64,000 nucleotides of DNA from the NCBI RefSeq assembly GCF_013155385.1, contig NZ_JABJUQ010000007.1, forward strand, positions 3,752,501 through 3,816,500, read 5' to 3'. Within the stretch, counting starts at the first letter, position 1, and the number at the start of each line of letters is the position of its first letter. The stretch comes from Bacillus sp. WMMC1349 (GTDB lineage Bacteria > Bacillota > Bacilli > Bacillales > Bacillaceae). The position numbers and the translations under genes were made by a program. Positions 1 to 64,000 of this stretch are shown piece after piece. The notes under the pieces are model-generated. The model saw only the letters and a program-made list of their open reading frames with translations. It was not told the origin of the DNA and ran no database searches.

Positions 1-982
1 GGCCCCATCTATCTACTGTCATGATCGCCACAACTGTAAAGATGACATTAACCAATCCCATAACAGTTGTTTGTAACAATGAGGCATCTTTTCCTGCTCC
101 CATACTATCAAAAATTCTTGGTGCATAATACAAGGCTACATTGATTCCAACAAACTGTTGGAACACGGAAAGCAAAATTCCGATTACGATCACCGTTTTT
201 CCATAAGTAAATAGTTTTTCAGAAGCAACATTCAACGTTTGTTTAATGTCATCCAAGATCGTTCTCGCTGCTTTAGAACCATTAATTTTTGCAAGAATCG
301 CCAGTGCTTTCTCATCTTGATTTTTCAAGGATAAATAACGCGGTGTTTCAGGTACCAATGTTAATAAAACCCCGAATAATAATGCAGGTACACTTAAGGA
401 TGCAAACATGTATCTCCAGCCTACGTCATTGACCCACTCCTGGGTTTCCCCACTAGAAATAGAAAAGTTAACGAAATATGCAACGAGCATTCCAAGGATA
501 ATCATAAATTGGTTAAATGAGACAAGCCGACCTCTAATATGAGCAGGTGCAACTTCTCCGATATACATCGGACAGACCGCTGATGCCAACCCAACACCAA
601 TACCACCAATGATCCGATAAAAGTTAAAGGCAATTAACAACCCCATTGTCGGTTCCCCTTTTGTAAAAAACAAGAACTCAGGATAGGCCGCTCCAAACGC
701 TGAGAGTAAAAATAATACTGCAGCCATAAAAAGGGAATTCTTTCGTCCAAACCTAGAAGCAAAAAATCCGGAAATACAACCGCCAATGATACAACCGATT
801 AATGCGCTTGAAATGGTTGCTCCGTGAATGAATGCCCCTAAGTCCAAGGGGTCTATCATATAAAGCTTTATTGACTTCTCTGCCCCTGAAATAACAGCGG
901 TATCATACCCAAATAGCAATCCACCAAGCGCGGCAACAAGCGTAATTCCAAACAGATAAAGAGAATTCTTCTTTTGCTCCAT
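1..982 (-). CDS. MFS sugar:H+ symporter, xylose type (C-terminus outside window)
   Basis: Runs off the left edge of the window; about 327 residues are visible. It reads as a 12-helix sugar/proton symporter: the N-terminus has the GGLLFGYDTAVISG signature of the sugar-porter family, followed by FASRFGRK after helix 2, the GVGLASAVCPMYIGEVAP stretch, RGRLVSFNQ, PETPRYL before the central loop, and QQFVGINVALYYAP in the second half, which lines the sugar site in XylE-type proteins. It lies 128 bp downstream of xylA on the same strand, so it most likely imports D-xylose under XylR control. The ATG at 982 is chosen by homology; an in-frame GTG at 1006 follows an AGGAGGG with rather long spacing. 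Substrate is inferred from context, since related symporters carry arabinose or galactose. Confidence 0.88.
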   Translation of the reverse strand, partial: MEQKKNSLYLFGITLVAALGGLLFGYDTAVISGAEKSIKLYMIDPLDLGAFIHGATISSALIGCIIGGCISGFFASRFGRKNSLFMAAVLFLLSAFGAAYPEFLFFTKGEPTMGLLIAFNFYRIIGGIGVGLASAVCPMYIGEVAPAHIRGRLVSFNQFMIILGMLVAYFVNFSISSGETQEWVNDVGWRYMFASLSVPALLFGVLLTLVPETPRYLSLKNQDEKALAILAKINGSKAARTILDDIKQTLNVASEKLFTYGKTVIVIGILLSVFQQFVGINVALYYAPRIFDSMGAGKDASLLQTTVMGLVNVIFTVVAIMTVDRWG

Positions 983-1110
983 GTTTTGGTTTAAAGACAG
1001 ATGCACTGAAAAACCTGTCTTTACCCTCCTTTTTTATTTGGATTTTTTGAAGAAAAACGGACCCACCCAGTAGATCAATAATTACAGTTAGCGGGTCCAT
1101 TAAGAAGGAT

Positions 1111-2430
1111 TTATTCTACTTCTAAAAGATATTGGTTTAACATCGCTTTTAAGTGCTCAGTTCTTCCTGATACGTTTTGAATGTTGTGATGGTTAAGTGC
1201 ATAGGCTTCAAGTGTATGGAAGTTTGCTCTTCCTTCAACGATATCGAGACCGATTCCTTCTGTATAGCTGCTGTAGCGCTCAGCAATCGCATCTTCAAAT
1301 ACACGATCTTCAATTAACTTATGGGCTACCTTCAAACCCCTTGCAAAGGAATCCATACCTGCAACATGGGCATAAACTAAATCATCTGGTTCAAAGGATG
1401 TTCTTCTCACTTTAGCATCGAAGTTTAAACCGCCGCATCCGAGACCACCATTTTGGAGAATCTCATACATGGCTAATGTTGTAGAATATAAGTCAGTCGG
1501 AAATTCATCCGTATCCCAACCAAGCAGTGGATTTCCTTGGTTAGCATCGACAGAGCCAAGCAAGCCGCTCGTTCTGGCAACACGCAATTCGTGTTCAAAA
1601 GTATGTCCAGCCAATGTCGCATGGTTTGCTTCAAGGTTTAATTTAAATGATTGATCTAATCCGTATTGTTTTAAGAAAGAAATCGTGGTAGCGGCATCGG
1701 TATCGTATTGATGGGTGGTCGGTTCTTTTGGTTTTGGTTCAATTAAGAATTGACCAGTAAAGCCGATTTCCTTCGCATAATCAACGGCCATATGTAAAAA
1801 TCTAGCCATGTTGTCAAGTTCCAGCTTTAAATCGGTATTTAATAATGTTTCATAACCCTCACGTCCGCCCCAAAATACATAGTTTTCTGCCCCTAGTTCT
1901 TTTGCTGTTTCCAATCCTTTTTTTACTTGTGCTGCTGCATAAGCAAATACATCAGCATTGCAAGCTGTTGCTGCCCCGTGAACAAACCGCCGGTTGGTAA
2001 ACATATTTGCTGTGTTCCATAAAAGTTTCGTATTGCTCGTTTTCATATAATCTTTAATCATTGCTAAAATAGTATTTAAATTCTCGTTTGTCTCACTTAA
2101 TGTTTTTCCTTCAGGTGCAATGTCACGGTCATGGAAAGCAAAAAATGGTACTCCTAGTTTTTCAAAAAGTTCGAAAGCTGCTTCAACTCGTGCTTTTGCT
2201 AAATCCATTCCTGAAAAACGATCCCATGGTCTTTCCATTGTTCCTGCTCCGAACGGATCGGTACCATCAGCGGTAAACGTATGCCAATAGGCAACGGAAA
2301 AACGCAAGTGATCTTTCATTGTTTTTCCACCAATCACTTCCTCAGGATTATAATATTTAAATGCCAACGGATTTTTAGAACTTTTTCCTTCATAAACAAC
2401 TTTGTTAACGTTTTCAAAATAAGTGTCCAT
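1111..2430 (-). CDS. xylA: Xylose isomerase
   Basis: Converts D-xylose to D-xylulose in the cytoplasm. Full length for a class II isomerase (439 residues, TIM barrel). Visible catalytic and metal residues include H100 and D103 in FFAFHDRD, the WNTANMF segment, E231/K233 in IEPKPKEP, E267 and H270 in LEANHA, D295, and D306/D308. The ATG at 2430 is preceded by GGAGGGTAAACATA. It is the first gene after the xyl promoter/operator and is followed by the sugar symporter. No xylulokinase gene (xylB) lies between them, so it must be further left or elsewhere. Identification is very secure. Confidence 0.97.
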
Positions 2431-2464
2431 TATGTTTACCCTCCTGAATGAAAATTGTTTGTTT

Positions 2465-2493
2465 AGTTAGTTTATTGGATGGATAAACTAACT
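2465..2493 (-). promoter_or_regulatory. XylR-type operator
   Basis: Perfect inverted repeat with 11-bp arms (AGTTAGTTTAT / ATAAACTAACT) around a 7-bp centre, placed between the promoter -10 box and the xylA start. It matches the known form of Bacillus xyl operators, TTAGTTTGTTT-like arms bound by the repressor XylR in the absence of xylose. No xylR gene is visible in the window. Confidence 0.9.
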
Positions 2494-2499
2494 GATTTC

Positions 2500-2528
2500 A
2501 TTCTACAAAAAGAAAGCGCTTTAATCAA
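2500..2528 (-). promoter_or_regulatory. Sigma-A promoter of xylA
   Basis: On the minus strand, TTGATT (2523-2528) and TAGAAT (2500-2505) are separated by exactly 17 bp, immediately upstream of the XylR operator. Confidence 0.75.
2511..2524 (-). promoter_or_regulatory. cre-like site in the xylA promoter spacer
   Basis: TTAAAGCGCTTTCT on the minus strand differs from the core cre consensus TGAAAGCGCTTTCA at only a few positions and sits inside the -35/-10 spacer. CcpA bound here would block RNA polymerase directly. In the well-studied xyl operons the cre is usually inside xylA, so the position is a variation; function is inferred. Confidence 0.5.
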
Positions 2529-2588
2529 CACGTTTTTTTGCCTAATTTGTGTATTTTTCCACAGTCCAACAATTCATCACAAGAAAAA

Positions 2589-2703
2589 GGGGCTGTCCTG
2601 AAAGTCGTGTGGATGAATAAAAATTGGGGATTTTTCTCGCTTTCCGCAGGAGTCTCGCAATTCCCCCTGATTTATGTTGAAAAAGGACTTTTTAGACAAC
2701 CCC
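2589..2703. repeat. Dispersed ~115-bp inverted-end repeat, copy A
   Basis: Begins GGGGCTGTCCTGAAAGT and ends with the imperfect reverse complement (ACTTTTTAGACAACCCC). The interior has TGCTCGCTTTCCGCAGGAG-like and CCCCCTGATTTATGTTGA segments shared with copies at 9384, 14380, 50588, 54813 and 57339. No coding capacity. It looks like a MITE-type element; here it separates the kinase gene from the xyl promoter. Confidence 0.75.
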
Positions 2704-2717
2704 GGTATCCTTTTTGA

Positions 2718-3788
2718 TTACATTTGCTTTAATATCACGATAATTTCTGTTCCTTTTCCCAGTTCACTCTGAACCTTGATTTTACCTTTATGCAAATCGA
2801 TGATTTTTTTTACAATTGACAAGCCAAGACCGCTCCCTCCGTAATTACGGTTTCTAGATTGATCAGCCTTATAGAATCGTTCAAAAATATGCATGAGCGT
2901 ATCGTTATTCATACCGATTCCGGTGTCATTTATGTTTATAGTCAGCTCGTTTTCAGCCGTTTTGGATGCACGAACTGTAATAGTTCCAGCTGTGGAAGTA
3001 AATTTAATACTATTATGAATCAGATTCGTCCATACTTGATCCATTAGATCCTCATCTGCAGTGATATTCAATTTTTCAAGAGAAATATCCATTTGGATGC
3101 CTTTCTCTGCCCATTGCGGTTCATTCGCCAAAATGATTCGGCGAATCTGATGATCCAAACGATAAGTTTTTAGTTCTAAGGTAAGATGATCAGACTCTAA
3201 AGAAGTAAGTTTCAATAGGTTTTCACTTAATTTTGACAGTCTGATACTTTCCTTTTCAATAATTTGCAAATAATGTTTACGTTCCTCAGGGGTTAAGTCA
3301 TCACTCTTTAATGCATGAGCAAATCCGCTGATTGACGTCAATGGAGATTGAATTTCATGTGAGACATTTGAAATAAATTGTTGTCGCATTTCCTCCATTT
3401 CTCCCAGTCTATTAGCCATATGGTTAATGCTATCAATAATCTTATAATATGGATGATGATCGCGGCCCTGTAATTGACTTCGATAATAAGAAAGATCAAT
3501 ATTAAAATTCCCTTCAGCCATCATCTTCATCGCATCAATCATCGGATGCAAGAATTTATCTTGTTGTGCTTTGACCCAGTCGATTCTTGTCATCAGATAC
3601 ATACAACATCCAAAAAAGAAAAATCCCAAAACAGAGTTGATTAATTGTCTAGCAATTTCATGAGGACTATATTGGATAGCACGATAAATCGCCAATGTTA
3701 ACCAATAGGCACTTGACCAGCATAAAAGTAATGAGAGCGTCACAGCTAGAAAACCTAAGATTCGTTTCAGAAATTTAGGCAGCTTCAT
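2718..3788 (-). CDS. Sensor histidine kinase
   Basis: A 356-residue membrane kinase with two transmembrane segments (about residues 9-34 and 50-67) and almost no extracellular loop, so it is of the short, membrane-sensing kind. The linker leads into a dimerisation/phosphoacceptor domain with H144 in NVSHEIQSPLTSISG. The ATPase domain has the N box NLIHNSIKF (about 255-263), G1 box DTGIGMN (288-294) and G2 box GGSGLGLSIV. Its start overlaps the stop of the response-regulator gene (ATGA), so the two are translationally coupled. The neighbouring DrrAB-like transporter suggests a drug or envelope-stress response; the signal is not known. Confidence 0.92.
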   Translation of the reverse strand: MKLPKFLKRILGFLAVTLSLLLCWSSAYWLTLAIYRAIQYSPHEIARQLINSVLGFFFFGCCMYLMTRIDWVKAQQDKFLHPMIDAMKMMAEGNFNIDLSYYRSQLQGRDHHPYYKIIDSINHMANRLGEMEEMRQQFISNVSHEIQSPLTSISGFAHALKSDDLTPEERKHYLQIIEKESIRLSKLSENLLKLTSLESDHLTLELKTYRLDHQIRRIILANEPQWAEKGIQMDISLEKLNITADEDLMDQVWTNLIHNSIKFTSTAGTITVRASKTAENELTININDTGIGMNNDTLMHIFERFYKADQSRNRNYGGSGLGLSIVKKIIDLHKGKIKVQSELGKGTEIIVILKQM

Positions 3789-4465
3789 TGTTGCACCTCC
3801 AATCGGTAGCCTAAACCTCGAATGGTTGTAATTTTAAATGGACAATTGTCCTGAGGAAACCGCTGTCGTAATCGTTTAATATGGACATCAACGGTTCGTT
3901 CATCCCCTTCATAATCAAATCCCCAAATATCCTCAATGAGTTGTTCTCTTGAAAAGGTTTTTTGCTGATGTGTTGCAAGCTTAAACAACAGTTCAAACTC
4001 TTTACGAGGTAAGGTCATCTCATGGTTCCCAATCGAAACTTTATAGGTAGCATGATCAATGACAATATTGCCGATTTGAATTCGATTAGAAACGATAATT
4101 TGATAGCGTTTCAAAAGCGCTTTTACCCGAGCTGCCAATTCAGGTGGAGCAAACGGTTTAACCATATAGTCATCCGCTCCTAGACTAAATCCTTTCACTT
4201 TTTGAGCTGTTTCCCCTTTTGCCGTCAACATTAAGATTGGCAATGTATCGGAATAATAAGTTCGTACTTCTTGACAGAATGCCCAACCATCCATGTTCGG
4301 CATCATAATATCAAGAATAATCAAATCGATTTTCTCTGAGTCTATTATAGACAGAGCTGCTCTTCCATCTACTGCCTCTACAATAGATAAACCTTCTTTC
4401 GACAGAATCACATGCATTAATTGTCTAATGTGTAAGTCATCATCTACAATTAATATTTTTGCCAT
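3785..4465 (-). CDS. OmpR-family response regulator
   Basis: Receiver domain with the acidic pair D8-D9, phospho-acceptor D52 in LIILDIMMP, and K103 in YMVKPF, followed by a winged-helix DNA-binding domain ending in TVDVHIKRLRQRF and RGLGYR. The start is taken at the internal ATG (4465), which has AAAAAGGA at a good distance; the ATG at 4474 would sit directly on that ribosome-binding site. Paired with the downstream kinase by an ATGA overlap. A hairpin at about 4494-4532 separates it from the ABC permease gene, so the pair probably has its own promoter. Targets unknown; the adjacent exporter genes are the natural candidates. Confidence 0.93.
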   Translation of the reverse strand: MAKILIVDDDLHIRQLMHVILSKEGLSIVEAVDGRAALSIIDSEKIDLIILDIMMPNMDGWAFCQEVRTYYSDTLPILMLTAKGETAQKVKGFSLGADDYMVKPFAPPELAARVKALLKRYQIIVSNRIQIGNIVIDHATYKVSIGNHEMTLPRKEFELLFKLATHQQKTFSREQLIEDIWGFDYEGDERTVDVHIKRLRQRFPQDNCPFKITTIRGLGYRLEVQQ

Positions 4466-4493
4466 ATTGTTCATTCCTTTTTAAAAAATAAAG

Positions 4494-4532
4494 AAAATCA
4501 CCAGTAATCGTTTGATTTCCATGGTGATTTTT
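4494..4532 (-). terminator. Rho-independent terminator after the ABC permease
   Basis: Stem AAAATCACC / GGTGATTTT with a 20-nt loop, flanked by T-rich DNA on both strands; it lies just after the permease stop codon at 4544. Confidence 0.7.
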
Positions 4533-4543
4533 ATTTTACACGA

Positions 4544-5359
4544 TTAGGCCTTTTTCATATAGGCACGAACTGTGAGCGGTGCAAAGACAGCCACAATCAC
4601 AATAGCTCCGATAAGAGTGATCATGATATCCCACCCGATCGTACCTGAGTTGGTCAGCTCTCTGACAGCCGTGACAAGATGTGAGATAGGATTTATTTTG
4701 ACAAACCATTGGAGCCAATCAGGCATCGTATTTGCCGGTACAAAAGCATTCGAAAGAAATGTGAGTGGGAACAATATAATCATTGAGATCCCCTGTACAC
4801 TTGAAGCAGTCCTTGACATAACACCGAAAAAGGCAAAGATCCAACTAATAGCCCAAGAACAGAAAATCACAAGAAGACCAGCAATAACCACATGGCCTAG
4901 ACCTCCTTCTGGTCGATAACCCATGAGATATCCCATGGCAAATGTGAGTACTGTTGCAATCGTATACCTAATCGTGTCAGCCAACAAGGCGCCTGCTAAT
5001 GGAGCGATCCGGGCAATTGGCAATGACTTAAATCTGTCGAATACTCCCTTATCCATATCCTCTCGCAGTTGAACACCAGTAACAATTGAGGTTGTGATGA
5101 CAGTCTGAACAAGAATACCAGGAATAATAACAGGCAAATAGTTTTGTACATTTCCAGATATCGCCCCGCCAAAGATGTAGGTAAACATCAAGGTAAAGAT
5201 GATGGGTTGAAATGTAACATCGAACAACTGCTCAGGTGTGCGCCGTATCTTTAATAATCCCCGATAGGCCATCGTTAATGAGTTTTTTACCGTTTGACGA
5301 ATGCTCGGTCTGTTTGATAATTGATTCTTGGTAATGTGTATATTAGAAACACTTTTCAT
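4544..5359 (-). CDS. ABC-2 type exporter permease (DrrB-like)
   Basis: 271 residues with about six hydrophobic helices and the ABC-2 permease layout: a cytoplasmic N-terminus, first helix near residue 50, the DMDKGVFDRFKSLPIARIAPLAGALLAD coupling region (about 120-147), and the C-terminal FPLTFLSNAFVPANTMPDWLQWFVKINP segment typical of DrrB/NodJ-type permeases. It forms the membrane half of an exporter with the ATPase encoded 21 bp upstream. Daunorubicin-resistance permeases are the nearest well-known relatives; the real substrate cannot be read from sequence. Confidence 0.92.
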   Translation of the reverse strand: MKSVSNIHITKNQLSNRPSIRQTVKNSLTMAYRGLLKIRRTPEQLFDVTFQPIIFTLMFTYIFGGAISGNVQNYLPVIIPGILVQTVITTSIVTGVQLREDMDKGVFDRFKSLPIARIAPLAGALLADTIRYTIATVLTFAMGYLMGYRPEGGLGHVVIAGLLVIFCSWAISWIFAFFGVMSRTASSVQGISMIILFPLTFLSNAFVPANTMPDWLQWFVKINPISHLVTAVRELTNSGTIGWDIMITLIGAIVIVAVFAPLTVRAYMKKA

Positions 5360-5380
5360 AACAAACTCCTTTTCTTATTT

Positions 5381-6361
5381 CTATTCATTTGCAGCCTTGG
5401 ATACACCTTTCACACCATGTCCAGTAATCGTTAAAAAGACCTCATCCAGGGTCGGTTTCTGAACACTTAACTCTGCCAATTCGATTTCTGCTGCTCTTAA
5501 GGCAATTAACAAGTCGGTCACCCGGTTGGCGTCTGCCAGAGGGGCCGTAATCTTTCCACCTTCAGCAGAAACGCCTGACTGAATGTTTAGTACCTGTTCA
5601 ACCAACTGTCTAGCGCGATGCATACTGTTCGAATCTCGAATGCTTAAGTGTAGTGAGGAAGTGCCAACAGACTGTTTAAGTTCATCCACCGTCCCCTCTG
5701 CAACGACTCGACCGTGATCAATTACTGCGATTCGGTCAGCCAATTCATCAGCTTCTTGGAGATACTGAGTGGTTAATAATACAGTTGATCCTGTCGTAAC
5801 CAGCTTGCGAATCGTCTCCCACATTTGATTTCGTGTTCTCGGATCCAGCCCAGTTGTTGGTTCATCCAAGAAAATGAGCGGAGGTTGAGCGATCAGACTG
5901 GCAGCAAGGTCCAGTCGACGTCGCATGCCCCCAGAAAAATTTTTCAATGGACGCTTGGCAGCTTCCGTTAAGCCAAACTCCTCCAGCAACTCCATCGCCT
6001 TTAACCGCGACTCTTTCTTCCCTAAACCTAACAGCCGGGAAAATATGGTCAGATTTTCGAGAGCACTAAGTGATTCATCAACTGATGCGTACTGACCTGT
6101 CACCCCAATCAACTGACGAACAATATGCGCTTCCTTCATAACATCGTAACCGAAGATACGCGCGCTCCCGATATCCGGCCGCAATAATGTGGCCAGCATT
6201 CTAATCGTAGTTGTCTTTCCTGCTCCATTTGGACCCAGTACACCGTAAATTGTGCCTGCTTTCACTTGAAGATTGACCCCGTCAACCGCTCGATTATCAC
6301 CAAACGTTTTGACGAGTCCTTGAGCTTCAACAGCCCACTCGTTATTTTGTCCGATACTCAT
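5381..6361 (-). CDS. ABC exporter ATP-binding protein (DrrA-like)
   Basis: 326 residues. Walker [10 protein letters not shown] (43-51), Q loop near residue 89, signature FSGGMRRRLDLA (141-152), Walker B LIFLDEPTTGLDPRTRN (161-177) and switch histidine replaced by Q in LLTTQYLQEADELADR, as in the DrrA subgroup. The C-terminal 80 residues form the extra regulatory domain found in DrrA (ending in LDEVFLTITGHG). Co-transcribed with the permease gene, 21 bp apart. Confidence 0.93.
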   Translation of the reverse strand: MSIGQNNEWAVEAQGLVKTFGDNRAVDGVNLQVKAGTIYGVLGPNGAGKTTTIRMLATLLRPDIGSARIFGYDVMKEAHIVRQLIGVTGQYASVDESLSALENLTIFSRLLGLGKKESRLKAMELLEEFGLTEAAKRPLKNFSGGMRRRLDLAASLIAQPPLIFLDEPTTGLDPRTRNQMWETIRKLVTTGSTVLLTTQYLQEADELADRIAVIDHGRVVAEGTVDELKQSVGTSSLHLSIRDSNSMHRARQLVEQVLNIQSGVSAEGGKITAPLADANRVTDLLIALRAAEIELAELSVQKPTLDEVFLTITGHGVKGVSKAANE

Positions 6362-6597
6362 TGTGATCCTCCATTTCGCTCATATGTTCCTAATTCATTA
6401 GAAATTATAGATCACTTTTATGAACTGAATATGAACAACTAAATAAAAAAGGAAAGTAGAAAGTAGCGAAAATGACCCTAATAGATAATTTGTTATAGAA
6501 CTTATTGCTTAATAAATTGGAGTATGAAAGAGACGCGTGTCTGCGGATCTTTGGCTTATTTTGATTACAGATCAAGCATTGTCTGTGGTTGTGATTT

Positions 6598-8406
6598 TCA
6601 CTGACTTGTACAGCTATCGTTATTAGACGAAAATGATGGTTGTTTATCATCTATTTCTCGGTCACGAAGCTGTTGGTTTGCAAGTTGTTGGTAAGTATCA
6701 TGATGTTTAACTAGCTCATGATGTGTACCGACACCCGTAATTGTTCCGCCCTCTAAAACCACAATTTGCTCTGAATTTACAACAGTTGATAAGCGATGTG
6801 CAATGACAAGTGTCGTTCTACCTTTCATTAAATGCTGAAGTGCCTTTTGGACAAGAAACTCTGAAGCGCTGTCTAAGTTAGATGTGGCTTCATCTAGTAA
6901 AAGAATCTTTGGATCACGGATTAAAGCTCGAGCAATTGCAATTCGCTGCCTTTGTCCACCAGATAGTTTAATACCACGCTCCCCAACTTCAGTATCTAGT
7001 CCTTTCGGAAACTGGGAAATAAATTCTGTAGCATGAGCAAGATCTACTGCTGTTTGAATTTCCTTCTCTGAAACCACTTTTTCCATTCCGTAAATAATAT
7101 TATCGCGAATTGTTCCTGACATTATTGGACTTTCCTGAGAGACATAACTAAACTTACTACGCCATGAACATAAACTGAAATCCTGAATATTGGTATCTCC
7201 GAGTAAAATTTCCCCGGAATTTGGGATATAAAATCTTTCTAGCAAAGCAAATAATGTCGTTTTCCCACTTCCACTTGGACCGACAAATGCCGTTGTTTTT
7301 CCATGAGGTATGATCAAGTTCACTTGTTTTATGGTCTGTTCACCATCTTTGTAACGAAAAGAAATATTTTTAAAATGAATATCCTGAGAAGGGTTTTGAA
7401 CAGTTAACTTATAGTTAGGATGTTCTTTTTGAGTAGATAGAATAGTCTGAATACTAACAGCTCCTCCCATTGCCTTCTGGAATGACGTAAAGAAGGAAGC
7501 CATTTGACTAAACGGAACCACAATCTGAAACATGTAAATAATAATGGCGACAAGAGACCCAGCAGATAAGACGCCAGATGCTACGCGAACACCACCATAA
7601 CCAATGAGTAGAACAAGAATGAGCATCATAATAAAAGATATGAAAGGTGTAATGACTGCAAGTATTCGCGCTTCTTGCAAACCATATTGAAATAAATGGT
7701 CAATCTGTGCATTTCCTTTCGTTTTTTCGGTTTTCTCGGCTAGAAAAGCTTTGACAAGGCGAATATCAGCCAACACCCTCCCTAAATTTGCAGAGAAGTT
7801 AGCCATCTCATCTTGGTTTAATTTTGAAATGTTATACATTTTTCGACCTAGCGGTGTGATAATGGCAATAGATAAGGGGACAGCAATAAGCATGATTAAG
7901 GTCATTTTCCAATCAATGAAAAGAAGAATAACAATGGAACCGATGATGGTAATGATCCCTGTAATAAAAGTAATTAAATGCTGAGTGATTAACGATTTGA
8001 TCGTATTTGTATCCTGGGTAATCCGGCTCATCGTATCCCCCGATTCATGCTGATCAAAATATGGTAAGGGCAAATGAAGAACTTGTCCCCAGAGCCTCTT
8101 TCTAATGGAGGCCACAATGGACTCTCCTATATAAGTCATGAAATAATATGAAAAGCCTGATGAAACGGTCTGAACAATAAAAGCAAATACTAAAAGAAAA
8201 ATCATTGATAGTTGTAAAGCTGATTGGGAAAGCTGATCAACTAATGATTTTGTAAATAGAGGAACAATTAATCCTGCCCCTGTCTCAAGCAAGCTAAGTA
8301 TAACAGCCACAACAAATATTTTGACAGGTGGCTTTGATTCTTTAATTAAAAGCCAAAAAGTACGAATATGATCTACTTTAGGAAGGTTCTTTTGTTCCAT
8401 CTGCAT
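6598..8406 (-). CDS. Half-size multidrug ABC exporter, BmrA/LmrA type
   Basis: 602 residues: N-terminal six-helix transmembrane domain (about 30-305) followed by a nucleotide-binding domain with Walker A GPSGSGKTT (376-384), Q loop YVSQESPIMSGTI, signature LSGGQRQRIAIARAL (480-494), Walker B ILLLDEATSNLD and switch H in VIAHRLSTV. Family knowledge: homodimers of this type pump hydrophobic drugs outward. The order of motifs and the PYFDQHESGDTMSRITQD segment closely resemble B. subtilis BmrA. The start overlaps the 3' end of the MerR gene by about 29 bp, so the regulator and pump form one operon. The last about 20 residues, rich in S, N and D, are not conserved in the family. Confidence 0.92.
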   Translation of the reverse strand: MQMEQKNLPKVDHIRTFWLLIKESKPPVKIFVVAVILSLLETGAGLIVPLFTKSLVDQLSQSALQLSMIFLLVFAFIVQTVSSGFSYYFMTYIGESIVASIRKRLWGQVLHLPLPYFDQHESGDTMSRITQDTNTIKSLITQHLITFITGIITIIGSIVILLFIDWKMTLIMLIAVPLSIAIITPLGRKMYNISKLNQDEMANFSANLGRVLADIRLVKAFLAEKTEKTKGNAQIDHLFQYGLQEARILAVITPFISFIMMLILVLLIGYGGVRVASGVLSAGSLVAIIIYMFQIVVPFSQMASFFTSFQKAMGGAVSIQTILSTQKEHPNYKLTVQNPSQDIHFKNISFRYKDGEQTIKQVNLIIPHGKTTAFVGPSGSGKTTLFALLERFYIPNSGEILLGDTNIQDFSLCSWRSKFSYVSQESPIMSGTIRDNIIYGMEKVVSEKEIQTAVDLAHATEFISQFPKGLDTEVGERGIKLSGGQRQRIAIARALIRDPKILLLDEATSNLDSASEFLVQKALQHLMKGRTTLVIAHRLSTVVNSEQIVVLEGGTITGVGTHHELVKHHDTYQQLANQQLRDREIDDKQPSFSSNNDSCTSQ

Positions 8407-9163
8407 CGGTTAAACTCACTCCTTTCTTTTCTAAATAAAAGTTTAAAGCACGAGCTAGCCACTCCTCCTCTTCAGCTGAAAAAGGAGAATGGTAGTGGAA
8501 TAACCATGTATCATCTTCTACGTCTTTTTCGGCAATCTCTTGGACAAAAGTAAGATCATCTCCTGTTAGATCGTTTACAATAGTCATCATTTCGTCAATG
8601 AGAATTTGAACCCGTTCATCCTCTGGATCAAGATTACATAATCTCTTTAACTCAATTGATATTTCAACCCATTTTTTCTCTATTTCCAACTGCTTATTTT
8701 CAGGAATATCAAACATTTCTTCAACCAAATCCCCGTCTATGAAACCTTTTAGCCACTTCTTTTGTTCATGTTCCATTTGAATACTATGAATAAGAGTAAT
8801 AAACACCGACGGTTCAATCTCCTGATAATCCTCTATAATGTGAAGCGCACGATCCAATGCCTTGATCACATTTTCAATCTGTTGTTTCCTTTGATACATC
8901 ACTTTTTTCTGAAAGGAAAGAGTATCCTTTAAGTCCCAAGTCTCTTCCTGAAAAAACCCTTTAATTTGTTCCAATGAATAACCTAAAAATTTTAAAGTCA
9001 GAATTCTTTGTAAAGTAACGAAATCATGATTTGTATAATAACGTCTTCCCTTTTCTGAAACATATGATGGCTTTAATAATCCAATTTCATCATAATAATG
9101 CAAAGTCCGAATTGTAGTTGCTGTTTTCTTGGAAAACTCACCGATCGAATATTTATCTGCCAT
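8378..9163 (-). CDS. MerR-family regulator (TipA/Mta type)
   Basis: N-terminal MerR helix-turn-helix and wing (YSIGEFSKKTATTIRTLHYYDEIGLLKPSY and RRYYTNHDF), a long dimerisation helix (about 75-120), and a C-terminal ligand-binding region resembling the TipAS domain of drug-sensing MerR proteins. The ATG at 9163 follows GGAGGG with 7-nt spacing and is preferred to one five codons upstream. The next gene, overlapping its 3' end, is a BmrA-like exporter. With the 19-bp-spacer promoter upstream this fits a regulator that activates its own operon when it binds a toxic compound. Ligand unknown. Confidence 0.92.
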   Translation of the reverse strand: MADKYSIGEFSKKTATTIRTLHYYDEIGLLKPSYVSEKGRRYYTNHDFVTLQRILTLKFLGYSLEQIKGFFQEETWDLKDTLSFQKKVMYQRKQQIENVIKALDRALHIIEDYQEIEPSVFITLIHSIQMEHEQKKWLKGFIDGDLVEEMFDIPENKQLEIEKKWVEISIELKRLCNLDPEDERVQILIDEMMTIVNDLTGDDLTFVQEIAEKDVEDDTWLFHYHSPFSAEEEEWLARALNFYLEKKGVSLTDADGTKEPS

Positions 9164-9194
9164 GCAAAGTCCCTCCATCTAAGATTCTATGACT

Positions 9195-9225
9195 ATCATA
9201 AAACCTCACGTAACGTAAGAAGCAA
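9195..9225 (-). promoter_or_regulatory. MerR-type promoter with 19-bp spacer and operator dyad
   Basis: On the minus strand TTGCTT (9220-9225) and TATGAT (9195-9200) are 19 bp apart, which is too long for unaided sigma-A initiation. The spacer holds the near-perfect dyad CTTACGT-T-ACGTGAG (9205-9219, six of seven positions paired). Overlong spacers with a central dyad are the hallmark of MerR-activated promoters. Confidence 0.85.
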
Positions 9226-9334
9226 GTGAAAAGTTTTGATTGGGCTGGAATAAATAAGATAGGAGCCGTTCATCAGGTTATCATTCATGATTGCTATAGA
9301 TCAAAAGCGTCCAACAGATCTGTTTTTAATGATA

Positions 9335-9370
9335 AAGGACCTTAACCGTCTTTCATTGGTTAAGGCCCTT
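9335..9370 (-). terminator. Hairpin, probable terminator of the padR operon
   Basis: Stem AAGGxCCTTAACC / GGTTAAGGxCCTT with a 10-nt loop. Lies downstream of the HAAS-domain gene with a repeat copy between. The following T-rich tract on the minus strand is weak. Confidence 0.5.
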
Positions 9371-9383
9371 GGGATTGGCATAT

Positions 9384-9488
9384 GGAGCTGTCTAAAAAAT
9401 CCTTTTTCAACATAAATCAGGGGGAATTGCGAGCCAGGCGAACAAATTCCGCAATTTTTATTCATTCACACTACTTTCAGGTCACCCC
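9384..9488. repeat. Dispersed inverted-end repeat, copy B
   Basis: Same family as the element at 2589 but in the opposite orientation: GGAGCTGTCTAAAAAATCC at the left end and ACTACTTTCAGG(T)CACCCC at the right. Interior rearranged or degenerate around the CGAGCC segment. Confidence 0.7.
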
Positions 9489-9505
9489 TTTAAAGGATAT
9501 GTTAC

Positions 9506-10264
9506 TTATGACTGGATCTTCTTTTTTCTTATAATTAAAAAAATGATAAACACTGCAATACCCACTAATAGCAGTATTGTATAAAAGATGTAGGTTGGAT
9601 TTTTATTTATATCCTCAGGAATAAATCGATTTGCAAGAGGTCCGAGTGATATAAGCAATGCGATAATCACTGTAAACCAAGTTTTTGTATAAAGTGCCGC
9701 AACAACAAATATTACAATACAAAAAACGATAATCAAGTTGTTTTGAAAAGGTGTCGCTATGTAAATGGTCTTAAAACCTTGCTTTTTATACCAAAGTAAA
9801 ATGCAAACAAATAACCCAGTAACTAAAAAATTTGTTCCTATGGTGGCCAAAATCTTGCCCCATTTTGATTGAAGTTTAGGTAATACTTTGAAATACAGAA
9901 AACCAAAAATTACTACTCCTATCACTCCTATCATAAATGCAAGCGTTATAATACCTATAGATAATGAAAATTCTCCTTCAATTGCAGGTCCGATACTCAT
10001 ATAGGCAGCCAATAAAAGCAGTATTATTGGTACTAATCCGAAAATTTCACGATAATCTGTTTTCATTGATTCTCCGATACTTTTCATATATTGCTTAGGA
10101 TTTTCCCCAATTATATGTGTTACATCTTTTCCCTTTGACTCCGCTTCAAGTAAATGAACTTCTAGTTCCTCTGCAATTTCATTAATTTCTTTGTCATTTT
10201 TTCCTTTTGAAATTAAGTATAAGCGAAGTTCTTCCAAAAACTGTTCAGACTCTTTAGAAAGCAT
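9506..10264 (-). CDS. HAAS-domain membrane protein, partner of PadR regulator
   Basis: 252 residues. The first about 80 form the soluble HAAS-type domain (LSKESEQFLEELRLYLISKGK...EINEIAEELEVHLLEAESKG), followed by five or six transmembrane helices. HAAS proteins are regularly encoded next to PadR regulators; the domain is thought to link a membrane partner to the regulator. The ATG at 10264 follows GAGAGGTG and lies 6 bp after the padR stop, so the two are coupled. Specific function unknown. Confidence 0.8.
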   Translation of the reverse strand: MLSKESEQFLEELRLYLISKGKNDKEINEIAEELEVHLLEAESKGKDVTHIIGENPKQYMKSIGESMKTDYREIFGLVPIILLLLAAYMSIGPAIEGEFSLSIGIITLAFMIGVIGVVIFGFLYFKVLPKLQSKWGKILATIGTNFLVTGLFVCILLWYKKQGFKTIYIATPFQNNLIIVFCIVIFVVAALYTKTWFTVIIALLISLGPLANRFIPEDINKNPTYIFYTILLLVGIAVFIIFLIIRKKKIQS

Positions 10265-10270
10265 ATTTTT

Positions 10271-10600
10271 TCACCTCTCCCTTGTATTTAACACATTATC
10301 AACAGTGAAGCTTAACTGCTCCCACCGCTTGATAAATAACTTTAGCTCTTGTTCTCCTTTTTCAGTTAATGAGTAATATTTTCTTTTAGGTCCAGCTGTT
10401 GATTTTCTTAAAGTAGCACTAATTAATCCTTCCTTTTGCATTCGAAGTAATAAAGGATAAATGGTGCCTTCACTGAAAGAATTAAAACCATACGACTCCA
10501 GTCTAGTAGCTAATTCATACCCATAGATTTCTCCATCTTTAATGATTGCTAAAAGACAACCATCTAGAATTCCCTTTAACATTTGAGTATTATCTGCCAT
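10271..10600 (-). CDS. PadR-family transcriptional regulator
   Basis: 109 residues: winged helix with GYELATRLESYGFNSFSEGTIYPLLLRMQKEGLI and a basic wing (STAGPKRKYYSLTEKG), then a short C-terminal dimerisation helix, as in subfamily-2 PadR proteins. The ATG at 10600 is preceded by AAGGAG at 8 nt and is preferred to an ATG 11 codons upstream. Two matching operators flank its promoter, so it very likely represses its own operon with the membrane protein gene. Confidence 0.9.
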   Translation of the reverse strand: MADNTQMLKGILDGCLLAIIKDGEIYGYELATRLESYGFNSFSEGTIYPLLLRMQKEGLISATLRKSTAGPKRKYYSLTEKGEQELKLFIKRWEQLSFTVDNVLNTRER

Positions 10601-10617
10601 AGAATTTACTCCTTCCA

Positions 10618-10638
10618 ATACCTTGTAATACAAGATAT
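10618..10638 (-). promoter_or_regulatory. PadR-type operator 1 (downstream of -10)
   Basis: ATACCTTGTAATACAAGATAT: imperfect dyad with the same half-site as operator 2, between the -10 box and the padR start. Confidence 0.7.
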
Positions 10639-10644
10639 GCTTTC

Positions 10645-10673
10645 ATTATAATTATTTATACCTTGCAATACAA
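10645..10673 (-). promoter_or_regulatory. Sigma-A promoter of padR operon
   Basis: TTGTAT (10668-10673) and TATAAT (10645-10650) on the minus strand with 17-bp spacing; its -35 lies inside operator 2. Confidence 0.8.
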
Positions 10674-10680
10674 GGTATAA
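10656..10680 (-). promoter_or_regulatory. PadR-type operator 2 (over -35)
   Basis: Perfect inverted repeat TTATACCTTG / CAAGGTATAA with a 5-bp centre, covering the -35 box. The ATAC...GTAT framing resembles PadR/LmrR-family operators. Confidence 0.8.
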
Positions 10681-11213
10681 ATGAAAATAAAAATGCCAAT
10701 TTGGCTGTCATCATTGTAAGTACATTATTGGTTAGATTCAAAAATTATAATTCATAAACTAAGGTTTGGTACGCCAACACTAAACTAGACAACTTTAGGT
10801 GATCAAGCACCCTGTAAATTTGGATGTGATTGTTGCTTCCGCTACTGGATTAAGGGACATCCTTTCATAATTAGAGATCATTTACTCTTAAATGTTTCTG
10901 ATTTTCAGATCAACTTTGATGGAGCTAAAGCTCTATATGTTCAGAGCAGTATCAATTAGATCGACACATGTACATCCGTAATGCCATTTTTGATTGCCCC
11001 TTGCTGATGTCAAATTGTAACATTTCATCTTCCTAATTGAAACTCATACGACTCAGCTCATTTCTCTGTTTTGATTTATTACAAGGTTTTAAATGCGGCT
11101 TAAATCCGGAGACTGTTTTAATATTGGGACAGTTTATATCTAATCATTCAGTCTCACATTCACCTATTAAAAAGGGAGTATTGTCCTCCCTCTTTAACTT
11201 AATGTTTTACAGG
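10681..11213. other. Intergenic DNA with possible ORF scrap
   Basis: No intact gene seen. On the plus strand 10789-10959 is open for 56 codons without a start; its translation is cysteine-rich near the front (PCKFGCDCCFRYW) and is not recognised. It could be a decayed gene or chance. Confidence 0.3.
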
Positions 11214-14200
11214 TCATTTGCGGCTGATTTTTCCTATATGTGCTATGATACAATTATAAATATTTTTTTCAGAGAACCGCTTATAATCACCAACTACATA
11301 AAACTCTTTTTTAGCTCGCGTTACAGCTACATTTATTAGATTTGGCTTTGAACATGACCAGTTAGCTGCTCCATCGCTATTTTCGTCTGTACCAGTTACT
11401 AAATAAACAATATTTGCTTCTTTTCCTTGAAATGTGTGAACCGTACCGATAGATTTCTTCAACCAATCGTTTATGATTTCTGCAGGTATGTTCATGTTTT
11501 TTAATCTTTCTTTTAGAATTTTTTTTATTCCATCTTTTACTGCGGTAAAAGGGGAAATGATATACACCTCGGGAGGACCTGAAGTTTCTTTCCATTTTTC
11601 AATAATACAGTCTGCCACCAAATCTGCTTGCTCTTTAACAAATTGTCGGTTTGTAGCAGGTCCTTTACAGTCAAGCCACCCACTTACACCCTGTCCCTCT
11701 ATTCCTAAAACCATTTTATTATCGTAGGCTATTTCATTGGCAATGCTAAACATTGGATCAAAACATCTTCTATGAACCCATAAAGGTGTTCCAATCCATT
11801 GCCCACAGCTGTTTTCCATTCCATATGGGTTTGCTGCATCTGCTAATGTTTGAACTGAGGTACCCAATCCAATATATCTATCATTTACATTGAAGTATTT
11901 TTTAATATTTCCTAAAATTGTTTTATCAATTGTGACAACAGGCTCAATTTGAATTGGGTCACCTACTGCTACAATTTTTTCAGATCTCCATATAGCACCT
12001 GCTGCTTGCTGAGGGCTAGCTTGTCCTGCCTCATCTATAAATAAATAATGAATAAAGTCTTTTTCTATACCTTTATACATAGAACTAAAACTTGCAAATG
12101 TTGTGCTTACTAAAGGGGTTATTAGATGAACCGTTTGCCACATGTTCTTAAGATATTCTTGATGATCCTTATCATTAAGATCTAAATTTGTTCGATTAAT
12201 TAATAAGCGTAAAGTAGACTTAATTGCTTCAAAATTAAAGGATAATATTAATTTATGAATTTTCATTGCTTTTAAAAACAATAATCCTCTTTTGAAATTT
12301 AGTTCATCTGTAAGCCAAATTGTATTTAATTGCCGAGTTTCGTATGCCTGTTCAGACCAATATTCATTCTCTGGTAACACAAGACCCTGCATACTATAAT
12401 CGTCTAGCTGTTTTTCATAACTAGATATTTTTTGCTTAGTATCATTTAGGGTTTTGTTATATTCGTCTATTTTTTTGCTATTTAAATGAAGCTTTCTTTC
12501 CTCTTCTCTCAAACAAGAAATTATACGATTGATTTCATTTTTCAACTCGATATTTTCATTGTTTTTTTTGTTTAAGATCCTTTGTAAAATGGATGGTTTT
12601 GGTAAATTTTGAATCTGTTGTTCTATCAGTTGTTTTTGCTTTTCTAAATAAATTTTCTCATTTTCTGCATTAATTTTTTCTTGCTTAAGTATAAGCAGTT
12701 GATTCTCTAACCATTTGAATTGGTCAGTATAAACTTGTATTTGTTTAAATTCATCATGAAATCTTTGAAGATCTTTCTTTTTTTGTTGCACACAATTTAA
12801 AATGTCTTCAAAATCATTTACAGCCTCTTTCCAATCCTTTATGTCAACTTGCTTACTGTCCCGCTCCAGTTGTTTAAGAAATGCCTGTTCATCATTATTT
12901 CTGCCAAACAACTTCCAACCAAATGCAGCTATATTATCAGATTTTCCAAGAGCTCCTGAAAACAGTCCCCATGCATTTTCATTACGACCTAGAAGATCTT
13001 TTGCGGCAGAAGGGTACATAGATAAATTCTTTGCCTCTTTAGCATACAACTCCTCAAATTCCTTAAACTTAACTTTATCATCAATTGGTCGAATAACTTC
13101 ATCTTGTTTAGGAAGATCCTTTGAAATATTTTCAACTGCACCATTGTTGCTTGAAGCAACAACCATTGAATAGTTGTTTATTTTTGAATCTAATAAATAG
13201 ATAGGATAATAGAAGCCATCTAAGTTTATCGTTTTTACTTTTGTAAAAGCTTTAGTAGGGTGATCTAGTTGTACCATTTCTCTTGCTCTTTGAACGACAA
13301 TGTCTGCAAAGATATCTTTTAATAATGTCGTCTTTCCTGTCCCTGGCGGTCCGTTGACAGAACTAATTTTTTGATTTTTATTTAGTATTTGGTTTACCGC
13401 TACTTGCTGCATTAAAGACAATCTATGGTTTACCGGTGATGGCCAACGACCATTTGGTAAATTTTTCGGCTGTAAAAGCTCTTCAATATATTCTCTATTT
13501 TCATTTATATTCAATCTTTCTTCATTAGATGTTCCTTTAATAAACTGACGGAGTGTGTCATTTTCTCCTTTTGATATTATTAGTTCTAAGTCATTTAAAT
13601 AAAAACTATTAAAATTTTTAGATAGAGATTTTTGGTCTGACTTTAAGATCTGGATTTCCAGATAATTCAATGAACTGTTATTTAATTGATGAAAATATTG
13701 CTGGTAAACTTGTTGAATGGAAAGTAAGGCTTCTTTTTTCACTCCATTAGAAAAGATGGTCTGTGCCTGTTCTTCAAAAAGTTTTAACTGATTTTGAAAA
13801 GGTGTTTTTAGTTCCTCATAATGCATTTTCGAGTTTTCTGCCATCAATTTCATGACATACATTAAAAAAGGAACGAACATCGAATCTTTTATATAATTTC
13901 CATTTTCATCTACTAAAAAAGAAAAACTAAATAAGGTTTTATAATCCTTATTGATAATCTCATCGTTATTTTTGAAAATATCTCGTATAAAACTGACGAG
14001 TTTATGATGCTCAAAACAAGCACAGTAGTAACGGAACTGAATTTGATGTTCCTTATTTTTTAATTGGTCGTTCTGCCAAGGGTGTTCATTTAAATCTACC
14101 AAACGCGTTCGATGTCGATTTTTATTATCTATGAAATAACTTTTTTTCAAAAAATCTCCCTTACCAGTAACTTCACCTGGTGCTAATGCTTCAACTAAAT

Positions 14201-14240
14201 GCCAAGCCTTCAGCACAGATTGTAATCTCGTTTTTTGCAT
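11214..14240 (-). CDS. Large SF1 (UPF1/DNA2-like) helicase, orphan
   Basis: 1008 residues. An N-terminal region of about 270 residues without a recognised domain is followed by a superfamily-1 motor: motif I GPPGTGKTT (297-305), motif II IDEAGQAS (roughly residue 740), VGDPIQIEPV (motif III), IISPFTAVKDG, TVHTFQGKEANIVYLVTG (motif V) and NVAVTRAKKEFYVVGD (motif VI). Between motifs I and II lies a long charged insert (about 460-620) with strong coiled-coil character. These are AAA_11/AAA_12-type helicases acting on RNA or DNA. The ATG at 14240 follows GGGAGTG. No partner gene is adjacent and both flanks are degraded DNA, so it looks acquired. Large helicases of this type occur in phage-defence islands, but nothing here proves that role. 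Confidence 0.85.
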   Translation of the reverse strand: MQKTRLQSVLKAWHLVEALAPGEVTGKGDFLKKSYFIDNKNRHRTRLVDLNEHPWQNDQLKNKEHQIQFRYYCACFEHHKLVSFIRDIFKNNDEIINKDYKTLFSFSFLVDENGNYIKDSMFVPFLMYVMKLMAENSKMHYEELKTPFQNQLKLFEEQAQTIFSNGVKKEALLSIQQVYQQYFHQLNNSSLNYLEIQILKSDQKSLSKNFNSFYLNDLELIISKGENDTLRQFIKGTSNEERLNINENREYIEELLQPKNLPNGRWPSPVNHRLSLMQQVAVNQILNKNQKISSVNGPPGTGKTTLLKDIFADIVVQRAREMVQLDHPTKAFTKVKTINLDGFYYPIYLLDSKINNYSMVVASSNNGAVENISKDLPKQDEVIRPIDDKVKFKEFEELYAKEAKNLSMYPSAAKDLLGRNENAWGLFSGALGKSDNIAAFGWKLFGRNNDEQAFLKQLERDSKQVDIKDWKEAVNDFEDILNCVQQKKKDLQRFHDEFKQIQVYTDQFKWLENQLLILKQEKINAENEKIYLEKQKQLIEQQIQNLPKPSILQRILNKKNNENIELKNEINRIISCLREEERKLHLNSKKIDEYNKTLNDTKQKISSYEKQLDDYSMQGLVLPENEYWSEQAYETRQLNTIWLTDELNFKRGLLFLKAMKIHKLILSFNFEAIKSTLRLLINRTNLDLNDKDHQEYLKNMWQTVHLITPLVSTTFASFSSMYKGIEKDFIHYLFIDEAGQASPQQAAGAIWRSEKIVAVGDPIQIEPVVTIDKTILGNIKKYFNVNDRYIGLGTSVQTLADAANPYGMENSCGQWIGTPLWVHRRCFDPMFSIANEIAYDNKMVLGIEGQGVSGWLDCKGPATNRQFVKEQADLVADCIIEKWKETSGPPEVYIISPFTAVKDGIKKILKERLKNMNIPAEIINDWLKKSIGTVHTFQGKEANIVYLVTGTDENSDGAANWSCSKPNLINVAVTRAKKEFYVVGDYKRFSEKNIYNCIIAHIGKISRK

Positions 14241-14379
14241 TTTTTCACTCCCACTATTGTTACCTTAAAGATTTGCAAAGCCTTCATCAAATAGAATCCA
14301 TATGAAACCTAGTCAGTAACCATTCTTTTATTTACGACTCTTTGCCCGTGTTTTGAATACCTTGGTGTACGATTATGTG

Positions 14380-14453
14380 TTGAATTGGGAAATTTGCTCG
14401 CTTTCCGCGGGCCTCCCTGATTTATGTTGAAAAAGGGCTTGTTAGACAGCTCC
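14380..14453. repeat. Dispersed inverted-end repeat, copy C (5' end lost)
   Basis: Retains the interior TTTGCTCGCTTTCCGCGGG and the right end TTGTTAGACAGCTCC of the family at 2589; the left terminus is missing. Confidence 0.65.
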
Positions 14454-14522
14454 ATTGAGTAGCCTTTTATACAATGAGCCTATTTCAGAGGCTTCTTTTA
14501 TAAGGTTTCTTATAATAGCGAT

Positions 14523-14658
14523 TTAAAGGTCTTTTTCATCCACCTTAATACATGAGTAGTATAATAAATCATACTCTAATTGTCCAAGTTCATCTAGTGG
14601 CTTAAAGCGCAGTAGAGGTTCATCACTATAAATAAATTTCCAGAAGAACGTTCTTTAG
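14523..14658 (-). pseudogene. Unrecognised gene fragment
   Basis: About 40 codons are open without a start; the end reads DEPLLRFKPLDELGQ then ...YSCIKVDEKDL before a stop at 14523. Composition is protein-like, but I do not recognise the family. It lies between repeat copy C and the broken PfpI gene, in DNA that otherwise shows nothing. Confidence 0.35.
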
Positions 14659-14792
14659 TTGGGCTTGTTGACTTCCAGGGCTGATAGATTAAATTCCTCA
14701 TGTAATTGTCTTGGGCTAGTGGGGGATTTGCTCTATGGAAGATTCGATCTATTATTGCTGGGTCGCCCAGACATACCCCCTCTTATGGCTAG

Positions 14793-15379
14793 CTATTCAA
14801 GTGAATTCATTAACTCAAAGAAGTATTTTTGGTTCTGAGTCTGATAAAGATTGAACCATGCATGTAATGTTTCAGAGGCAAACACTTCTAGTATCTTCAA
14901 TACATGCATCGTAAATTCTAACGGAGCTATACCTGATGCAGTAACTAAATTCCCATCCGTTACTGCTGGCTCCATTTGATAATATTTTTCTCCAAATTAG
15001 GACAAACCATTTTCAAATAGTCTAGATTGTTGCTTGTATGCCTTCTGGAGTCTAACAATCCCTTCTTTGCAAGTCCCATTGTTGCACCACAAATCGCCGC
15101 AACAACAGTCCCTTCTTTTAAAGATTTAGAAACTTTTTTCAATATTGGTTCATGAATTGCTTCCATCCAAGTATTTCCGCCCGGAAGAATGAAAACATCA
15201 TCTCTTTCTAAAATACAATCTTCAATAGAAATACTAGGTAGTATTTTCAATCCTCCCATTGTAGTAACAGAATTGGTATCAACGCCTACTGTAACCACCT
15301 TTAGAGGTGCTAACTCTTTTTTGAAATACCTTCCAGAGTTTAGTTCCGCAATTAAATAACCTATCTCCCAGTCTGACAT
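14793..15379 (-). pseudogene. DJ-1/PfpI family amidotransferase-like protein, frameshifted
   Basis: Two overlapping frames together encode one class I glutamine amidotransferase-like protein. The first (14960-15379) carries TMSDWEIGYL, FILPGGNTW and the nucleophile elbow VAAICGATMGLA with the cysteine; the second (14793-14975) continues with EPAVTDGNLVTASGIAPLEF and the C-terminal YFFELMNSL. The break is near 14970. At the front, the codons before the first ATG read as the expected YNVFDTMSDWE, but the ATG that sits at the right distance from an AAAAGGAG is in another frame. So there are probably two indels. The intact family includes stress proteins and hydrolases; this copy should be inactive. 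Confidence 0.8.
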
Positions 15380-15409
15380 TGTATCAAATACATTGTATGC
15401 ATAACACGC

Positions 15410-15791
15410 ACTCCTTTTATCATTGATTAATCGCTATACTCTATTATAAAAAAACATTACTGCCATCAATTTTTAAACTACTTCAAACAGATTGTTTCAA
15501 TTAATTTACCATTATCTTTTTCCTATAGAAGCAATACCGCTACATTTGAAGTCTGTTCCCTGAAATGATGTCCTAGCACTGATTCATAACAAATTTACTT
15601 CCGACTGAAGGTCATTTGACAAAAAATCCATATGAATCAACAATTATACATTTAGGTTATCACTATTCGTTCCATAGATGATCTTCCAACTGAAGTTATT
15701 GATTTAAGCCCTTCAAATGTTACTTAATCATTCTTTATTATTCTTGAATATTTTATACTTTCTTATTTCTTTACTTTGCCTCCCCCTATAT
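15410..15791. other. Intergenic, nothing recognised
   Basis: AT-rich stretch between the broken PfpI gene and the next hypothetical gene; no gene, repeat or RNA seen. Confidence 0.4.
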
Positions 15792-16241
15792 TTAGAGCCG
15801 TGAATAGATCTTGTCGAGTTGAGAGAAATACTCCTTTTGATCAAAGTAAAAAGCGGGAATTTTCTTCAGCCATTCAACATTATTTCCAATGCGATCTACA
15901 CTCTGACTTATATTCAAACCAACTTTTTCCCATATCACCTGACCATTTTGTTTTAGTACTTCTGCTATAACAACCGTACAATTTAAATCACAGTCATCAG
16001 GGCAAATTAAAACAGGTACCATTTCTTCTAAATTGTTTGAGTAAAATCTCTCTTTTAAAATAGTCTTCTCTTCTTCTATGTACATCCAATCAGCTAGAGG
16101 GGGAATTAACCCAAGAAAATTCATCTTTGGATAGAGATGATCAAGAATTCTATCCAAAGGAGTACCGTCTATTACAATTGTAAAATGGTCTTCTCTACTA
16201 TATTTGCTTTTTAGATTTAATACTTCTATTTTGTTAGACAT
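15792..16241 (-). CDS. Hypothetical protein
   Basis: About 149 residues from the ATG at 16241, which has AAGGATGG upstream; an open extension reaches 16337 without a clear ribosome-binding site. Soluble, acidic, no signal peptide. Features: FTIVIDGTPLDRIL early, MNFLGLIPPLADWMY, then VPVLICPDDCDLNCTVVIAEV with a C-x3-C pair, and a KIPAFYFDQKEYFSQLDKIYSRL tail. It resembles small uncharacterised Bacillus proteins often carried singly in variable regions; no function is assigned. An immunity-protein role is possible but unsupported. Confidence 0.6.
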   Translation of the reverse strand: MSNKIEVLNLKSKYSREDHFTIVIDGTPLDRILDHLYPKMNFLGLIPPLADWMYIEEEKTILKERFYSNNLEEMVPVLICPDDCDLNCTVVIAEVLKQNGQVIWEKVGLNISQSVDRIGNNVEWLKKIPAFYFDQKEYFSQLDKIYSRL

Positions 16242-16420
16242 TCCATATCCATCCTTCTTATATTGAGGTGGGATTTTCTGCTTCAAATTATGATCATACC
16301 CTTCCCGTTCCTGAAAATCTACTATTCTCGTCACCAATCCAGCACCGTAACATGGACCATGATCATACTAGCAATGAACTGTTTATCAGCAGAGAATTCA
16401 ACATATAGTTTTCTCGTTTA

Positions 16421-16600
16421 TTAACTCTTTATATCTGCCTGACCATTGAAGAACATCTTTTTAAAAAAATCGACAGGAGTGCGTGGCATCCTTTGAAAAA
16501 GCTCTCCACATTCTTCTCTCTGCAAAAATGTCATGTCTTTAAAGATTCGGGCTTCTAGCTTTTTTAGAGCTTGAGCGAACTCTGTTTGATCACTTTAGCG
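16421..16600 (-). pseudogene. C-terminal remnant of an unrecognised gene
   Basis: About 58 open codons end at a stop at 16421. The translation has protein-like stretches: FAQALKKLEARIFKDMTF, then LFQRMPRTPVDFFKKMFF. There is a stop just upstream, then further in-frame-looking scraps. It could be the tail of a regulator. The rest of 16340-17014 holds nothing I recognise. Confidence 0.35.
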
Positions 16601-17014
16601 ACATTTGGTCACTGCTCTTGACGAACTAAGTTGATGACAGCTACTAATGGCTAATGAAAAGCACAAAATTGGGGTATTTAAGAAGAAGTGACTCAAATTT
16701 GCTGGATCAGTGTTGTGAGTTAGGTTACATCCCTTCTTTCAAAACGCTCATAATATCCGAACATTTTTGACTGTGCCAATATAACCCACCGATCTTTTGA
16801 AGACTGTAGATCCTCATGAATCTGTATGATACTTCCATAAACACTCTAATCTATGCCAATACTGTTAACTTTCCACACTTCAATTCCTCTTTGAACAATG
16901 CATATATCTTCGCTTATAATACGGTTCTTATGACAAATGTCACCCGATTTTGATGACATCACTTACTAAAATCCGCTTCCTGTCACATATACAATGGAAT
17001 CAGGAGGTATCAAA

Positions 17015-17917
17015 ATGAACGAAGTTGTGCGCTTAACCAATGTAACAAAGTCATATAAACATAAAACAGCGGTTCAATCTATCAGTTTCTCAATTAAAAA
17101 AGGGGACATCACAGCCATTCTGGGGCCGAACGGGGCCGGGAAAACGACGTTGATTTCAATGATGCTGGGGCTGTTAAAGCCGACAGACGGTGACATTACA
17201 TTATTCCATGCCTCACCGCAAGAAAGGCGCGTTCACGAAAAAATCGGGACGATGCTGCAGGAAGTCAGCGTGATGCCAGGGTTAAATGCAGGTGAAATTG
17301 TAGAACTCGTCCGGAGCTACTATCCAAAGCCCTTACCCCTCGAAAAACTTTTGAGTTTAACAGGCCTGACAGATCGCGATTTAAAAACTCGGGCAGAAAA
17401 GTTGTCCGGTGGACAAAAACGCCGTCTCAGTTTTGCCTTGGCACTTGCCGGTGATCCTGAGCTAATGATCTTTGACGAACCGACTGTCGGTATGGACATT
17501 ACATCAAGAAACCGTTTTTGGCAAACAATCCATACCCTTGCTGACCAAGGAAAAACAATTATTTTTTCCACTCACTATTTACAGGAAGCAGATGATGCCG
17601 CACAGCGAATTTTGCTCTTTAAAGACGGCAGCATTGTCGCAGATGGAACACCGCAGGAAATCAAAGCAAGCATCGCCAAGCAGTCGGTTTCTTTTATAGT
17701 AGATCCAGAAAAACCGTTGGCGAAACTGTATCAACATCCTGATATTGAGCGGACTTACCGAAAAAACAATCGCATCTTCATCGAAACTGCCAATACGGAC
17801 AAGATCCTGGCACTCATTTTTGAAGAAAAGATTGGTGCTTATGATATTCAAATCGAACGAGGGAATCTGGAAAAGGCGTTCAGCCAGCTGACAGGCAAAG
17901 GAGACGATGAAACATGA
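17015..17917 (+). CDS. yvfR: ABC transporter ATP-binding protein YvfR
   Basis: 300 residues. Walker [14 protein letters not shown] (near 40), signature [21 protein letters not shown], Walker [13 protein letters not shown] and switch H in [20 protein letters not shown]. The C-terminal extension suits ABC-2 exporters. The ATG at 17015 follows GGAGGT at 8 nt. First gene of a four-gene operon with overlapping ends (yvfR/yvfS overlap by 4 bp). Gene order and sequence match B. subtilis yvfRSTU, a transporter linked to its own sensor. Substrate unknown. This operon has clearly higher G+C than the flanking DNA. Confidence 0.92.
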
Positions 17918-18651
17918 GAATATTTCATATGCAGTGCAAAACAGAGATCAAAAGAATCCTCAGAAATCGATATTATGTTTTTTGGTCGCTGGCCATGCCA
18001 ATTGCTTTCTATTATATTTTCACTAATGTTGTCAACACGAATGCTTCCAACCCTGTGGATTGGAAGGCGCATTATTTAATGTCGATGACATCATTCAGCG
18101 TGATGGGCTCTTCAATCATGACGCTAGGAATTCGCATGGTTCAAGAGCGGACTCAAGGATGGTCAACGTTTATTCGCGTGACTCCTCTCCCTGATCATGT
18201 ATATTTTGCTGCACAAATGGCCGGGCAAAGCGTCATTCATATCCTGTCGATTATGGTGATCTTTTTATCCGGTGCTTTGATCAACGGAATTTCTTTATCC
18301 GCACTTGAATGGTACCTGAGCGGCTTGTGGATCTTGCTTGGCTCGCTCCCATTTCTAGCGATCGGGACATTGATTGGGATGATGAAAAAAGTCGATACAG
18401 CGGCAGGTGTCAGTAACGTACTCTATATGTTGCTCGCTGTTGGCGGCGGAATGTGGATGCCGCTTGAGGTGATGCCGAAAATGATGCAAAATATCGGCTA
18501 TTGGCTGCCATCCTATCATTTTGGCAGCGGAGCATGGGAGATTGTACAAGGTCGAATGCCCGACTGGCAAAGCATTCTGATTCTATTAACCTATTCATCC
18601 ATATTTATGCTACTATCTAAATATGTGAGAAAAAAACAAGAAGCGGTGTGA
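17914..18651 (+). CDS. yvfS: ABC-2 permease YvfS
   Basis: 245 residues with six membrane helices. A short cytoplasmic start with [29 protein letters not shown] leads into helix 1; the region [28 protein letters not shown] is the conserved cytoplasmic coupling loop, and [26 protein letters not shown] precedes the last helix. It is the membrane partner of YvfR; ATGA overlap with yvfR and a 6-bp gap to yvfT. Confidence 0.9.
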
Positions 18652-18657
18652 GCAACA

Positions 18658-19776
18658 ATGAAAAAATCCTTCAGCTTGTTTCCGAGCCGATACGGCTTTT
18701 TCCCCTATATTTTTCTACTCTATTTGCTGTTGCCGATTAGCTATTTGGCGAATGAGCCGGCAGGGATGAAACAGCTGATCGGTTTTGGTTTGTTGCTGCT
18801 TTTCTGCGTGACATACCGACAGCTTTATTTTATTTCACCGCAAAAAAAATTATTTTCTTATTGGTTGGCCATCCAGCTTTCGATTATTTTGATCTACTGT
18901 GTATTGTATGATATCAACTTTGTGTTTTTAGGCTTTTTTTCAGCGAACTTTATCGGCTATTATCGGGAAAAAAAGACATTCCAGCGTGGGCTCGCCAGCT
19001 TAGTGGCTGTATTGGTCGGCCCTTTCATCTATCACCTGCTGAAAGACGAATCCCTGAGTAACCAGATCTTTTATTTTTTGCCTTTTCTCATCATTATGCT
19101 CATTTCACCATTCGGCATCCGTTCCATGAACCGCCGCATGGAGCTGGAGCAAAAGCTTAATGAGGCAAATCAGCATATTCAGGAATTGATCAAGCGTGAG
19201 GAGCGTGTACGGATTGCCCGCGATCTTCACGATACACTTGGACATACTCTGTCACTTCTCACACTAAAAAGCCAGCTTGTCCAGCGGACTGTCGTGAGCG
19301 ATCCCGATCGGGCACAAAAAGAAGCCAGAGAAATCGAAATCACATCAAGAGCGGCCTTAAAACAAGTACGTGAACTCGTGTCCGATATGAAAATGGCAAC
19401 CATCGCAGAAGAGCTGATCTACATCCAGCAAATTCTACGGGCTGCGGGAATAACATTCGAATACATGGGAGACTCCGATTTTTCAAATATCCCTCCTGTG
19501 ACACAAAACATTGTCAGCATGTGTATCCGCGAAGCTGTCACAAATGTCGTTAAACACAGCTGCGCCACCCACTGCATCGTTTCTATTTCACAAACAGGCG
19601 AAAACATGAGCATTGTCATCAAGGACGACGGAATGGGGATTGATCAGCAAAAGCTGTTCGGAAACGGCTTGCATGGGATGGGTGAAAGACTCGCGCTTAT
19701 CAACGGAGACATTGACGTTTTAACCCATAATGGTGCTGTGTTAAAAATAACCATCCCTATGATAAAAAAAGAATGA
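18658..19776 (+). CDS. yvfT: Sensor histidine kinase YvfT (NarL-partner class)
   Basis: 372 residues. Five or six hydrophobic helices fill the first about 160 residues, with no large extracellular domain. The HisKA_3 dimerisation domain carries the phosphoacceptor in RIARDLHDTLGHTLSLL (near residue 191), and the ATPase domain shows IREAVTNVVKHS, DDGMGID and GLHGMGERL. Architecture matches DesK and LiaS-type membrane-stress sensors. The stop overlaps the upstream region of the response-regulator gene, whose ribosome-binding site lies in the last codons. Confidence 0.92.
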   Translation: MKKSFSLFPSRYGFFPYIFLLYLLLPISYLANEPAGMKQLIGFGLLLLFCVTYRQLYFISPQKKLFSYWLAIQLSIILIYCVLYDINFVFLGFFSANFIGYYREKKTFQRGLASLVAVLVGPFIYHLLKDESLSNQIFYFLPFLIIMLISPFGIRSMNRRMELEQKLNEANQHIQELIKREERVRIARDLHDTLGHTLSLLTLKSQLVQRTVVSDPDRAQKEAREIEITSRAALKQVRELVSDMKMATIAEELIYIQQILRAAGITFEYMGDSDFSNIPPVTQNIVSMCIREAVTNVVKHSCATHCIVSISQTGENMSIVIKDDGMGIDQQKLFGNGLHGMGERLALINGDIDVLTHNGAVLKITIPMIKKE

Positions 19777-19790
19777 AAGGAGAACATGCT

Positions 19791-20393
19791 ATGATTCGGA
19801 TATTCATTGCCGAGGATCAGAAGATGCTGTTAAGCGCGCTAGGCTCCCTGTTGGATCTGGAAGAAGATATGAAAGTGATCGGCCAGGCGTCCAACGGCGA
19901 AGAAGCGCTCACAGCCATTCTCAAACTGGAGCCGGATGTCTGCCTCATCGATATTGAAATGCCGATCAAAAGCGGCTTAGAGGTGGCTGAGGAGCTCGCG
20001 AGTCGAGGCTCAAAAAGCAAAATTATCATTTTAACAACATTTGCCCGCCCCGGCTACTTTGAACGCGCTGTCAAAAGCAATGTCCACGGCTATTTGCTGA
20101 AGGATGGAGAAATCGAGGAGCTCGCAGCAGCCATCCGCAAATCCACAGAAGGTAAACGAACCTTCAGCCCGGAACTCACCTTCGACGTCATCCGCGAAAC
20201 AAACCCACTGACGGAACGCGAACAGGACATCCTGCGCCTCGCGGCTCTTGGTAAGTCGACGAAAGAAATCTCCGAAGAACTTTTCTTGTCGTCAGGGACT
20301 GTCCGGAATTATATTTCTGAAATGATGCAAAAGCTAGATGCGAAAAACCGGATGGAGGCGGTGAGAATTGCAGAGGGAAAGGGATGGGTTTGA
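19791..20393 (+). CDS. yvfU: NarL-family response regulator YvfU
   Basis: 200 residues. The receiver domain has acidic residues in FIAEDQ, the phospho-acceptor D in CLIDIEMPIKSG and K in YLLKDGE. The C-terminal LuxR/NarL-type helix-turn-helix is NPLTEREQDILRLAALGKSTKEISEELFLSSGTVRNYI. The ATG at 19791 follows AAAGGAG at 8 nt; an earlier in-frame ATG at 19773 lacks such a site. Partner of YvfT. In related systems the regulator activates the exporter operon. Confidence 0.92.
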   Translation: MIRIFIAEDQKMLLSALGSLLDLEEDMKVIGQASNGEEALTAILKLEPDVCLIDIEMPIKSGLEVAEELASRGSKSKIIILTTFARPGYFERAVKSNVHGYLLKDGEIEELAAAIRKSTEGKRTFSPELTFDVIRETNPLTEREQDILRLAALGKSTKEISEELFLSSGTVRNYISEMMQKLDAKNRMEAVRIAEGKGWV

Positions 20394-20445
20394 TGAGGGT
20401 GGTCTAGATGATTGGAAGTTCATTGCATGATAGGGGTTTCTGAGG

Positions 20446-20490
20446 CTAAAAAGGTTTATGACCTTTTAGGTTTTAGGCTAGTCTTTTTTA
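20446..20490 (+). terminator. Probable terminator of yvfRSTU
   Basis: Stem CTAAAAAGGT / ACCTTTTAG followed within 12 nt by a run of Ts (about 20483-20489). Confidence 0.5.
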
Positions 20491-20639
20491 TAACAACCAT
20501 CACCAAACATTCACACCCTCTATGGTTGTAAACCAACTATTAATACATGACGACCTTAAGGCGCATGTGAAATAACTTACACACTTTTCTTAACAAACTC
20601 TTTTTGCATGTTTCTTGAACAAATTGATCATTAGTCGAT

Positions 20640-20867
20640 TCATTCACCTGAATATTCTTTTAGTTGTTCAATACCGATTTTTATCGCTCTTTTTTCTGTA
20701 TGAATCAGTGATAAACCTTGTGTGATTGGACTCCAATACTCATATGAATACTCGTCATCCCATTTAAGCCACGCAAAGACTTCTGTTGTGTAAAGTCCAT
20801 CATGTCTTTTAATAATTTCAACTTTATATTCTTTACTTGGTGATAAAATTTCTTTTATAACTTCCAT
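20640..20867 (-). CDS. Small hypothetical protein
   Basis: 75 residues with AAGGGAAGTG before the ATG at 20867. Soluble, rich in E, K, W and Y (SKEYKVEIIKRHDGLYTTEVFAWLKWDDEYSYEYW...). Complete codon usage and a good start site suggest a real gene; family not recognised. It resembles small immunity-like or plasmid-borne proteins only in size and acidity. Confidence 0.55.
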   Translation of the reverse strand: MEVIKEILSPSKEYKVEIIKRHDGLYTTEVFAWLKWDDEYSYEYWSPITQGLSLIHTEKRAIKIGIEQLKEYSGE

Positions 20868-20974
20868 TTTTTCACTTCCCTTAAAAAAATGAGCCCGCTG
20901 ATTTCCAATTTTGATAATCTCTCTTATGATGTTAAAAGTGACAAAACTATGGATTAAAGAGAGAGGCGCAAAGG

Positions 20975-21105
20975 ATGATTAATATGGCTCATTTTATAAT
21001 ATCAAATTCATACCTGAGGAAGAAGGACTATCACAAAGACAAACAATTAAAAAATTTGGTATTTCAAACAATACAGTAAATAACACTAACGTTGCATTAA
21101 ATAAA
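20975..21105 (+). pseudogene. Possible transposase/recombinase helix-turn-helix scrap
   Basis: One frame reads FIPEEEGLSQRQTIKKFGISNNTVNN, a helix-turn-helix of the kind that starts IS21-type transposases, with a frameshift from the likely ATG and a stop soon after. Too short to classify with confidence. Confidence 0.35.
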
Positions 21106-21224
21106 ACGAACAATTAGAAATACTCAAAAAGTTCAATTTTCTTATTTTACGCAAAGAAAAAGTCCTTTATAATGGATAAGTCAGGTGGTAATCCCGTCCA
21201 AATCCAAACATAAAGGACACTCTC

Positions 21225-22037
21225 ATGAGTAAGATTACACGAAAAACATCATTTGGACAATGGTTTTCACCAATAAATTTTCAACTATTATTCAAACCGC
21301 ATTATGCCATTAAAAATGATTGACTCCAGCACCGTGCCCTTAAATCTAACCCATCATCCGTGGGCTGAATTCCGTAAAACAAAAGCCGGTGTGAAGTTGC
21401 ATTTGCGGCTTGCGTTTATGGAAAAAGGGATCTCGTATCCTGAAAAGGCTGTAATCACAACGTCAAAGGAACATGACCGCGGTCAGCTTGAGGTCATGGT
21501 GGACGACAAGGAATGCATGTATGTGTTTGACCGTGGTTATTTGGACTATGAGCGCTTTGATCGCATGACGGACGATAGCTACTTTTTCCTTTCTAGACTA
21601 CGGAAAATTTGCGATTTTAAACTACCTAAAGAATCTTCTGTTTTATCCGATCAAATGGTCTTGATTGGAACACCTCAAAACCGTGCAGAGAACTACTTTC
21701 GACGGATAAAAGTGCTTGATTCCAAAGGGAATGAGCTTCAACTGATCACCAATCGATTTGATGTAAGTGCCGAAGACATTTCACAGATGTACAGATCGAA
21801 TTGTTTTTTAAGTGGATAAAACAGCATCTCCGTATCAAAAAGTTCTATGGTCAAAGTGAATGGGCCATCCAAAACCAACTATTTATTGCCTTAATTGTCT
21901 TTTGCCTGCATGTTCTCGTTCAAATCGAAACGAATAGCAAGCGGAAAACCTTGCAAATTAGCCGTTATTTGAGTGCTGCATTGTGGAAGCCAGCGCATAT
22001 TTGGTTACGAAAGATTGAAGGAAAAACGATTCCTTAA
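21225..22037 (+). pseudogene. IS4-family transposase (IS4Bsu1-like), decayed
   Basis: Starts with MSKITRKTSFGQWFSPINFQ at 21225, typical of IS4Bsu1. It then jumps by deletion to MPLKMIDSSTVPLNLTHH, which carries the first catalytic Asp region, so roughly 80-90 residues are missing. Further on are VFDRGYLDYERFDRM (second Asp, Y2 region) and the C-terminal LFFKWIKQHLRIKKFYGQS with the catalytic Glu neighbourhood damaged: the expected RWAIE codons are lost at 21800. A third small deletion lies near RLRKICDFKL. Non-functional. The element probably spans about 21130-22195. Confidence 0.85.
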
Positions 22038-22232
22038 TGGATATTGTCGTTGTCGCAACTGTCTAAATGTAAATAAAAACCAAGTGGATGAAACCACCTT
22101 TAATTGGGTAGTCACCTTTTTGGCTCTAAATTCCAATAAATTAAGTTCTGAACATTCAAATAATATTCATGCAACACTAATGAGTAAGTAATTATTTAAG
22201 AAAATGAAGCTCCCTGATATGTTAACACTTAA

Positions 22233-22292
22233 CTAGACGGCTTTTTTAGGTTGTTCAAGTTTGAACTCAATTGGGTTAGGATAGCCTAATGT
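22233..22292 (-). pseudogene. C-terminal scrap of an IS3-family transposase
   Basis: Reads TLGYPNPIEFKLEQPKKAV before a stop, the usual C-terminal phrase of IS150/IS3-type OrfB integrases. Nothing else of that element remains; the rest of 22196-22700 shows no gene. Confidence 0.6.
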
Positions 22293-22711
22293 CCATGGAT
22301 TCGTTTGTGATTACGGATTAACCCCCTAATTTTGGACAGTTCTAACTTAAGCTAGTTTATGCTTAAAATTTCTATAAATGTGATCAAAACCATGGCAGAT
22401 ATGAAAAAGCCAACCGATACTGGAACTGCCTATCATACCTACCTCCTCTATTATTTGACTTTATCATACAAAAAAACTTAGGCAGTTTTTTGGCTTACCT
22501 AATAGAACTGAGTTATTTTTTAATACTATTGTAAAAAGAAGCATTGTATTGTTCATTACCTTTTCCCCCTCAAGTTATCTAAGATCAATAACGCATCCTT
22601 TTTGTTACTTTTTAAAATTTAAAACAAAACCGTTTTGTCCCGCACTTTTCAAGTATAATGGACCATATTCAGATAATGCATATAATAATTCTTGGAGAGA
22701 ATTATATACAT

Positions 22712-22750
22712 ATGACGAAAAAACAAAAAACGAGGTTTAAAAATGAGTAA
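22712..22750 (+). other. 12-codon upstream ORF overlapping the dbpA start
   Basis: ATG at 22712 opens [12 protein letters not shown] and stops at 22748-22750, so its stop lies inside the second and third codons of dbpA (ATGAGTAA arrangement). GGAGAG lies about 14 nt before its ATG, which is long. It may be a leader peptide coupling translation to dbpA or merely chance. Confidence 0.35.
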
Positions 22751-24188
22751 AAGAAGTTTTGCGGACTATCATGTAAGCGAAGAAATAGAAAGAGCACTAG
22801 CTTTGTTAAAATACGAAACTCCAACAGAAGTTCAAAGAGAAGTCATACCATTAGCATTGAAAAATCAAGATCTTGTCGTAAAAGCCCAAACAGGAAGTGG
22901 AAAGACTGCCTCCTTTGGCATTCCTGTTTCCGATATGATTGAATGGGAAGAAAAAAAACCACAGGCCTTAATTCTTACGCCAACTAGGGAGCTTGCGGTT
23001 CAAGTCCGCGAAGATATTACGAATATCGGAAGGTTTAAACGCATTAAAGCAGTGGCTGTTTATGGAAAAGAACCTTTTTCGAAACAAAAGGATGAATTGA
23101 AACAAAAAACTCATGTAGTCGTTGGTACCCCTGGACGAATCATGGACCATATTGAACGAGAAACCTTAGTTTTGGATCAAATAAAGTATCTTATCATAGA
23201 TGAGGCTGATGAGATGCTTAATAAAGGTTTCATCGATGAAGTGGAAGCAATCATCAAAGAGCTGCCTTCAAACCGAGTAACAATGGTTTTTTCTGCAACT
23301 CTACCTAAAGATGTAGAAAATCTTTGCCATGAATATATGAAAGATCCTATTCAAATTGAGATTGAATCGACCAAGGTGACAGCCGATACCATTGAACATT
23401 CTTTAATTGAAGTGAGTGAAGAAGAAAAGATCTCACTCCTTAAAGACGTCACGGTTGTAGAAAATCCAGACAGTTGCCTGATTTTCTGCCGAACCAAAGA
23501 ACACGTTGATACTGTATATAGCGAACTAGATAGAGCTGGATATCCTTGTGAGAGACTCCATGGGGGTCTAGAACAAGAAGAACGGTTCTCTGTTATGGAA
23601 GGTTTCAAACTGGGGAACTTCCGCTATCTCGTGGCCACTGATGTAGCTGCCAGGGGTATTGATATTGATAATGTGACGCTTGTCATCAACTTTGACGTTC
23701 CTATGGAAAAAGAGAGTTATGTACACCGAACCGGAAGAACAGGCCGAGCTGGAAAAAAAGGAAAAGCCATTACGTTTTCGACACCTTTTGAAGGAAAATT
23801 CATTAAAGCCATTGAAAGATACATCGGCTTTGTGCTACCTGCAATAGAAGCTCCTAGCCATCTGGAAGTGTCTGGGAGAAAAGCTGCTTTCGAAGAAAAA
23901 CTTAGCGGCAGGCGAATTGTAAGAAATAATAAAACAGCCCGAATCAATAAAGGTATTATGAAACTCCATTTCAACGGTGGTAAAAAGAAGAAAATTCGTA
24001 CTGTAGATTTTGTTGGAACGATTGCAAAAATTCCTGGAGTCACAGCAGAGGATATCGGCATTATAACTATCCATGATCAAATGTCCTATGTCGATATTCT
24101 CAATGGCAAGGGCTCACTAGTTTTACAAGCCCTGGAGAATGCGACTATCAAAGGAAAGAAGTTAAAAGTGAGCAAAGCCATTAAATAA
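22743..24188 (+). CDS. dbpA: DEAD-box RNA helicase DbpA (YxiN)
   Basis: 481 residues, close to the 479 of B. subtilis YxiN. Q motif ([13 protein letters not shown]), motif I AQTGSGKT, Ia PTRELAVQV, motif II DEAD in IIDEADEML, motif III SAT, then ARGIDID (V) and [13 protein letters not shown] (VI). The C-terminal RNA-recognition domain (about residues 404-481, with [21 protein letters not shown]) is the part that, in the family, binds hairpin 92 of 23S rRNA, giving a role in 50S ribosome assembly. The start has GAGG upstream. It is intact although flanked by IS remnants. Confidence 0.95.
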
Positions 24189-24430
24189 AAAAGCACAAGA
24201 GGCAAATGTTGCAAAGAAAAAAAGGTTTTTCCGAGGGTTCGTTCCTGTTGGTACAGACCCTCGGGCGCTGGAGCCGGATTCAGAACCGCCACCTATTTCT
24301 GAACCACAGATTTTTATACTTTTTAGAATCTTAAATCACACTCACTTTAAAAATGAGGGGGATACTTGCTTCCATTAAAATTTAAATAGAAGCCAAAGAC
24401 AAAAAAATATACCATGCCATGACTAACATT
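24189..24430. other. Spacer after dbpA with G+C-rich hairpin
   Basis: Contains a stem CCGAGGGT / ACCCTCGG (about 24231-24266, 18-nt loop) not followed by a T run, and then a G+C-rich tract unlike the surrounding DNA. It may be a terminator-like structure or the scar of lost DNA; no gene seen. Confidence 0.35.
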
Positions 24431-24667
24431 CTGATCACCAATCGATTTGATGTAAGTGCCGAAGACATTTCACAGATGTACAAATCGCGCTGGGCAATCG
24501 AATTGTTTTTTTAAGTGGATAAAGCAGCATCTCCGTATCAAAACCTTCTATGGTCAAAGTGAATGGGCCATCCAAAACCAACTATTTATTGCCTTGATTG
24601 TCTTTTGCCTGCATGTTCTCGTTCTTTGATTCTGGATATTCAAACAATATTTACGCAACACTAATGC
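24431..24667 (+). mobile_element. Second fragment of the IS4Bsu1-like element
   Basis: 24431-24623 is nearly identical to 21739-21922 of the copy upstream, and here the codons for RWAIE are still present. After a deletion it resumes with a sequence matching the downstream flank of the first copy (ATTCAAA(C/T)AATATT...CGCAACACTAATG). A frameshift (extra T in the T run) is also present. Confidence 0.8.
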
Positions 24668-24675
24668 AATAATAC

Positions 24676-25668
24676 TTATTTTAGCCGATTCTTCTTTATG
24701 AATTCATCGAAGTCACTATCAATATTCTTTACTAACCTATTTTGATTAAACTTCTCATATTCCTGTATTGCTAATTGTTCTGCAACTTTTGCTGAAATCC
24801 TTCCTGCTTTTTCAAGGATTTCTCGCCCATTGAATTGAAGGAAAGCATTCAACTTCTCAATCCAATCTTTCATGTACATTGGTTGATTACGTTCTGCCTG
24901 ATCTTCTGCGTAATCAAGATACATCGTTACTATTCGATTAAGCGATTTCATTTCCTTCTCCGTCAAATAGTTTTTAGCAACTTTAACATCTTGTTTTCGT
25001 ACTTTATCGCCTTTCCAGGATGTTAAGCCCATATTTTCTTTCATTGCATCTGCTCTCTCTGCAATCAATTCAGAAGCAGTATGTCCATGGATGGCAAAAT
25101 GTAACTTGTTTTGCACCGTTGCAAAGAACTCTTTTGATACTTCTGCTTTTGCATCGTAATCTACAGCAGTAGCATAAATGTCAGTAATCTTTTGATAAAA
25201 TCTTCTCTCCGATGCCCGTATATCACGAATACGTTCAAGTAGTTCATCAAAGTAATCTTGTCCAAAGTTACGCATTTCTTTTAGACGATCATCATCCATT
25301 GTAAAGCCTTTAACAAGGTACTCATTCAAACGTTCTGTTGCCCATTGACGGAACTGTGTACCTCGATGGGAACGGACACGATAACCGATTGCGATAATCA
25401 TTTCAAGATTGTAAAAGGATACCTCACGCTCAACCTCACGTTTACCCTCAGTTTGAACTATTCGGTTTTTCCGAATAGTTGCTAATTCCTGTAGTTCTCC
25501 CTCTGCATAGATGTTCTTGACATGTTCGTTTATCGTATTGACACCTTTCTGGTACAACTCAGCAATTGCCTTCTGTGTCATCCAAACTGTTCCATTTTCT
25601 AACCGAACATCTATTTTTGTATTGCCTTCCTCCGTTTGATAAATCAAGATGTTTGTTTCATTATTCAT
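24676..25668 (-). CDS. RhuM-family protein (virulence/defence-associated)
   Basis: 330 residues matching the RhuM family: N-terminal IDVRLENGTVWMTQKAIAELYQKGVNTINEHVKNIYAEGEL, then SFYNLEMIIAIGYRVRSHRGTQFRQWATERLNEYLVKGFTMDDDRL, a helical middle, and a C-terminal region with AERNQPMYMKDWIEKLNAFLQFNGREIL. The start is backed by GGGAGGAA. RhuM was first noted in Salmonella pathogenicity islands; homologues often lie beside restriction-modification genes or on mobile islands, and the N-terminus looks like a DNA-binding module. No restriction genes are adjacent. Biochemical activity is unknown. Confidence 0.88.
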   Translation of the reverse strand: MNNETNILIYQTEEGNTKIDVRLENGTVWMTQKAIAELYQKGVNTINEHVKNIYAEGELQELATIRKNRIVQTEGKREVEREVSFYNLEMIIAIGYRVRSHRGTQFRQWATERLNEYLVKGFTMDDDRLKEMRNFGQDYFDELLERIRDIRASERRFYQKITDIYATAVDYDAKAEVSKEFFATVQNKLHFAIHGHTASELIAERADAMKENMGLTSWKGDKVRKQDVKVAKNYLTEKEMKSLNRIVTMYLDYAEDQAERNQPMYMKDWIEKLNAFLQFNGREILEKAGRISAKVAEQLAIQEYEKFNQNRLVKNIDSDFDEFIKKNRLK

Positions 25669-26044
25669 TAATGTTCCTCCCCTGTATTTCTTTTATCTAT
25701 GTTGTATTTCGTCTGCTTCCATTGCTCCCTTTATTATAGCATTTCATATAAGAGTAAGTATGGATTGACATGCATGGAATCAAGAATCTCTATGTTGCTA
25801 TAATTGAATTTTTAAACAATTACTGTTACATAAATATTTACATTTCCTGAAACGTTTTTGTAATCTATAATGATACCAAATCCCATTATGTAAAATTTCC
25901 TTACAAACTTATATGATTTCACATCTGTTTTGGCAAACAAAAAAGAAAACATAACGTTTCCTTGTAAGCGTAAAACAGTTCCCACTATAGACAAACAAAT
26001 AATCATGAGATAATCTCTTCAAATAAAATTGAGGAGGTTTTCTT
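25669..26044. other. Intergenic, nothing recognised
   Basis: AT-rich DNA between rhuM and an IS66 scrap. The only open frame (25812-26006, minus) has no ribosome-binding site and no family resemblance. Confidence 0.4.
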
Positions 26045-26452
26045 ATGACCAGAAATTCCAATCTATAATTACATAAAAAGTGGAAACAGAGGATTGCTGA
26101 TTATAAGGTGAGCGGACAAACTCAGGTTAAATGGTGCGAAGCCAATGACATAAGTATTCATCAGTTTAAGTATTGGATGAAAAGGATTAATAATACTAGT
26201 GATACAATGAAGACAAACAACCCTTGGGTTCCAATTGCTATAGAAGATGAAAGCCTGAGGTATCTGAATCCCTACAGCTCAAGATCAACTCTGTTTCCAT
26301 TGTAGTGAATACCGGTTTTAATCCTACCCTTCTGCAGAAGTGATAAAGGTATGAAAGAGAATGTTAAATGAAATCACTGTAGCTCGAGTCTACCTCACTT
26401 GTGGAAGTACAGATATGAGAAAATCGATTGACGGATTAGCTACTCTAGTTAC
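26045..26452 (+). pseudogene. IS66-family remnant (orfA and start of orfB)
   Basis: From the ATG at 26045 the frame reads MTRNSNL, a stop, then KWKQRIADYKVSGQTQVKWCEANDISIHQFKYWMKR, which is the usual small IS66 OrfA (TnpA). At 26361 begins MLNEITVARVYLTCGSTDMRKSIDGLATLV, the universal start of IS66 OrfB (TnpB), cut after about 30 codons. The large transposase is absent. Confidence 0.85.
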
Positions 26453-27289
26453 AGTTTATTGATTTCATTTTTTTCTTACCCTCCGACAGTTTATTTTTAT
26501 TTTCTAGATTAATGACTTTCTCAAGATAAACAAATGAATATATCTCTCTACCTTCCTCGAAGCTGTTTTTAATGGTATTTAACACATTACTAACTCCTAT
26601 ATTAAGTTGTAGTACTCTATTAATTGAATCCACATCACCTTTAGTAAGATTTTCTCGTTTACTATAATCTAAATAGTAGTTTTTAATTCTAATAAATTCT
26701 TCTGTTTTAATTTTTAGTGTATTATCTGAAGTAATCTCTGGTATTGTAGCGGCGTTATACTTAATGGAAACTTCATTTTGCTATTAGCAAAATGAAGTTG
26801 GTGTTTTCCCTTGTCAATTAAGAGCAAATAATCTATTTTAAAGCCTAATATATTTAAGTCACGTAATATCTTATTTGTGTTTAGTCGGTACTGAAAAGTC
26901 TTATCGTATTGGACTTTAGGGTTTCTTCGCTCATGCAAATAACCCCATTTCACAGTTTGCTTCAAGTGTCTTCTGATTGTTGTTGGAGCCGATTTAAGTA
27001 TTACTTCTGCTCCTAATTCGTCGGAATTCTTATAGATCCATCCATGCACTAAAGCTCCCTCATCAGTCTTATTTTTGTTCTCAGCCTTGATTACCATTTC
27101 TTCGTTATAAAATTGCACATAATCATATCTTCTCACTATCCAATATAAAAATTGATTTAGAAGCAGTTCTTTTTTGGGACAACCTAGCAATTCCACAAGT
27201 TCTTCCCTAACCACCACGCGCTTCATTTTATAGCCTTCGATGACCATCACTCCTATTAATTCAAAAAATCCCCAGCGCAATAACCACAA
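26445..27289 (-). pseudogene. Replication-initiator-like protein, frameshifted
   Basis: The first frame (26714-27289) has FLYWIVRRYDYVQFYNEEM, GWIYKNSDELG, PTTIRRHLKQTVKWGYLHER and NILRDLNILGFKI-like segments: a winged-helix layout typical of phage and plasmid replication (DnaD-like) proteins in Bacillus. The reading continues in another frame from about 26760 with IPEITSDNTLKIKTEEFIRIKNYYLDYSKRE and a charged C-terminus to 26445. The start is probably the internal ATG at MKRVVVREEL. A single indel near a 31-bp palindrome breaks it. Replication role is inferred from the layout. Confidence 0.55.
26769..26799. repeat. 31-bp perfect palindrome
   Basis: AACTTCATTTTGCTA, one central T, then TAGCAAAATGAAGTT: 15-bp arms, no mismatch. 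It lies at the frameshift point of the replication-like gene. Confidence 0.85.
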
Positions 27290-27328
27290 AAAATGGTTTC
27301 ATAGCGTTGGAGATTTCCCTTGTTATAT

Positions 27329-27804
27329 TCAATTGATATCATTATTTAATTCATAGTATTCAATACCCTTACTTAATAAAATATGAAGTAGTGCATTTAT
27401 TTTTATAGATCTTTCTCTACTTGTCCTTTTCAATATAACGTATATATCATCCTGCAAGAAGAAAGATTTCTTATTACATAACTGCGAATGATCTACATTG
27501 ACATATCCTTTAATAAGTTCTAATTCCATGTCTCGTTGGATAGGATTCTTAACTATTGTTTTTTTATTACCACTAACATAATCTTTGTCTTCTTTTAAAA
27601 TAACAATTTTATTCGTTATTGACCTGCTGAGCGATTTTTCTGGATGATTACCCCTATAATCCATGAGCCTTCTTCATAGTCAAACTCGATTGATGCACTC
27701 TTTAATTTATTTACAATAAGCCTTTCACTCTTCTGAACTAGCTCAGCAATATCAGCTATTGATTTCCCATCATTTAAAAGTAGTAGTACTTCTTTTAATT
27801 GCAA
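27329..27804 (-). pseudogene. Small HTH plasmid/phage-type protein, probably frameshifted
   Basis: A TTG at 27804 behind AAAGGAGGG starts LQLKEVLLLLNDGKSIADIAELVQKSERLIVNKLKSASIEFDYEEGSW, an HTH-like segment ending at 27616. A second frame (27329-27664) overlaps it by 49 bp and continues YRGNHPEKSLSRSITNKIVIL... to a C-terminal stretch (DDIYVILKRTSRERSIKINALLHILLSKGI) that resembles the ribbon-helix-helix type of plasmid regulators. The join is natural at SW/YRGN, so I read one broken gene. Two coupled genes remain possible, as AAGAAGG lies 3 nt before the second ATG. Confidence 0.5.
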
Positions 27805-28050
27805 TTTCACTCCCTCCTTTCTGACGTTTTTATACATTGTATCTTTAATTTTTTATATTGCTAGGGAATTTTTAAAAAAATTATTTCTGAATCCATTATG
27901 ATAATTTTTTTATTCAGAACAGACTATATTTTTATTACGGCCACTGAAATTTAACACCTCTGCCATCTTTTTTACTAATGATTGCTACAAAAGTTACCAC
28001 TCAGTGCCACAACATTTACAATTGGGAGAGCTATTGGATTTTTAATGATA

Positions 28051-28097
28051 AAAAAGCCAAATTCCTCTTTATGTCTAGCAAGGGAATTGGCTTTTTT
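28051..28097 (-). terminator. Strong bidirectional terminator
   Basis: Stem AAAAAGCCAAATTCC / GGAATTGGCTTTTTT, perfect over 15 bp. It is the likely end of the EEP nuclease transcript 240 bp away; nothing else is recognised in 27838-28336. Confidence 0.8.
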
Positions 28098-28336
28098 CTA
28101 CCCCAAACGCGCCCTATTACTTTGGATAAAAACCTTTGTGGTTAATAGTAATGAAATTAATTTATTATAAGATTCTCCCATGTAAATAATTAGAAAATAA
28201 ATCAAAAAGACCACATTAGGAAGTAAGTTTAATCACATGAGACTCTATCAGTCTGCCGAATCTTTCTTCTTAGTTATCGCTGTTTATTATTTGTCCAATT
28301 GAAAATATACTGAAGACATGAGAATTCCCTATTAAC

Positions 28337-29203
28337 TTAATCAATGCTTATGTCTGCTGATAGAATAGCATGATCAGGAAGTCTAATATCATTAGTGGTG
28401 AATTCACCATATCCATTCTTCTTGTTTTTAAAACTCCAACTATACTCCACATTGGATGCAGCAATACTTTTACTCGTGATGATATGGTCTAGCTTAAAGT
28501 AATTACCCCATGAAGGGACGTTCCCTTTTGGTGTGTGTAAAAAATATCCACGTTCTTCAATTGCATCTTTCAATATATGATAATTATAAGTGTCATACGA
28601 TACATTAAGTTCTCCTTTAGAAGTATAACGATACTCCTCTCGAACCTCTGAATATTTTCTAGCCAAGTTTCCATTAATTTTCGCGTTATTAAAATCACCA
28701 CCAACAATGATATTTTCCAACGTACTCAAATGATCTATTAGTGCTTCAAGTTGCTCTCTTCTGTCTAAAAAGTCTTTTTGTGAGATTTTCTTATCAACAC
28801 GTATACGTACCCCAATGATTGATAGTGATTTCCCGTTATATTTAACCGTAACTTGAAGAAAATTCGGTCTTTCAACCTTTTCCGTATTCATTTCACTAGT
28901 ACTCACGACTGACTCTAGATTTAGCCCTTCAATATTCTTTAGTGCGATCAAAATTCCATTTTGACCACTCTCATGTGAAATGAACAAAGAATATCCGTTT
29001 TTTTCTAAATTATATTTGAGCTTTCCCCATCCAGTAGTTATAACAAATTCAGTTAATACTATTATATCAGCGGTACTTGCATCAGGATTCTTACCCATTA
29101 ATTCTGATGCTATAAACAAAGGTATGGTATAAGCCGGTTCGTTTTCTCTTTGCACTCCACTGCGCCCATTTATATTCCATACCTTCATTTTCAAGTTATT
29201 CAT
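28337..29203 (-). CDS. Endonuclease/exonuclease/phosphatase (EEP) family protein
   Basis: 288 residues in the EEP (DNase I-like) fold: N-terminal KVWNINGRSG, metal-binding glutamate in DIIVLTEF (about 49-56), SLSIIGVRIRV, the catalytic GGDFNNA (about 168-174), FKLDHIITSK and the final PDHAILSADI with the catalytic Asp-His. No signal peptide. It lies alone next to the recombinase fragment at rlmH, so it is likely island cargo. Substrate (nucleic acid or phosphoester) cannot be told. Confidence 0.85.
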   Translation of the reverse strand: MNNLKMKVWNINGRSGVQRENEPAYTIPLFIASELMGKNPDASTADIIVLTEFVITTGWGKLKYNLEKNGYSLFISHESGQNGILIALKNIEGLNLESVVSTSEMNTEKVERPNFLQVTVKYNGKSLSIIGVRIRVDKKISQKDFLDRREQLEALIDHLSTLENIIVGGDFNNAKINGNLARKYSEVREEYRYTSKGELNVSYDTYNYHILKDAIEERGYFLHTPKGNVPSWGNYFKLDHIITSKSIAASNVEYSWSFKNKKNGYGEFTTNDIRLPDHAILSADISID

Positions 29204-29280
29204 TCATGGGACCCCCCAGTAATTTTAGTGATAAGTCTATCAAGTCTAATTGTCTTAATACTTAAATGTTATGGCCTGAT

Positions 29281-29843
29281 ATACTATATATAATGTACCA
29301 ATGGAAGCCTTTGAACAAAATATTCTTCCTATTGCTATATTACAGGAAAGGCTTCAAAAGGTCTCTCACCAAAAGGCAGAATTAGAACAGAGAAGAAGCG
29401 AGTTAAGTGTTCAATTGAATTCAGCAGATTTAAAGGTAATTCAACCTGAAATCATTAAATCTCTAATCGAAAAGTTTATAGATGTGTTTAAAGAGTCATC
29501 TAGAGATAAACAGAAACAACTCTTTCAGCTTTTACTAAACAAAGTTACAATCATGCAGTTGAAGGATCGTTCACGTTCTATCAATTCAGTTGAACTTGGA
29601 TTTGATTTTTCTGAACTCAATATCTCTAGGACATTTACACTTATTCACATACTTTATCTTGAATCAGACACAAACGAAGGAGATATCCCTCTTATATCTG
29701 ATTCAAAAGATAAAATACCCTTTTATTTACAAAGGTTTTTGCCTCTATTTATGATACGGCTCCCCCCGATTAATCCGAAAAGCCCGATAAACCTGCTCTA
29801 CCAAAATCAACCTCATCAGTTGATGCGGAAACGTCATTCGTGA
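29281..29843 (+). pseudogene. C-terminal fragment of a large serine recombinase
   Basis: From about 29281 to the stop at 29843 the frame carries the coiled-coil and end region of a large serine integrase: ILQERLQKVSHQKAELEQRRSELSVQL, IKSLIEKFIDVFKESSRDKQKQLFQLLLNKVTI and RSINSVELGFDFSE. The catalytic N-terminal domain, recombinase domain and zinc ribbon are all missing. The last about 30 codons (from [11 protein letters not shown]) run through the 3' end of rlmH in antisense. Large serine recombinases integrate elements by att sites, and CcrAB/C of staphylococci do so at the end of rlmH. Confidence 0.8.
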
Positions 29844-30224
29844 AAAGGACAGCTTGTCATTCGCTCGTTTCAGCACATCATCGCTCAGGCCGAGTGAGCC
29901 GCCGATGACAAAGCAGACTTTGCTTTTTCCATATGTAGCTAGCCTATCGATATGATCGGCTAATTCCTCCGAAGTTTTCATTTTTCCTTCGATCGCTAGA
30001 GCAATGACGTGGGCATCTTGGCTGATTTTGGCGAGGAGGCGTTCTCCTTCTTTGGCTTTGACGATTTTCATATCCTGTTCGCTTAAATTTTCTGGTGCTT
30101 TTTCATCAGGCAGTTCGATTATCTCAACTTTTGCATAGGCTGAAAGTCGTTTTATATATTCATCTATTCCTTGTTTCAAATATTTTTCTTTTAACTTTCC
30201 AATGGCTACAATCGATATATTCAC
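29745..30224 (-). CDS. rlmH: 23S rRNA (pseudouridine1915-N3)-methyltransferase RlmH
   Basis: 159 residues, the usual length of this SPOUT methyltransferase, which methylates pseudouridine 1915 in helix 69 of 23S rRNA. Motifs: [26 protein letters not shown] at the front, [34 protein letters not shown] (SAM loop) and the end [33 protein letters not shown]. The final codons TATCATAAATAG are the region used as attB by SCC elements. The gene itself is intact. Confidence 0.97.
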
Positions 30225-30304
30225 AGGTCATCCCCACCTTAAGAACAAGTTATTCAGAGTGTTTATCCACAGATGTGGATATTTTGTGTGTATATAGTGT
30301 CCGA

Positions 30305-30463
30305 TCATTTGTTCCCCACTATATATACTGCGGGATTATCACATAATTCACAGGTTGTGGATAAGTTGTGTATATGTTCGATTTTTTTGATTTCCGGGGC
30401 TTGTTCTTCTTCATCAACGTACATATCAATCACAGTTTCAATATGTTCCTCACAAGATTTCAT
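30305..30463 (-). CDS. yyzF: CxxH/CxxC small protein YyzF
   Basis: 52 residues from the ATG at 30463, which has GGAGGT at 7 nt. It reads MKSCEEHIETVIDMYVDEEEQAPEIKKI then CELCDNPAVYIV; the C-x2-H and C-x2-C pairs could bind zinc. A YyzF-like gene sits beside rlmH in Bacillus. Function unknown. Confidence 0.8.
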   Translation of the reverse strand: MKSCEEHIETVIDMYVDEEEQAPEIKKIEHIHNLSTTCELCDNPAVYIVGNK

Positions 30464-30589
30464 GAGTGTACCTCCAAATTTATCATTCAGCTCTTTTTTT
30501 AAGACGTTCCTCATTCCAATATACCCTATTTATTCACATGTTAATAGATGTTTTCGTGTGTTTATCCACAGATGTTTTTATCACACATA

Positions 30590-30623
30590 AAAAAGCATTG
30601 ACCTCTAGGAGTCAACGCTTTTT
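30590..30623 (-). terminator. Terminator
   Basis: Stem AAAAAGCATTGAC / GTCAACGCTTTTT around a 6-nt loop, directly after the stop codon of the gene at 30605-31129 (the stem overlaps its last codons). Confidence 0.8.
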
Positions 30624-31129
30624 AAACTAATGGTGTGTTTGATTTCGTGTTGAGATGATTTGCTAAGAATTTCATGCTTATTCACGATATGCTGTAAATA
30701 AATAACTTGAAATAAACAGGTCAACAATCTTTTTACAGACTGACTGCTAAACCGTTGCTTAAAAGCTTGTCGAACCTGCAAACTGCTATAAATATTTACA
30801 ATGATAAATAATAGCAGCGAAAAATGCTTTAATAAACTATCTTCTGGTTGTAATGGGAGCAAAAAAGCGTGATCGTTCGGTAAAAGATGATCACCTAACA
30901 CGTACTGAACAGGTGTTAGTATCCATAAAAATTCTAAGACTGAAAAAACAAAGAGCACCACCGTTACTTTAATAGCAACATACGGGATCTTGATTTGAAA
31001 CTTTTCAAGAGCTTGTCTTCTTGACAAAAACCAATATGGAATATACATTCCGAGTGTGACAATCGTTAATAAAATGGCATACTTGACGCGAATTTTTTGA
31101 AATTCCTTTACATCTTGATCTTCATTCAT
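30605..31129 (-). CDS. DUF4234-like membrane protein, paralogue 1
   Basis: 174 residues. The front has KYAILLTIVTLGMYIPYWFLSRRQALEKF, the typical helix plus GxYxPYWFLSRR motif of this family; three or four hydrophobic helices follow and the tail is LLTCLFQVIYLQHIVNKHEI. A paralogue lies 850 bp upstream (31973-32440) with the same layout. Function unknown. Confidence 0.7.
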   Translation of the reverse strand: MNEDQDVKEFQKIRVKYAILLTIVTLGMYIPYWFLSRRQALEKFQIKIPYVAIKVTVVLFVFSVLEFLWILTPVQYVLGDHLLPNDHAFLLPLQPEDSLLKHFSLLLFIIVNIYSSLQVRQAFKQRFSSQSVKRLLTCLFQVIYLQHIVNKHEILSKSSQHEIKHTISLKSVDS

Positions 31130-31446
31130 GTTATTTCCTCAAACTCACTTTCTTGCGCCCCCACCTATTTATAGGCCTTCTAAAAAGGAAACTATAAAAC
31201 AATAGAGAATTTTAACATCAAAATATCAGTATTTTTGATAATATTTATTTCACATAAAAAATAACATCTATAAAAAACAGTTCCTAAATCACATTCCACT
31301 CTCAAAAACAACCCAGTCAACGAGTCTAAATAACTATTTTTTGACGTTCTGTTGTTAACTTTTTTTATTACTTTGTTAAATATAGATCTATAATATCATT
31401 CGTATTTATTTGTATTTAAAAAATAGTCTTAAAGACCCTCGTGAGA
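31130..31446. other. Intergenic, nothing recognised
   Basis: Very AT-rich stretch between a membrane protein gene and the acetyltransferase gene; it should hold the promoter of the former but none stands out. Confidence 0.4.
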
Positions 31447-31950
31447 TTACAGACGTTTGCTCATATGCAAATCTGTAACCTCATAGTTCATTTTCTCATA
31501 CAAACGTATCGCAGTTTTGTTGTGGGCAAATACATGGAGAGACAGTTTTTTGACACCTAACTCTTCAGCCTCTTCTTCTAAAGTCTTCAACACCCATTTC
31601 CCGATACCTTGTCCTTGGTAAGCTTCATACAGTCCAATATCGTAAATAAATGCATCCTTCAGAGGATGCTCGCGATCAATATATACCCAGAGCCAGCCCA
31701 TTACATCTTTCTCTTCGTTTACGATTGACCATAAATAATGATTTGTACTATCTAATCCGTTTGGCAAAAGTCGTTGAAACTGTTCTTCTGCTTTTTCCAT
31801 TGCTTCTGCCACTGTCCATAGACCCGCTTTTACTTTTTCCATAGCGTAATGATTGATCGTATATGATTTATACTCCTCAAAATCTTGTTCAGACATCGGT
31901 TTCAGAAGAGGTGACGTCTTTTTTTTCGGTAAATTGAGTCCTTTTAACAT
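31447..31950 (-). CDS. GNAT-family N-acetyltransferase
   Basis: 167 residues. The acetyl-CoA site is DIGLYEAYQGQGIGKWVLKTLEEEA (Q/R-x-x-G-x-G/A, near 112-130), followed by LSLHVFAHNKTAIRLYEKMNYEV, the last two strands of the GNAT fold. The first about 30 residues are basic and proline-rich. Substrate unknown. It lies between two DUF4234-like paralogues on the same strand, 22 bp from the upstream one. Confidence 0.9.
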   Translation of the reverse strand: MLKGLNLPKKKTSPLLKPMSEQDFEEYKSYTINHYAMEKVKAGLWTVAEAMEKAEEQFQRLLPNGLDSTNHYLWSIVNEEKDVMGWLWVYIDREHPLKDAFIYDIGLYEAYQGQGIGKWVLKTLEEEAEELGVKKLSLHVFAHNKTAIRLYEKMNYEVTDLHMSKRL

Positions 31951-31972
31951 AAACCTGCATTCACATCCTTCT

Positions 31973-32440
31973 TTATGATGATGAGACGATTGTTAAATAT
32001 TCACGTTTTTGTTGAGAAAGCTTATTGATTCTATGCTGAATATATAAAATGTTCAATAGAAAAGCAAAGACAGATCCTTTTTCTAGATGGTATCCAGACA
32101 GCTTATTTAAAGAGGCTGTCACAATAAGAGCACAGTAAATCAGTACACCAACAGATAAAATCATGATCACCCTATGCAGTAGAATGTAAATACTATAGTG
32201 TATGTCTGAGAATATAAAAGTCGCTGTTAAACCCATAGGAAAAGAAAATAAATAATAACCAATGATTGCTTTAAGTATGGCGTAGGGAATATCATGATAG
32301 GGTAGCATATCAAGACTTTTTTTCCTAGAAATAAACCAGTATGGGATGTAGGCTCCTAAGGTAACAAGACACAATAAAAAAACGTTCTGGACACTTTTGA
32401 TTGACAACGATTTCATTGTCATTGTTGAATCATAACTCAT
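31973..32440 (-). CDS. DUF4234-like membrane protein, paralogue 2
   Basis: 155 residues: NVFLLCLVTLGAYIPYWFISRKKSLDML near the front, then hydrophobic helices and a tail FAFLLNILYIQHRINKLSQQ matching the partner at 30605-31129. The similarity at both ends shows an old duplication. Likely cotranscribed with the acetyltransferase gene. Confidence 0.7.
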   Translation of the reverse strand: MSYDSTMTMKSLSIKSVQNVFLLCLVTLGAYIPYWFISRKKSLDMLPYHDIPYAILKAIIGYYLFSFPMGLTATFIFSDIHYSIYILLHRVIMILSVGVLIYCALIVTASLNKLSGYHLEKGSVFAFLLNILYIQHRINKLSQQKREYLTIVSSS

Positions 32441-32761
32441 CTCATTCCTCCGTATACATGAATTGAATGAAAATTTTCACTATAGATGGACACCCCATCA
32501 ATATATGCGTTTTGTGATTGTTAGACAATAAGTCTAAAGAACCATGAGGACATTTGACTCATTTTTGTTGTCTTATTATCCCAAATAAAGCTACTGTAGG
32601 GACGCCACTATTTTCAAAAAACCATTTTTTATTCACTAAAATGAAAAAACCTCCAAATGAATCATGATTTTTTCAATTCACAGGTCTTTATTCCTTTATC
32701 CAAAAAACATTTTTCAATTTTTGACGAACATCAATTACTGGGCCATAATTAGGCCATAAAG

Positions 32762-32793
32762 AAAAACAGCCCAGCTTGATCGCCAGACTGTTT
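32762..32793 (-). terminator. Probable terminator of htrC
   Basis: AAACAG...CTGTTT stem with a TTTTTC run on the minus strand, just after the htrC stop. The rest of 32441-32761 shows nothing recognisable. Confidence 0.5.
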
Positions 32794-32797
32794 ATGG

Positions 32798-34024
32798 TTA
32801 GCTGCCCAATTTGGAACGTGATAGTTTTACTTCGGCCGTTTTCTCTTTCCCATTGCGCATATATTTAATTTTCACTGTTTCACCAACATTTTTTGTGTAA
32901 AGTTCTTTACGAAGATCGACGATATCATAAACTTGTTCTCCGTCAAATTCGATGATGACATCAAGCTTTTTCAAACCTGCTTTTCCCGCCGGTGAGATAG
33001 GCTGCACACCCATAATTGCGACACCTGAAGTAATGTCCTTTGGCAATTTGAGTGTTTCTTGCCAATGGTAACTTGCGATGTCAGCAAGTGATTTCATTTC
33101 AATTCCAAGGTATGGACGTCTGACTTCTCCATATGACTCTAGATCATGAATAACTGGAATTGCAAGATTAGCTGGGATACTAAGACCAATTCCTTCAACA
33201 GCGGACTCTGCAATCTTCATCGAATTAATCCCAATCACTTTTCCATCAATATTAAACAGCCCACCACCACTGTTCCCTGGATTAATCGCAGCATCAGTTT
33301 GTAGTACTTCGGCATTCCAGTCAGGCTGCCCATCCCCATCTGAATCAACCGGAACGGCACGCTCTGTACCAGAAATAATACCTTGTGTAACAGAACCTGA
33401 AAACTGAAGACCGAGAGGATTTCCAATCGCAATGACAGGTTCACCTGTTTTTACCTGATCGGAGTTTCCAAAATCAGCAACTGCTTTAATTTGATTGCTA
33501 TTGACTTGAAGTACGGCAAGATCCATCAGTTTATCACTGCCAATTAGCTTTGCCTCAATTCTTGTTCCATCATTTAAGCTGACTTCAATTTGTGACGCGC
33601 CTGCAATAACATGATGGTTTGTTACAATGTAGGCTGTTTTGCCATTCTTTTTATAAATGACACCTGAACCGGTTCCAGCTTCACCGGTTCCATCCCAGAC
33701 ACCACCTGTTTTTTGAAGATTGATGACGCCAACGACTGAATCAGACACTTTTGAAACTACATTTGTGACCTCATTACTTACATTGACTGAAACATTTCGA
33801 AGTGCTGCTCCTTGCTGTTTTGTCCCATTTCCATTGCGCAATTCGATCACTTGAAGTTTGTATGGCAAAAGGCCTTGTTCAGAGAGGTACGGCAGAGCAA
33901 GTACGGTTAATAAAGCGCCGATTACGGCTCCAGCTAGACTTGATATCAAAAAACTTTTCCAACTTCTTTTCCTCTTTTCCTGATCGTACTTTTCCTCATC
34001 ATGATTAAACTCCACTATATTCAA
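32798..34024 (-). CDS. htrC: HtrA-like serine protease HtrC (YyxA)
   Basis: 408 residues. A cytoplasmic basic head, one membrane anchor (about 26-46), a trypsin-like domain with the triad H138 (TNHHVIAG), D168 (MDLAVL) and S252 ([10 protein letters not shown]), and a C-terminal PDZ domain (about 310-395). An extracytoplasmic quality-control protease, last gene of the wal cluster, as in B. subtilis. Preceded by walJ with 68 bp between. Confidence 0.95.
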
Positions 34025-34092
34025 ATCCTTTCAAAGATCTTCATATATAGTGTGGTCATCAGCTTTCAGATTAATCATTAATTGTAGGGAAA

Positions 34093-34887
34093 TTACACCG
34101 CAGCAAGAGGTGTTGGTTTTTTTGGATCTGTATCATATAATTCAAACGTTTCTCCAGATATCAAACCTTTTGAGGCAAGGGTTTGCTGTACTGACATTCT
34201 CGCCAGTTCTTTCATGTTATTATCTTGACTTAAGTGTGCTAAGTAAATACGGGATGTTTCATCACTAATTACATCTGTCATCGCAAGTGCCGCATCTTCG
34301 TTTGACACATGTCCAATATCACTTAAAATCCGTCGTTTAATATTCCAAGGATATCGCCCCATTTGCAACATTCCGACATCATGGTTACTTTCAAACACAA
34401 AAACATTGGCTGATCTAATAATTCCTTTCATGCGGTCACTAACATATCCTGTATCCGTGATCAGTGCAAGTTTCCGATCATTATAATGAAAAACATAAAA
34501 CATTGGTTCTACTGCATCATGGGAAACACCAAAAGATTCAACATCAAGGGAACCAAACGATTTTATCGTTTCCATTGGAAAGACAAACTTTTGAGCATTG
34601 TCTATTTTGCCAATGTTCCCTTCCATCGCCTTCCATGTCTTTTCATTCGCATAAACAGGTAAATCGTATTTTCTTGCCAAAACGCCAAGACCTTTAATGT
34701 GGTCACTATGCTCATGAGTAACAAAAATGCCATCAAGTTGATCTAAGCTACGGTCAATTTGAGTCATCAATCCTTCAATTGCTTTTCCACTAAGACCTGC
34801 ATCCACTAAAAAGGCATGATCTTCGGTTTCCAAATAAAATGCATTGCCCGTACTCCCGCTTGCAAGAACGCTAAATTGCAAACTCAT
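34093..34887 (-). CDS. walJ: Metallo-beta-lactamase-fold hydrolase WalJ (YycJ)
   Basis: 264 residues. Metal-binding [10 protein letters not shown] in LVDAG, and later histidines ([23 protein letters not shown]). In Bacillus and relatives WalJ is a DNA exonuclease linked to replication fidelity. Start overlaps the walI stop by 4 bp. Confidence 0.95.
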
Positions 34888-35741
34888 GAACTCTCACTCC
34901 GATTTTCCTTTTTGTCCTTTGATTGGAGCACCGCTCCATCCCTTGCATCAACAATAAACTCTTCATACATGAGGTTATCCTTTTCCTTTGTCCCACGCTG
35001 AACCTCGATTCGCCAAACAGGTACGAAAATTTGAGCACTAGCCAATGGATATTGCGTATAATACCCTAGTTCTGCATTTTTGATCTTGCTGTTAGGTTTT
35101 AAATAATCAGGATGATAATATAGAGCTTCGACAGCTCCGACTGCCGAAATGAGGTTTTCCGTTTTAACCTCTTTAATTTTTTGTAACATAGACTGTTTAT
35201 AAGATACGAACTCATTGTTTTTATTTAAAAACAGTACGATTTCTCCCATATCATTGTTGGCACTTTCTTTTTGATCCTGGAAAATGAATTTTCCTTTATA
35301 AGCCTGGAAGAAAATAACCCGGTTCTTTAATTGATCCACCTTCCAAAGCTTATACTTACTGCCGTCAATTACTTGATTGTTGACGATTTCCTTCGCCGTT
35401 GTCTCTAAATCTGTTTTAATAGGAATGGGCTTTTCAAATGTCATCTCTATTTCTGTCAACGGTTCTTTTTTTGGTAAATCTAACGGCTTTTGTCCTTTTA
35501 ACGAACTAATTTCACTTTGTTTAAAAATTCTCTTTTGTGCGGAAATCGAAGAACCTGTTTTTGGCTTCTTTGATAAACCTCCGTATGTTATCTGGTCGGT
35601 TTTCATATCTTCCTCAAATGTCGACTTTTCTAAAACCGTAAATTGATTGTTTTCATGTTTTAGAAAGTATTGAATTGCCAAAAATATATCGAGAACAAGG
35701 AAGACGACAATGAATATTGTTTGTGTTCTATTCCAATCCAC
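34884..35741 (-). CDS. walI: WalK regulator WalI (YycI)
   Basis: 285 residues, one N-terminal membrane helix ([22 protein letters not shown]) and a large extracellular domain. WalI and WalH form a membrane complex that restrains the kinase WalK. It overlaps walH by 14 bp. Confidence 0.93.
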
Positions 35742-37104
35742 TAGCTACGCCCTCCTTGATCATTGTATCTCCATTCGGTAGAAGTTTTAATGTACCGTTT
35801 ATTTTTATGCACCAAGTCGGTATTAGCTTGACAAGCGGATCTTGTCCATCAGACACCGCAACCATTTCATAAGCAGGGAAAATTTGTTCTATTTGATCAC
35901 GGTTATATTCCTTACGATGTTTGTTCAAATAATCCATTAATTTTTGACCGTTCATAATCTCTTTATTTTTTTTACTGAGAGGACTTGCATTTGCTCCTAA
36001 AACATAGGTCGGATGTTTGTAATCCAATATATCATTATTGGCCCAACGTATATCAATTGATGTCGTTCCAAATGGCTGAGTTTGACTATCCACTACAGGC
36101 ATCTGATCCATAAACATGTTAAAGCTTACTTGTTGATTTTCACTTAAGCTGAGAAACTGATAGTCATCCGTCCAACTTCCAGTATCATTTAAATATTTAA
36201 AGCTCTTATTAATCAGTTCTCCATTTTGATAAGTTAAACTAGGTTCTAAATTACGGTGTTGAAACTTAATTTGTTTTTTATTTTCGTACACTTCTAAAAG
36301 GCTTGTTCCATCCGAATATACTGGTCTGTTTAAATTCGATTCCTGTCGCACTATTTGCGGATCATCAAATAAAGCTTTTTTAAAACGATTAGGACTGATC
36401 GGTTCTGTAAAGTACTCTTTTTCAGTCAACTTTAATTTGTTAACTGGAAGTAACACATCTCTCCTAGAGCTTAATGGAAAAGCCTTATACGTGGGCATTT
36501 TTGACCTTCCCTTATAGATATCTGAAAGGATGTTTCGATAATTGGCTGATTCAATTTGCGCTTCAACAACCGTTTCTTTACTAAAAGAAACAAAATATAT
36601 CTTTTTATTTCGACTTGGTTCTTTGAAGGGGAGAACAATTCTGTCAAAAGCATTGTATTCATAAGAAGCGGCCGACCATTTAAAAAGTGGTTGCATGACA
36701 CTGATTGGAATGTTGTCATTAAAAACAAGATCCAATTTCGGATCGTCCTTATTTTTTTTATTATCATAAAGCCAATCTTTGAAATCTTGTTTGTCAATAT
36801 CATCTGAGATATCTTTAAGGTTTTTTACTTCCCAGCGGCTCATGTCATTCCAGAGCTGTTGATAAGATGTCATATCATTCAGCAAGTAGTGATTTCCGTT
36901 ATCATGCACAAACATTTGCTGCGGTTTGACAACTTCATTTAAAAGTTTTGTTTGATTTGTAATCGGATCATTGTCACTTACCTCCACCCCGGAATCTTCA
37001 ACTTTTTCAAATCTTCCTTGAAATCCCCAAAGGTTATAGGTAAACAAAAGACTGATCAGTACTAAAACGGATAGTATCATTGTTTTTATTTTTTCACGCT
37101 TCAT
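35728..37104 (-). CDS. walH: WalK regulator WalH (YycH)
   Basis: 458 residues from the ATG at 37104, chosen because GAGGATG lies 8 nt upstream and the start falls inside the walK stop region; the open frame extends further but without a site. One N-terminal helix (TMILSVLVLISLLFTYNLWGF) and an extracellular mixed alpha/beta domain. Inhibits WalK together with WalI. Confidence 0.93.
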   Translation of the reverse strand: MKREKIKTMILSVLVLISLLFTYNLWGFQGRFEKVEDSGVEVSDNDPITNQTKLLNEVVKPQQMFVHDNGNHYLLNDMTSYQQLWNDMSRWEVKNLKDISDDIDKQDFKDWLYDNKKNKDDPKLDLVFNDNIPISVMQPLFKWSAASYEYNAFDRIVLPFKEPSRNKKIYFVSFSKETVVEAQIESANYRNILSDIYKGRSKMPTYKAFPLSSRRDVLLPVNKLKLTEKEYFTEPISPNRFKKALFDDPQIVRQESNLNRPVYSDGTSLLEVYENKKQIKFQHRNLEPSLTYQNGELINKSFKYLNDTGSWTDDYQFLSLSENQQVSFNMFMDQMPVVDSQTQPFGTTSIDIRWANNDILDYKHPTYVLGANASPLSKKNKEIMNGQKLMDYLNKHRKEYNRDQIEQIFPAYEMVAVSDGQDPLVKLIPTWCIKINGTLKLLPNGDTMIKEGVASGLE

Positions 37105-38935
37105 CCCAATCATCCTCTTGTTCTTCTTTATATGGCAAGGTAAATGTAATCTTTGTTCCTCTTCCTTCAATGCTATCAGCCCAGATGTCCCCTCCATGAG
37201 CCTGTACCATTTCTTTCGCAATCGCTAGACCTAGTCCAGTTCCGCCCAATTTCCTTGTTCTGGCTTTATCCACACGATAAAAGCGTTCGAAAATTCGTTC
37301 TAAATCCTTTCTCGGAATTCCGACACCTTCATCTTTCACACTGATATACAGCAGTTCTTCTTTTTCATTTACATGAACAGAAAATGTAATGTGTCCTCCT
37401 TCTGGAGAGTATTTTAAAGCGTTAGAAATAATGTTATCCAAGACTTGCGTAATTTTATCTGGGTCCATTTCAACATATAAATCCCTATTCGGGAGTTGAC
37501 TAATAAAATCAACATGCTGTTGCTTTGTCATTTCAAAGCGTTCAATGATAAGAGAGTAGAAACGAATAAAGTGAATCCATTCTTTGTTAAATTTATAATC
37601 TTTACTATCAAATTTTGAGAGCTGTAATAGATCATTAACAAGCCTGATCATCCGTTCCGTTTCATTTTGAGCCACATTTAAAAACCTTGGTGCGATATTT
37701 TGATCTTGCCAAGCACCTTCTGCTAATGCTTCAAGGTAGCTTCGCATTGTTGTCAACGGTGTTCTAAGCTCATGGGAAACGTTTGCCACAAATTCTCTTC
37801 TTTCTTGATCAATTTGTTCTTGTTCTGTGACATCATAAATGACGGCAATTAAGCCATCAATTTTCCCATGTTCTTTTTGTATGATCGAAAAATTCACGCG
37901 AAGCACAGACATGCGCTCCTCCTGATCAATCTCTAAAATCAGCGAATCCTGCTGCTCAACTAAATCTTCAAACTTATATTCATTCTCAAGGCCAAGTAAT
38001 GACGTAATCGGCATTTCTAGCGCAGTTTCACGTGAAACATTTAGCAGTTCTAAAGCAGGTGTATTTAACAAAATAATGGCGCCATTACGGTTTGTAGCAA
38101 TGACTCCGTCTGTCATATACGCGATAACAGAGGAAAGTTTTTTTCGTTCCCCTTCTGTCATCGATTGGGCCTCTTTTAGCTCTTTCGTCAAATAATTAAA
38201 AGTCGTCCCCAATTGACCGATTTCATCATTTCCATATTTCCTGACTTTTCGGGAAAAGTTCCCTTTTGCTAACTCAATCGCCTGTTTACGCATATCTGAT
38301 AGTGGATGGGTAATCGTCCGTGCAACAAACACCCCTAAAAAACCAGTGATGACAAGAGCTATAATCGTGCCTGAGGCTAAGATTGCGTTAATTTTTTGAA
38401 TTTGATTGTAGACACTGTCCATCGAAGCGACTACATAGATGGCACCTATTGTTTCTTGATTTGCCTTTTTAATAGGTGAAACTGAAATTCGAACTCTGCT
38501 ATCCAGTTCAGGATCAAAGAACTTATTTACAAATGGTTGTCCGATAAGCGTTCTTTTGATGATACCCTCTGTTGTTTTTTTTCCTGCTACTTCCCGGTTA
38601 TACGGATTAGAGGTTGCAATCACTTCATAGCTTTTATCAATGAGGCTGACTTCTAGAACTTCGCCTTCTTTACTAAAATCACTCAGTATCTTTTCTGCAT
38701 CATCTTTTAATGTTGTTGATGAAGGGTCACTTCTGTCTTTCGTGATTTCTTGTTCTAAATAATACGCCAGATTGTTTACCCTCTGATCTAGCGCATCATT
38801 AAAAGATTTCAGGAGAGAATTCTCCGTCTGCTGGACAAAATATACGCCGATAATCTGCATAGCCACGATAATCAACAGTACGTATATTAACGTAAACTTA
38901 AAATGAATAGAGCGAAAAAATCCAACTTTATTCAT
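37094..38935 (-). CDS. walK: Essential sensor kinase WalK (YycG)
   Basis: 613 residues. Transmembrane helices near 13-32 and 183-205 bracket an extracellular Cache-like domain; then HAMP, a PAS domain (near 262-370), HisKA with EFVANVSHELRTPLTTM, and an ATPase domain with N box NIISNALKYSPEGG, DEGVGIP and GGTGLGLAIAKEMV. It senses cell-wall lytic activity and phosphorylates WalR. 7-bp gap from walR. Confidence 0.97.
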   Translation of the reverse strand: MNKVGFFRSIHFKFTLIYVLLIIVAMQIIGVYFVQQTENSLLKSFNDALDQRVNNLAYYLEQEITKDRSDPSSTTLKDDAEKILSDFSKEGEVLEVSLIDKSYEVIATSNPYNREVAGKKTTEGIIKRTLIGQPFVNKFFDPELDSRVRISVSPIKKANQETIGAIYVVASMDSVYNQIQKINAILASGTIIALVITGFLGVFVARTITHPLSDMRKQAIELAKGNFSRKVRKYGNDEIGQLGTTFNYLTKELKEAQSMTEGERKKLSSVIAYMTDGVIATNRNGAIILLNTPALELLNVSRETALEMPITSLLGLENEYKFEDLVEQQDSLILEIDQEERMSVLRVNFSIIQKEHGKIDGLIAVIYDVTEQEQIDQERREFVANVSHELRTPLTTMRSYLEALAEGAWQDQNIAPRFLNVAQNETERMIRLVNDLLQLSKFDSKDYKFNKEWIHFIRFYSLIIERFEMTKQQHVDFISQLPNRDLYVEMDPDKITQVLDNIISNALKYSPEGGHITFSVHVNEKEELLYISVKDEGVGIPRKDLERIFERFYRVDKARTRKLGGTGLGLAIAKEMVQAHGGDIWADSIEGRGTKITFTLPYKEEQEDDWDEA

Positions 38936-38942
38936 TTTCGCA

Positions 38943-39650
38943 TTAGTCCTGTTCCGGATTTCTTAAATAGTAGCCGACACCACGTCTTGTAACGATCCAG
39001 TTTGGATGACTCGGGTTGTCTTCAATTTTTTCTCTAAGTCGGCGAACCGTGACATCAACCGTCCGGACATCCCCAAAATAGTCATACCCCCATACTGTTT
39101 GTAGCAAATGTTCGCGAGTCATAACTTGTCCAATATGTTTTGCAAGGTAGTGCAGAAGTTCAAATTCACGATGAGTGAGTTCTATTGTTTCATCCCGTTT
39201 TGAAACGACATAAGCATCTGGGAAAATGACAAGTGATCCAATTTGGATTTCATTGGAAGTAGATTCTTCCTCAGCTGTCGCAGCTGTATTCTGTCTCCGT
39301 AAATTCGCTTTTACACGAGCTAACAGCTCACGGGTACTGAACGGTTTTGTGACATAATCGTCTGCACCTAGTTCAAGACCAATGACTTTGTCAATTTCAG
39401 AATCTTTGGCAGTCAGCATAATAATTGGCATATCATATTTTTTTCTTACTTCACGACATACTTCGATACCGTCTTTATTAGGGAGCATAATATCAAGGAG
39501 AATTAAATCAGGATTTAACTCTTCAACCTTTTCCAATGCTTCATTACCATCATAAGCGCAATGAACATCATAACCTTCTTTTTTAAGATTAAACTCTAAA
39601 ATGTCAGCAATCGGGTTTTCATCGTCTACAACAAGGATCTTTTTTTCCAT
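38943..39650 (-). CDS. walR: Essential response regulator WalR (YycF)
   Basis: 235 residues: receiver with VDDE, phospho-acceptor in LILLDIMLP and KPFSTREL, then an OmpR winged helix ending [37 protein letters not shown]. First gene of the wal cluster; AGGAGG precedes the ATG. Controls autolysins such as yocH and lytE in the family. Confidence 0.97.
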
Positions 39651-39899
39651 TGTCTATTCCTCCTGGTCTCTAGTCAAAATACACAGTAGCATTTGAAAAA
39701 TTACTGTATATGCTTTTATATTCAAGTTCAGTTATTCTTTTTTAAAAAAGATTTCTTATATATTATAACGTTTATGTAATAAAAATTGAAAAAATAGTTT
39801 AATCGAAAAGACCTTGACACATCATCAGCCTAGGTCCCTTCTGCATTCATTATATCCATTAAATTTCTGTTACTTTTTTTACTAAAAAAATGAAACATC

Positions 39900-39977
39900 T
39901 TACGTTTTCAATCGTCTATACAATAACGTCTTCTTCTTTGACCGGTTGATACCGGTCTCCCTTTTTTTGTCCTCCAT
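39900..39977 (-). CDS. Possible 25-residue basic peptide
   Basis: ATG at 39977 with GAGG at 8 nt: MEDKKRETGINRSKKKTLLYRRLKT. It lies between the tRNA cluster terminator and walR. A palindrome GACCGG/CCGGTC (39939-39952) falls inside it. May be a real small gene or chance; the rest of 39651-40054 holds only the walR promoter region and the tRNA terminator. Confidence 0.3.
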   Translation of the reverse strand: MEDKKRETGINRSKKKTLLYRRLKT

Positions 39978-40013
39978 TAAAACTTCCTCAAGTTTTTGTT
40001 TTTCTAATCTATA

Positions 40014-40042
40014 AGAAAACGCATCTGCTAAATAACAGACGC
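40014..40042 (-). terminator. Terminator of the tRNA cluster
   Basis: On the minus strand GCGTCTG / CAGATGC stem, 8-nt loop, followed by TTTTCTTAT, right after tRNA-Phe. Confidence 0.75.
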
Positions 40043-40054
40043 GCCTTTTTAAAG

Positions 40055-40127
<73 letters not shown>

Positions 40128-40144
40128 GTATATTCAAATTTATA

Positions 40145-40221
40145 TGGCGGTCCGGACGGGACTCGAACCCGCGACCTCCTGCGTGACAGGCAGGCATTCT
40201 AACCAACTGAACTACCGGACC
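40145..40221 (-). tRNA. trnY-Asp: tRNA-Asp (GTC)
   Basis: Acceptor GGTCCGG / CCGGACC, anticodon loop CTGTCAC, T arm CGCGGGTTCGAGTCCCGT, encoded CCA end. Confidence 0.97.
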
Positions 40222-40304
40222 GTTTTTTAACAGTACATGCTTTGAAAAGGAATCGTGGTCCCTTCCAAAGCAAAGGGGATAGCAATAACGCTAAAGTAAA
40301 TCAA

Positions 40305-40376
40305 TGACCCGTACGGGATTCGAACCCGTGTTACCGCCGTGAAAGGGCGGTGTCTTAACCGCTTGACCAACGGGCC
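40305..40376 (-). tRNA. trnY-Glu: tRNA-Glu (TTC)
   Basis: Acceptor GGCCCGT / ACGGGTC, anticodon loop CTTTCAC, T arm ACGGGTTCGAATCCCGT. CCA not encoded. Confidence 0.97.
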
Positions 40377-40383
40377 TTAGAAA

Positions 40384-40459
40384 TGGTGAGCCATGAAGGA
40401 CTCGAACCTTCGACCCTCTGATTAAAAGTCAGATGCTCTACCAACTGAGCTAATGGCTC
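40384..40459 (-). tRNA. trnY-Lys: tRNA-Lys (TTT)
   Basis: Acceptor GAGCCAT / ATGGCTC, anticodon loop CTTTTAA, T arm GAAGGTTCGAGTCCTTC, encoded CCA end. First tRNA of the four in transcription order; the cluster matches B. subtilis trnY. Confidence 0.97.
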
Positions 40460-40625
40460 TTCATTTAGTTTATTTTCGCAACAACGAGATTTATATTATC
40501 ATAGAACGAACGGATATGGCAATATTTTTTTGTTTTTTTTATAAATTTTTCTTTTTGAAAGGTTTTTAGAATCTAATTGCTGTCTCCATTCCATAAAAGG
40601 ATGTCCCAAACGCTTGTTAAAACTA

Positions 40626-40668
40626 AAAAGGCGTCCAATCGTCAAAAATTGACTTACTGGACAGCCTC
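40626..40668 (-). terminator. Terminator of purA (short-hairpin repeat family, copy 1)
   Basis: On the minus strand GGCTGTCCAGTAAGTCAA, short loop, TTGACGATTGGACGCC then TTTTTAG. Nearly the same sequence occurs at 44402 and, more divergent, at 55230. Confidence 0.85.
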
Positions 40669-40674
40669 TCTCAT

Positions 40675-41967
40675 TTAGTTTGGACGGTACACACTTCTAA
40701 TGACATTCGTCTGAGAGCGATCTGGACCGACAGAAAAAATAGAAATCGGTATTCCTGTCAGTTGAGAAACACGCTCAAGGTAATGACGAGCATTCTCAGG
40801 TAAGTCACTAAGACTTTTGGCTTCTGTAATGTCTTCTGTCCAACCCGGCATTTCTTCATACACAGGATTACATTCTGCAAGGGATGTTAAGCTTGCTGGA
40901 AATTCCTCGATGATTTCACCGCGATATTTGTAAGCGACACATATTTTTAAAGTTTTAATTCCAGTTAAGACATCAATAGAATTTAATGAAAGATCTGTTA
41001 TTCCACTGACACGCCGGGCATGACGGACAACTACGCTATCAAACCAGCCGACTCGGCGAGGGCGTCCTGTTGTAGTACCGTACTCCCGGCCTATTTCACG
41101 GATTTGCTCTCCAGTCTCGTCATGAAGTTCAGTTGGAAAAGGACCGTCACCGACTCGAGTTGTATAAGCTTTAGATACGCCGACTACATGGCGGATTTTT
41201 GTTGGGCCCACTCCAGAACCGATCGTTACTCCACCGGCCACTGGGTTGGAAGATGTAACAAATGGATATGTTCCTTGGTCAATATCAAGCATGACACCTT
41301 GTGCGCCTTCAAACAAAACACGGCGCCCTTCATCAAGTGCATCGTTTAAGACAACGGATGTGTCACAAACATATTGTTTGATTTGTTGACCATACTCATA
41401 ATATTCATCGAGAATGTCTTCAATTTTAAATCCTGTTGTATCATACATTTTTTCAAACAAACGGTTTTTTTCTTTTAAATTGTTAGCAAGTTTTTCTTCA
41501 AAAACGGTGCGATCTAGCAGATCAGCGATACGAATACCAATACGAGCTGCTTTATCCATATAGGCAGGACCGATTCCTTTTTTAGTCGTGCCGATTTTAT
41601 TTGCTCCTTTTCGTTCTTCCTCAACTGCATCAAGTCTCAAATGATAAGGCAAAATGACATGGGCTCTATTTGAAATTCTTAAGTTGCCTGTCACTACTTT
41701 GCGTTCATGAAGATATGAAAGCTCTGCCACCAATGCTTTTGGATCAACGACCATTCCGTTTCCGATCACACATATTTTATCTTTATAAAAAATACCTGAT
41801 GGAATTAAATGAAGTTTATACGTTGTCCCGTTAAATTTAATCGTATGTCCTGCGTTATTTCCACCCTGGTACCGTGCAATCACTTCTGCATTTTCTGAGA
41901 GGAAATCGGTTATTTTTCCTTTCCCTTCATCTCCCCACTGTGTACCCACAACAACTACTGAAGACAT
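40675..41967 (-). CDS. purA: Adenylosuccinate synthetase
   Basis: 430 residues. First committed step from IMP to AMP, using GTP and aspartate. N-terminal [17 protein letters not shown] (catalytic Asp and P loop), GNNAGHT with catalytic His, [41 protein letters not shown], and the aspartate-binding [13 protein letters not shown]. The ATG at 41967 follows GGAGGTG. Preceded by a promoter and two PurBoxes. Confidence 0.98.
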
Positions 41968-42019
41968 ATCCGTGCACCTCCGTTAACCTTTTCAAACGAT
42001 ATCTATACCAAACACATCC

Positions 42020-42048
42020 AGTTTATCAGTGCCAACAATGAAAGTCAA
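42020..42048 (-). promoter_or_regulatory. Sigma-A promoter of purA
   Basis: TTGACT (42043-42048) and TAAACT (42020-42025) on the minus strand, 17 bp apart, just downstream of the PurBoxes. Confidence 0.8.
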
Positions 42049-42053
42049 TTGTA

Positions 42054-42098
42054 AACACGAACATTTTTCTATAAACAAATGTTTTTGTTCGTTATTTT
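42054..42098 (-). promoter_or_regulatory. PurR operator: two inverted PurBoxes
   Basis: CGAAC cores face each other: ACGAACA on the minus strand within 42084-42098 and ACGAACA on the plus strand within 42054-42066. Flanks are A/T as in the PurBox consensus AWWWCCGAACWWT. Location upstream of the purA -35 matches PurR control in B. subtilis. Confidence 0.7.
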
Positions 42099-42162
42099 AT
42101 TATAAAATTTACTATTTTTCTATTTTAGGAGTTTTATTTTAAGCCAAATCTCAAGATACTGC

Positions 42163-42190
42163 AAAAACCCCTAAGACACTTGTCCTAGGG
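42163..42190 (-). terminator. Terminator of dnaC
   Basis: Stem CCCTAGGACA / TGTCTTAGGG followed by GTTTTTGC on the minus strand, right after the stop codon. Confidence 0.85.
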
Positions 42191-42192
42191 AT

Positions 42193-43557
42193 CTATGCGC
42201 CGGCTGGAACACCTGAATCATCAAAACGCCGTTCCAAGTTGACGAACTTATTATATTCTTTTACAAATGCGAGTGAAACAGTACCTACAGGACCATTCCG
42301 TTGTTTCGCAATAATGATTTCAATAATATTTTTATTCTCTGATTCTTTATCATAATAATCATCACGGTATAAGAATGCAACGATATCAGCATCCTGTTCA
42401 ATACTACCTGATTCACGAATGTCTGACATCATCGGTCGCTTGTCCTGACGTTGTTCAACACCCCGGGAAAGCTGTGAAAGTGCGATTACCGGGACTTCAA
42501 GTTCTCTTGCCAGCGCTTTAAGTGATCGTGATATTTCAGATACTTCCTGCTGACGATTGTCCTTAGAACGGCCGCTCCCTTGAATCAGTTGTAAATAGTC
42601 AATTAAAATCATGCCAAGTCCGTTTTCCTGTTTAAGACGTCTGCATTTTGAACGGATTTCACTAACTCGGATTCCCGGTGTATCATCGATAAAGATGCCG
42701 CTGTTTGACAGGCTACCCATTGCCATTGTCAGCTTGCCCCAATCCTCTTCTGTTAAGTTTCCGGTTCGGAGATTTTGGGCGTTAATGTTACCCTCTGCAC
42801 AAAGCATCCGCATCACAAGCTGTTCTGCTCCCATTTCAAGACTAAAGATCGCGACACTTTCATCTGTTTTTGTCGCAACATTTTGGGCAATGTTCAATGC
42901 AAAAGCTGTTTTACCAACAGATGGTCTTGCAGCTACAATAATGAGATCGTTTCGCTGAAATCCGGCTGTCATTCTATCCAGTTCTGCGAAACCAGTCGGG
43001 ATTCCTGTGATATCCCCTTTTCGGTTATGAAGCTGTTCAATATTATCGTAGGTTTGAACAAGAACATCTTTAATATTTTGAAAGGCCCCCGTATTTTTAC
43101 GCTGGGCAACCTCCATAATTGTTTTTTCTGCATCGCTTAGAAGGTCTTCAACTTCATCTTCCCTTGTATAGCCGTCTTGAGCAATCGTTGTGGCTGTACG
43201 AATCAAGCGACGGAGAATCGATTTTTCTTCAACGATCTTTGCATAGTATTCTATATTGGCGGCAGTAGGTACAGAATTTGCAATATCTGTTAAATAAGAG
43301 ATGCCACCGATTTCTTCCAAAAGGTCGGTGTTGGCAAGTTCAGATGTAACAGTTACCAAGTCAACAGGTTCACCACGGTCCCCTAGAACAAGCATGGCAT
43401 TAAAGATTTTTTGGTGCGACATTCTATAAAAATCATCTGGTATCAAGACTTCTGACGCCAATGTTAATGTGGATGGTTCTAAAAAAACAGCACCTAACAC
43501 GGCCTGTTCGGCTTCAATATTTTGTGGCGGCAGTCTGTCATTCAGAAGATCTGTCAT
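42193..43557 (-). CDS. dnaC: Replicative DNA helicase
   Basis: 454 residues, DnaB-type hexameric helicase (named DnaC in B. subtilis). N-terminal domain PPQNIEAEQAVLGAVFLEP, linker, and RecA-like motor with Walker A ARPSVGKTAFALNIA, Walker B GMILIDYLQLIQGSGR, and SQLSRGVEQRQDKRPMMSDIRESGSIEQDADIVAFLYRDDYY. The ATG at 43557 gives the standard MTDLLNDRLPPQN start; a GTG three codons upstream is too close to GGAGGG. Confidence 0.98.
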   Translation of the reverse strand: MTDLLNDRLPPQNIEAEQAVLGAVFLEPSTLTLASEVLIPDDFYRMSHQKIFNAMLVLGDRGEPVDLVTVTSELANTDLLEEIGGISYLTDIANSVPTAANIEYYAKIVEEKSILRRLIRTATTIAQDGYTREDEVEDLLSDAEKTIMEVAQRKNTGAFQNIKDVLVQTYDNIEQLHNRKGDITGIPTGFAELDRMTAGFQRNDLIIVAARPSVGKTAFALNIAQNVATKTDESVAIFSLEMGAEQLVMRMLCAEGNINAQNLRTGNLTEEDWGKLTMAMGSLSNSGIFIDDTPGIRVSEIRSKCRRLKQENGLGMILIDYLQLIQGSGRSKDNRQQEVSEISRSLKALARELEVPVIALSQLSRGVEQRQDKRPMMSDIRESGSIEQDADIVAFLYRDDYYDKESENKNIIEIIIAKQRNGPVGTVSLAFVKEYNKFVNLERRFDDSGVPAGA

Positions 43558-43906
43558 GTTAAGCACCGTCCCTCCCTAAAAAATAACCTAACGTCTATTT
43601 TACCATGTCTGAAGAAAAAAAATAAATGTTAATAGATCGTATATTTTTGGAAATCAATTTATTTAAAAAATATAAAACTACACAAAGAATAGAATTTTCA
43701 GAAAAAAGACTTCGGCCATTTTGCCAATTCGAAATGGGAGATTGGTTGTTTATTTGGTATTTTCGGGATAAAAATAGTTCATATGCCTTATTACTTTTTT
43801 TACAAAAAATCCATTAATAGATATTTAGACTGATGTTCATTTTTATTTTATAGCTTAATATTTATAAATGAGATTAAGTCTAATGACTGATAGGAGGAAG
43901 TTGATT
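43558..43906. other. Intergenic, nothing recognised
   Basis: AT-rich divergent region between dnaC and the secreted protein gene. The open frame 43626-43817 has no ribosome-binding site and no family resemblance. Confidence 0.4.
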
Positions 43907-44395
43907 TTGAAAAACAAATTTGTGAAATTTTTATTAGTTTTAACAGTCATAATTGGAAGTTTTGCCTCACTTGGCTTTGTAAGTTCTACCACTGTTCAGG
44001 CTAAGGATAATTGGACATCAAACAGTTCGATCTCCTATTATCAATATGGTATTTTTAAGAAGTACAGTTACACACCAGCTTTTACCTTTTCAATGGTTTT
44101 CAAACACTATGATAACAGTATTTCCGCATATACGACAACAGGGATACATACATATGGTTCAGGAAAAGGGAAAATAAAAGCCATTTTACAATATAAAACA
44201 AAAAAGGGTTGGAAAAATTATAAAACTCAATACGTGAAAAAGAATGGGTATACAAACCTATCCATTAAAAGTAAGCTTAACGTAAAAACGAAATTCAGAT
44301 ACAAGTTTATCCATAGTGCTAAAGATTTAAAAACGAGTAAGTCTAAGCTACGTTTCGTTTTTTATTCAACTTCACTAACTAAATATTTACGTTAA
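43907..44395 (+). CDS. Small secreted protein, unknown function
   Basis: 162 residues from a TTG start at 43907 with GGAGG at 9 nt; upstream in-frame ATGs lack a site. Clear signal peptide (KNKFVKFLLVLTVIIGSFASLGFVSS, cleavage after VQA), then a basic, Tyr- and Lys-rich mature domain of about 127 residues with regular beta-strand-like spacing and no cysteine. Followed directly by a terminator. It resembles small secreted Bacillus proteins; family not recognised. Confidence 0.75.
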   Translation: MKNKFVKFLLVLTVIIGSFASLGFVSSTTVQAKDNWTSNSSISYYQYGIFKKYSYTPAFTFSMVFKHYDNSISAYTTTGIHTYGSGKGKIKAILQYKTKKGWKNYKTQYVKKNGYTNLSIKSKLNVKTKFRYKFIHSAKDLKTSKSKLRFVFYSTSLTKYLR

Positions 44396-44401
44396 AAGTG
44401 A

Positions 44402-44444
44402 GGGGCTGTCCAGTAAGTCGATTTTTGACGATTGGACACCCTTT
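44402..44444 (+). terminator. Terminator (short-hairpin repeat family, copy 2)
   Basis: GGGCTGTCCAGTAAGTCGA, loop, TTGACGATTGGACACCC then TTTT, ending the secreted protein transcript. Same hairpin as after purA, in inverted orientation. Confidence 0.85.
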
Positions 44445-44619
44445 TCACGTTTAATAAATCTGATATCTCTGCAATCTTGAATGATAAGTTTTAACTATTT
44501 TGCTCTTTTCGGACAGCTCCCTCTTACCTCCAGATTTTTTAATGTTGTGATTTAGTTGGAGGAAAGGGCACACCAATTAGACCTAGTGAAGTAATTATTT
44601 TTTTCGCTAGGTAAATTGA

Positions 44620-44793
44620 TTACGAATTGGGTGATGCTGTTTCGTGGTGTTTAATAAGGTGAAATGCCACTTTCAAAAACTTATTTATACACGCAATGGA
44701 CGCAACTTTATGAGGTTTTCTCTGGGGTTGCGTTTTTAATTTGTCATCATACTCCACTAGATGATGCTTTGTTTTTTTACGTAGTGTAATCAT
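44620..44793 (-). pseudogene. IS110-family transposase C-terminal remnant
   Basis: 57 codons: LRKKTKHHLVEYDDKLKTQ then RKPHKVASIACINKFLKVAF and a stop, the typical end of IS110/IS902-type transposases (KxPHKVAxxACxxKLL). The catalytic DEDD domain is absent. The rest of 44445-44980 shows nothing else. Confidence 0.7.
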
Positions 44794-44980
44794 CGTTTAT
44801 TTTTTTCTTCCTCTACTATTCTGCAACCCACATCTCTTTTTCTTTAAAAAAGCATGTTGCTTCCCGTTTCCACTCGAGTACAATAGAGATTGGAGGCAAA
44901 ATTAGACCTGTATCAACAAAATATCTTCTTTTTTTAATATGGTACAACATGTTTTTATAAATATTAAAGGAGAGTACAGC

Positions 44981-46180
44981 ATGAATTTCTTGACCGCTCA
45001 ACGAAATCGAATGAATAATACCATTCTAATTGTGGGAATCATATTTATTGCTTTTAATTTAAGACCTTCTATTACTTCTGTTGGGCCTTTGATCAGCTCA
45101 ATTCGTACTGATCTGGGCATGACAAATGGAATGGCTGGTTTCTTAATAACTCTTCCCCTCCTGTCTTTTGCCTTGCTTTCCCCGATTGCACCTAAGCTTG
45201 GGCTAAGAATGGGCAATGAAAGAGCGCTTTGGGTTGGATTGATTGTTCTTGTGATTGGAATTTTACTTCGTTCATATGGAGAAACGTTCACATTATTTGC
45301 GGGGACCGCATTGATCGGTGTTGGGATTGCGATTAGTAATGTGTTGCTACCTAGCCTGATCAAACAAAAATTCCCCGATAAAGCGGGAATCATGACAAGT
45401 GTTTATACAACATCAATGTCGATATTCGCTGCTCTTGCATCCGGTTTGAGCATTCCTCTTTCTAACGGTTTACAATGGGGGTGGAGCGCTTCGCTTTTAT
45501 TTTGGGCCGGACTTGTCTTTTTAACCATATTAATTTGGGTACCTCAACTTCACTATCAACATCAGCGTACAGTTCAGATAATGAGGACGAAACAAACCGT
45601 TTGGCGTTCTAGAACCGCTTGGCAAGTCACTCTTTTTATGGGCATTCAATCTTTTTTGTTTTATTGTACAATCGCCTGGCTTCCTGAAATTCTTCGTTCT
45701 TATGGGATGAGCATGTCCCTTGCTGGCTGGATGCTTTCACTTATGCAATTTGCCAGCCTTCCGTCAACATTTTTAACACCTGTTCTCGCCAGCCGTTTTA
45801 GCAATCAAAAAAGCATTGTTTTAGGGCTTGGCATCGTATATTTAGTAGGTATGCTAGGCCTACTGCATGGAGGAAATGCAACCATACTGACGATATCAGT
45901 CATCATGATTGGCATTGGACAAGGTTCTAGCATCAGCTTAGCTTTGACTTTAATCGGACTACGAAGTGAAAATGCAAATCAAGCCGCAGCTTTATCAGGA
46001 ATGTCACAATCTGCAGGTTATTTGCTAGCAGCAATTGGTCCCAGTTTTGTCGGTTTCATATATGATCACACCCATTCATGGAATGTGCCGATATTATTGT
46101 TTATCGTTGCCCTCATTATTTTAATTACCACAGGGATTGGTGCAGGAAAAAATCAGTCTATACATGAAAAGGTTGCTTAA
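44981..46180 (+). CDS. yycB: MFS transporter YycB (CynX/NimT family)
   Basis: 399 residues, 12 helices. The ATG at 44981 has AAAGGAG upstream. Front: ILIVGIIFIAFNLRPSITSVGPLI, the signature of the cyanate/nitroimidazole-transporter family; later LRMGNERALWVGL and IGIGQGSSISLALTLIGLRS. B. subtilis yycB lies in the same neighbourhood. Substrate unknown. Confidence 0.88.
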   Translation: MNFLTAQRNRMNNTILIVGIIFIAFNLRPSITSVGPLISSIRTDLGMTNGMAGFLITLPLLSFALLSPIAPKLGLRMGNERALWVGLIVLVIGILLRSYGETFTLFAGTALIGVGIAISNVLLPSLIKQKFPDKAGIMTSVYTTSMSIFAALASGLSIPLSNGLQWGWSASLLFWAGLVFLTILIWVPQLHYQHQRTVQIMRTKQTVWRSRTAWQVTLFMGIQSFLFYCTIAWLPEILRSYGMSMSLAGWMLSLMQFASLPSTFLTPVLASRFSNQKSIVLGLGIVYLVGMLGLLHGGNATILTISVIMIGIGQGSSISLALTLIGLRSENANQAAALSGMSQSAGYLLAAIGPSFVGFIYDHTHSWNVPILLFIVALIILITTGIGAGKNQSIHEKVA

Positions 46181-46236
46181 CATGATGTTGGCTTGTTATC
46201 AAGTCGACGTCATGTTGCTATAAATCATTTTTCATC

Positions 46237-46274
46237 AAATGGTATAGACAACTAGTGTTATACTGTTCTATACT
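46237..46274 (+). promoter_or_regulatory. nagA promoter with NagR (YvoA) operator
   Basis: AAATGGTATAGACAACTAG (46237-46255) matches the dre-type operator bound by NagR (TGGTATAGACA core). TAGACA inside it serves as -35, with TATACT (46269-46274) 18 bp on. A repressor here would block polymerase; glucosamine-6-P or GlcNAc-6-P would relieve it. Confidence 0.75.
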
Positions 46275-46306
46275 AATAATAACACTTTGAGAAAGGGATT
46301 TTGACG

Positions 46307-47506
46307 ATGGATGCTAATCACTCTTCGCGTCTTGTTTTTAAACATCTCAATATTTACAGTGAAAATGGGCAGATAGAAGACGGATTCGTCGTAACAAATG
46401 GAGAAAAAATTGAGGCTTTTGGCGAAATGACAGATTTTCCACGGTCTATTTATTCAGCTGAACCAGTTGAGTTTCCAGAAAACTACAAGCTGTTGCCCGG
46501 TATGATTGATGTTCATATTCACGGGGCAAATGGTGCAGATGTCATGGATGGAACAACAGAAGCCCTGACGACAATAGCTAAAGCCCTTCCAGCAGAAGGC
46601 ACAACAAGCTTTCTTGCTACTACGATGACTCAAGATGCGGCAGATATTGAACTTGCATTAGCAAACGCAAAACATTATAAAACATCTGTCCAGCAAACCG
46701 GAACCGCAGATATGTTAGGCATTCATTTAGAAGGTCCTTTTATTTCTGAGAAACGTTGTGGAGCTCAGCCACCAAATGCCATTATTCGTCCTGACCTTTC
46801 CTTATTTAAAAAATGGCAGTCGCTTTCCGGGAGAAACATCAAATTAGTGACAATTGCCCCTGAACTTAAAGGATCGATAGAACTGATCCATTATTTGAAA
46901 AAAACAGGGGTTATAGCCTCGGTCGGTCATTCAGATGCAGGGCTTAAAGATATGAAAACTGCGATGAAGGCTGGGGTTTCACACATTACACATTTGTTTA
47001 ATGGTATGCGGGGACTGCATCACCGAGAACCTGGTGTAGCAGGCAGTGCCCTTTTATACAAAGAACTGATAACAGAACTAATAGCCGATGGTATCCATGT
47101 TCATCCTGCTGTTATCAAACTGACATTTCAGCAAAAACAAAAAGAAGGTATCATCTTAATTACAGATGCCATGCGGGCGAAGTGTTTGAAAAACGGAACT
47201 TATTCATTAGGAGGTCAGGAGGTGTTTGTTAAAGACGAACAGGCAGTGTTAGCAGATGGAACACTGGCCGGCAGCATCCTAAAGATGGATCAAGCAATCC
47301 TAAACATGATGAAATTTTCGGAATGTTCACTTGAAGATATTGTCTATATGACCGCAGTAAATCCGGCTAAACAACTTGGTGTTTATGATCACAAAGGCAG
47401 TATTCAAATAGGAAAGGATGCCGACTTGATTGTTTTAAACGAAAAAAACGAGCTTATCTTCACACTTTGCAAAGGAGTTATCGCATTCAACAAAAGGGGG
47501 GTTTGA
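46307..47506 (+). CDS. nagA: N-acetylglucosamine-6-phosphate deacetylase
   Basis: 399 residues. Metal site H-x-H in MIDVHIHGANGADVMDG, E in LGIHLEGPFISEKRCGAQ, SVGHSDA, HLFNGM and the catalytic D in LITDAM. Converts GlcNAc-6-P to glucosamine-6-P plus acetate. ATG at 46307 with AAGGG upstream; a TTG two codons earlier is possible. nagB starts 2 bp after its stop, so the two are coupled. Confidence 0.96.
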   Translation: MDANHSSRLVFKHLNIYSENGQIEDGFVVTNGEKIEAFGEMTDFPRSIYSAEPVEFPENYKLLPGMIDVHIHGANGADVMDGTTEALTTIAKALPAEGTTSFLATTMTQDAADIELALANAKHYKTSVQQTGTADMLGIHLEGPFISEKRCGAQPPNAIIRPDLSLFKKWQSLSGRNIKLVTIAPELKGSIELIHYLKKTGVIASVGHSDAGLKDMKTAMKAGVSHITHLFNGMRGLHHREPGVAGSALLYKELITELIADGIHVHPAVIKLTFQQKQKEGIILITDAMRAKCLKNGTYSLGGQEVFVKDEQAVLADGTLAGSILKMDQAILNMMKFSECSLEDIVYMTAVNPAKQLGVYDHKGSIQIGKDADLIVLNEKNELIFTLCKGVIAFNKRGV

Positions 47507-47508
47507 CT

Positions 47509-48255
47509 ATGAAGATCATTGAAGCAAAGAATTATCATGATATGAGCCAAAAAGCCGCCCAATTCATGATCGAAAAAGTGAACCTTTTAGCTTCTCCCGT
47601 ACTAGGATTAGCTACTGGAGGTACTCCTTTAGGTACTTACAAATACTTAAGAGAGGATCATTTGAATCATCATACCTCTTACAGTCATGTTTATACCGTA
47701 AACTTAGATGAGTATGTCGGTATTCCGCCTGACAATGAAAATAGCTATTTCTCTTATATGAAAAAACAACTTTTTGACCATATTGACATTCCCCGAAGCC
47801 ATACACATTTACCGGACGGGATGGCAAAAGATTTATCAGTTGAATGTTACCGCTATGAAGATTTAATTAAACGTCTAGGAGGTATAGACCTTCAATTGCT
47901 TGGCATTGGTATGAATGGTCATATTGGGTTTAATGAACCCGGTACACCATTCTCTTCAAAAACTCATCTAGTTGAACTGACTAGCTCAACAAGAAAGGCC
48001 AATGCCCGTTACTTTGACTCTCTTGCAACAGTTCCTTCTCAGGCAATTACAATGGGCATCTCAACAATCATGGAAAGCAAACAGATTCTATTGCTTGTAT
48101 CAGGTCCTAAAAAAGCAGAGGTCATGGCAAAGTTACTAAATGAAGAGCCAAACAAAGACACCCCGGCGTCCGTATTAAAAAGGCATCAAGATGTGATCAT
48201 TATCGCGGATAGTGACGCACTTGCTTTAGTAAAAGAAAGGAGCAGAAACTATTGA
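47509..48255 (+). CDS. nagB: Glucosamine-6-phosphate deaminase
   Basis: 248 residues. GLATGGTPLGTY (phosphate site), NLDEYVG with the catalytic Asp, LLGIGMNGHIGFNEPG, and ALVKER at the end. Turns glucosamine-6-P into fructose-6-P and ammonia. ATG at 47509 behind AAAAGGGGGG. Confidence 0.96.
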   Translation: MKIIEAKNYHDMSQKAAQFMIEKVNLLASPVLGLATGGTPLGTYKYLREDHLNHHTSYSHVYTVNLDEYVGIPPDNENSYFSYMKKQLFDHIDIPRSHTHLPDGMAKDLSVECYRYEDLIKRLGGIDLQLLGIGMNGHIGFNEPGTPFSSKTHLVELTSSTRKANARYFDSLATVPSQAITMGISTIMESKQILLLVSGPKKAEVMAKLLNEEPNKDTPASVLKRHQDVIIIADSDALALVKERSRNY

Positions 48256-48983
48256 TCAAAAAAGATTCTCACATCCCAATATACTATCAAATCGAAACTG
48301 AAATAAAAAAGCTTGTCGAGTCAGCGAATTTAAAGCCTGGGGATCTTATTCCTTCGGAAAGGGAATTTGCCGAGAAGTATGGTGTGAGTAGAATGACAGT
48401 ACGGCAAGCCATTAATAACCTCGTCAATGAAGGTATTCTTGTCAGACAGCGAGGAAAAGGTACATTTATCTCTAGACCAAAAATTGAGCAAACCCTTGAG
48501 GGATTAACAAGCTTTTCCGAAGATATGAAATCACGAGGAATGTCACCGGGGACAAAGATGCTTGGATTCCAAATCATGAATTGTGATCAAAGAATGGCTC
48601 TTAAACTGCAAATTAATGAAGGTGCTTCTGTCTATGAAGTGAAAAGGATTCGTCTTGCGGACGGTATACCAATGGCATATGAAATCTCATATTTGCCTGT
48701 TGATTTAATCAAAGGTCTTACAGAAGAAATCATGTATGCTTCATTGTATGACTATATAGAAAACACACTTTTACTGAAAATTATTCGAGCTACACAAACA
48801 TTGGAACCCTCTATTGCCTACAAAGCAGAAAGCGAATCATTAGACATTGATGAAGGTACACCCGTCCTGTTGATTGAACGCTACAGCTATTTAGAGAACG
48901 GCAGACCATTTGAATATGTAAAATCCATCTATAGAGGTGACCGCTATAAGTTCATCATTGATATGAAGAGGAAAGAACAATGA
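48252..48983 (+). CDS. nagR: GntR/HutC-family repressor NagR (YvoA)
   Basis: 243 residues with a TTG start that overlaps the nagB stop (TTGA). N-terminal winged helix (PGDLIPSEREFAEKYGVSRMTVRQAINNLVNEGILVRQRGKGTFI) and a C-terminal UTRA effector domain. Represses nag genes; effectors in the family are glucosamine-6-P and GlcNAc-6-P. Cotranscribed with nagAB. Confidence 0.95.
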   Translation: MIKKDSHIPIYYQIETEIKKLVESANLKPGDLIPSEREFAEKYGVSRMTVRQAINNLVNEGILVRQRGKGTFISRPKIEQTLEGLTSFSEDMKSRGMSPGTKMLGFQIMNCDQRMALKLQINEGASVYEVKRIRLADGIPMAYEISYLPVDLIKGLTEEIMYASLYDYIENTLLLKIIRATQTLEPSIAYKAESESLDIDEGTPVLLIERYSYLENGRPFEYVKSIYRGDRYKFIIDMKRKEQ

Positions 48984-49118
48984 AAACCCGAAAATTTGTT
49001 GAGTGAATCTTAAACCTTCTCTTCCCTCTGCTGCTGTTCATTGAAGAGGGAGAGGTTGATCTTATCGGAGATGTTTAACTCCATTGACATATCTAAAGAC
49101 GTGCCTCATAAGCTCAAA

Positions 49119-49132
49119 AGAAAGCGATTTCA
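49119..49132 (+). promoter_or_regulatory. cre site upstream of nagP
   Basis: AGAAAGCGATTTCA matches the cre consensus except at the first base. It sits 50 bp before nagP and downstream of a possible TTGACA (49084-49089), suiting CcpA repression. Confidence 0.6.
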
Positions 49133-49184
49133 TTTTAGAGTAAATAATAATTTTTAAAAAATGCGATCTTCGAAAGGAGTTTTC

Positions 49185-50564
49185 ATGATGTTAGGATTTC
49201 TCCAAAATATCGGGCGTGCTTTAATGTTACCGATTGCTGTTCTTCCCGCTGCAGGACTGCTGCTTGCTTTAGGAAGAGAAGATTTATTCAATATTCCGTT
49301 TATTGCTGCTTCTGGACAATCGATTCTTGATCAATTGCCTATTATTTTTGCAATTGGTGTTGCCATTGGCTTATCAAAAGATAGTCATGGAGCTGCTGCT
49401 TTATCTGGAGCTATTGGATATTTTGTATTAACCAGCGGACTTGCTGCCATTAATAAAGACCTCAATATGGGCGTTCTCGGCGGGATCTTTGCAGGGGTTA
49501 CCGCTGCAGTGATGTACAATCGCTTCAAAGACGCAAAGGTACCTGAATGGCTTGGATTTTTTGGTGGAAAGCGGTCTGTACCGATTATGACTGCATTTTC
49601 TTCTATGATTCTCGCAGGTATTTTTGGGTTTGTTTGGATCTATGTACAGCAAGCGATAGATGCTATCGGTAGTTGGATCATTGGAGCAGGTGTATTAGGT
49701 GTTGGCCTATTTGGTCTACTAAACAGACTCTTGCTTCCACTTGGACTCCATCATATTATCAACAACATGGTTTGGATGGTGTTTGGTGAATATGGTGGTA
49801 AGACAGGTGACATGAGCCGTTTCTTTGCGGGAGACCCTAATGCTGGAGCTTTTATGACCGGATTTTTCCCAATCATGATGTTCGGTCTGCCTGCAGCATG
49901 TTTGGCGATTATCGCTGCTTCAAAAAAACACCGCCGCAAAGCAGTAACCGGATTTTTGATCGGATTAGCATTTACATCTTTTTTAACTGGGGTTACAGAA
50001 CCGATTGAATTCACATTCATGTTTCTTTCACCACTTCTATATGGTATTCATGCAGTCTTAACAGCAAGCGCGATGGCGATCACTCATTTGCTAGATATCC
50101 ATCACGGTTTTACTTTCTCCGCTGGTGTTATTGACTATCTTTTAAACTTCGGGATCGCTACAAAACCATTGCTATTAATTCCAATCGGTCTGTTGTATGG
50201 TCTTATTTATTTCATTGTTTTCTATTTTTTAATTACGAAACTAAACTTAAAAACACCGGGGCGTGAAGATGAAGACGAACCTAAAACAAACCAGTTTAAT
50301 CAATCAACTGGGGCTTCTAAATATGAAACATTGGCTGTACAATATCTTGAAGCACTAGGTGGAGAAGATAATATCGAAACATTAAATTATTGTGTCACCC
50401 GCTTGCGTTTGAAAATCTGCGATGCTTCTAAAGTAAACGAAACCATGTTGAAAACATTGGGAGCCAAAGGGATTGTGAAATTAAATCAACATGAGCTCCA
50501 AGTGATTGTTGGTACAGGTGTTGAATTTTTAGCAACCGAAATGGAAAAACATTCCTCTTCTTAA
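49185..50564 (+). CDS. nagP: PTS N-acetylglucosamine transporter EIICB (NagP)
   Basis: About 459 residues (ATG at 49185 or the next codon, 49188; GGAG upstream). The EIIC part has about ten helices (MLPIAVLPAAGLLLALGR, FGLLNRLLLPLGLHHIINNMVW with the sugar-binding His, GVTEPIEFTFMFLSP with the Glu), then an EIIB domain with the phospho-cysteine in IETLNYCVTRLRLKI. No EIIA, so it must borrow one, as in B. subtilis. Imports and phosphorylates GlcNAc for NagA. Confidence 0.95.
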   Translation: MMLGFLQNIGRALMLPIAVLPAAGLLLALGREDLFNIPFIAASGQSILDQLPIIFAIGVAIGLSKDSHGAAALSGAIGYFVLTSGLAAINKDLNMGVLGGIFAGVTAAVMYNRFKDAKVPEWLGFFGGKRSVPIMTAFSSMILAGIFGFVWIYVQQAIDAIGSWIIGAGVLGVGLFGLLNRLLLPLGLHHIINNMVWMVFGEYGGKTGDMSRFFAGDPNAGAFMTGFFPIMMFGLPAACLAIIAASKKHRRKAVTGFLIGLAFTSFLTGVTEPIEFTFMFLSPLLYGIHAVLTASAMAITHLLDIHHGFTFSAGVIDYLLNFGIATKPLLLIPIGLLYGLIYFIVFYFLITKLNLKTPGREDEDEPKTNQFNQSTGASKYETLAVQYLEALGGEDNIETLNYCVTRLRLKICDASKVNETMLKTLGAKGIVKLNQHELQVIVGTGVEFLATEMEKHSSS

Positions 50565-50587
50565 ATTAAAAACTTTGCACTGAGGGC

Positions 50588-50683
50588 TGGGTCTGTCTAA
50601 AAAGTCCTTTATCAACATGAATCAGGGGGAAAGCGAGCAAATTTCCCAATTTTTAATTATTCACACTACTTTCAGGACACCCC
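50588..50683. repeat. Dispersed inverted-end repeat, copy D
   Basis: Same orientation as copy B: GTCTGTCTAAAAAGTCC, TTTATCAACATGAATCAGGGGGAA, GCGAGCAAATTTCCCAA and ACTACTTTCAGGACACCCC. Lies after nagP. The rest of 50565-51136 has no recognisable gene; the open frame 50915-51250 runs through the rplI terminator and 3' end and is not real. Confidence 0.7.
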
Positions 50684-51136
50684 GCCCTTTCCATGTTTAG
50701 GAGATATAGACCCTTATCAGTAGTTTCCTTATTTCACAACAAAGTCAAGTATTTCACCTAAGTGGTCAGGAATGCCGATTTCCCAAATGTCTACTGTCAT
50801 TCTCTTGGGGCAGTCAGTTTTCTTTTATTGGACAAATCCATTCCCCAACACTCTCTATCAACAATAAGAGCCGATTTCCCAGAGTCTTCTGACCAAATCA
50901 TATATAATGAATAGATGGATAAATTTGATTGTAAATTCAAAGCTCATCAGTTATTCCCGTCAGTTCTCCTTTGGGAGACATTCGGCAAAAGTATAGATCC
51001 GTTATCTTCAAATACACATACCCATTTCCCGTCAGGACAGATCGCATCAACTAAAAAACTGTTTTCTTTAATACTCATTTCTTGTCATGTATTAGAAGGT
51101 GAAGCGGAAAGTTGTCAGTTCAAACCACTTAAACAT

Positions 51137-51173
51137 AAAAAGGCACGAGCCGGTTTAATACCAACTCATGCCT
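51137..51173 (-). terminator. Terminator of rplI
   Basis: Stem AGGCATGAG / CTCGTGCCT then TTTTTA on the minus strand, 20 nt past the stop. Confidence 0.85.
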
Positions 51174-51191
51174 ATGGAAACTGTTATCAAT

Positions 51192-51641
51192 TTATGACTG
51201 TTCTTTCACATGGACTTTTAATGTCGCTTGTACTTCTGGGTGAAGTTTAACAGGTACATTTGTGTATCCTAAAGAACGAATGGCATCATTCAGTTCAATT
51301 TTACGTTTGTCCACTTTCAGCTGATGTTTTTTTTGTAATTGTTCTGCAATTTGCTTACTTGTGATAGATCCAAACAAACGACCGCCTTCTCCAGACTTGG
51401 CTGAAAGCTCAACGGTCATGTCCTCAAGCTTTTGTTTAAGCTCTTTCGCCTGTTTCAGTTCCTCAGCAGCTGCTTTTTTCTCTTTTTTCTTTTGTCCTTC
51501 AAGTGTACTTATATTAGCGGATGTTGCTTCAACAGCCAACCCTTTTTTGATCAGAAAGTTTTGGGCATATCCATCTGCTACATTTTTCACTTCGCCTTTT
51601 TTCCCTTTACCTTTAACATCCTGTAAGAAAATAACCTTCAT
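51192..51641 (-). CDS. rplI: Ribosomal protein L9
   Basis: 149 residues, standard. [40 protein letters not shown] at the start, a long central helix and the C-terminal rRNA-binding domain. Its start overlaps the gdpP stop by 4 bp, as in other Bacillus. Confidence 0.98.
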
Positions 51642-53626
51642 CTTTGAATGCCTCCTTCAAAATACTCATCAATTGCTGCCTTCAAACGGCGGAGTGTGTC
51701 TTTAACCGATATGTCAGTTAACTGCGTAGCGGCGTTTGTTAAGTGTCCCCCGCCTTCTAGAGCCTCCATAATCATTTGTACATTCACCTCACCGAGTGAC
51801 CTGGCACTGATGCATACCGTATGATCATCTCTTCTTGCGACTGCAAAAGATGCTTCGACTTCACTCATGGAAAGAAGAGAATCAGCAGCTTGGGCAATGA
51901 TCACTTGATCAAAGTGTTCATCAACCTCATCACCCGGCATAACGGCAATCGCAATACCATGTTTATAAAATACGGTATGCTGAATAAGTTTTGCCCGTTT
52001 AATATAATGATCAGCAGTTTCTTTTAGAAACTTTTGCACCAATACGGTGTCAGCACCCTTTGCTCTTAAATAAGATGCTGCATCAAACGTGCGTGAGCCG
52101 GTACGAAGTGAAAAACTTTTCGTATCAACAGTAATTCCTGCTAACAAAGCGGTAGCTTCAATCATATTGATTTTCAAACGCTTCGGTTGATACTCAAGTA
52201 GTTCAGTGACAAGTTCTGCCGTGGATGATGCATATGGCTCCATATAGACAAGCAGCGGATCTTTAATAAACTCTTCTCCTCTTCTATGATGATCGATCAC
52301 AACGATATTTTCAATTTTATTGACTAACTTTTCTTCAATTACCATCGATGGTTTATGAGTATCGACAACCACAAGCAGTGTGTCATCTTGAACAATTTCT
52401 AGCGCTTCTTCTGGTGTAATAAATCGAGACCACAATTCTTCATATTTTTTAATTTCAGCGATAAGCCGTTTCACACTAGAACCTATTTGATCTGAATCAA
52501 TGACAACAAAACCATCTTTTTGATTTGCCTGTGTCACTTTTAAAATCCCAATCGCCGCCCCTATCGAATCCATATCTGGAAACTTATGACCCATGATCAT
52601 CACATTGCTGCTTCCAGTAATGATTTCCTTGAGGGCATGGGAAATGACTCTCGCTCTGACACGCGTTCGCTTTTCTATCGGGTTTGTCTTCCCACCGTAA
52701 AATTTGACTTTACCGTTTGGCTGTTTGATTGCCACCTGATCCCCACCGCGGCCAAGTGCCAAATCAAGACTGGATTGGGCAAGGTCACCCAGTTCTTTTA
52801 AAGATGAAACAGCTGCACCAATACCAATACTTAAAGTCAAGGAGATCGAATGAACAGCCGTTTTTTCTCGAATGATATCCAGTATAGAAAACTTTGACGC
52901 TTCCAGATCGCTTAAAATATGCTCGTTTAAAACACCGATAAAGCGTTCAGAAGAAATTCTTTTTAAGAAAACCCCATATTGTTGCGCCCACCTGTTAAGA
53001 AGTGATGTCACTTCACTGTTCATTGTACTTTTTGTTTGATCGTCTAGACCTTGTGTGAGATCATCATAATTATCTAAAAATATGTAAGCAAGAACCGTTC
53101 TCTCGTTTTCATATTGCTTCTCAATCTGTATCTGTTCTGTAACATCAAAGAAGTATAAAAGTTTGTCTTCCCTTTTAATTACGACATTAAATTTTCGCTC
53201 ATGTAATGTCACTGTTTCAGTATCGACTTCTTGTTTGACTAAAGGAACAACCGCTTCACATATATCATAAAGCGACCTTCCAACAAGAGTGCTTTCATTA
53301 AAACATGAAGCCATAAACGGATTTGCCCATTCAATATAATACTGGTCATTAAAAAGCAAAATCCCAATCGGCATTTCCAATAATGCCTCTTCACCAACTT
53401 TTTTTAGACGGTAAGATAAGGTCGAGATATACTCATCTAATTCTTTTCTAATTTTGGAATCTGCACGCTTTAAAAAATATAAAATGACGCCAAGGAGAAA
53501 CACACCGACCGTGCCTGTCACCCAGTTAAAATAGATGTTGATGAGGACAGAAACGATTGTGATGATAATTAAAGAATAAATCGGGTATCGAAACAACGGT
53601 TTTTCATAAAAGCTTGGCACTTCCAA
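51638..53626 (-). CDS. gdpP: c-di-AMP phosphodiesterase GdpP
   Basis: 662 residues: two N-terminal helices (about 13-52), a PAS domain, a degenerate GGDEF domain, and the DHH-DHHA1 catalytic part with [31 protein letters not shown] and the final [12 protein letters not shown]. Hydrolyses c-di-AMP to pApA and so tunes potassium, wall stress and growth. Cotranscribed with yybS and rplI. Confidence 0.97.
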
Positions 53627-53661
53627 TCAACTCCTCACCATTGGAAAGAACGTCATCTTGT

Positions 53662-54591
53662 CTATTTTTTCACTCTTTCTCGCAAGTTAAATCCTATATC
53701 AATTATACCTAAGATACGAACTAGGTACAGTAGGGGTGACAGCAGTCCAATAATGAAAAAGAGAACGGGCACTACTTTTGATATCTTTTTAACGTGACAA
53801 TAGTAAAATATAAATGAAAACCCTTGCATTGCCACGATCAGTCCCATTAAGATACTTGCATTTAAAACAATTGAGTGAAAAACACTGCCCTGTTCTGCAG
53901 GGGCAAGTGAAACTAAAATTGTCAACAAGTAAAGCCAAAAAACGCTTTGGGGAAGCTTCAGTTCCCTAAAAGGTTTTAGAGCCGGTACTTGCGGTGTAAA
54001 ACGCTGAAGTATCGGTCTAGCCATAAGATGATTGATGAAAGCAATGATGGCTGATGTTAGTATAACGACTATTGGGTATAAATACTGTGTCATCTTCATT
54101 TGTTCTCTCAGTTGTGCCATTTGTTTCTCTGTTTCTTGTTTATTTCCAAACTGCTGAGACATAGACTCCCATGTTTTAAGTAAATCATGAGATGATTGAT
54201 TAGCCATATCTATTAAGTTTAACCCAAAAAACTGAATACTAATAATAAACATCAGCACTAATGAAATCATATACATAACAGCCCCGGATGCAATTGCACG
54301 CCCAGGCTCTTTTTGTCTGTAGTGATAGCCCATAACAACACCCACACTAACGGTAGGAATTGCAATGCCAAGACCGTTTAATGAACTAATCATAAAAGAA
54401 ATCGGCAAACTAGCCAAACCCATTAACAACCCAGATCTGATGCCATGCCTTATTGTTTGCATGATGACAGGCAAAGGTAATAAAAATAAGGTAAGCATCC
54501 CAATCAAAGGGGCATATTGGGTTATGAACATTAAAATGGTAAAAAGACTAACAAGAATGGCGCCTTCTACTAAAGCTCTTGTTTGTTTCAC
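53662..54591 (-). CDS. yybS: Membrane protein YybS (DUF2232)
   Basis: 309 residues from a GTG at 54591 (KQTRALVEGAILVSLFTILMF), which has GAGGTG upstream; an open extension reaches 54621. Eight or so helices. DUF2232 family, cotranscribed with gdpP in Bacillus. Function unknown. Confidence 0.9.
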   Translation of the reverse strand: MKQTRALVEGAILVSLFTILMFITQYAPLIGMLTLFLLPLPVIMQTIRHGIRSGLLMGLASLPISFMISSLNGLGIAIPTVSVGVVMGYHYRQKEPGRAIASGAVMYMISLVLMFIISIQFFGLNLIDMANQSSHDLLKTWESMSQQFGNKQETEKQMAQLREQMKMTQYLYPIVVILTSAIIAFINHLMARPILQRFTPQVPALKPFRELKLPQSVFWLYLLTILVSLAPAEQGSVFHSIVLNASILMGLIVAMQGFSFIFYYCHVKKISKVVPVLFFIIGLLSPLLYLVRILGIIDIGFNLRERVKK

Positions 54592-54623
54592 TTGTTCACC
54601 TCGTAATTTTATTTTTCTCAATC

Positions 54624-54654
54624 AAAAAAAGCAGTATAGCCGACTGCTCTTTTT
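54624..54654. terminator. Bidirectional terminator
   Basis: AAAAAAGCAGT / ACTGCTCTTTTT with a 7-nt loop; separates yybS from the repeat-rich region upstream. Confidence 0.7.
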
Positions 54655-54812
54655 AACGTGATTTCATTTTCAAACAGACGGTCACATGAGCAGATGTCTG
54701 CTTTCCCTCATTATTTCTTCATTTTAACATAAGGGTAAATCTCAAGTAAAATTATGCATGGCCATCAGAAAATGATAGTTGTTTCACATGAAACATTTTA
54801 CCCAGCTTTGTT

Positions 54813-54900
54813 GGAGCTGTCTAAAAAGTCCTTTATCAACAAGAAGCAGGGGGAATTGCAAGGATTCCTGCAGAAAGCGAGCAACATCCACCCCCTAAAT
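54813..54900. repeat. Dispersed inverted-end repeat, copy E (one end lost)
   Basis: GGAGCTGTCTAAAAAGTCC, TTTATCAAC, GCAGGGGGAATTGCAAGG, CTGCAGAAAGCGAGCAA; the second terminus is missing. The rest of 54655-55229 has no gene; 54925-55000 (minus) may be a gene tail (SISEMMAPADLFKKLDVSVR). Confidence 0.65.
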
Positions 54901-55229
54901 TATCCATGAATTGATATTTATTTATTAGCGTACACTGACATCAAGTTTTTTAAAAAGATCGGCAGGCGCCATCATTTCACTGATCGACAATAGAATAGCT
55001 CCCTTACAGGAGGGAGGCTTCAAACTAAGCCTCATTCTAAACAAGCAGGATCGCCTTGTTTCCTAGGCAAGGACGGTCTTACTTTTTCTGTCTGATGGCA
55101 TGATGGATGAACAGACCACCCTTTAGAACATCTAAATTTTATAAAAAAACTGGCGCATTGTGCAGAGGGCCCGAAAAGAGTTAAATTGTTAAACATTATA
55201 ATTCTGACATATCAGTATTTTTAAACGTG

Positions 55230-55271
55230 AAAAGGTCGTCAAATAGTCAAAAATCAACTTATTGGACGACT
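55230..55271 (-). terminator. Terminator of the first usp gene (short-hairpin family, copy 3)
   Basis: GTCGTCCAATAAGTTGA, loop, TCAAAAATAGTTTG-like return GACTATTTGACGAC, then CTTTT on the minus strand. Divergent relative of the hairpins at 40626 and 44402. Confidence 0.7.
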
Positions 55272-55281
55272 TCATTTACCT

Positions 55282-55701
55282 CTATTTCACAATTAATACT
55301 GGACAATTTGCTCTTTTAGCAACTTTGTGACTGACACTTCCCAAGACCATTTCCTGCAAAGTATTGAGTCCCCTACTTCCAATAATCACAATATCGAAGT
55401 CATGATCATTAGCATGCGAAACGATCGTTGGACCTGGTTCTCCGTGTTTCATTGTGATTTGATAAGATACCGATGCCTGTTCAAATTTATGTTCAATAGC
55501 AGATAGTCTTTTTCGTCTTTCCATCTCCAGTTTCGTATGGCTTTCACTATGTAATACTTCGTTTTTGGCTTTATCAAAGTCTAATACATAGATGATTTCT
55601 ACAACAGACTGATTAACTAAAGAAGCCAAACGAATTGCTTGGTCTGCCGCTCTTTCAGCATGTAGTGAACCATCTGCAGCTAACAGTATGTTTTGATACA
55701 C
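55282..55701 (-). CDS. Universal stress protein UspA family (copy 1)
   Basis: 139 residues. MYQNILLAADGSLHAERAADQAIRLA, and the ATP-binding loop IVIIGSRGLNTLQEMVLGSVSHKVAKRANCPVLIVK (G-x2-G-x9-G-S/T). 30 bp after the SulP gene, so probably one operon. Its paralogue is at 57676-58095. Confidence 0.95.
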   Translation of the reverse strand: MYQNILLAADGSLHAERAADQAIRLASLVNQSVVEIIYVLDFDKAKNEVLHSESHTKLEMERRKRLSAIEHKFEQASVSYQITMKHGEPGPTIVSHANDHDFDIVIIGSRGLNTLQEMVLGSVSHKVAKRANCPVLIVK

Positions 55702-55731
55702 TTCATCACCTGCTTCCTCGTTATAGGTTTC

Positions 55732-57159
55732 TCACGAATTCCCTAACCTTTTAACTAACCGATGACTTGATTCATTTAATCCTGTTAATTCAACCTCAAT
55801 GTTGCGATCCTTTAACTTTAAAATGATTTTATCTATGGCAGCTACAGCAGAGTCATCCCAAATGTGCGCTTCTGAAAAATCAAGAATGACCTTTTCTGGA
55901 CTGTCATCCAATTGAAAAGATTTTACAAAATCACTTACAGATGCAAAAAAAATTTGACCTTTTATAACATATTTTTTTATGTTTCCGGTTGACTCTATAT
56001 CCACTTTCACATTTGAGATCTTTGCGACAAAGAAGATCGCACTTAAAATGATACCTGCAAATACCCCTTTAGACAAGTCGTGTGTGATAACAACTGTCAT
56101 AACGGTAACCAGCATCACAATTGAATCAGTAAGTGGTACTTTTCTTAATAGCTTAATGGAAGACCAATCAAATGTACCGATCGATACCATAATCATTACA
56201 CCAACAAGTGTTGCCATCGGGATTTGAACAACCCAATCTCCTAACACTATAATCAAAAACATTAAGAACATGCCCGCCACAAAAGTAGATAAACGTCCTC
56301 TTCCTCCTGATTTGACATTGATTACCGATTGACCGATCATTGCACATCCTGCCATCCCCCCGAAAAATCCAGCCACAATATTAGCAATCCCCTGTCCACG
56401 ACTTTCTTTATTTTTATCACTTTCACTATCTGTCATATCATCGACAATCGAAGCTGTGAGCAAAGATTCTAACAGACCGACAATTGACAATGCAAGCGCT
56501 GTCGGAAAAATGATCGACAAGGTTTCAAAGCTGAATGGAATATTAGGAATAATAAATGCAGGTAATGATTGTTTAATCTCTCCCAAATCACCAACTGTAC
56601 GAAGTTCAAAATTGCCAAACATCGATATTACAGTCATGATGACAATTGCAACAAGTGCTGATGGAATAGCTTTTGTTAATAACGGAAGTATATAAATAAT
56701 AACTAATGTTAGGGCTACTACAATGTAGGTCATATTAGAAATTCCAATAAAATGAGGAATCTGGGCCATAAATATTAAAATTGCAAGTGCATTAACAAAA
56801 CCTACCATTACTGAGCGCGGAATAAATTTCATAAAACAAGCGATTTTTAGCACCCCAAAGATAAATTGAATGACCCCTGTTAAGATCGTTGCTGCAAATA
56901 AATACTCAAGTCCATACTCATTCACCAATGTAATCATTAAAAGAGCCATTGCGCCAGTTGCAGCTGAAATCATGGCTGGGCGACCTCCCATAAATGAAAT
57001 CACCACCGCAATACAAAATGAAGCATATAGACCGACCATTGGATCAACCCCTGCAATGATAGAGAATGCAATTGCTTCAGGAATGAGTGCCAGCGCTACA
57101 ACGATTCCGGAAAGGAGATCCCCTCGTACATTTGAAAACCATTCGCTCTTTAATTTCAC
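55732..57159 (-). CDS. SulP-family anion transporter with STAS domain (copy 1)
   Basis: 475 residues. Starts [48 protein letters not shown], the SulP signature; about twelve helices; [31 protein letters not shown]-terminal STAS domain (about 395-470) with [21 protein letters not shown]. Family substrates include sulfate and bicarbonate; which one here is not decidable. Very similar to the copy at 58114. Confidence 0.92.
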
Positions 57160-57635
57160 TGATGCTACACCTCTTTTAGCTGTTTCTTTTTACAAGGAAC
57201 AAAAAATCAAAATAAATGCTATTACCACAAAATTAGCATCTGCTCTCTAGTTCCATTCTATTCTTTTTATCATTATGAATTGATGGAACTTGGATTGATT
57301 ATCAATCAAAAAAAGAGAGTAGCCATCAAACATGTGAAAGTGCTGTCCTGAAAGTAGTCTGGATGAATGAAAATCTTGGGGTTTTGCTCGCTTTCCGCAG
57401 GAGGCCTCGCAACTCCCCCTGATTGATGTTGATAAAGGATTTTTTTAGACAGCTCCATCATGCAGACCCGACAACACAGCTATCGCCACTCTATTAATAC
57501 TGCCAATGCAATATCAGCTAAAATCAGTCGGCCCCCAAACAATAGCGAAAAGAATTGTTGCTATAATTTTGTCCATAACCAAGATTCGTTTTGACTTTTT
57601 CTAGAAAACCTGTAGTTTCTCTTTCGATAAAAGCG
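57160..57635. other. Spacer between the duplicated SulP-Usp operons
   Basis: Holds the promoter region of the first SulP gene, including the dyad TTGATT-ATC-AATCAA (about 57294-57308), and repeat copy F. Nothing else recognised. Confidence 0.4.
57339..57456. repeat. Dispersed inverted-end repeat, copy F
   Basis: Complete element, same orientation as copy A: GTGCTGTCCTGAAAGTAGT, TTTTGCTCGCTTTCCGCAGG, CAACTCCCCCTGATTGATG, TTTTTTTAGACAGCTCC. Sits exactly between the two SulP-Usp operons. Confidence 0.75.
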
Positions 57636-57670
57636 AAAAACCGACTTTCTCTAAAAAGAGAAAATCGGCT
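57636..57670 (-). terminator. Terminator of the second usp gene
   Basis: Stem CCGATTTTCTC / GAGAAAGTCGG then TTTTTC on the minus strand, right after the stop. Confidence 0.85.
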
Positions 57671-57675
57671 CATCT

Positions 57676-58095
57676 TTATTTCACAATCATGACCGGACAA
57701 TTCACCCGTTTCGCCACTTTGTGACTAACACTTCCAAGCACCATTTCTTGAAGGGAATTTAATCCTCTGCTACCAACAATCACAATATCAAAGCCATAAT
57801 CATTAGCATAAGAAACAATCATTGGGCCTGGATCTCCATGTTTCAACGTAACTTTATAAGGGATATCTGCTGTTTTAAATTTTTCTTCGATATTTTTCAG
57901 TTTTTTTCGTCTATCACTTTCTAAGTGAGCTGAACTGGTACTATGCAAAACTTCACTTTTCGCTTTTGAATAATCTAATACATAGATACATTCAACAGTT
58001 GATTCAGGGACGAGTGAAGCTACCATGATCGCGTGATCTGCTGATCTTTCTGAATGAGTTGATCCATCAACAGCCAGCAAGATTTTTTTATACAT
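57676..58095 (-). CDS. Universal stress protein UspA family (copy 2)
   Basis: 139 residues, same layout as copy 1: MYKKILLAVDGSTHSERSADHAIMVA and the ATP loop IVIVGSRGLNSLQEMVLGSVSHKVAKRVNCPVMIVK. 18 bp after the second SulP gene. Roughly three quarters of positions match copy 1 by eye. Confidence 0.95.
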   Translation of the reverse strand: MYKKILLAVDGSTHSERSADHAIMVASLVPESTVECIYVLDYSKAKSEVLHSTSSAHLESDRRKKLKNIEEKFKTADIPYKVTLKHGDPGPMIVSYANDYGFDIVIVGSRGLNSLQEMVLGSVSHKVAKRVNCPVMIVK

Positions 58096-58113
58096 ACACT
58101 TCTTCCTCTCCTG

Positions 58114-59586
58114 TTAGTGAACTGTTGCTTTTGCATTGGACTGATCAAAAGTTGCTAACCTTTTCACCAACCGATGGCTTGATTCGTTTAAGCCATCCAG
58201 TTTCACATCGACGTGATTTTCTTTAAACTTCAATACAACTTTATCAATTGCTGCTACTGCTGAATCATCCCAAATATGTGCATCTGAAAAATTGAGTACA
58301 ACTTTTTCTTTAGCTTCTTGAAAAGAGAAAGATTGAACAAAATCTTGCACTGAGGCAAAGAAAATCTGACCTTTTATATGATAAACAATCTCCTTTTCTG
58401 ATGGTGATATTGAAGACTCGACATGCACTTTTGAAATTTTTGCAACAAAGAAAATAGCACTTAAAATAATACCAGCAAAAACGCCCTTTGATAAATCATG
58501 TGTGGCAACCACAGTGATCACAGTCGTAATCATAACGATCGAATCTGTCATTGGTACTTTTGTTAAGCCTTTAAGAGATGACCAATCAAATGTACCGATC
58601 GATACCATAATCATCACACCGACTAAGGCAGCCATTGGAATTTGAACAACCCAATCTCCTAGTACCATAATCAAAAACATTAAGAACACTCCTGCCACAA
58701 AAGTAGATAAGCGTCCTCTTCCTCCTGATTTGACATTAATCACCGATTGTCCGATCATTGCACATCCTGCCATTCCCCCGAAAAATCCGGCAATAATGTT
58801 GGCAATCCCCTGTCCGCGACTTTCTTTATTTTTATCACTTTCACTATCTGTCATATCGTCAACAATCGAAGCTGTGAGCAAAGATTCTAACAGACCGACA
58901 ATTGACAAAGCCAGTGCTGTTGGAAAAATGATCGACAAAGTTTCAAAGTTAAACGGAATATCAGGAATCATAAAAGATGGTAAAGAACTAGAGATCTGTC
59001 CTAAGTCTCCAACTGTCCGAAGATCAAGATGTCCGTAAATAGCTAAAACAGTCATTGCCACTATTGCGACTAGTGGAGCAGGAACAGCTTTGGTAAAACG
59101 TGGCAATACATACAAAACCACTAACGTAATACCTACCACAATATAGGTCATATTAGAAATCCCAACAAAATGAGGAACCTGGGCCATAAAAATTAAAATG
59201 GCCAGCGCATTTACGAAACCTACCATCACCGAACGCGGAATAAACTTCATAAAGCGCGCAATTTTCAGTACCCCAAATATGAATTGGATCATCCCCGTTA
59301 AGATTGTTGCTGCAAATAAGTACTGTATGCCATGATCTTTCACCAAAGTAACCATCACTAGTGCCATTGCGCCAGTCGCAGCGGAAATCATTGCAGGACG
59401 GCCGCCTATAAATGAAATCACAACTGCAATACAAAATGACGCATATAGACCGACCATTGGATCTACACCTGCGATGATCGAAAAAGCAATCGCTTCAGGT
59501 ATCAATGCAAGAGCAACAACAATTCCTGACAGAATATCCCCTCGCACATTTGAAAACCATTCTTTATTCAATTTTTCTATTAACAA
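58114..59586 (-). CDS. SulP-family anion transporter with STAS domain (copy 2)
   Basis: 490 residues, same family motifs as copy 1 but a longer C-terminus ([11 protein letters not shown]) and a different STAS linker ([26 protein letters not shown]). The central [30 protein letters not shown] is identical. It forms an operon with the following usp gene. Confidence 0.92.
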
Positions 59587-59845
59587 TAAAAAACACCTCT
59601 CTCTTTGTTTTGACTTCTAACTCTCATAGGAAAATTGCTCTGTAAATAGCATTCATGAGAACCTAGAAGCACTGATATAACAATGATTTTATCCTTTTTG
59701 TTTACTCGCTGCTTTGTAGATATTTGTATTATCACCCATTGATTTGGGGGAGGTTTTGGGGGGATATTTTACCCCAGTGGACAGGCGCTTACCTCAATTA
59801 TTAATATAATTAAACTCAACAATACAAAAAAAGGATGAGGGAAAA

Positions 59846-59998
59846 ATGAGTATTAACAAAATCAGATCAATAATGTATAAGTTATCTAAAATCTTAGGTG
59901 ATGTCAATGCGGTTAAAAAAGGTAAAGTGGGAAAACGCATCGCCCGGCGTGCTGCTGGTAAAACGACAGGGAAATTGTTAGGTAAGTTGTTTAAATAG
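59846..59998 (+). CDS. Small basic protein, 50 residues
   Basis: ATG at 59846 behind GGATGAGGG. It reads MSINKIRSIMYKLSKILGD then VNAVKKGKVGKRIARRAAGKTTGKLLGKLFK: strongly basic and helical, no Cys. Followed by a clean terminator, so likely expressed. Small proteins with a VKKGKxGKR...GKxxGKLLxKLF tail recur in Bacillus near transporters and phage regions; function unknown. Confidence 0.75.
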   Translation: MSINKIRSIMYKLSKILGDVNAVKKGKVGKRIARRAAGKTTGKLLGKLFK

Positions 59999-60009
59999 GT
60001 GCGAAGAAA

Positions 60010-60045
60010 AAGCCCTTCTCATTAGAGTTGGGCTTCGTTGTTTTT
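60010..60045 (+). terminator. Terminator of the small basic gene
   Basis: AAAAAGCCC / GGGCTTC stem then GTTGTTTTTC, 12 nt after the stop. Confidence 0.75.
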
Positions 60046-60130
60046 CATAACCTACTTAACAAATTGGCTTTAAATACAATTTGTAATCAAAAATCTCATA
60101 GAACTCAAAGGGCTTTCCCAAAGAATTATT

Positions 60131-60334
60131 TTATCCAAGTGCACCATTTTCTAAAACTTCATAATGCAATGCACCGTTTTCTAAAACCTTATTCCCTAAT
60201 GCTCCATTCTCAGAGACTCTATATTGTGCCTGGACAGATCCGACTTCTTCGTTTGTTGCTTCGATTGAGGAAAAACCTGACACCAAACTCAGTCCAAGAA
60301 CAGCAAAACCCATGAATAACCGAATTTTTTTCAA
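60131..60334 (-). CDS. Phr-type pheromone precursor with three motif repeats
   Basis: 67 residues from a TTG at 60334 with AAGGAGG at 7 nt; the TTG overlaps the rap stop (ATTTGA). Signal peptide KKIRLFMGFAVLGLSLVSG to about residue 26, then a pro-region and three near-copies of (V)(S/L)ENGAL(G/H) at about 39-47, 49-57 and 59-67, with a 30-nt DNA period. Phr precursors normally carry one C-terminal penta- or hexapeptide; the last copy, ENGALG, is at the very end. The family role is to be exported, trimmed and re-imported to inhibit the Rap encoded upstream. Confidence 0.85.
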   Translation of the reverse strand: MKKIRLFMGFAVLGLSLVSGFSSIEATNEEVGSVQAQYRVSENGALGNKVLENGALHYEVLENGALG

Positions 60335-61437
60335 ATTAATTGCCTCCTTAAATTTAATATTTGATCTTTGAACTTACATGCTTCTTCGAAATACTTTGAC
60401 GACAGATTGCTGTTTTCCTGCCTTTTATAATAAAAAGCTGCATTTTCAGAGAGATCGGCTACATCTGACCATAAGTTTTTCTTCTTTAACAGGTCCATAC
60501 ATGAATCAAAGGAGTTGCAATCTGTCTGATCATACAAAAAGTATATGAGATTCAGCTTGGTTTTATATACATACTCATTTACCTTTTCAGCAAACTCAAG
60601 GGCTTTGGTACGCCATTCCCTTGCTTGCTCAAGTAAACCTAGCTTATATAAAACTCGACTTAACATATACATAGAACGAATAGAATAAACGGAGACTCGA
60701 TGTTCAGGAATTGCAAGCGCATTTTGAAAACATTCTTTTGCTTTTTCCAATAGATTCTGTCTTTCATAGGATAGCCCCAAATTAAAATATCCAAGTCCTT
60801 CTGTTGGTTTATCATTTGTCTCAGAAGCGAGTTCTATAGCTTCTTTATACAGGTTGCACGCCTCTTCCCATTCTTGCAAATCCACTTGATTCATCGCATA
60901 AAGCATTTTGCACTTAATTACTCGGTTAGTATAGCCATCATAAGCTTTGAAGCTATCAAATGCTTTCTGAACATGATTTAAAGAAAAAAAGTTTTGTCGG
61001 ATTTCATAATATGCAATTGCTAATTGGTAATGAAATTCGGCTTTTTCAAGTTCATCTGGTACTTTATAGAGTCGATTTTCTGCTATTCTATAAAAATGAA
61101 TTGCGTCAATAAAGTTTTTCTGATAAAACTGGTACATTCCTGAAAAGAAATAAAAATAATATTGAATCATGTCATCCGTGCTATTTTCTAACTTGCTTTT
61201 AATCTCCTCCAGTAATTCTCCCGATTCACTGTAATCCTCAATCATGAGTTTGTATCGTGAATCTATCAGGTTGAAGTATATTAATACGTTTTGATTCTCT
61301 TTCATATTTGGCAACGTGTTTTTTATCTCTTCTCTTTTGTTTTTTGCCTTGGATATATCGTTTTGTTTAATCAGGTTGTACCACTCGTTAATGTCTTGCC
61401 CTACTTTTTGAAATGCTATTGTAACCAACGTTTCCAT
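60331..61437 (-). CDS. Rap-family response-regulator phosphatase/inhibitor
   Basis: 368 residues, all helical TPR-like, with the Rap hallmarks VGQDINEWYNLIKQ at the front, YFYFFSGMYQFYQKNFIDAIHFYRIAENRL and GYFNLGLSYERQ. Raps act on Spo0F or on ComA. AGAGGAGG lies directly before the ATG at 61437 (no space); a TTG at 61428 has better spacing and may be the true start. Which target it acts on cannot be told. Confidence 0.92.
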   Translation of the reverse strand: METLVTIAFQKVGQDINEWYNLIKQNDISKAKNKREEIKNTLPNMKENQNVLIYFNLIDSRYKLMIEDYSESGELLEEIKSKLENSTDDMIQYYFYFFSGMYQFYQKNFIDAIHFYRIAENRLYKVPDELEKAEFHYQLAIAYYEIRQNFFSLNHVQKAFDSFKAYDGYTNRVIKCKMLYAMNQVDLQEWEEACNLYKEAIELASETNDKPTEGLGYFNLGLSYERQNLLEKAKECFQNALAIPEHRVSVYSIRSMYMLSRVLYKLGLLEQAREWRTKALEFAEKVNEYVYKTKLNLIYFLYDQTDCNSFDSCMDLLKKKNLWSDVADLSENAAFYYKRQENSNLSSKYFEEACKFKDQILNLRRQLI

Positions 61438-61806
61438 CCTCCTCTAAAATTGTATTTATTTGTATTGTCTCATTTGTTTACATTATTTACAATAGTTTGA
61501 ATATAAATTATTTTAAAAAATAATTGAGTACTTACACCCTTTGATAAAATCGAAAATGTTTCCAAAAACAAAAAATTATACAAATTATTGCAAGTTACGA
61601 AGTAAGATTCTTTCTCAATCATGGTTATCAAACAGAGAAAAAAGTAAAGCCAATTTGAATTAGTTTTTTATACCTAATCCAAAAGATTCATTTTCTTAGA
61701 TGAGCAAGATTTCACCGCCATCCTTTTCATGAACATGATAAACTTTTAATTAATTGCTATTTTTATGATGTTGTTTAAAAATATAACTATCTGAAAGGAA
61801 AATGTG
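61438..61806. other. Divergent intergenic region between rap and the LXG gene
   Basis: Very AT-rich; must hold both promoters. No ComA box (TTGCGG-N4-CCGCAA) is visible. No small WXG-like partner gene lies here, although LXG operons usually have one or two. Confidence 0.4.
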
Positions 61807-63600
61807 ATGGCAGACAAGAAAAAGAAAAACAATGAGTTAGACAGTTCAGCTAAAGTTTTTGAAGCCAGTACTTTAATTGAAAGAGCCGATCAACGAAAAA
61901 AAGATTATGAGAACCTGAAAGAGAAACTTCAGACATTAAAAACAGCGTGTCTTGGTGTGGCGGATTTAGGCGATGATTTCACAGGAAAAGGCGCAGATAA
62001 CATTAAAGAGTTTTTTAGAGGACAGGCTGAGGTTGTCGACAGTTGGATCAAACTTGCTGATATGCAGATTTCTTTTTTTAATGGGGTCGCAGGTGATGTC
62101 AAAGAGAAGAAGCTAACCGATTCGTACATCGAAATGTCTTTTTTAAAGACTGAATTGAAAAATGCAGATAAAAAATCCGATCAAATCGTTGACTCCCTAA
62201 AGAGTGACATGGATCGGATCATAGACCGAGTGAATGATATCGTTGATCTGGATAAGTGGACTGACCACAATTATACAGTAGAGATGTCAAAAGCACAAAC
62301 AACTCGGAAAAATGCAATTGATGCAGTAGACGATCTCGATGAATCTTTGACAGGCGAATATACACGGGCAGTAGCAGAAGCCGAAAGTGTCTTCAAAAAA
62401 TATTCTGCATTGATGGAAGCCACAAGTAATGGAAAAAGCGCTTCTCCTATGTATTTTGATAAGAAGGCTTTTCACTCGAATAAGTCATATAAAGAAGCAA
62501 TCAATACCGACAAACAGGCGACTACATATATTAATGCGAAAAAAGAGCAAGCTGAAGCCAGAGAACTGCAAGCCAAACAGGAAGAAGAAATGGAACGCCT
62601 GAGAAAATTGCAAGAAGAAGAAGAGAACAAGCCATGGTATCAAAAAGCCTTGGATGGAACAAAAACATTTGTCGGGGAAGCCAGTGGGTATTATGATTAT
62701 AAGAGAGCGAAGGACGGCGTTGATCCGGTTACAGGTGAAAAGCTGACAGCCGGGCAACGCGCCGCAGCCGCAGCAATGGCCGCAGCTGGATTTATTCCAG
62801 TTGTCGGATGGGCTGGTCGTGCTGCTAAAGGAGCGAAGGGCGTATATGGTGCATATAAAGCCGGAAAAGCTATCTCAACCGCAGACAAAGCACTAACTGC
62901 CTATAAAACAACCGCAACATTCAACAACTTACAAAATGTTCAAAAAGGTCTATATGGGCTTGCTTCAACAAATGGCTTTAGCGAAGCACTCACTGGCCGG
63001 GATATGTTTGGGAATAAAATTTCGGATGAACAGCATCAGAATAGCCTGAATCACGCGATAGCAATGTTGTCTCCTCTCGGCATGCAAAAAGCCGGAAAAG
63101 TGCTTAATGTAAACTCACACAACGGTAAAGTCACTAATCTTTACAGAGGTGAAGACTTTCCTTATAACCCCAAAAGACCAAATGGTATAGGAAAGTCTCA
63201 TATATCACCTAAAACCGGTAACCTTGTACCTGCCAACAAATCTGGTATGTATCAAGACCGTCAGGTTACTGTAACAGAACACATCCTTGGTGGCTATAGA
63301 AAAGGTGGGAAATCAAACAGCCCATATACAAGTTTTACAATAAATAAAAAGGTTGCAAAGGGATATGGTGAAAATATAATAGAGCTGGACATACCTGCTC
63401 TCCGTAAAGCAATCAGGTCTGGTGAAGTAAAGGACATTGTAATTTTATCTCCTAAACAAATCGAAAGATTAATCAAAAATGATACTCGACAGTCTGAACA
63501 CTGGAAAAACTTAGCTTTAAAATGGACTCAAAGAGACACTGAATACTTTGTAAAAGGTGAAGTTCCAAAACAATTTATTAAACTACATCTGAAGGAGTGA
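61807..63600 (+). CDS. LXG-domain polymorphic toxin, ADP-ribosyltransferase-like C-terminus
   Basis: 597 residues from the ATG at 61807 (AAAGGAAA upstream). LXG domain about residues 15-215, mostly helical, with VADLGDDFTGKGADNIKEFF. An E/K/Q-rich coiled coil follows (245-275), then a hydrophobic pre-toxin region (315-350: AAAAMAAAGFIPVVGWAGRAAKGAKG), then a variable toxin domain from about 440. That domain shows the order R447 (NLYRGE), 508-TSFT-511 and E579 (DTEYF), like the R-S/T-E arrangement of ADP-ribosyltransferases; inferred, not proven. LXG toxins leave through the Yuk/type VII system and kill rivals. Confidence 0.88.
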   Translation: MADKKKKNNELDSSAKVFEASTLIERADQRKKDYENLKEKLQTLKTACLGVADLGDDFTGKGADNIKEFFRGQAEVVDSWIKLADMQISFFNGVAGDVKEKKLTDSYIEMSFLKTELKNADKKSDQIVDSLKSDMDRIIDRVNDIVDLDKWTDHNYTVEMSKAQTTRKNAIDAVDDLDESLTGEYTRAVAEAESVFKKYSALMEATSNGKSASPMYFDKKAFHSNKSYKEAINTDKQATTYINAKKEQAEARELQAKQEEEMERLRKLQEEEENKPWYQKALDGTKTFVGEASGYYDYKRAKDGVDPVTGEKLTAGQRAAAAAMAAAGFIPVVGWAGRAAKGAKGVYGAYKAGKAISTADKALTAYKTTATFNNLQNVQKGLYGLASTNGFSEALTGRDMFGNKISDEQHQNSLNHAIAMLSPLGMQKAGKVLNVNSHNGKVTNLYRGEDFPYNPKRPNGIGKSHISPKTGNLVPANKSGMYQDRQVTVTEHILGGYRKGGKSNSPYTSFTINKKVAKGYGENIIELDIPALRKAIRSGEVKDIVILSPKQIERLIKNDTRQSEHWKNLALKWTQRDTEYFVKGEVPKQFIKLHLKE

Positions 63601-63604
63601 TAAT

Positions 63605-63889
63605 ATGCTTCTATATTATAAAAATGAATGTTTGGGTGAAGTAAAAGGCGCTACTGTTGAGGGTGTCTGGATGTATGGAACAATCATCCCTAATGAAAAC
63701 ATGGAAAAATTCAAGGATTTCTTTAAGGCTGTAGTAAACGAGGATGATCCTTTTGCCATTGAGCAGTATAGTGAAGAATGGTTAGATGAAGAAAATTGGT
63801 TTATTATCGATGAAAAGCAAAAAAAGGTTGGTATATCTGTACCGGGGATTTATGAAAATGACAATGAAATTAATTGGAGATGGAGATAA
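63605..63889 (+). CDS. Probable cognate immunity protein
   Basis: 94 residues, 4 bp after the toxin stop. Acidic, no signal peptide, W/E/D-rich (EQYSEEWLDEENWFIIDEKQ, ending in NEINWRWR). Immunity proteins follow LXG toxins in this position and share this size and charge. Family not recognised. Confidence 0.75.
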   Translation: MLLYYKNECLGEVKGATVEGVWMYGTIIPNENMEKFKDFFKAVVNEDDPFAIEQYSEEWLDEENWFIIDEKQKKVGISVPGIYENDNEINWRWR

Positions 63890-63892
63890 GCA

Positions 63893-63920
63893 AAGAGGCC
63901 CGTTGTACAGGGCCTTTTTT
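63893..63920. terminator. Bidirectional terminator
   Basis: GAGGCCC / GGGCCTTTTTT stem between the immunity gene and the convergent gene. Confidence 0.85.
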
Positions 63921-63921
63921 A

Positions 63922-64000
63922 TTACTTCAATAACGCCTCAAGTTTCGCCTTCGTCTTCGGTCCATACATACCGTCCGCAGCTAGTCCATGCATCAATTGG
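63922..64000 (-). CDS. Peptidoglycan-binding domain protein (C-terminal end only)
   Basis: Only the last 25 codons are in the window: LMHGLAADGMYGPKTKAKLEALLK before a TAA. This is the typical end of the PG_binding_1 repeat found in amidases, endolysins and spore cortex enzymes. Confidence 0.75.
   Translation of the reverse strand, partial: QLMHGLAADGMYGPKTKAKLEALLK

Follow-up and report, generated by a model that had tools for sequence, protein, structure and literature searches.

A recombinase remnant runs into rlmH

The window (the whole 64-kb stretch of Bacillus DNA analysed here) contains an intact rlmH gene and, adjoining it, the C-terminal part (~30%) of a large serine recombinase (LSR) gene that runs unbroken into the rlmH antisense (Table 1). 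The recombinase frame is open on the plus strand from 29280 and has an ATG at 29301. It passes across the TAT CAT AAA TAG end of rlmH and stops at 29841-29843, 99 bp into the rlmH antisense.

An intact LSR of 571 amino acids adjoins rlmH in a genome of the same genus (G028). Residues 402-570 of this protein match window positions 29292-29798 at 61% identity (tblastn, E 4e-58) without a gap or a stop, which confirms the initial annotation of the C-terminal third of an LSR ending in the rlmH antisense. The window fragment alone reached no recombinase family in Pfam or NCBIfam, and its identification thus rests on its relatives. The rest of the G028 recombinase had a single other match at E <= 1 in the 64-kb window (31 amino acids, E 0.18), indicating that the catalytic part is absent from the window. 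The break in the recombinase lies near residue 400 both here (402) and in G048 (400); the two had no shared motif and this was taken as coincidence.

Table 1. Features of the window at and to the left of rlmH
Feature	Position	Strand	Basis or remark
RhuM family gene, probable cargo	24676..25668	-	PADLOC candidate PDC-S05
Small ORFs, possible cargo	25812..29203	.	No match found in compared relatives
Endonuclease/exonuclease/phosphatase-like ORF, possible cargo	28337-29203	-	Pfam E 0.0003, below cut-off
C-terminal LSR remnant, up to the inferred crossover centre	29292..29760	+	Matches G028 recombinase (571 aa) from residue 402 onward
Recombinase-side att half, TTTTTGCCTCT-ATTTATGA-TACGGC	29736..29760	.	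Window read against the attP of seven relatives
rlmH, intact	29745..30224	-	269.8 bits against NCBIfam RlmH NF000985 (cut-off 172)
rlmH last codons, P-Y-H-K-stop; element side of the crossover in the model	29745-29759	-	
Dinucleotide TC at the inferred centre (GA on the strand of rlmH)	29761..29762	.	From aligning the window with seven relatives, whose attP is near-symmetric
Read-through of the recombinase frame into the rlmH antisense (host side of the junction), stop included	29763..29843	+	

We scanned genome contigs with the fragment and obtained 63 loci, many of which matched through rlmH alone. Thirteen of the 63 were opened. Five of these (L010, L011, L012, L013 and L028) had a recombinase frame of 583-654 codons next to rlmH, indicating that the position of the fragment beside rlmH is not due to chance. 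The frame adjoining rlmH in the other eight was partial, broken or cut at a contig end. The fragment had a single match in its own genome (E <= 10). Within the genus, the fragment without its rlmH part was matched in 6 of 44 genomes, weakly and away from rlmH in G015 and G016.

Both ends of related elements define an att site

We found both ends of the element in seven relatives, with sizes from 4.0 to 41.2 kb (G028, 20,528 bp; G012, 17,788; G044, 41,219; G046, 26,859; G056, 20,999; G048, 3,954; G051, 7,962). The joined ends (attP) of all seven are near-symmetric about a TC that lies at the centre of both junctions. This TC is GA on the rlmH strand and falls in the Glu codon of the RGE(P)YHK end of RlmH. 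The half-sites are of two kinds. Those of family 1 (G028, G012, G044, G046 and G048) have the arm TTTTTGCCTCT, 8 nt, and then TACGGT; the symmetry is imperfect in two of the five, with one mismatch in the inner part in G046 and one in the arm in G048. Those of family 2 (G056 and G051) have the arm (T)TTTACCCT and the inner part TACGGT. The window att half has an intact 11-nt arm, and its base adjacent to the centre is C, as opposed to T in the seven relatives. Among 30 rlmH loci retrieved from the 44 genomes of the genus and judged by eye, a family 1 end was present in four (that of the window's own genome, L084, L085 and L087) and a family 2-like end in one (L104).

Predicted empty sites were compared with the available loci, and for three of the seven elements we found a match across the ~1-kb join: L089, from the same genus, for G012 (92.3%), L052 for G056 (83.0%), and both L032 (97.9%) and L022 (78.9%) for G051. 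The predicted empty site of G048 was matched over only 465 bp at 71.6% (L027), and those of G028, G044 and G046 had no match among the loci compared. The recombinase frame is broken in two of the seven elements (G012 and G048) and partial in G051.

The far-end arm of family 1 (27 nt, at most three mismatches) was found in 43 of 397 genomes of the order and 29 of 135 genera, compared with 1 of 397 genomes for a reversed-pattern control. The family 2 arm was found in 22 of the 397 genomes and 21 of the 135 genera (control, 0). The left neighbour at 53 distinct family 1 arm places was host-like in 12, of a TTACCACTATTTGTG type in 8, of a recombinase-end type in 2, and of some other kind in 31.

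The eight TTACCACTATTTGTG-type places (L168, L169, L176, L179, L182, L201, L202 and L213; loose match) have a different conserved end adjoining the far-end arm. An end of this type also adjoins rlmH itself in other genera (L027, L033 and L042). It is another element type at the same site.

The second att copy that the initial annotation expected 9-20 kb away was not found. There was no convincing att-like motif in the 60.3 kb scanned up to rlmH (the part of the window left of rlmH and 30 kb further left), and neither the family 1 nor the family 2 far-end arm was present in the own genome at three or fewer mismatches. A 65-nt arm query of that genome gave only three matches, of 14-25 nt. Since its far end is gone, the insertion in the window is a scar.

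Part of the DNA to the left may be cargo

The 9 kb to the left of the recombinase had been proposed to be decayed cargo. This holds best for the RhuM gene, the product of which is 76.2% identical to that of G012, 74.2% to that of G028 and 72.1% to that of G046. The RhuM gene is inside the element in G012 and G028. In G046, where further att-like copies are present at 7,137 and 8,478 of the fetched region, the gene is outside the 26.9-kb element and has att-like copies on both sides. In addition to RhuM, the G028 element encodes a type I restriction system. The proposal does not hold for positions 20615-21056 and 22400-24385 (dbpA), which are present in the same order in the sister genome G006. 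G006 had no match to the recombinase fragment, and the dbpA block (20.6-24.4 kb) was therefore ruled out as cargo of this insertion. Plausible cargo thus shrinks to ~5 kb (24.4-29.2 kb). For seven other small ORFs at 25.8-29.2 kb, the compared regions of relatives gave no match at E <= 1e-4.

Two pieces of an IS4-family transposase region (21742-21921 and 24431-24624), 97-98% alike, flank dbpA (22743-24188) in the window. In G006, an ORF of 435 amino acids that by eye resembles threonyl-tRNA synthetase (L024:8383-9690) lies between dbpA and an att-like site.

The recombinase is related to Ccr but separate from it

Among curated models, the intact relative in G028 is closest to CcrB and then to CcrC, and all Ccr scores are below the NCBIfam cut-offs: 374.9 bits for CcrB (cut-off 900), 328.4 for CcrC (900) and 133.9 for CcrA (700). 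The score for XisF was 151.8. In a tree of 38 rows, which left out four near-identical CcrB rows (L137, L138, L140 and L141) and a duplicate (L163) and contained no CcrC row, the rlmH-fused recombinases L010, L011, L012, L013 and L112 formed a clade with 100/100 support. Two others that are also rlmH-fused, L028 and L149, paired elsewhere (96/87). Staphylococcal CcrB and L145 formed a 100/100 group without any rlmH-fused recombinase, and CcrA was far off; the branches linking the rlmH-fused clades, the CcrB group and CcrA were weak. The target is thus shared with the staphylococcal cassette chromosome (SCC), the resistance cassette of MRSA, and the recombinase family is not.

Four of the seven relatives have a second LSR. 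In three of these it lies upstream on the strand of the first, and in G046 it is at another place on the opposite strand. The second LSR of G028 scored 102.8 against CcrA (cut-off 700). We found no ccrAB pair, and there is no second LSR in the window. The initial description of the island as SCC-like stands for the serine recombinase remnant at the rlmH codons used by SCC and for the central TC/GA; it fails for Ccr itself, given the CcrB score and the separate clade.

Phage and plasmid origins were considered and rejected: identity was below 60% in all 252 phage records with a match (top-ranked, 33.6%) and in all 44 such plasmid records (top-ranked, 39.1%). The attP pattern had one match in viral contigs (L166), in which stops break the frames that span the site. 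In G397, a CcrB-like recombinase (L162:1477-3066; 410 bits, below the cut-off) overlaps the end of rlmH in another frame and has the C-terminus LTYGTVPPD-stop.

Proposed history of the insertion

We suggest, with a probability of roughly 85%, that what remains in the window is the rlmH-side end of an SCC-like integrative element that carried its own LSR and inserted at TC/GA in rlmH. At the level of sequence, this reading draws on the homology of the remnant, both ends of seven relatives, the near-symmetric attP, three empty sites and the read-through. The LSR of the element would recombine attP on the circle with an attB located in the final codons of rlmH, with the exchange at the central TC/GA. 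Because the end of the element would itself encode P-Y-H-K-stop, the last part of RlmH, on the opposite strand from the recombinase gene, rlmH would stay whole. In intact relatives the crossover would fall within the 3'-terminal part of the recombinase gene. Integration would then place the last codons of that gene at the far end of the element, and join the rest of the gene to the rlmH antisense. We infer that this recombinase catalyzed the insertion, and that the former left end was like the left ends of the relatives. The remnant presumably cannot move by itself, as it has lost its far end and most of the recombinase.

The scar might also have formed in another strain and arrived together with rlmH by homologous recombination, with no insertion in this lineage. 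The failure to find a left end, in the 60.3-kb scan or in the arm searches of the own genome, is in keeping with such an import. So is a comparison of two relatives. Long matches between the elements of G012 and G028, the last of which extends into rlmH, show 90.6-98.3% identity, and the value is 98.3% over 4,050 bp that include the recombinase end and part of rlmH, as against 81.5-92.0% in the flanking chromosome. A stretch with the recombinase end and rlmH can thus travel between species, and these figures indicate that a recent exchange involving the two elements is likely. However, the left flank of the window is collinear with the sister G006 up to 24385 (91.5% identical), and a RhuM gene typical of these islands is beside the scar. 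We therefore consider import of the scar unlikely.

Two further explanations are much less probable. If the island were a true SCC, the fragment would be a decayed ccrB or ccrC. The target and the central dinucleotide are the same, and CcrB and CcrC are the best NCBIfam matches of the intact relative, but the scores of that relative are far below the cut-offs of 900, and the 100/100 group of CcrB and L145 excludes the rlmH-fused recombinases (in the tree without a CcrC row). Such an origin is highly improbable. We give just as little credence to the idea that the fragment encodes a small functional protein by itself. Its frame remains open across the 169 residues aligned with G028, but the catalytic part is missing from the window and rlmH-side remnants of other lengths exist. 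Insertion of an element with its own, non-Ccr LSR remains the reading that we prefer.

The recombinase gene appears to cross the crossover point

In the integrated form, the recombinase frame runs on into the rlmH antisense. The inferred ending in the circle is FMVRFTVVI-stop for G028, G012 and G046, FVVRFTVVI-stop for G044, FMIRFTVVI-stop for G048, and, in family 2, LMIRFTVTLDRVNN-stop for G056 and FMIRFTVTLNRVK-stop for G051. Integration would swap this C-terminus for an arbitrary tail of rlmH antisense, and the integrated recombinase would therefore differ from the form that integrates.

We looked at the best 120 of at least 1001 database proteins with E <= 1e-100. All 120 contain the crossing motif L-[FL]-[MV]-[VI]-R-F. 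The tail scored as rlmH antisense above all 200 of its own shuffles in 102 of these 120; such tails are 13-152 residues long (median 16). The other 18 tails are short, unlike, or near misses. This sorting supersedes an earlier, cruder one of the same 120 tails (86 fused, 5 natural-like and 29 other).

It is conceivable, though we hold it only tentatively and think it rather unlikely, that the gene is split in such a way that only the circle completes the recombinase. The last codons at the far end (T-V-V-I-stop in family 1), 4-41 kb away, would then be selected as protein, and the arrangement would act as a sensor of the integration state. A codon test on 57 family 1 arms (55 places and 2 new; 31 distinct) is consistent with this. 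TVVI-stop is kept in 42 of the 57 arms and 16 of the 31 distinct ones, compared with null means of 16.2 and 6.1 (0 of 20000 trials each, kinship ignored). There was no excess in the two shifted frames, and the stop is kept in 56 of the 57. Single changes in family 1 were synonymous in 10 of 21 distinct cases, compared with 13 of 45 possible (P 0.011, kinship ignored).

We think it more probable that the read-through and the far-end codons are meaningless, with an accidental tail and with arms that are kept only as DNA binding sites; this would concern the split gene and leave the scar as it is. The rlmH-antisense tails among the best 120 of the at least 1001 homologs vary widely in length. In the predicted structure of the G028 recombinase (mean pLDDT 78.5, pTM 0.42) the end is of low confidence, with pLDDT <50 at residues 556-563 and 565-571. 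The same codon test on 24 family 2 arms (13 distinct) gave no synonymous excess (P 0.55), and the L162 recombinase overlaps rlmH in another frame. The codon result in family 1 argues against an accident, as does the finding that the two half-sites vary at different positions. In a comparison of halves from different sources, with the left half inferred from residues and also bound by rlmH codons, the sixth base from the centre varies in 37 of 57 right halves and 0 of 120 left halves, the ninth in 11 of 57 and 0 of 120, and the tenth in 2 of 57 and 40 of 120. The seventh base varies in 3 of 57 right and 10 of 120 left halves (P 0.55).

Comparison with known islands

In SCC, the ccr genes are internal. 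The recombinase gene of the window family, in contrast, has a terminal position in the element and extends across att; its product scores lower than the Ccr cut-offs and does not fall in the CcrB group. Like SCC with CcrAB or CcrC, these elements have an LSR, the 3' end of rlmH as a target and a central GA (here inferred from the near-symmetric attP of relatives), and the circle att has inverted repeats that include the last rlmH codons (here in the relatives only, as the window is without one end). A central GA is required by CcrAB (PMC10581047).

LSR islands downstream of rlmH, with tandem composites and empty sites, have been reported in Bacillus and other genera (PMC10061031), and rlmH islands are described in Bacillus cereus, Geobacillus vulcani and others (PMC10581047). 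An SCC-type island in Bacillus had been put forward as extending this route beyond its usual hosts; going by the accessible parts of these two papers, LSR islands at rlmH in Bacillus were already published. Compared by description, the Pol-SSB-bearing LSR islands (PMC10061031) are similar to ours in target, tandem composites, empty sites and conflict genes such as restriction-modification. The enterococcal form, ECC, also has rlmH as target and an att of ~50 bp with inverted repeats in the circle; unlike the elements here, it is described in E. faecium and is carried by ccrAB-Ent (PMC6222049; again compared by description).

The closest parallel to a recombinase gene that crosses att is that of the Dehalococcoides DsiB islands, in which a CcrB-like recombinase always overlaps att at its 3' end, the stop codon is supplied beyond the island, and the protein was suggested to be fully functional perhaps only on the circle (PMC3146451). 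Those islands differ in target (ssrA, as opposed to rlmH here), and no codon test is given in the accessible part of that account. In the main text of PMC10083194, as far as available, rlmH is absent. Our literature search, which was thin on subscription journals, found no paper on a recombinase that crosses att at rlmH.

The rlmH route thus appears to be used by non-Ccr recombinases in the order to which this Bacillus belongs, with a single far-end signature in 43 of 397 sampled genomes. The recombinases are directly testable, as predicted att sites are available. The split gene, if true, would be a simple coupling of recombinase form to the integrated or excised state of the element. The same idea was put forward for DsiB in 2011 (PMC3146451) and can now be assayed. 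Caution is needed with database entries: the 102 of 120 tails noted above (best 120 of at least 1001 proteins) score as sequence from the antisense strand of the host gene.

Composite islands and other elements

Decayed recombinase ends were also found joined to far-end arms. In G005, such an end is joined to another arm ~10 kb from rlmH. In L180 (G773), a decayed end with 34 codons open upstream is joined directly to a far-end arm and ends FMIRFTVVI-stop.

The recombinase genes of G012 (L115) and G028 (L112) are identical over more than 500 bp and then ~93% identical. The frame of the G012 copy is broken by one-base gaps, due to sequencing error or decay.

A partial second 3' end of rlmH is present ~10 kb from the full gene in G006 (Bacillus changyiensis; L024/L113, residues 76-159) and ~6 kb from it in G037 (Bacillus swezeyi; L036, about residues 107-159). 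Beside the partial ends of both there is a similar C-terminal SEC-C-like ORF (named by eye). These partial ends point to older insertions at the same place.

Contig C8 of G000 (88.5 kb; L233-L237) consists of ~4.3 head-to-tail copies of a ~20.44-kb unit with another serine recombinase, and is either an excised multi-copy circle or an assembly concatemer. The recombinase of this unit stops ~26 bp inside the integrated end and so does not cross att. The unit is also present once in the chromosome at 99.9-100% identity; besides C8, the loci concerned are C7:3993591-4014032 (L238 and L239) and part of C5 (L240).
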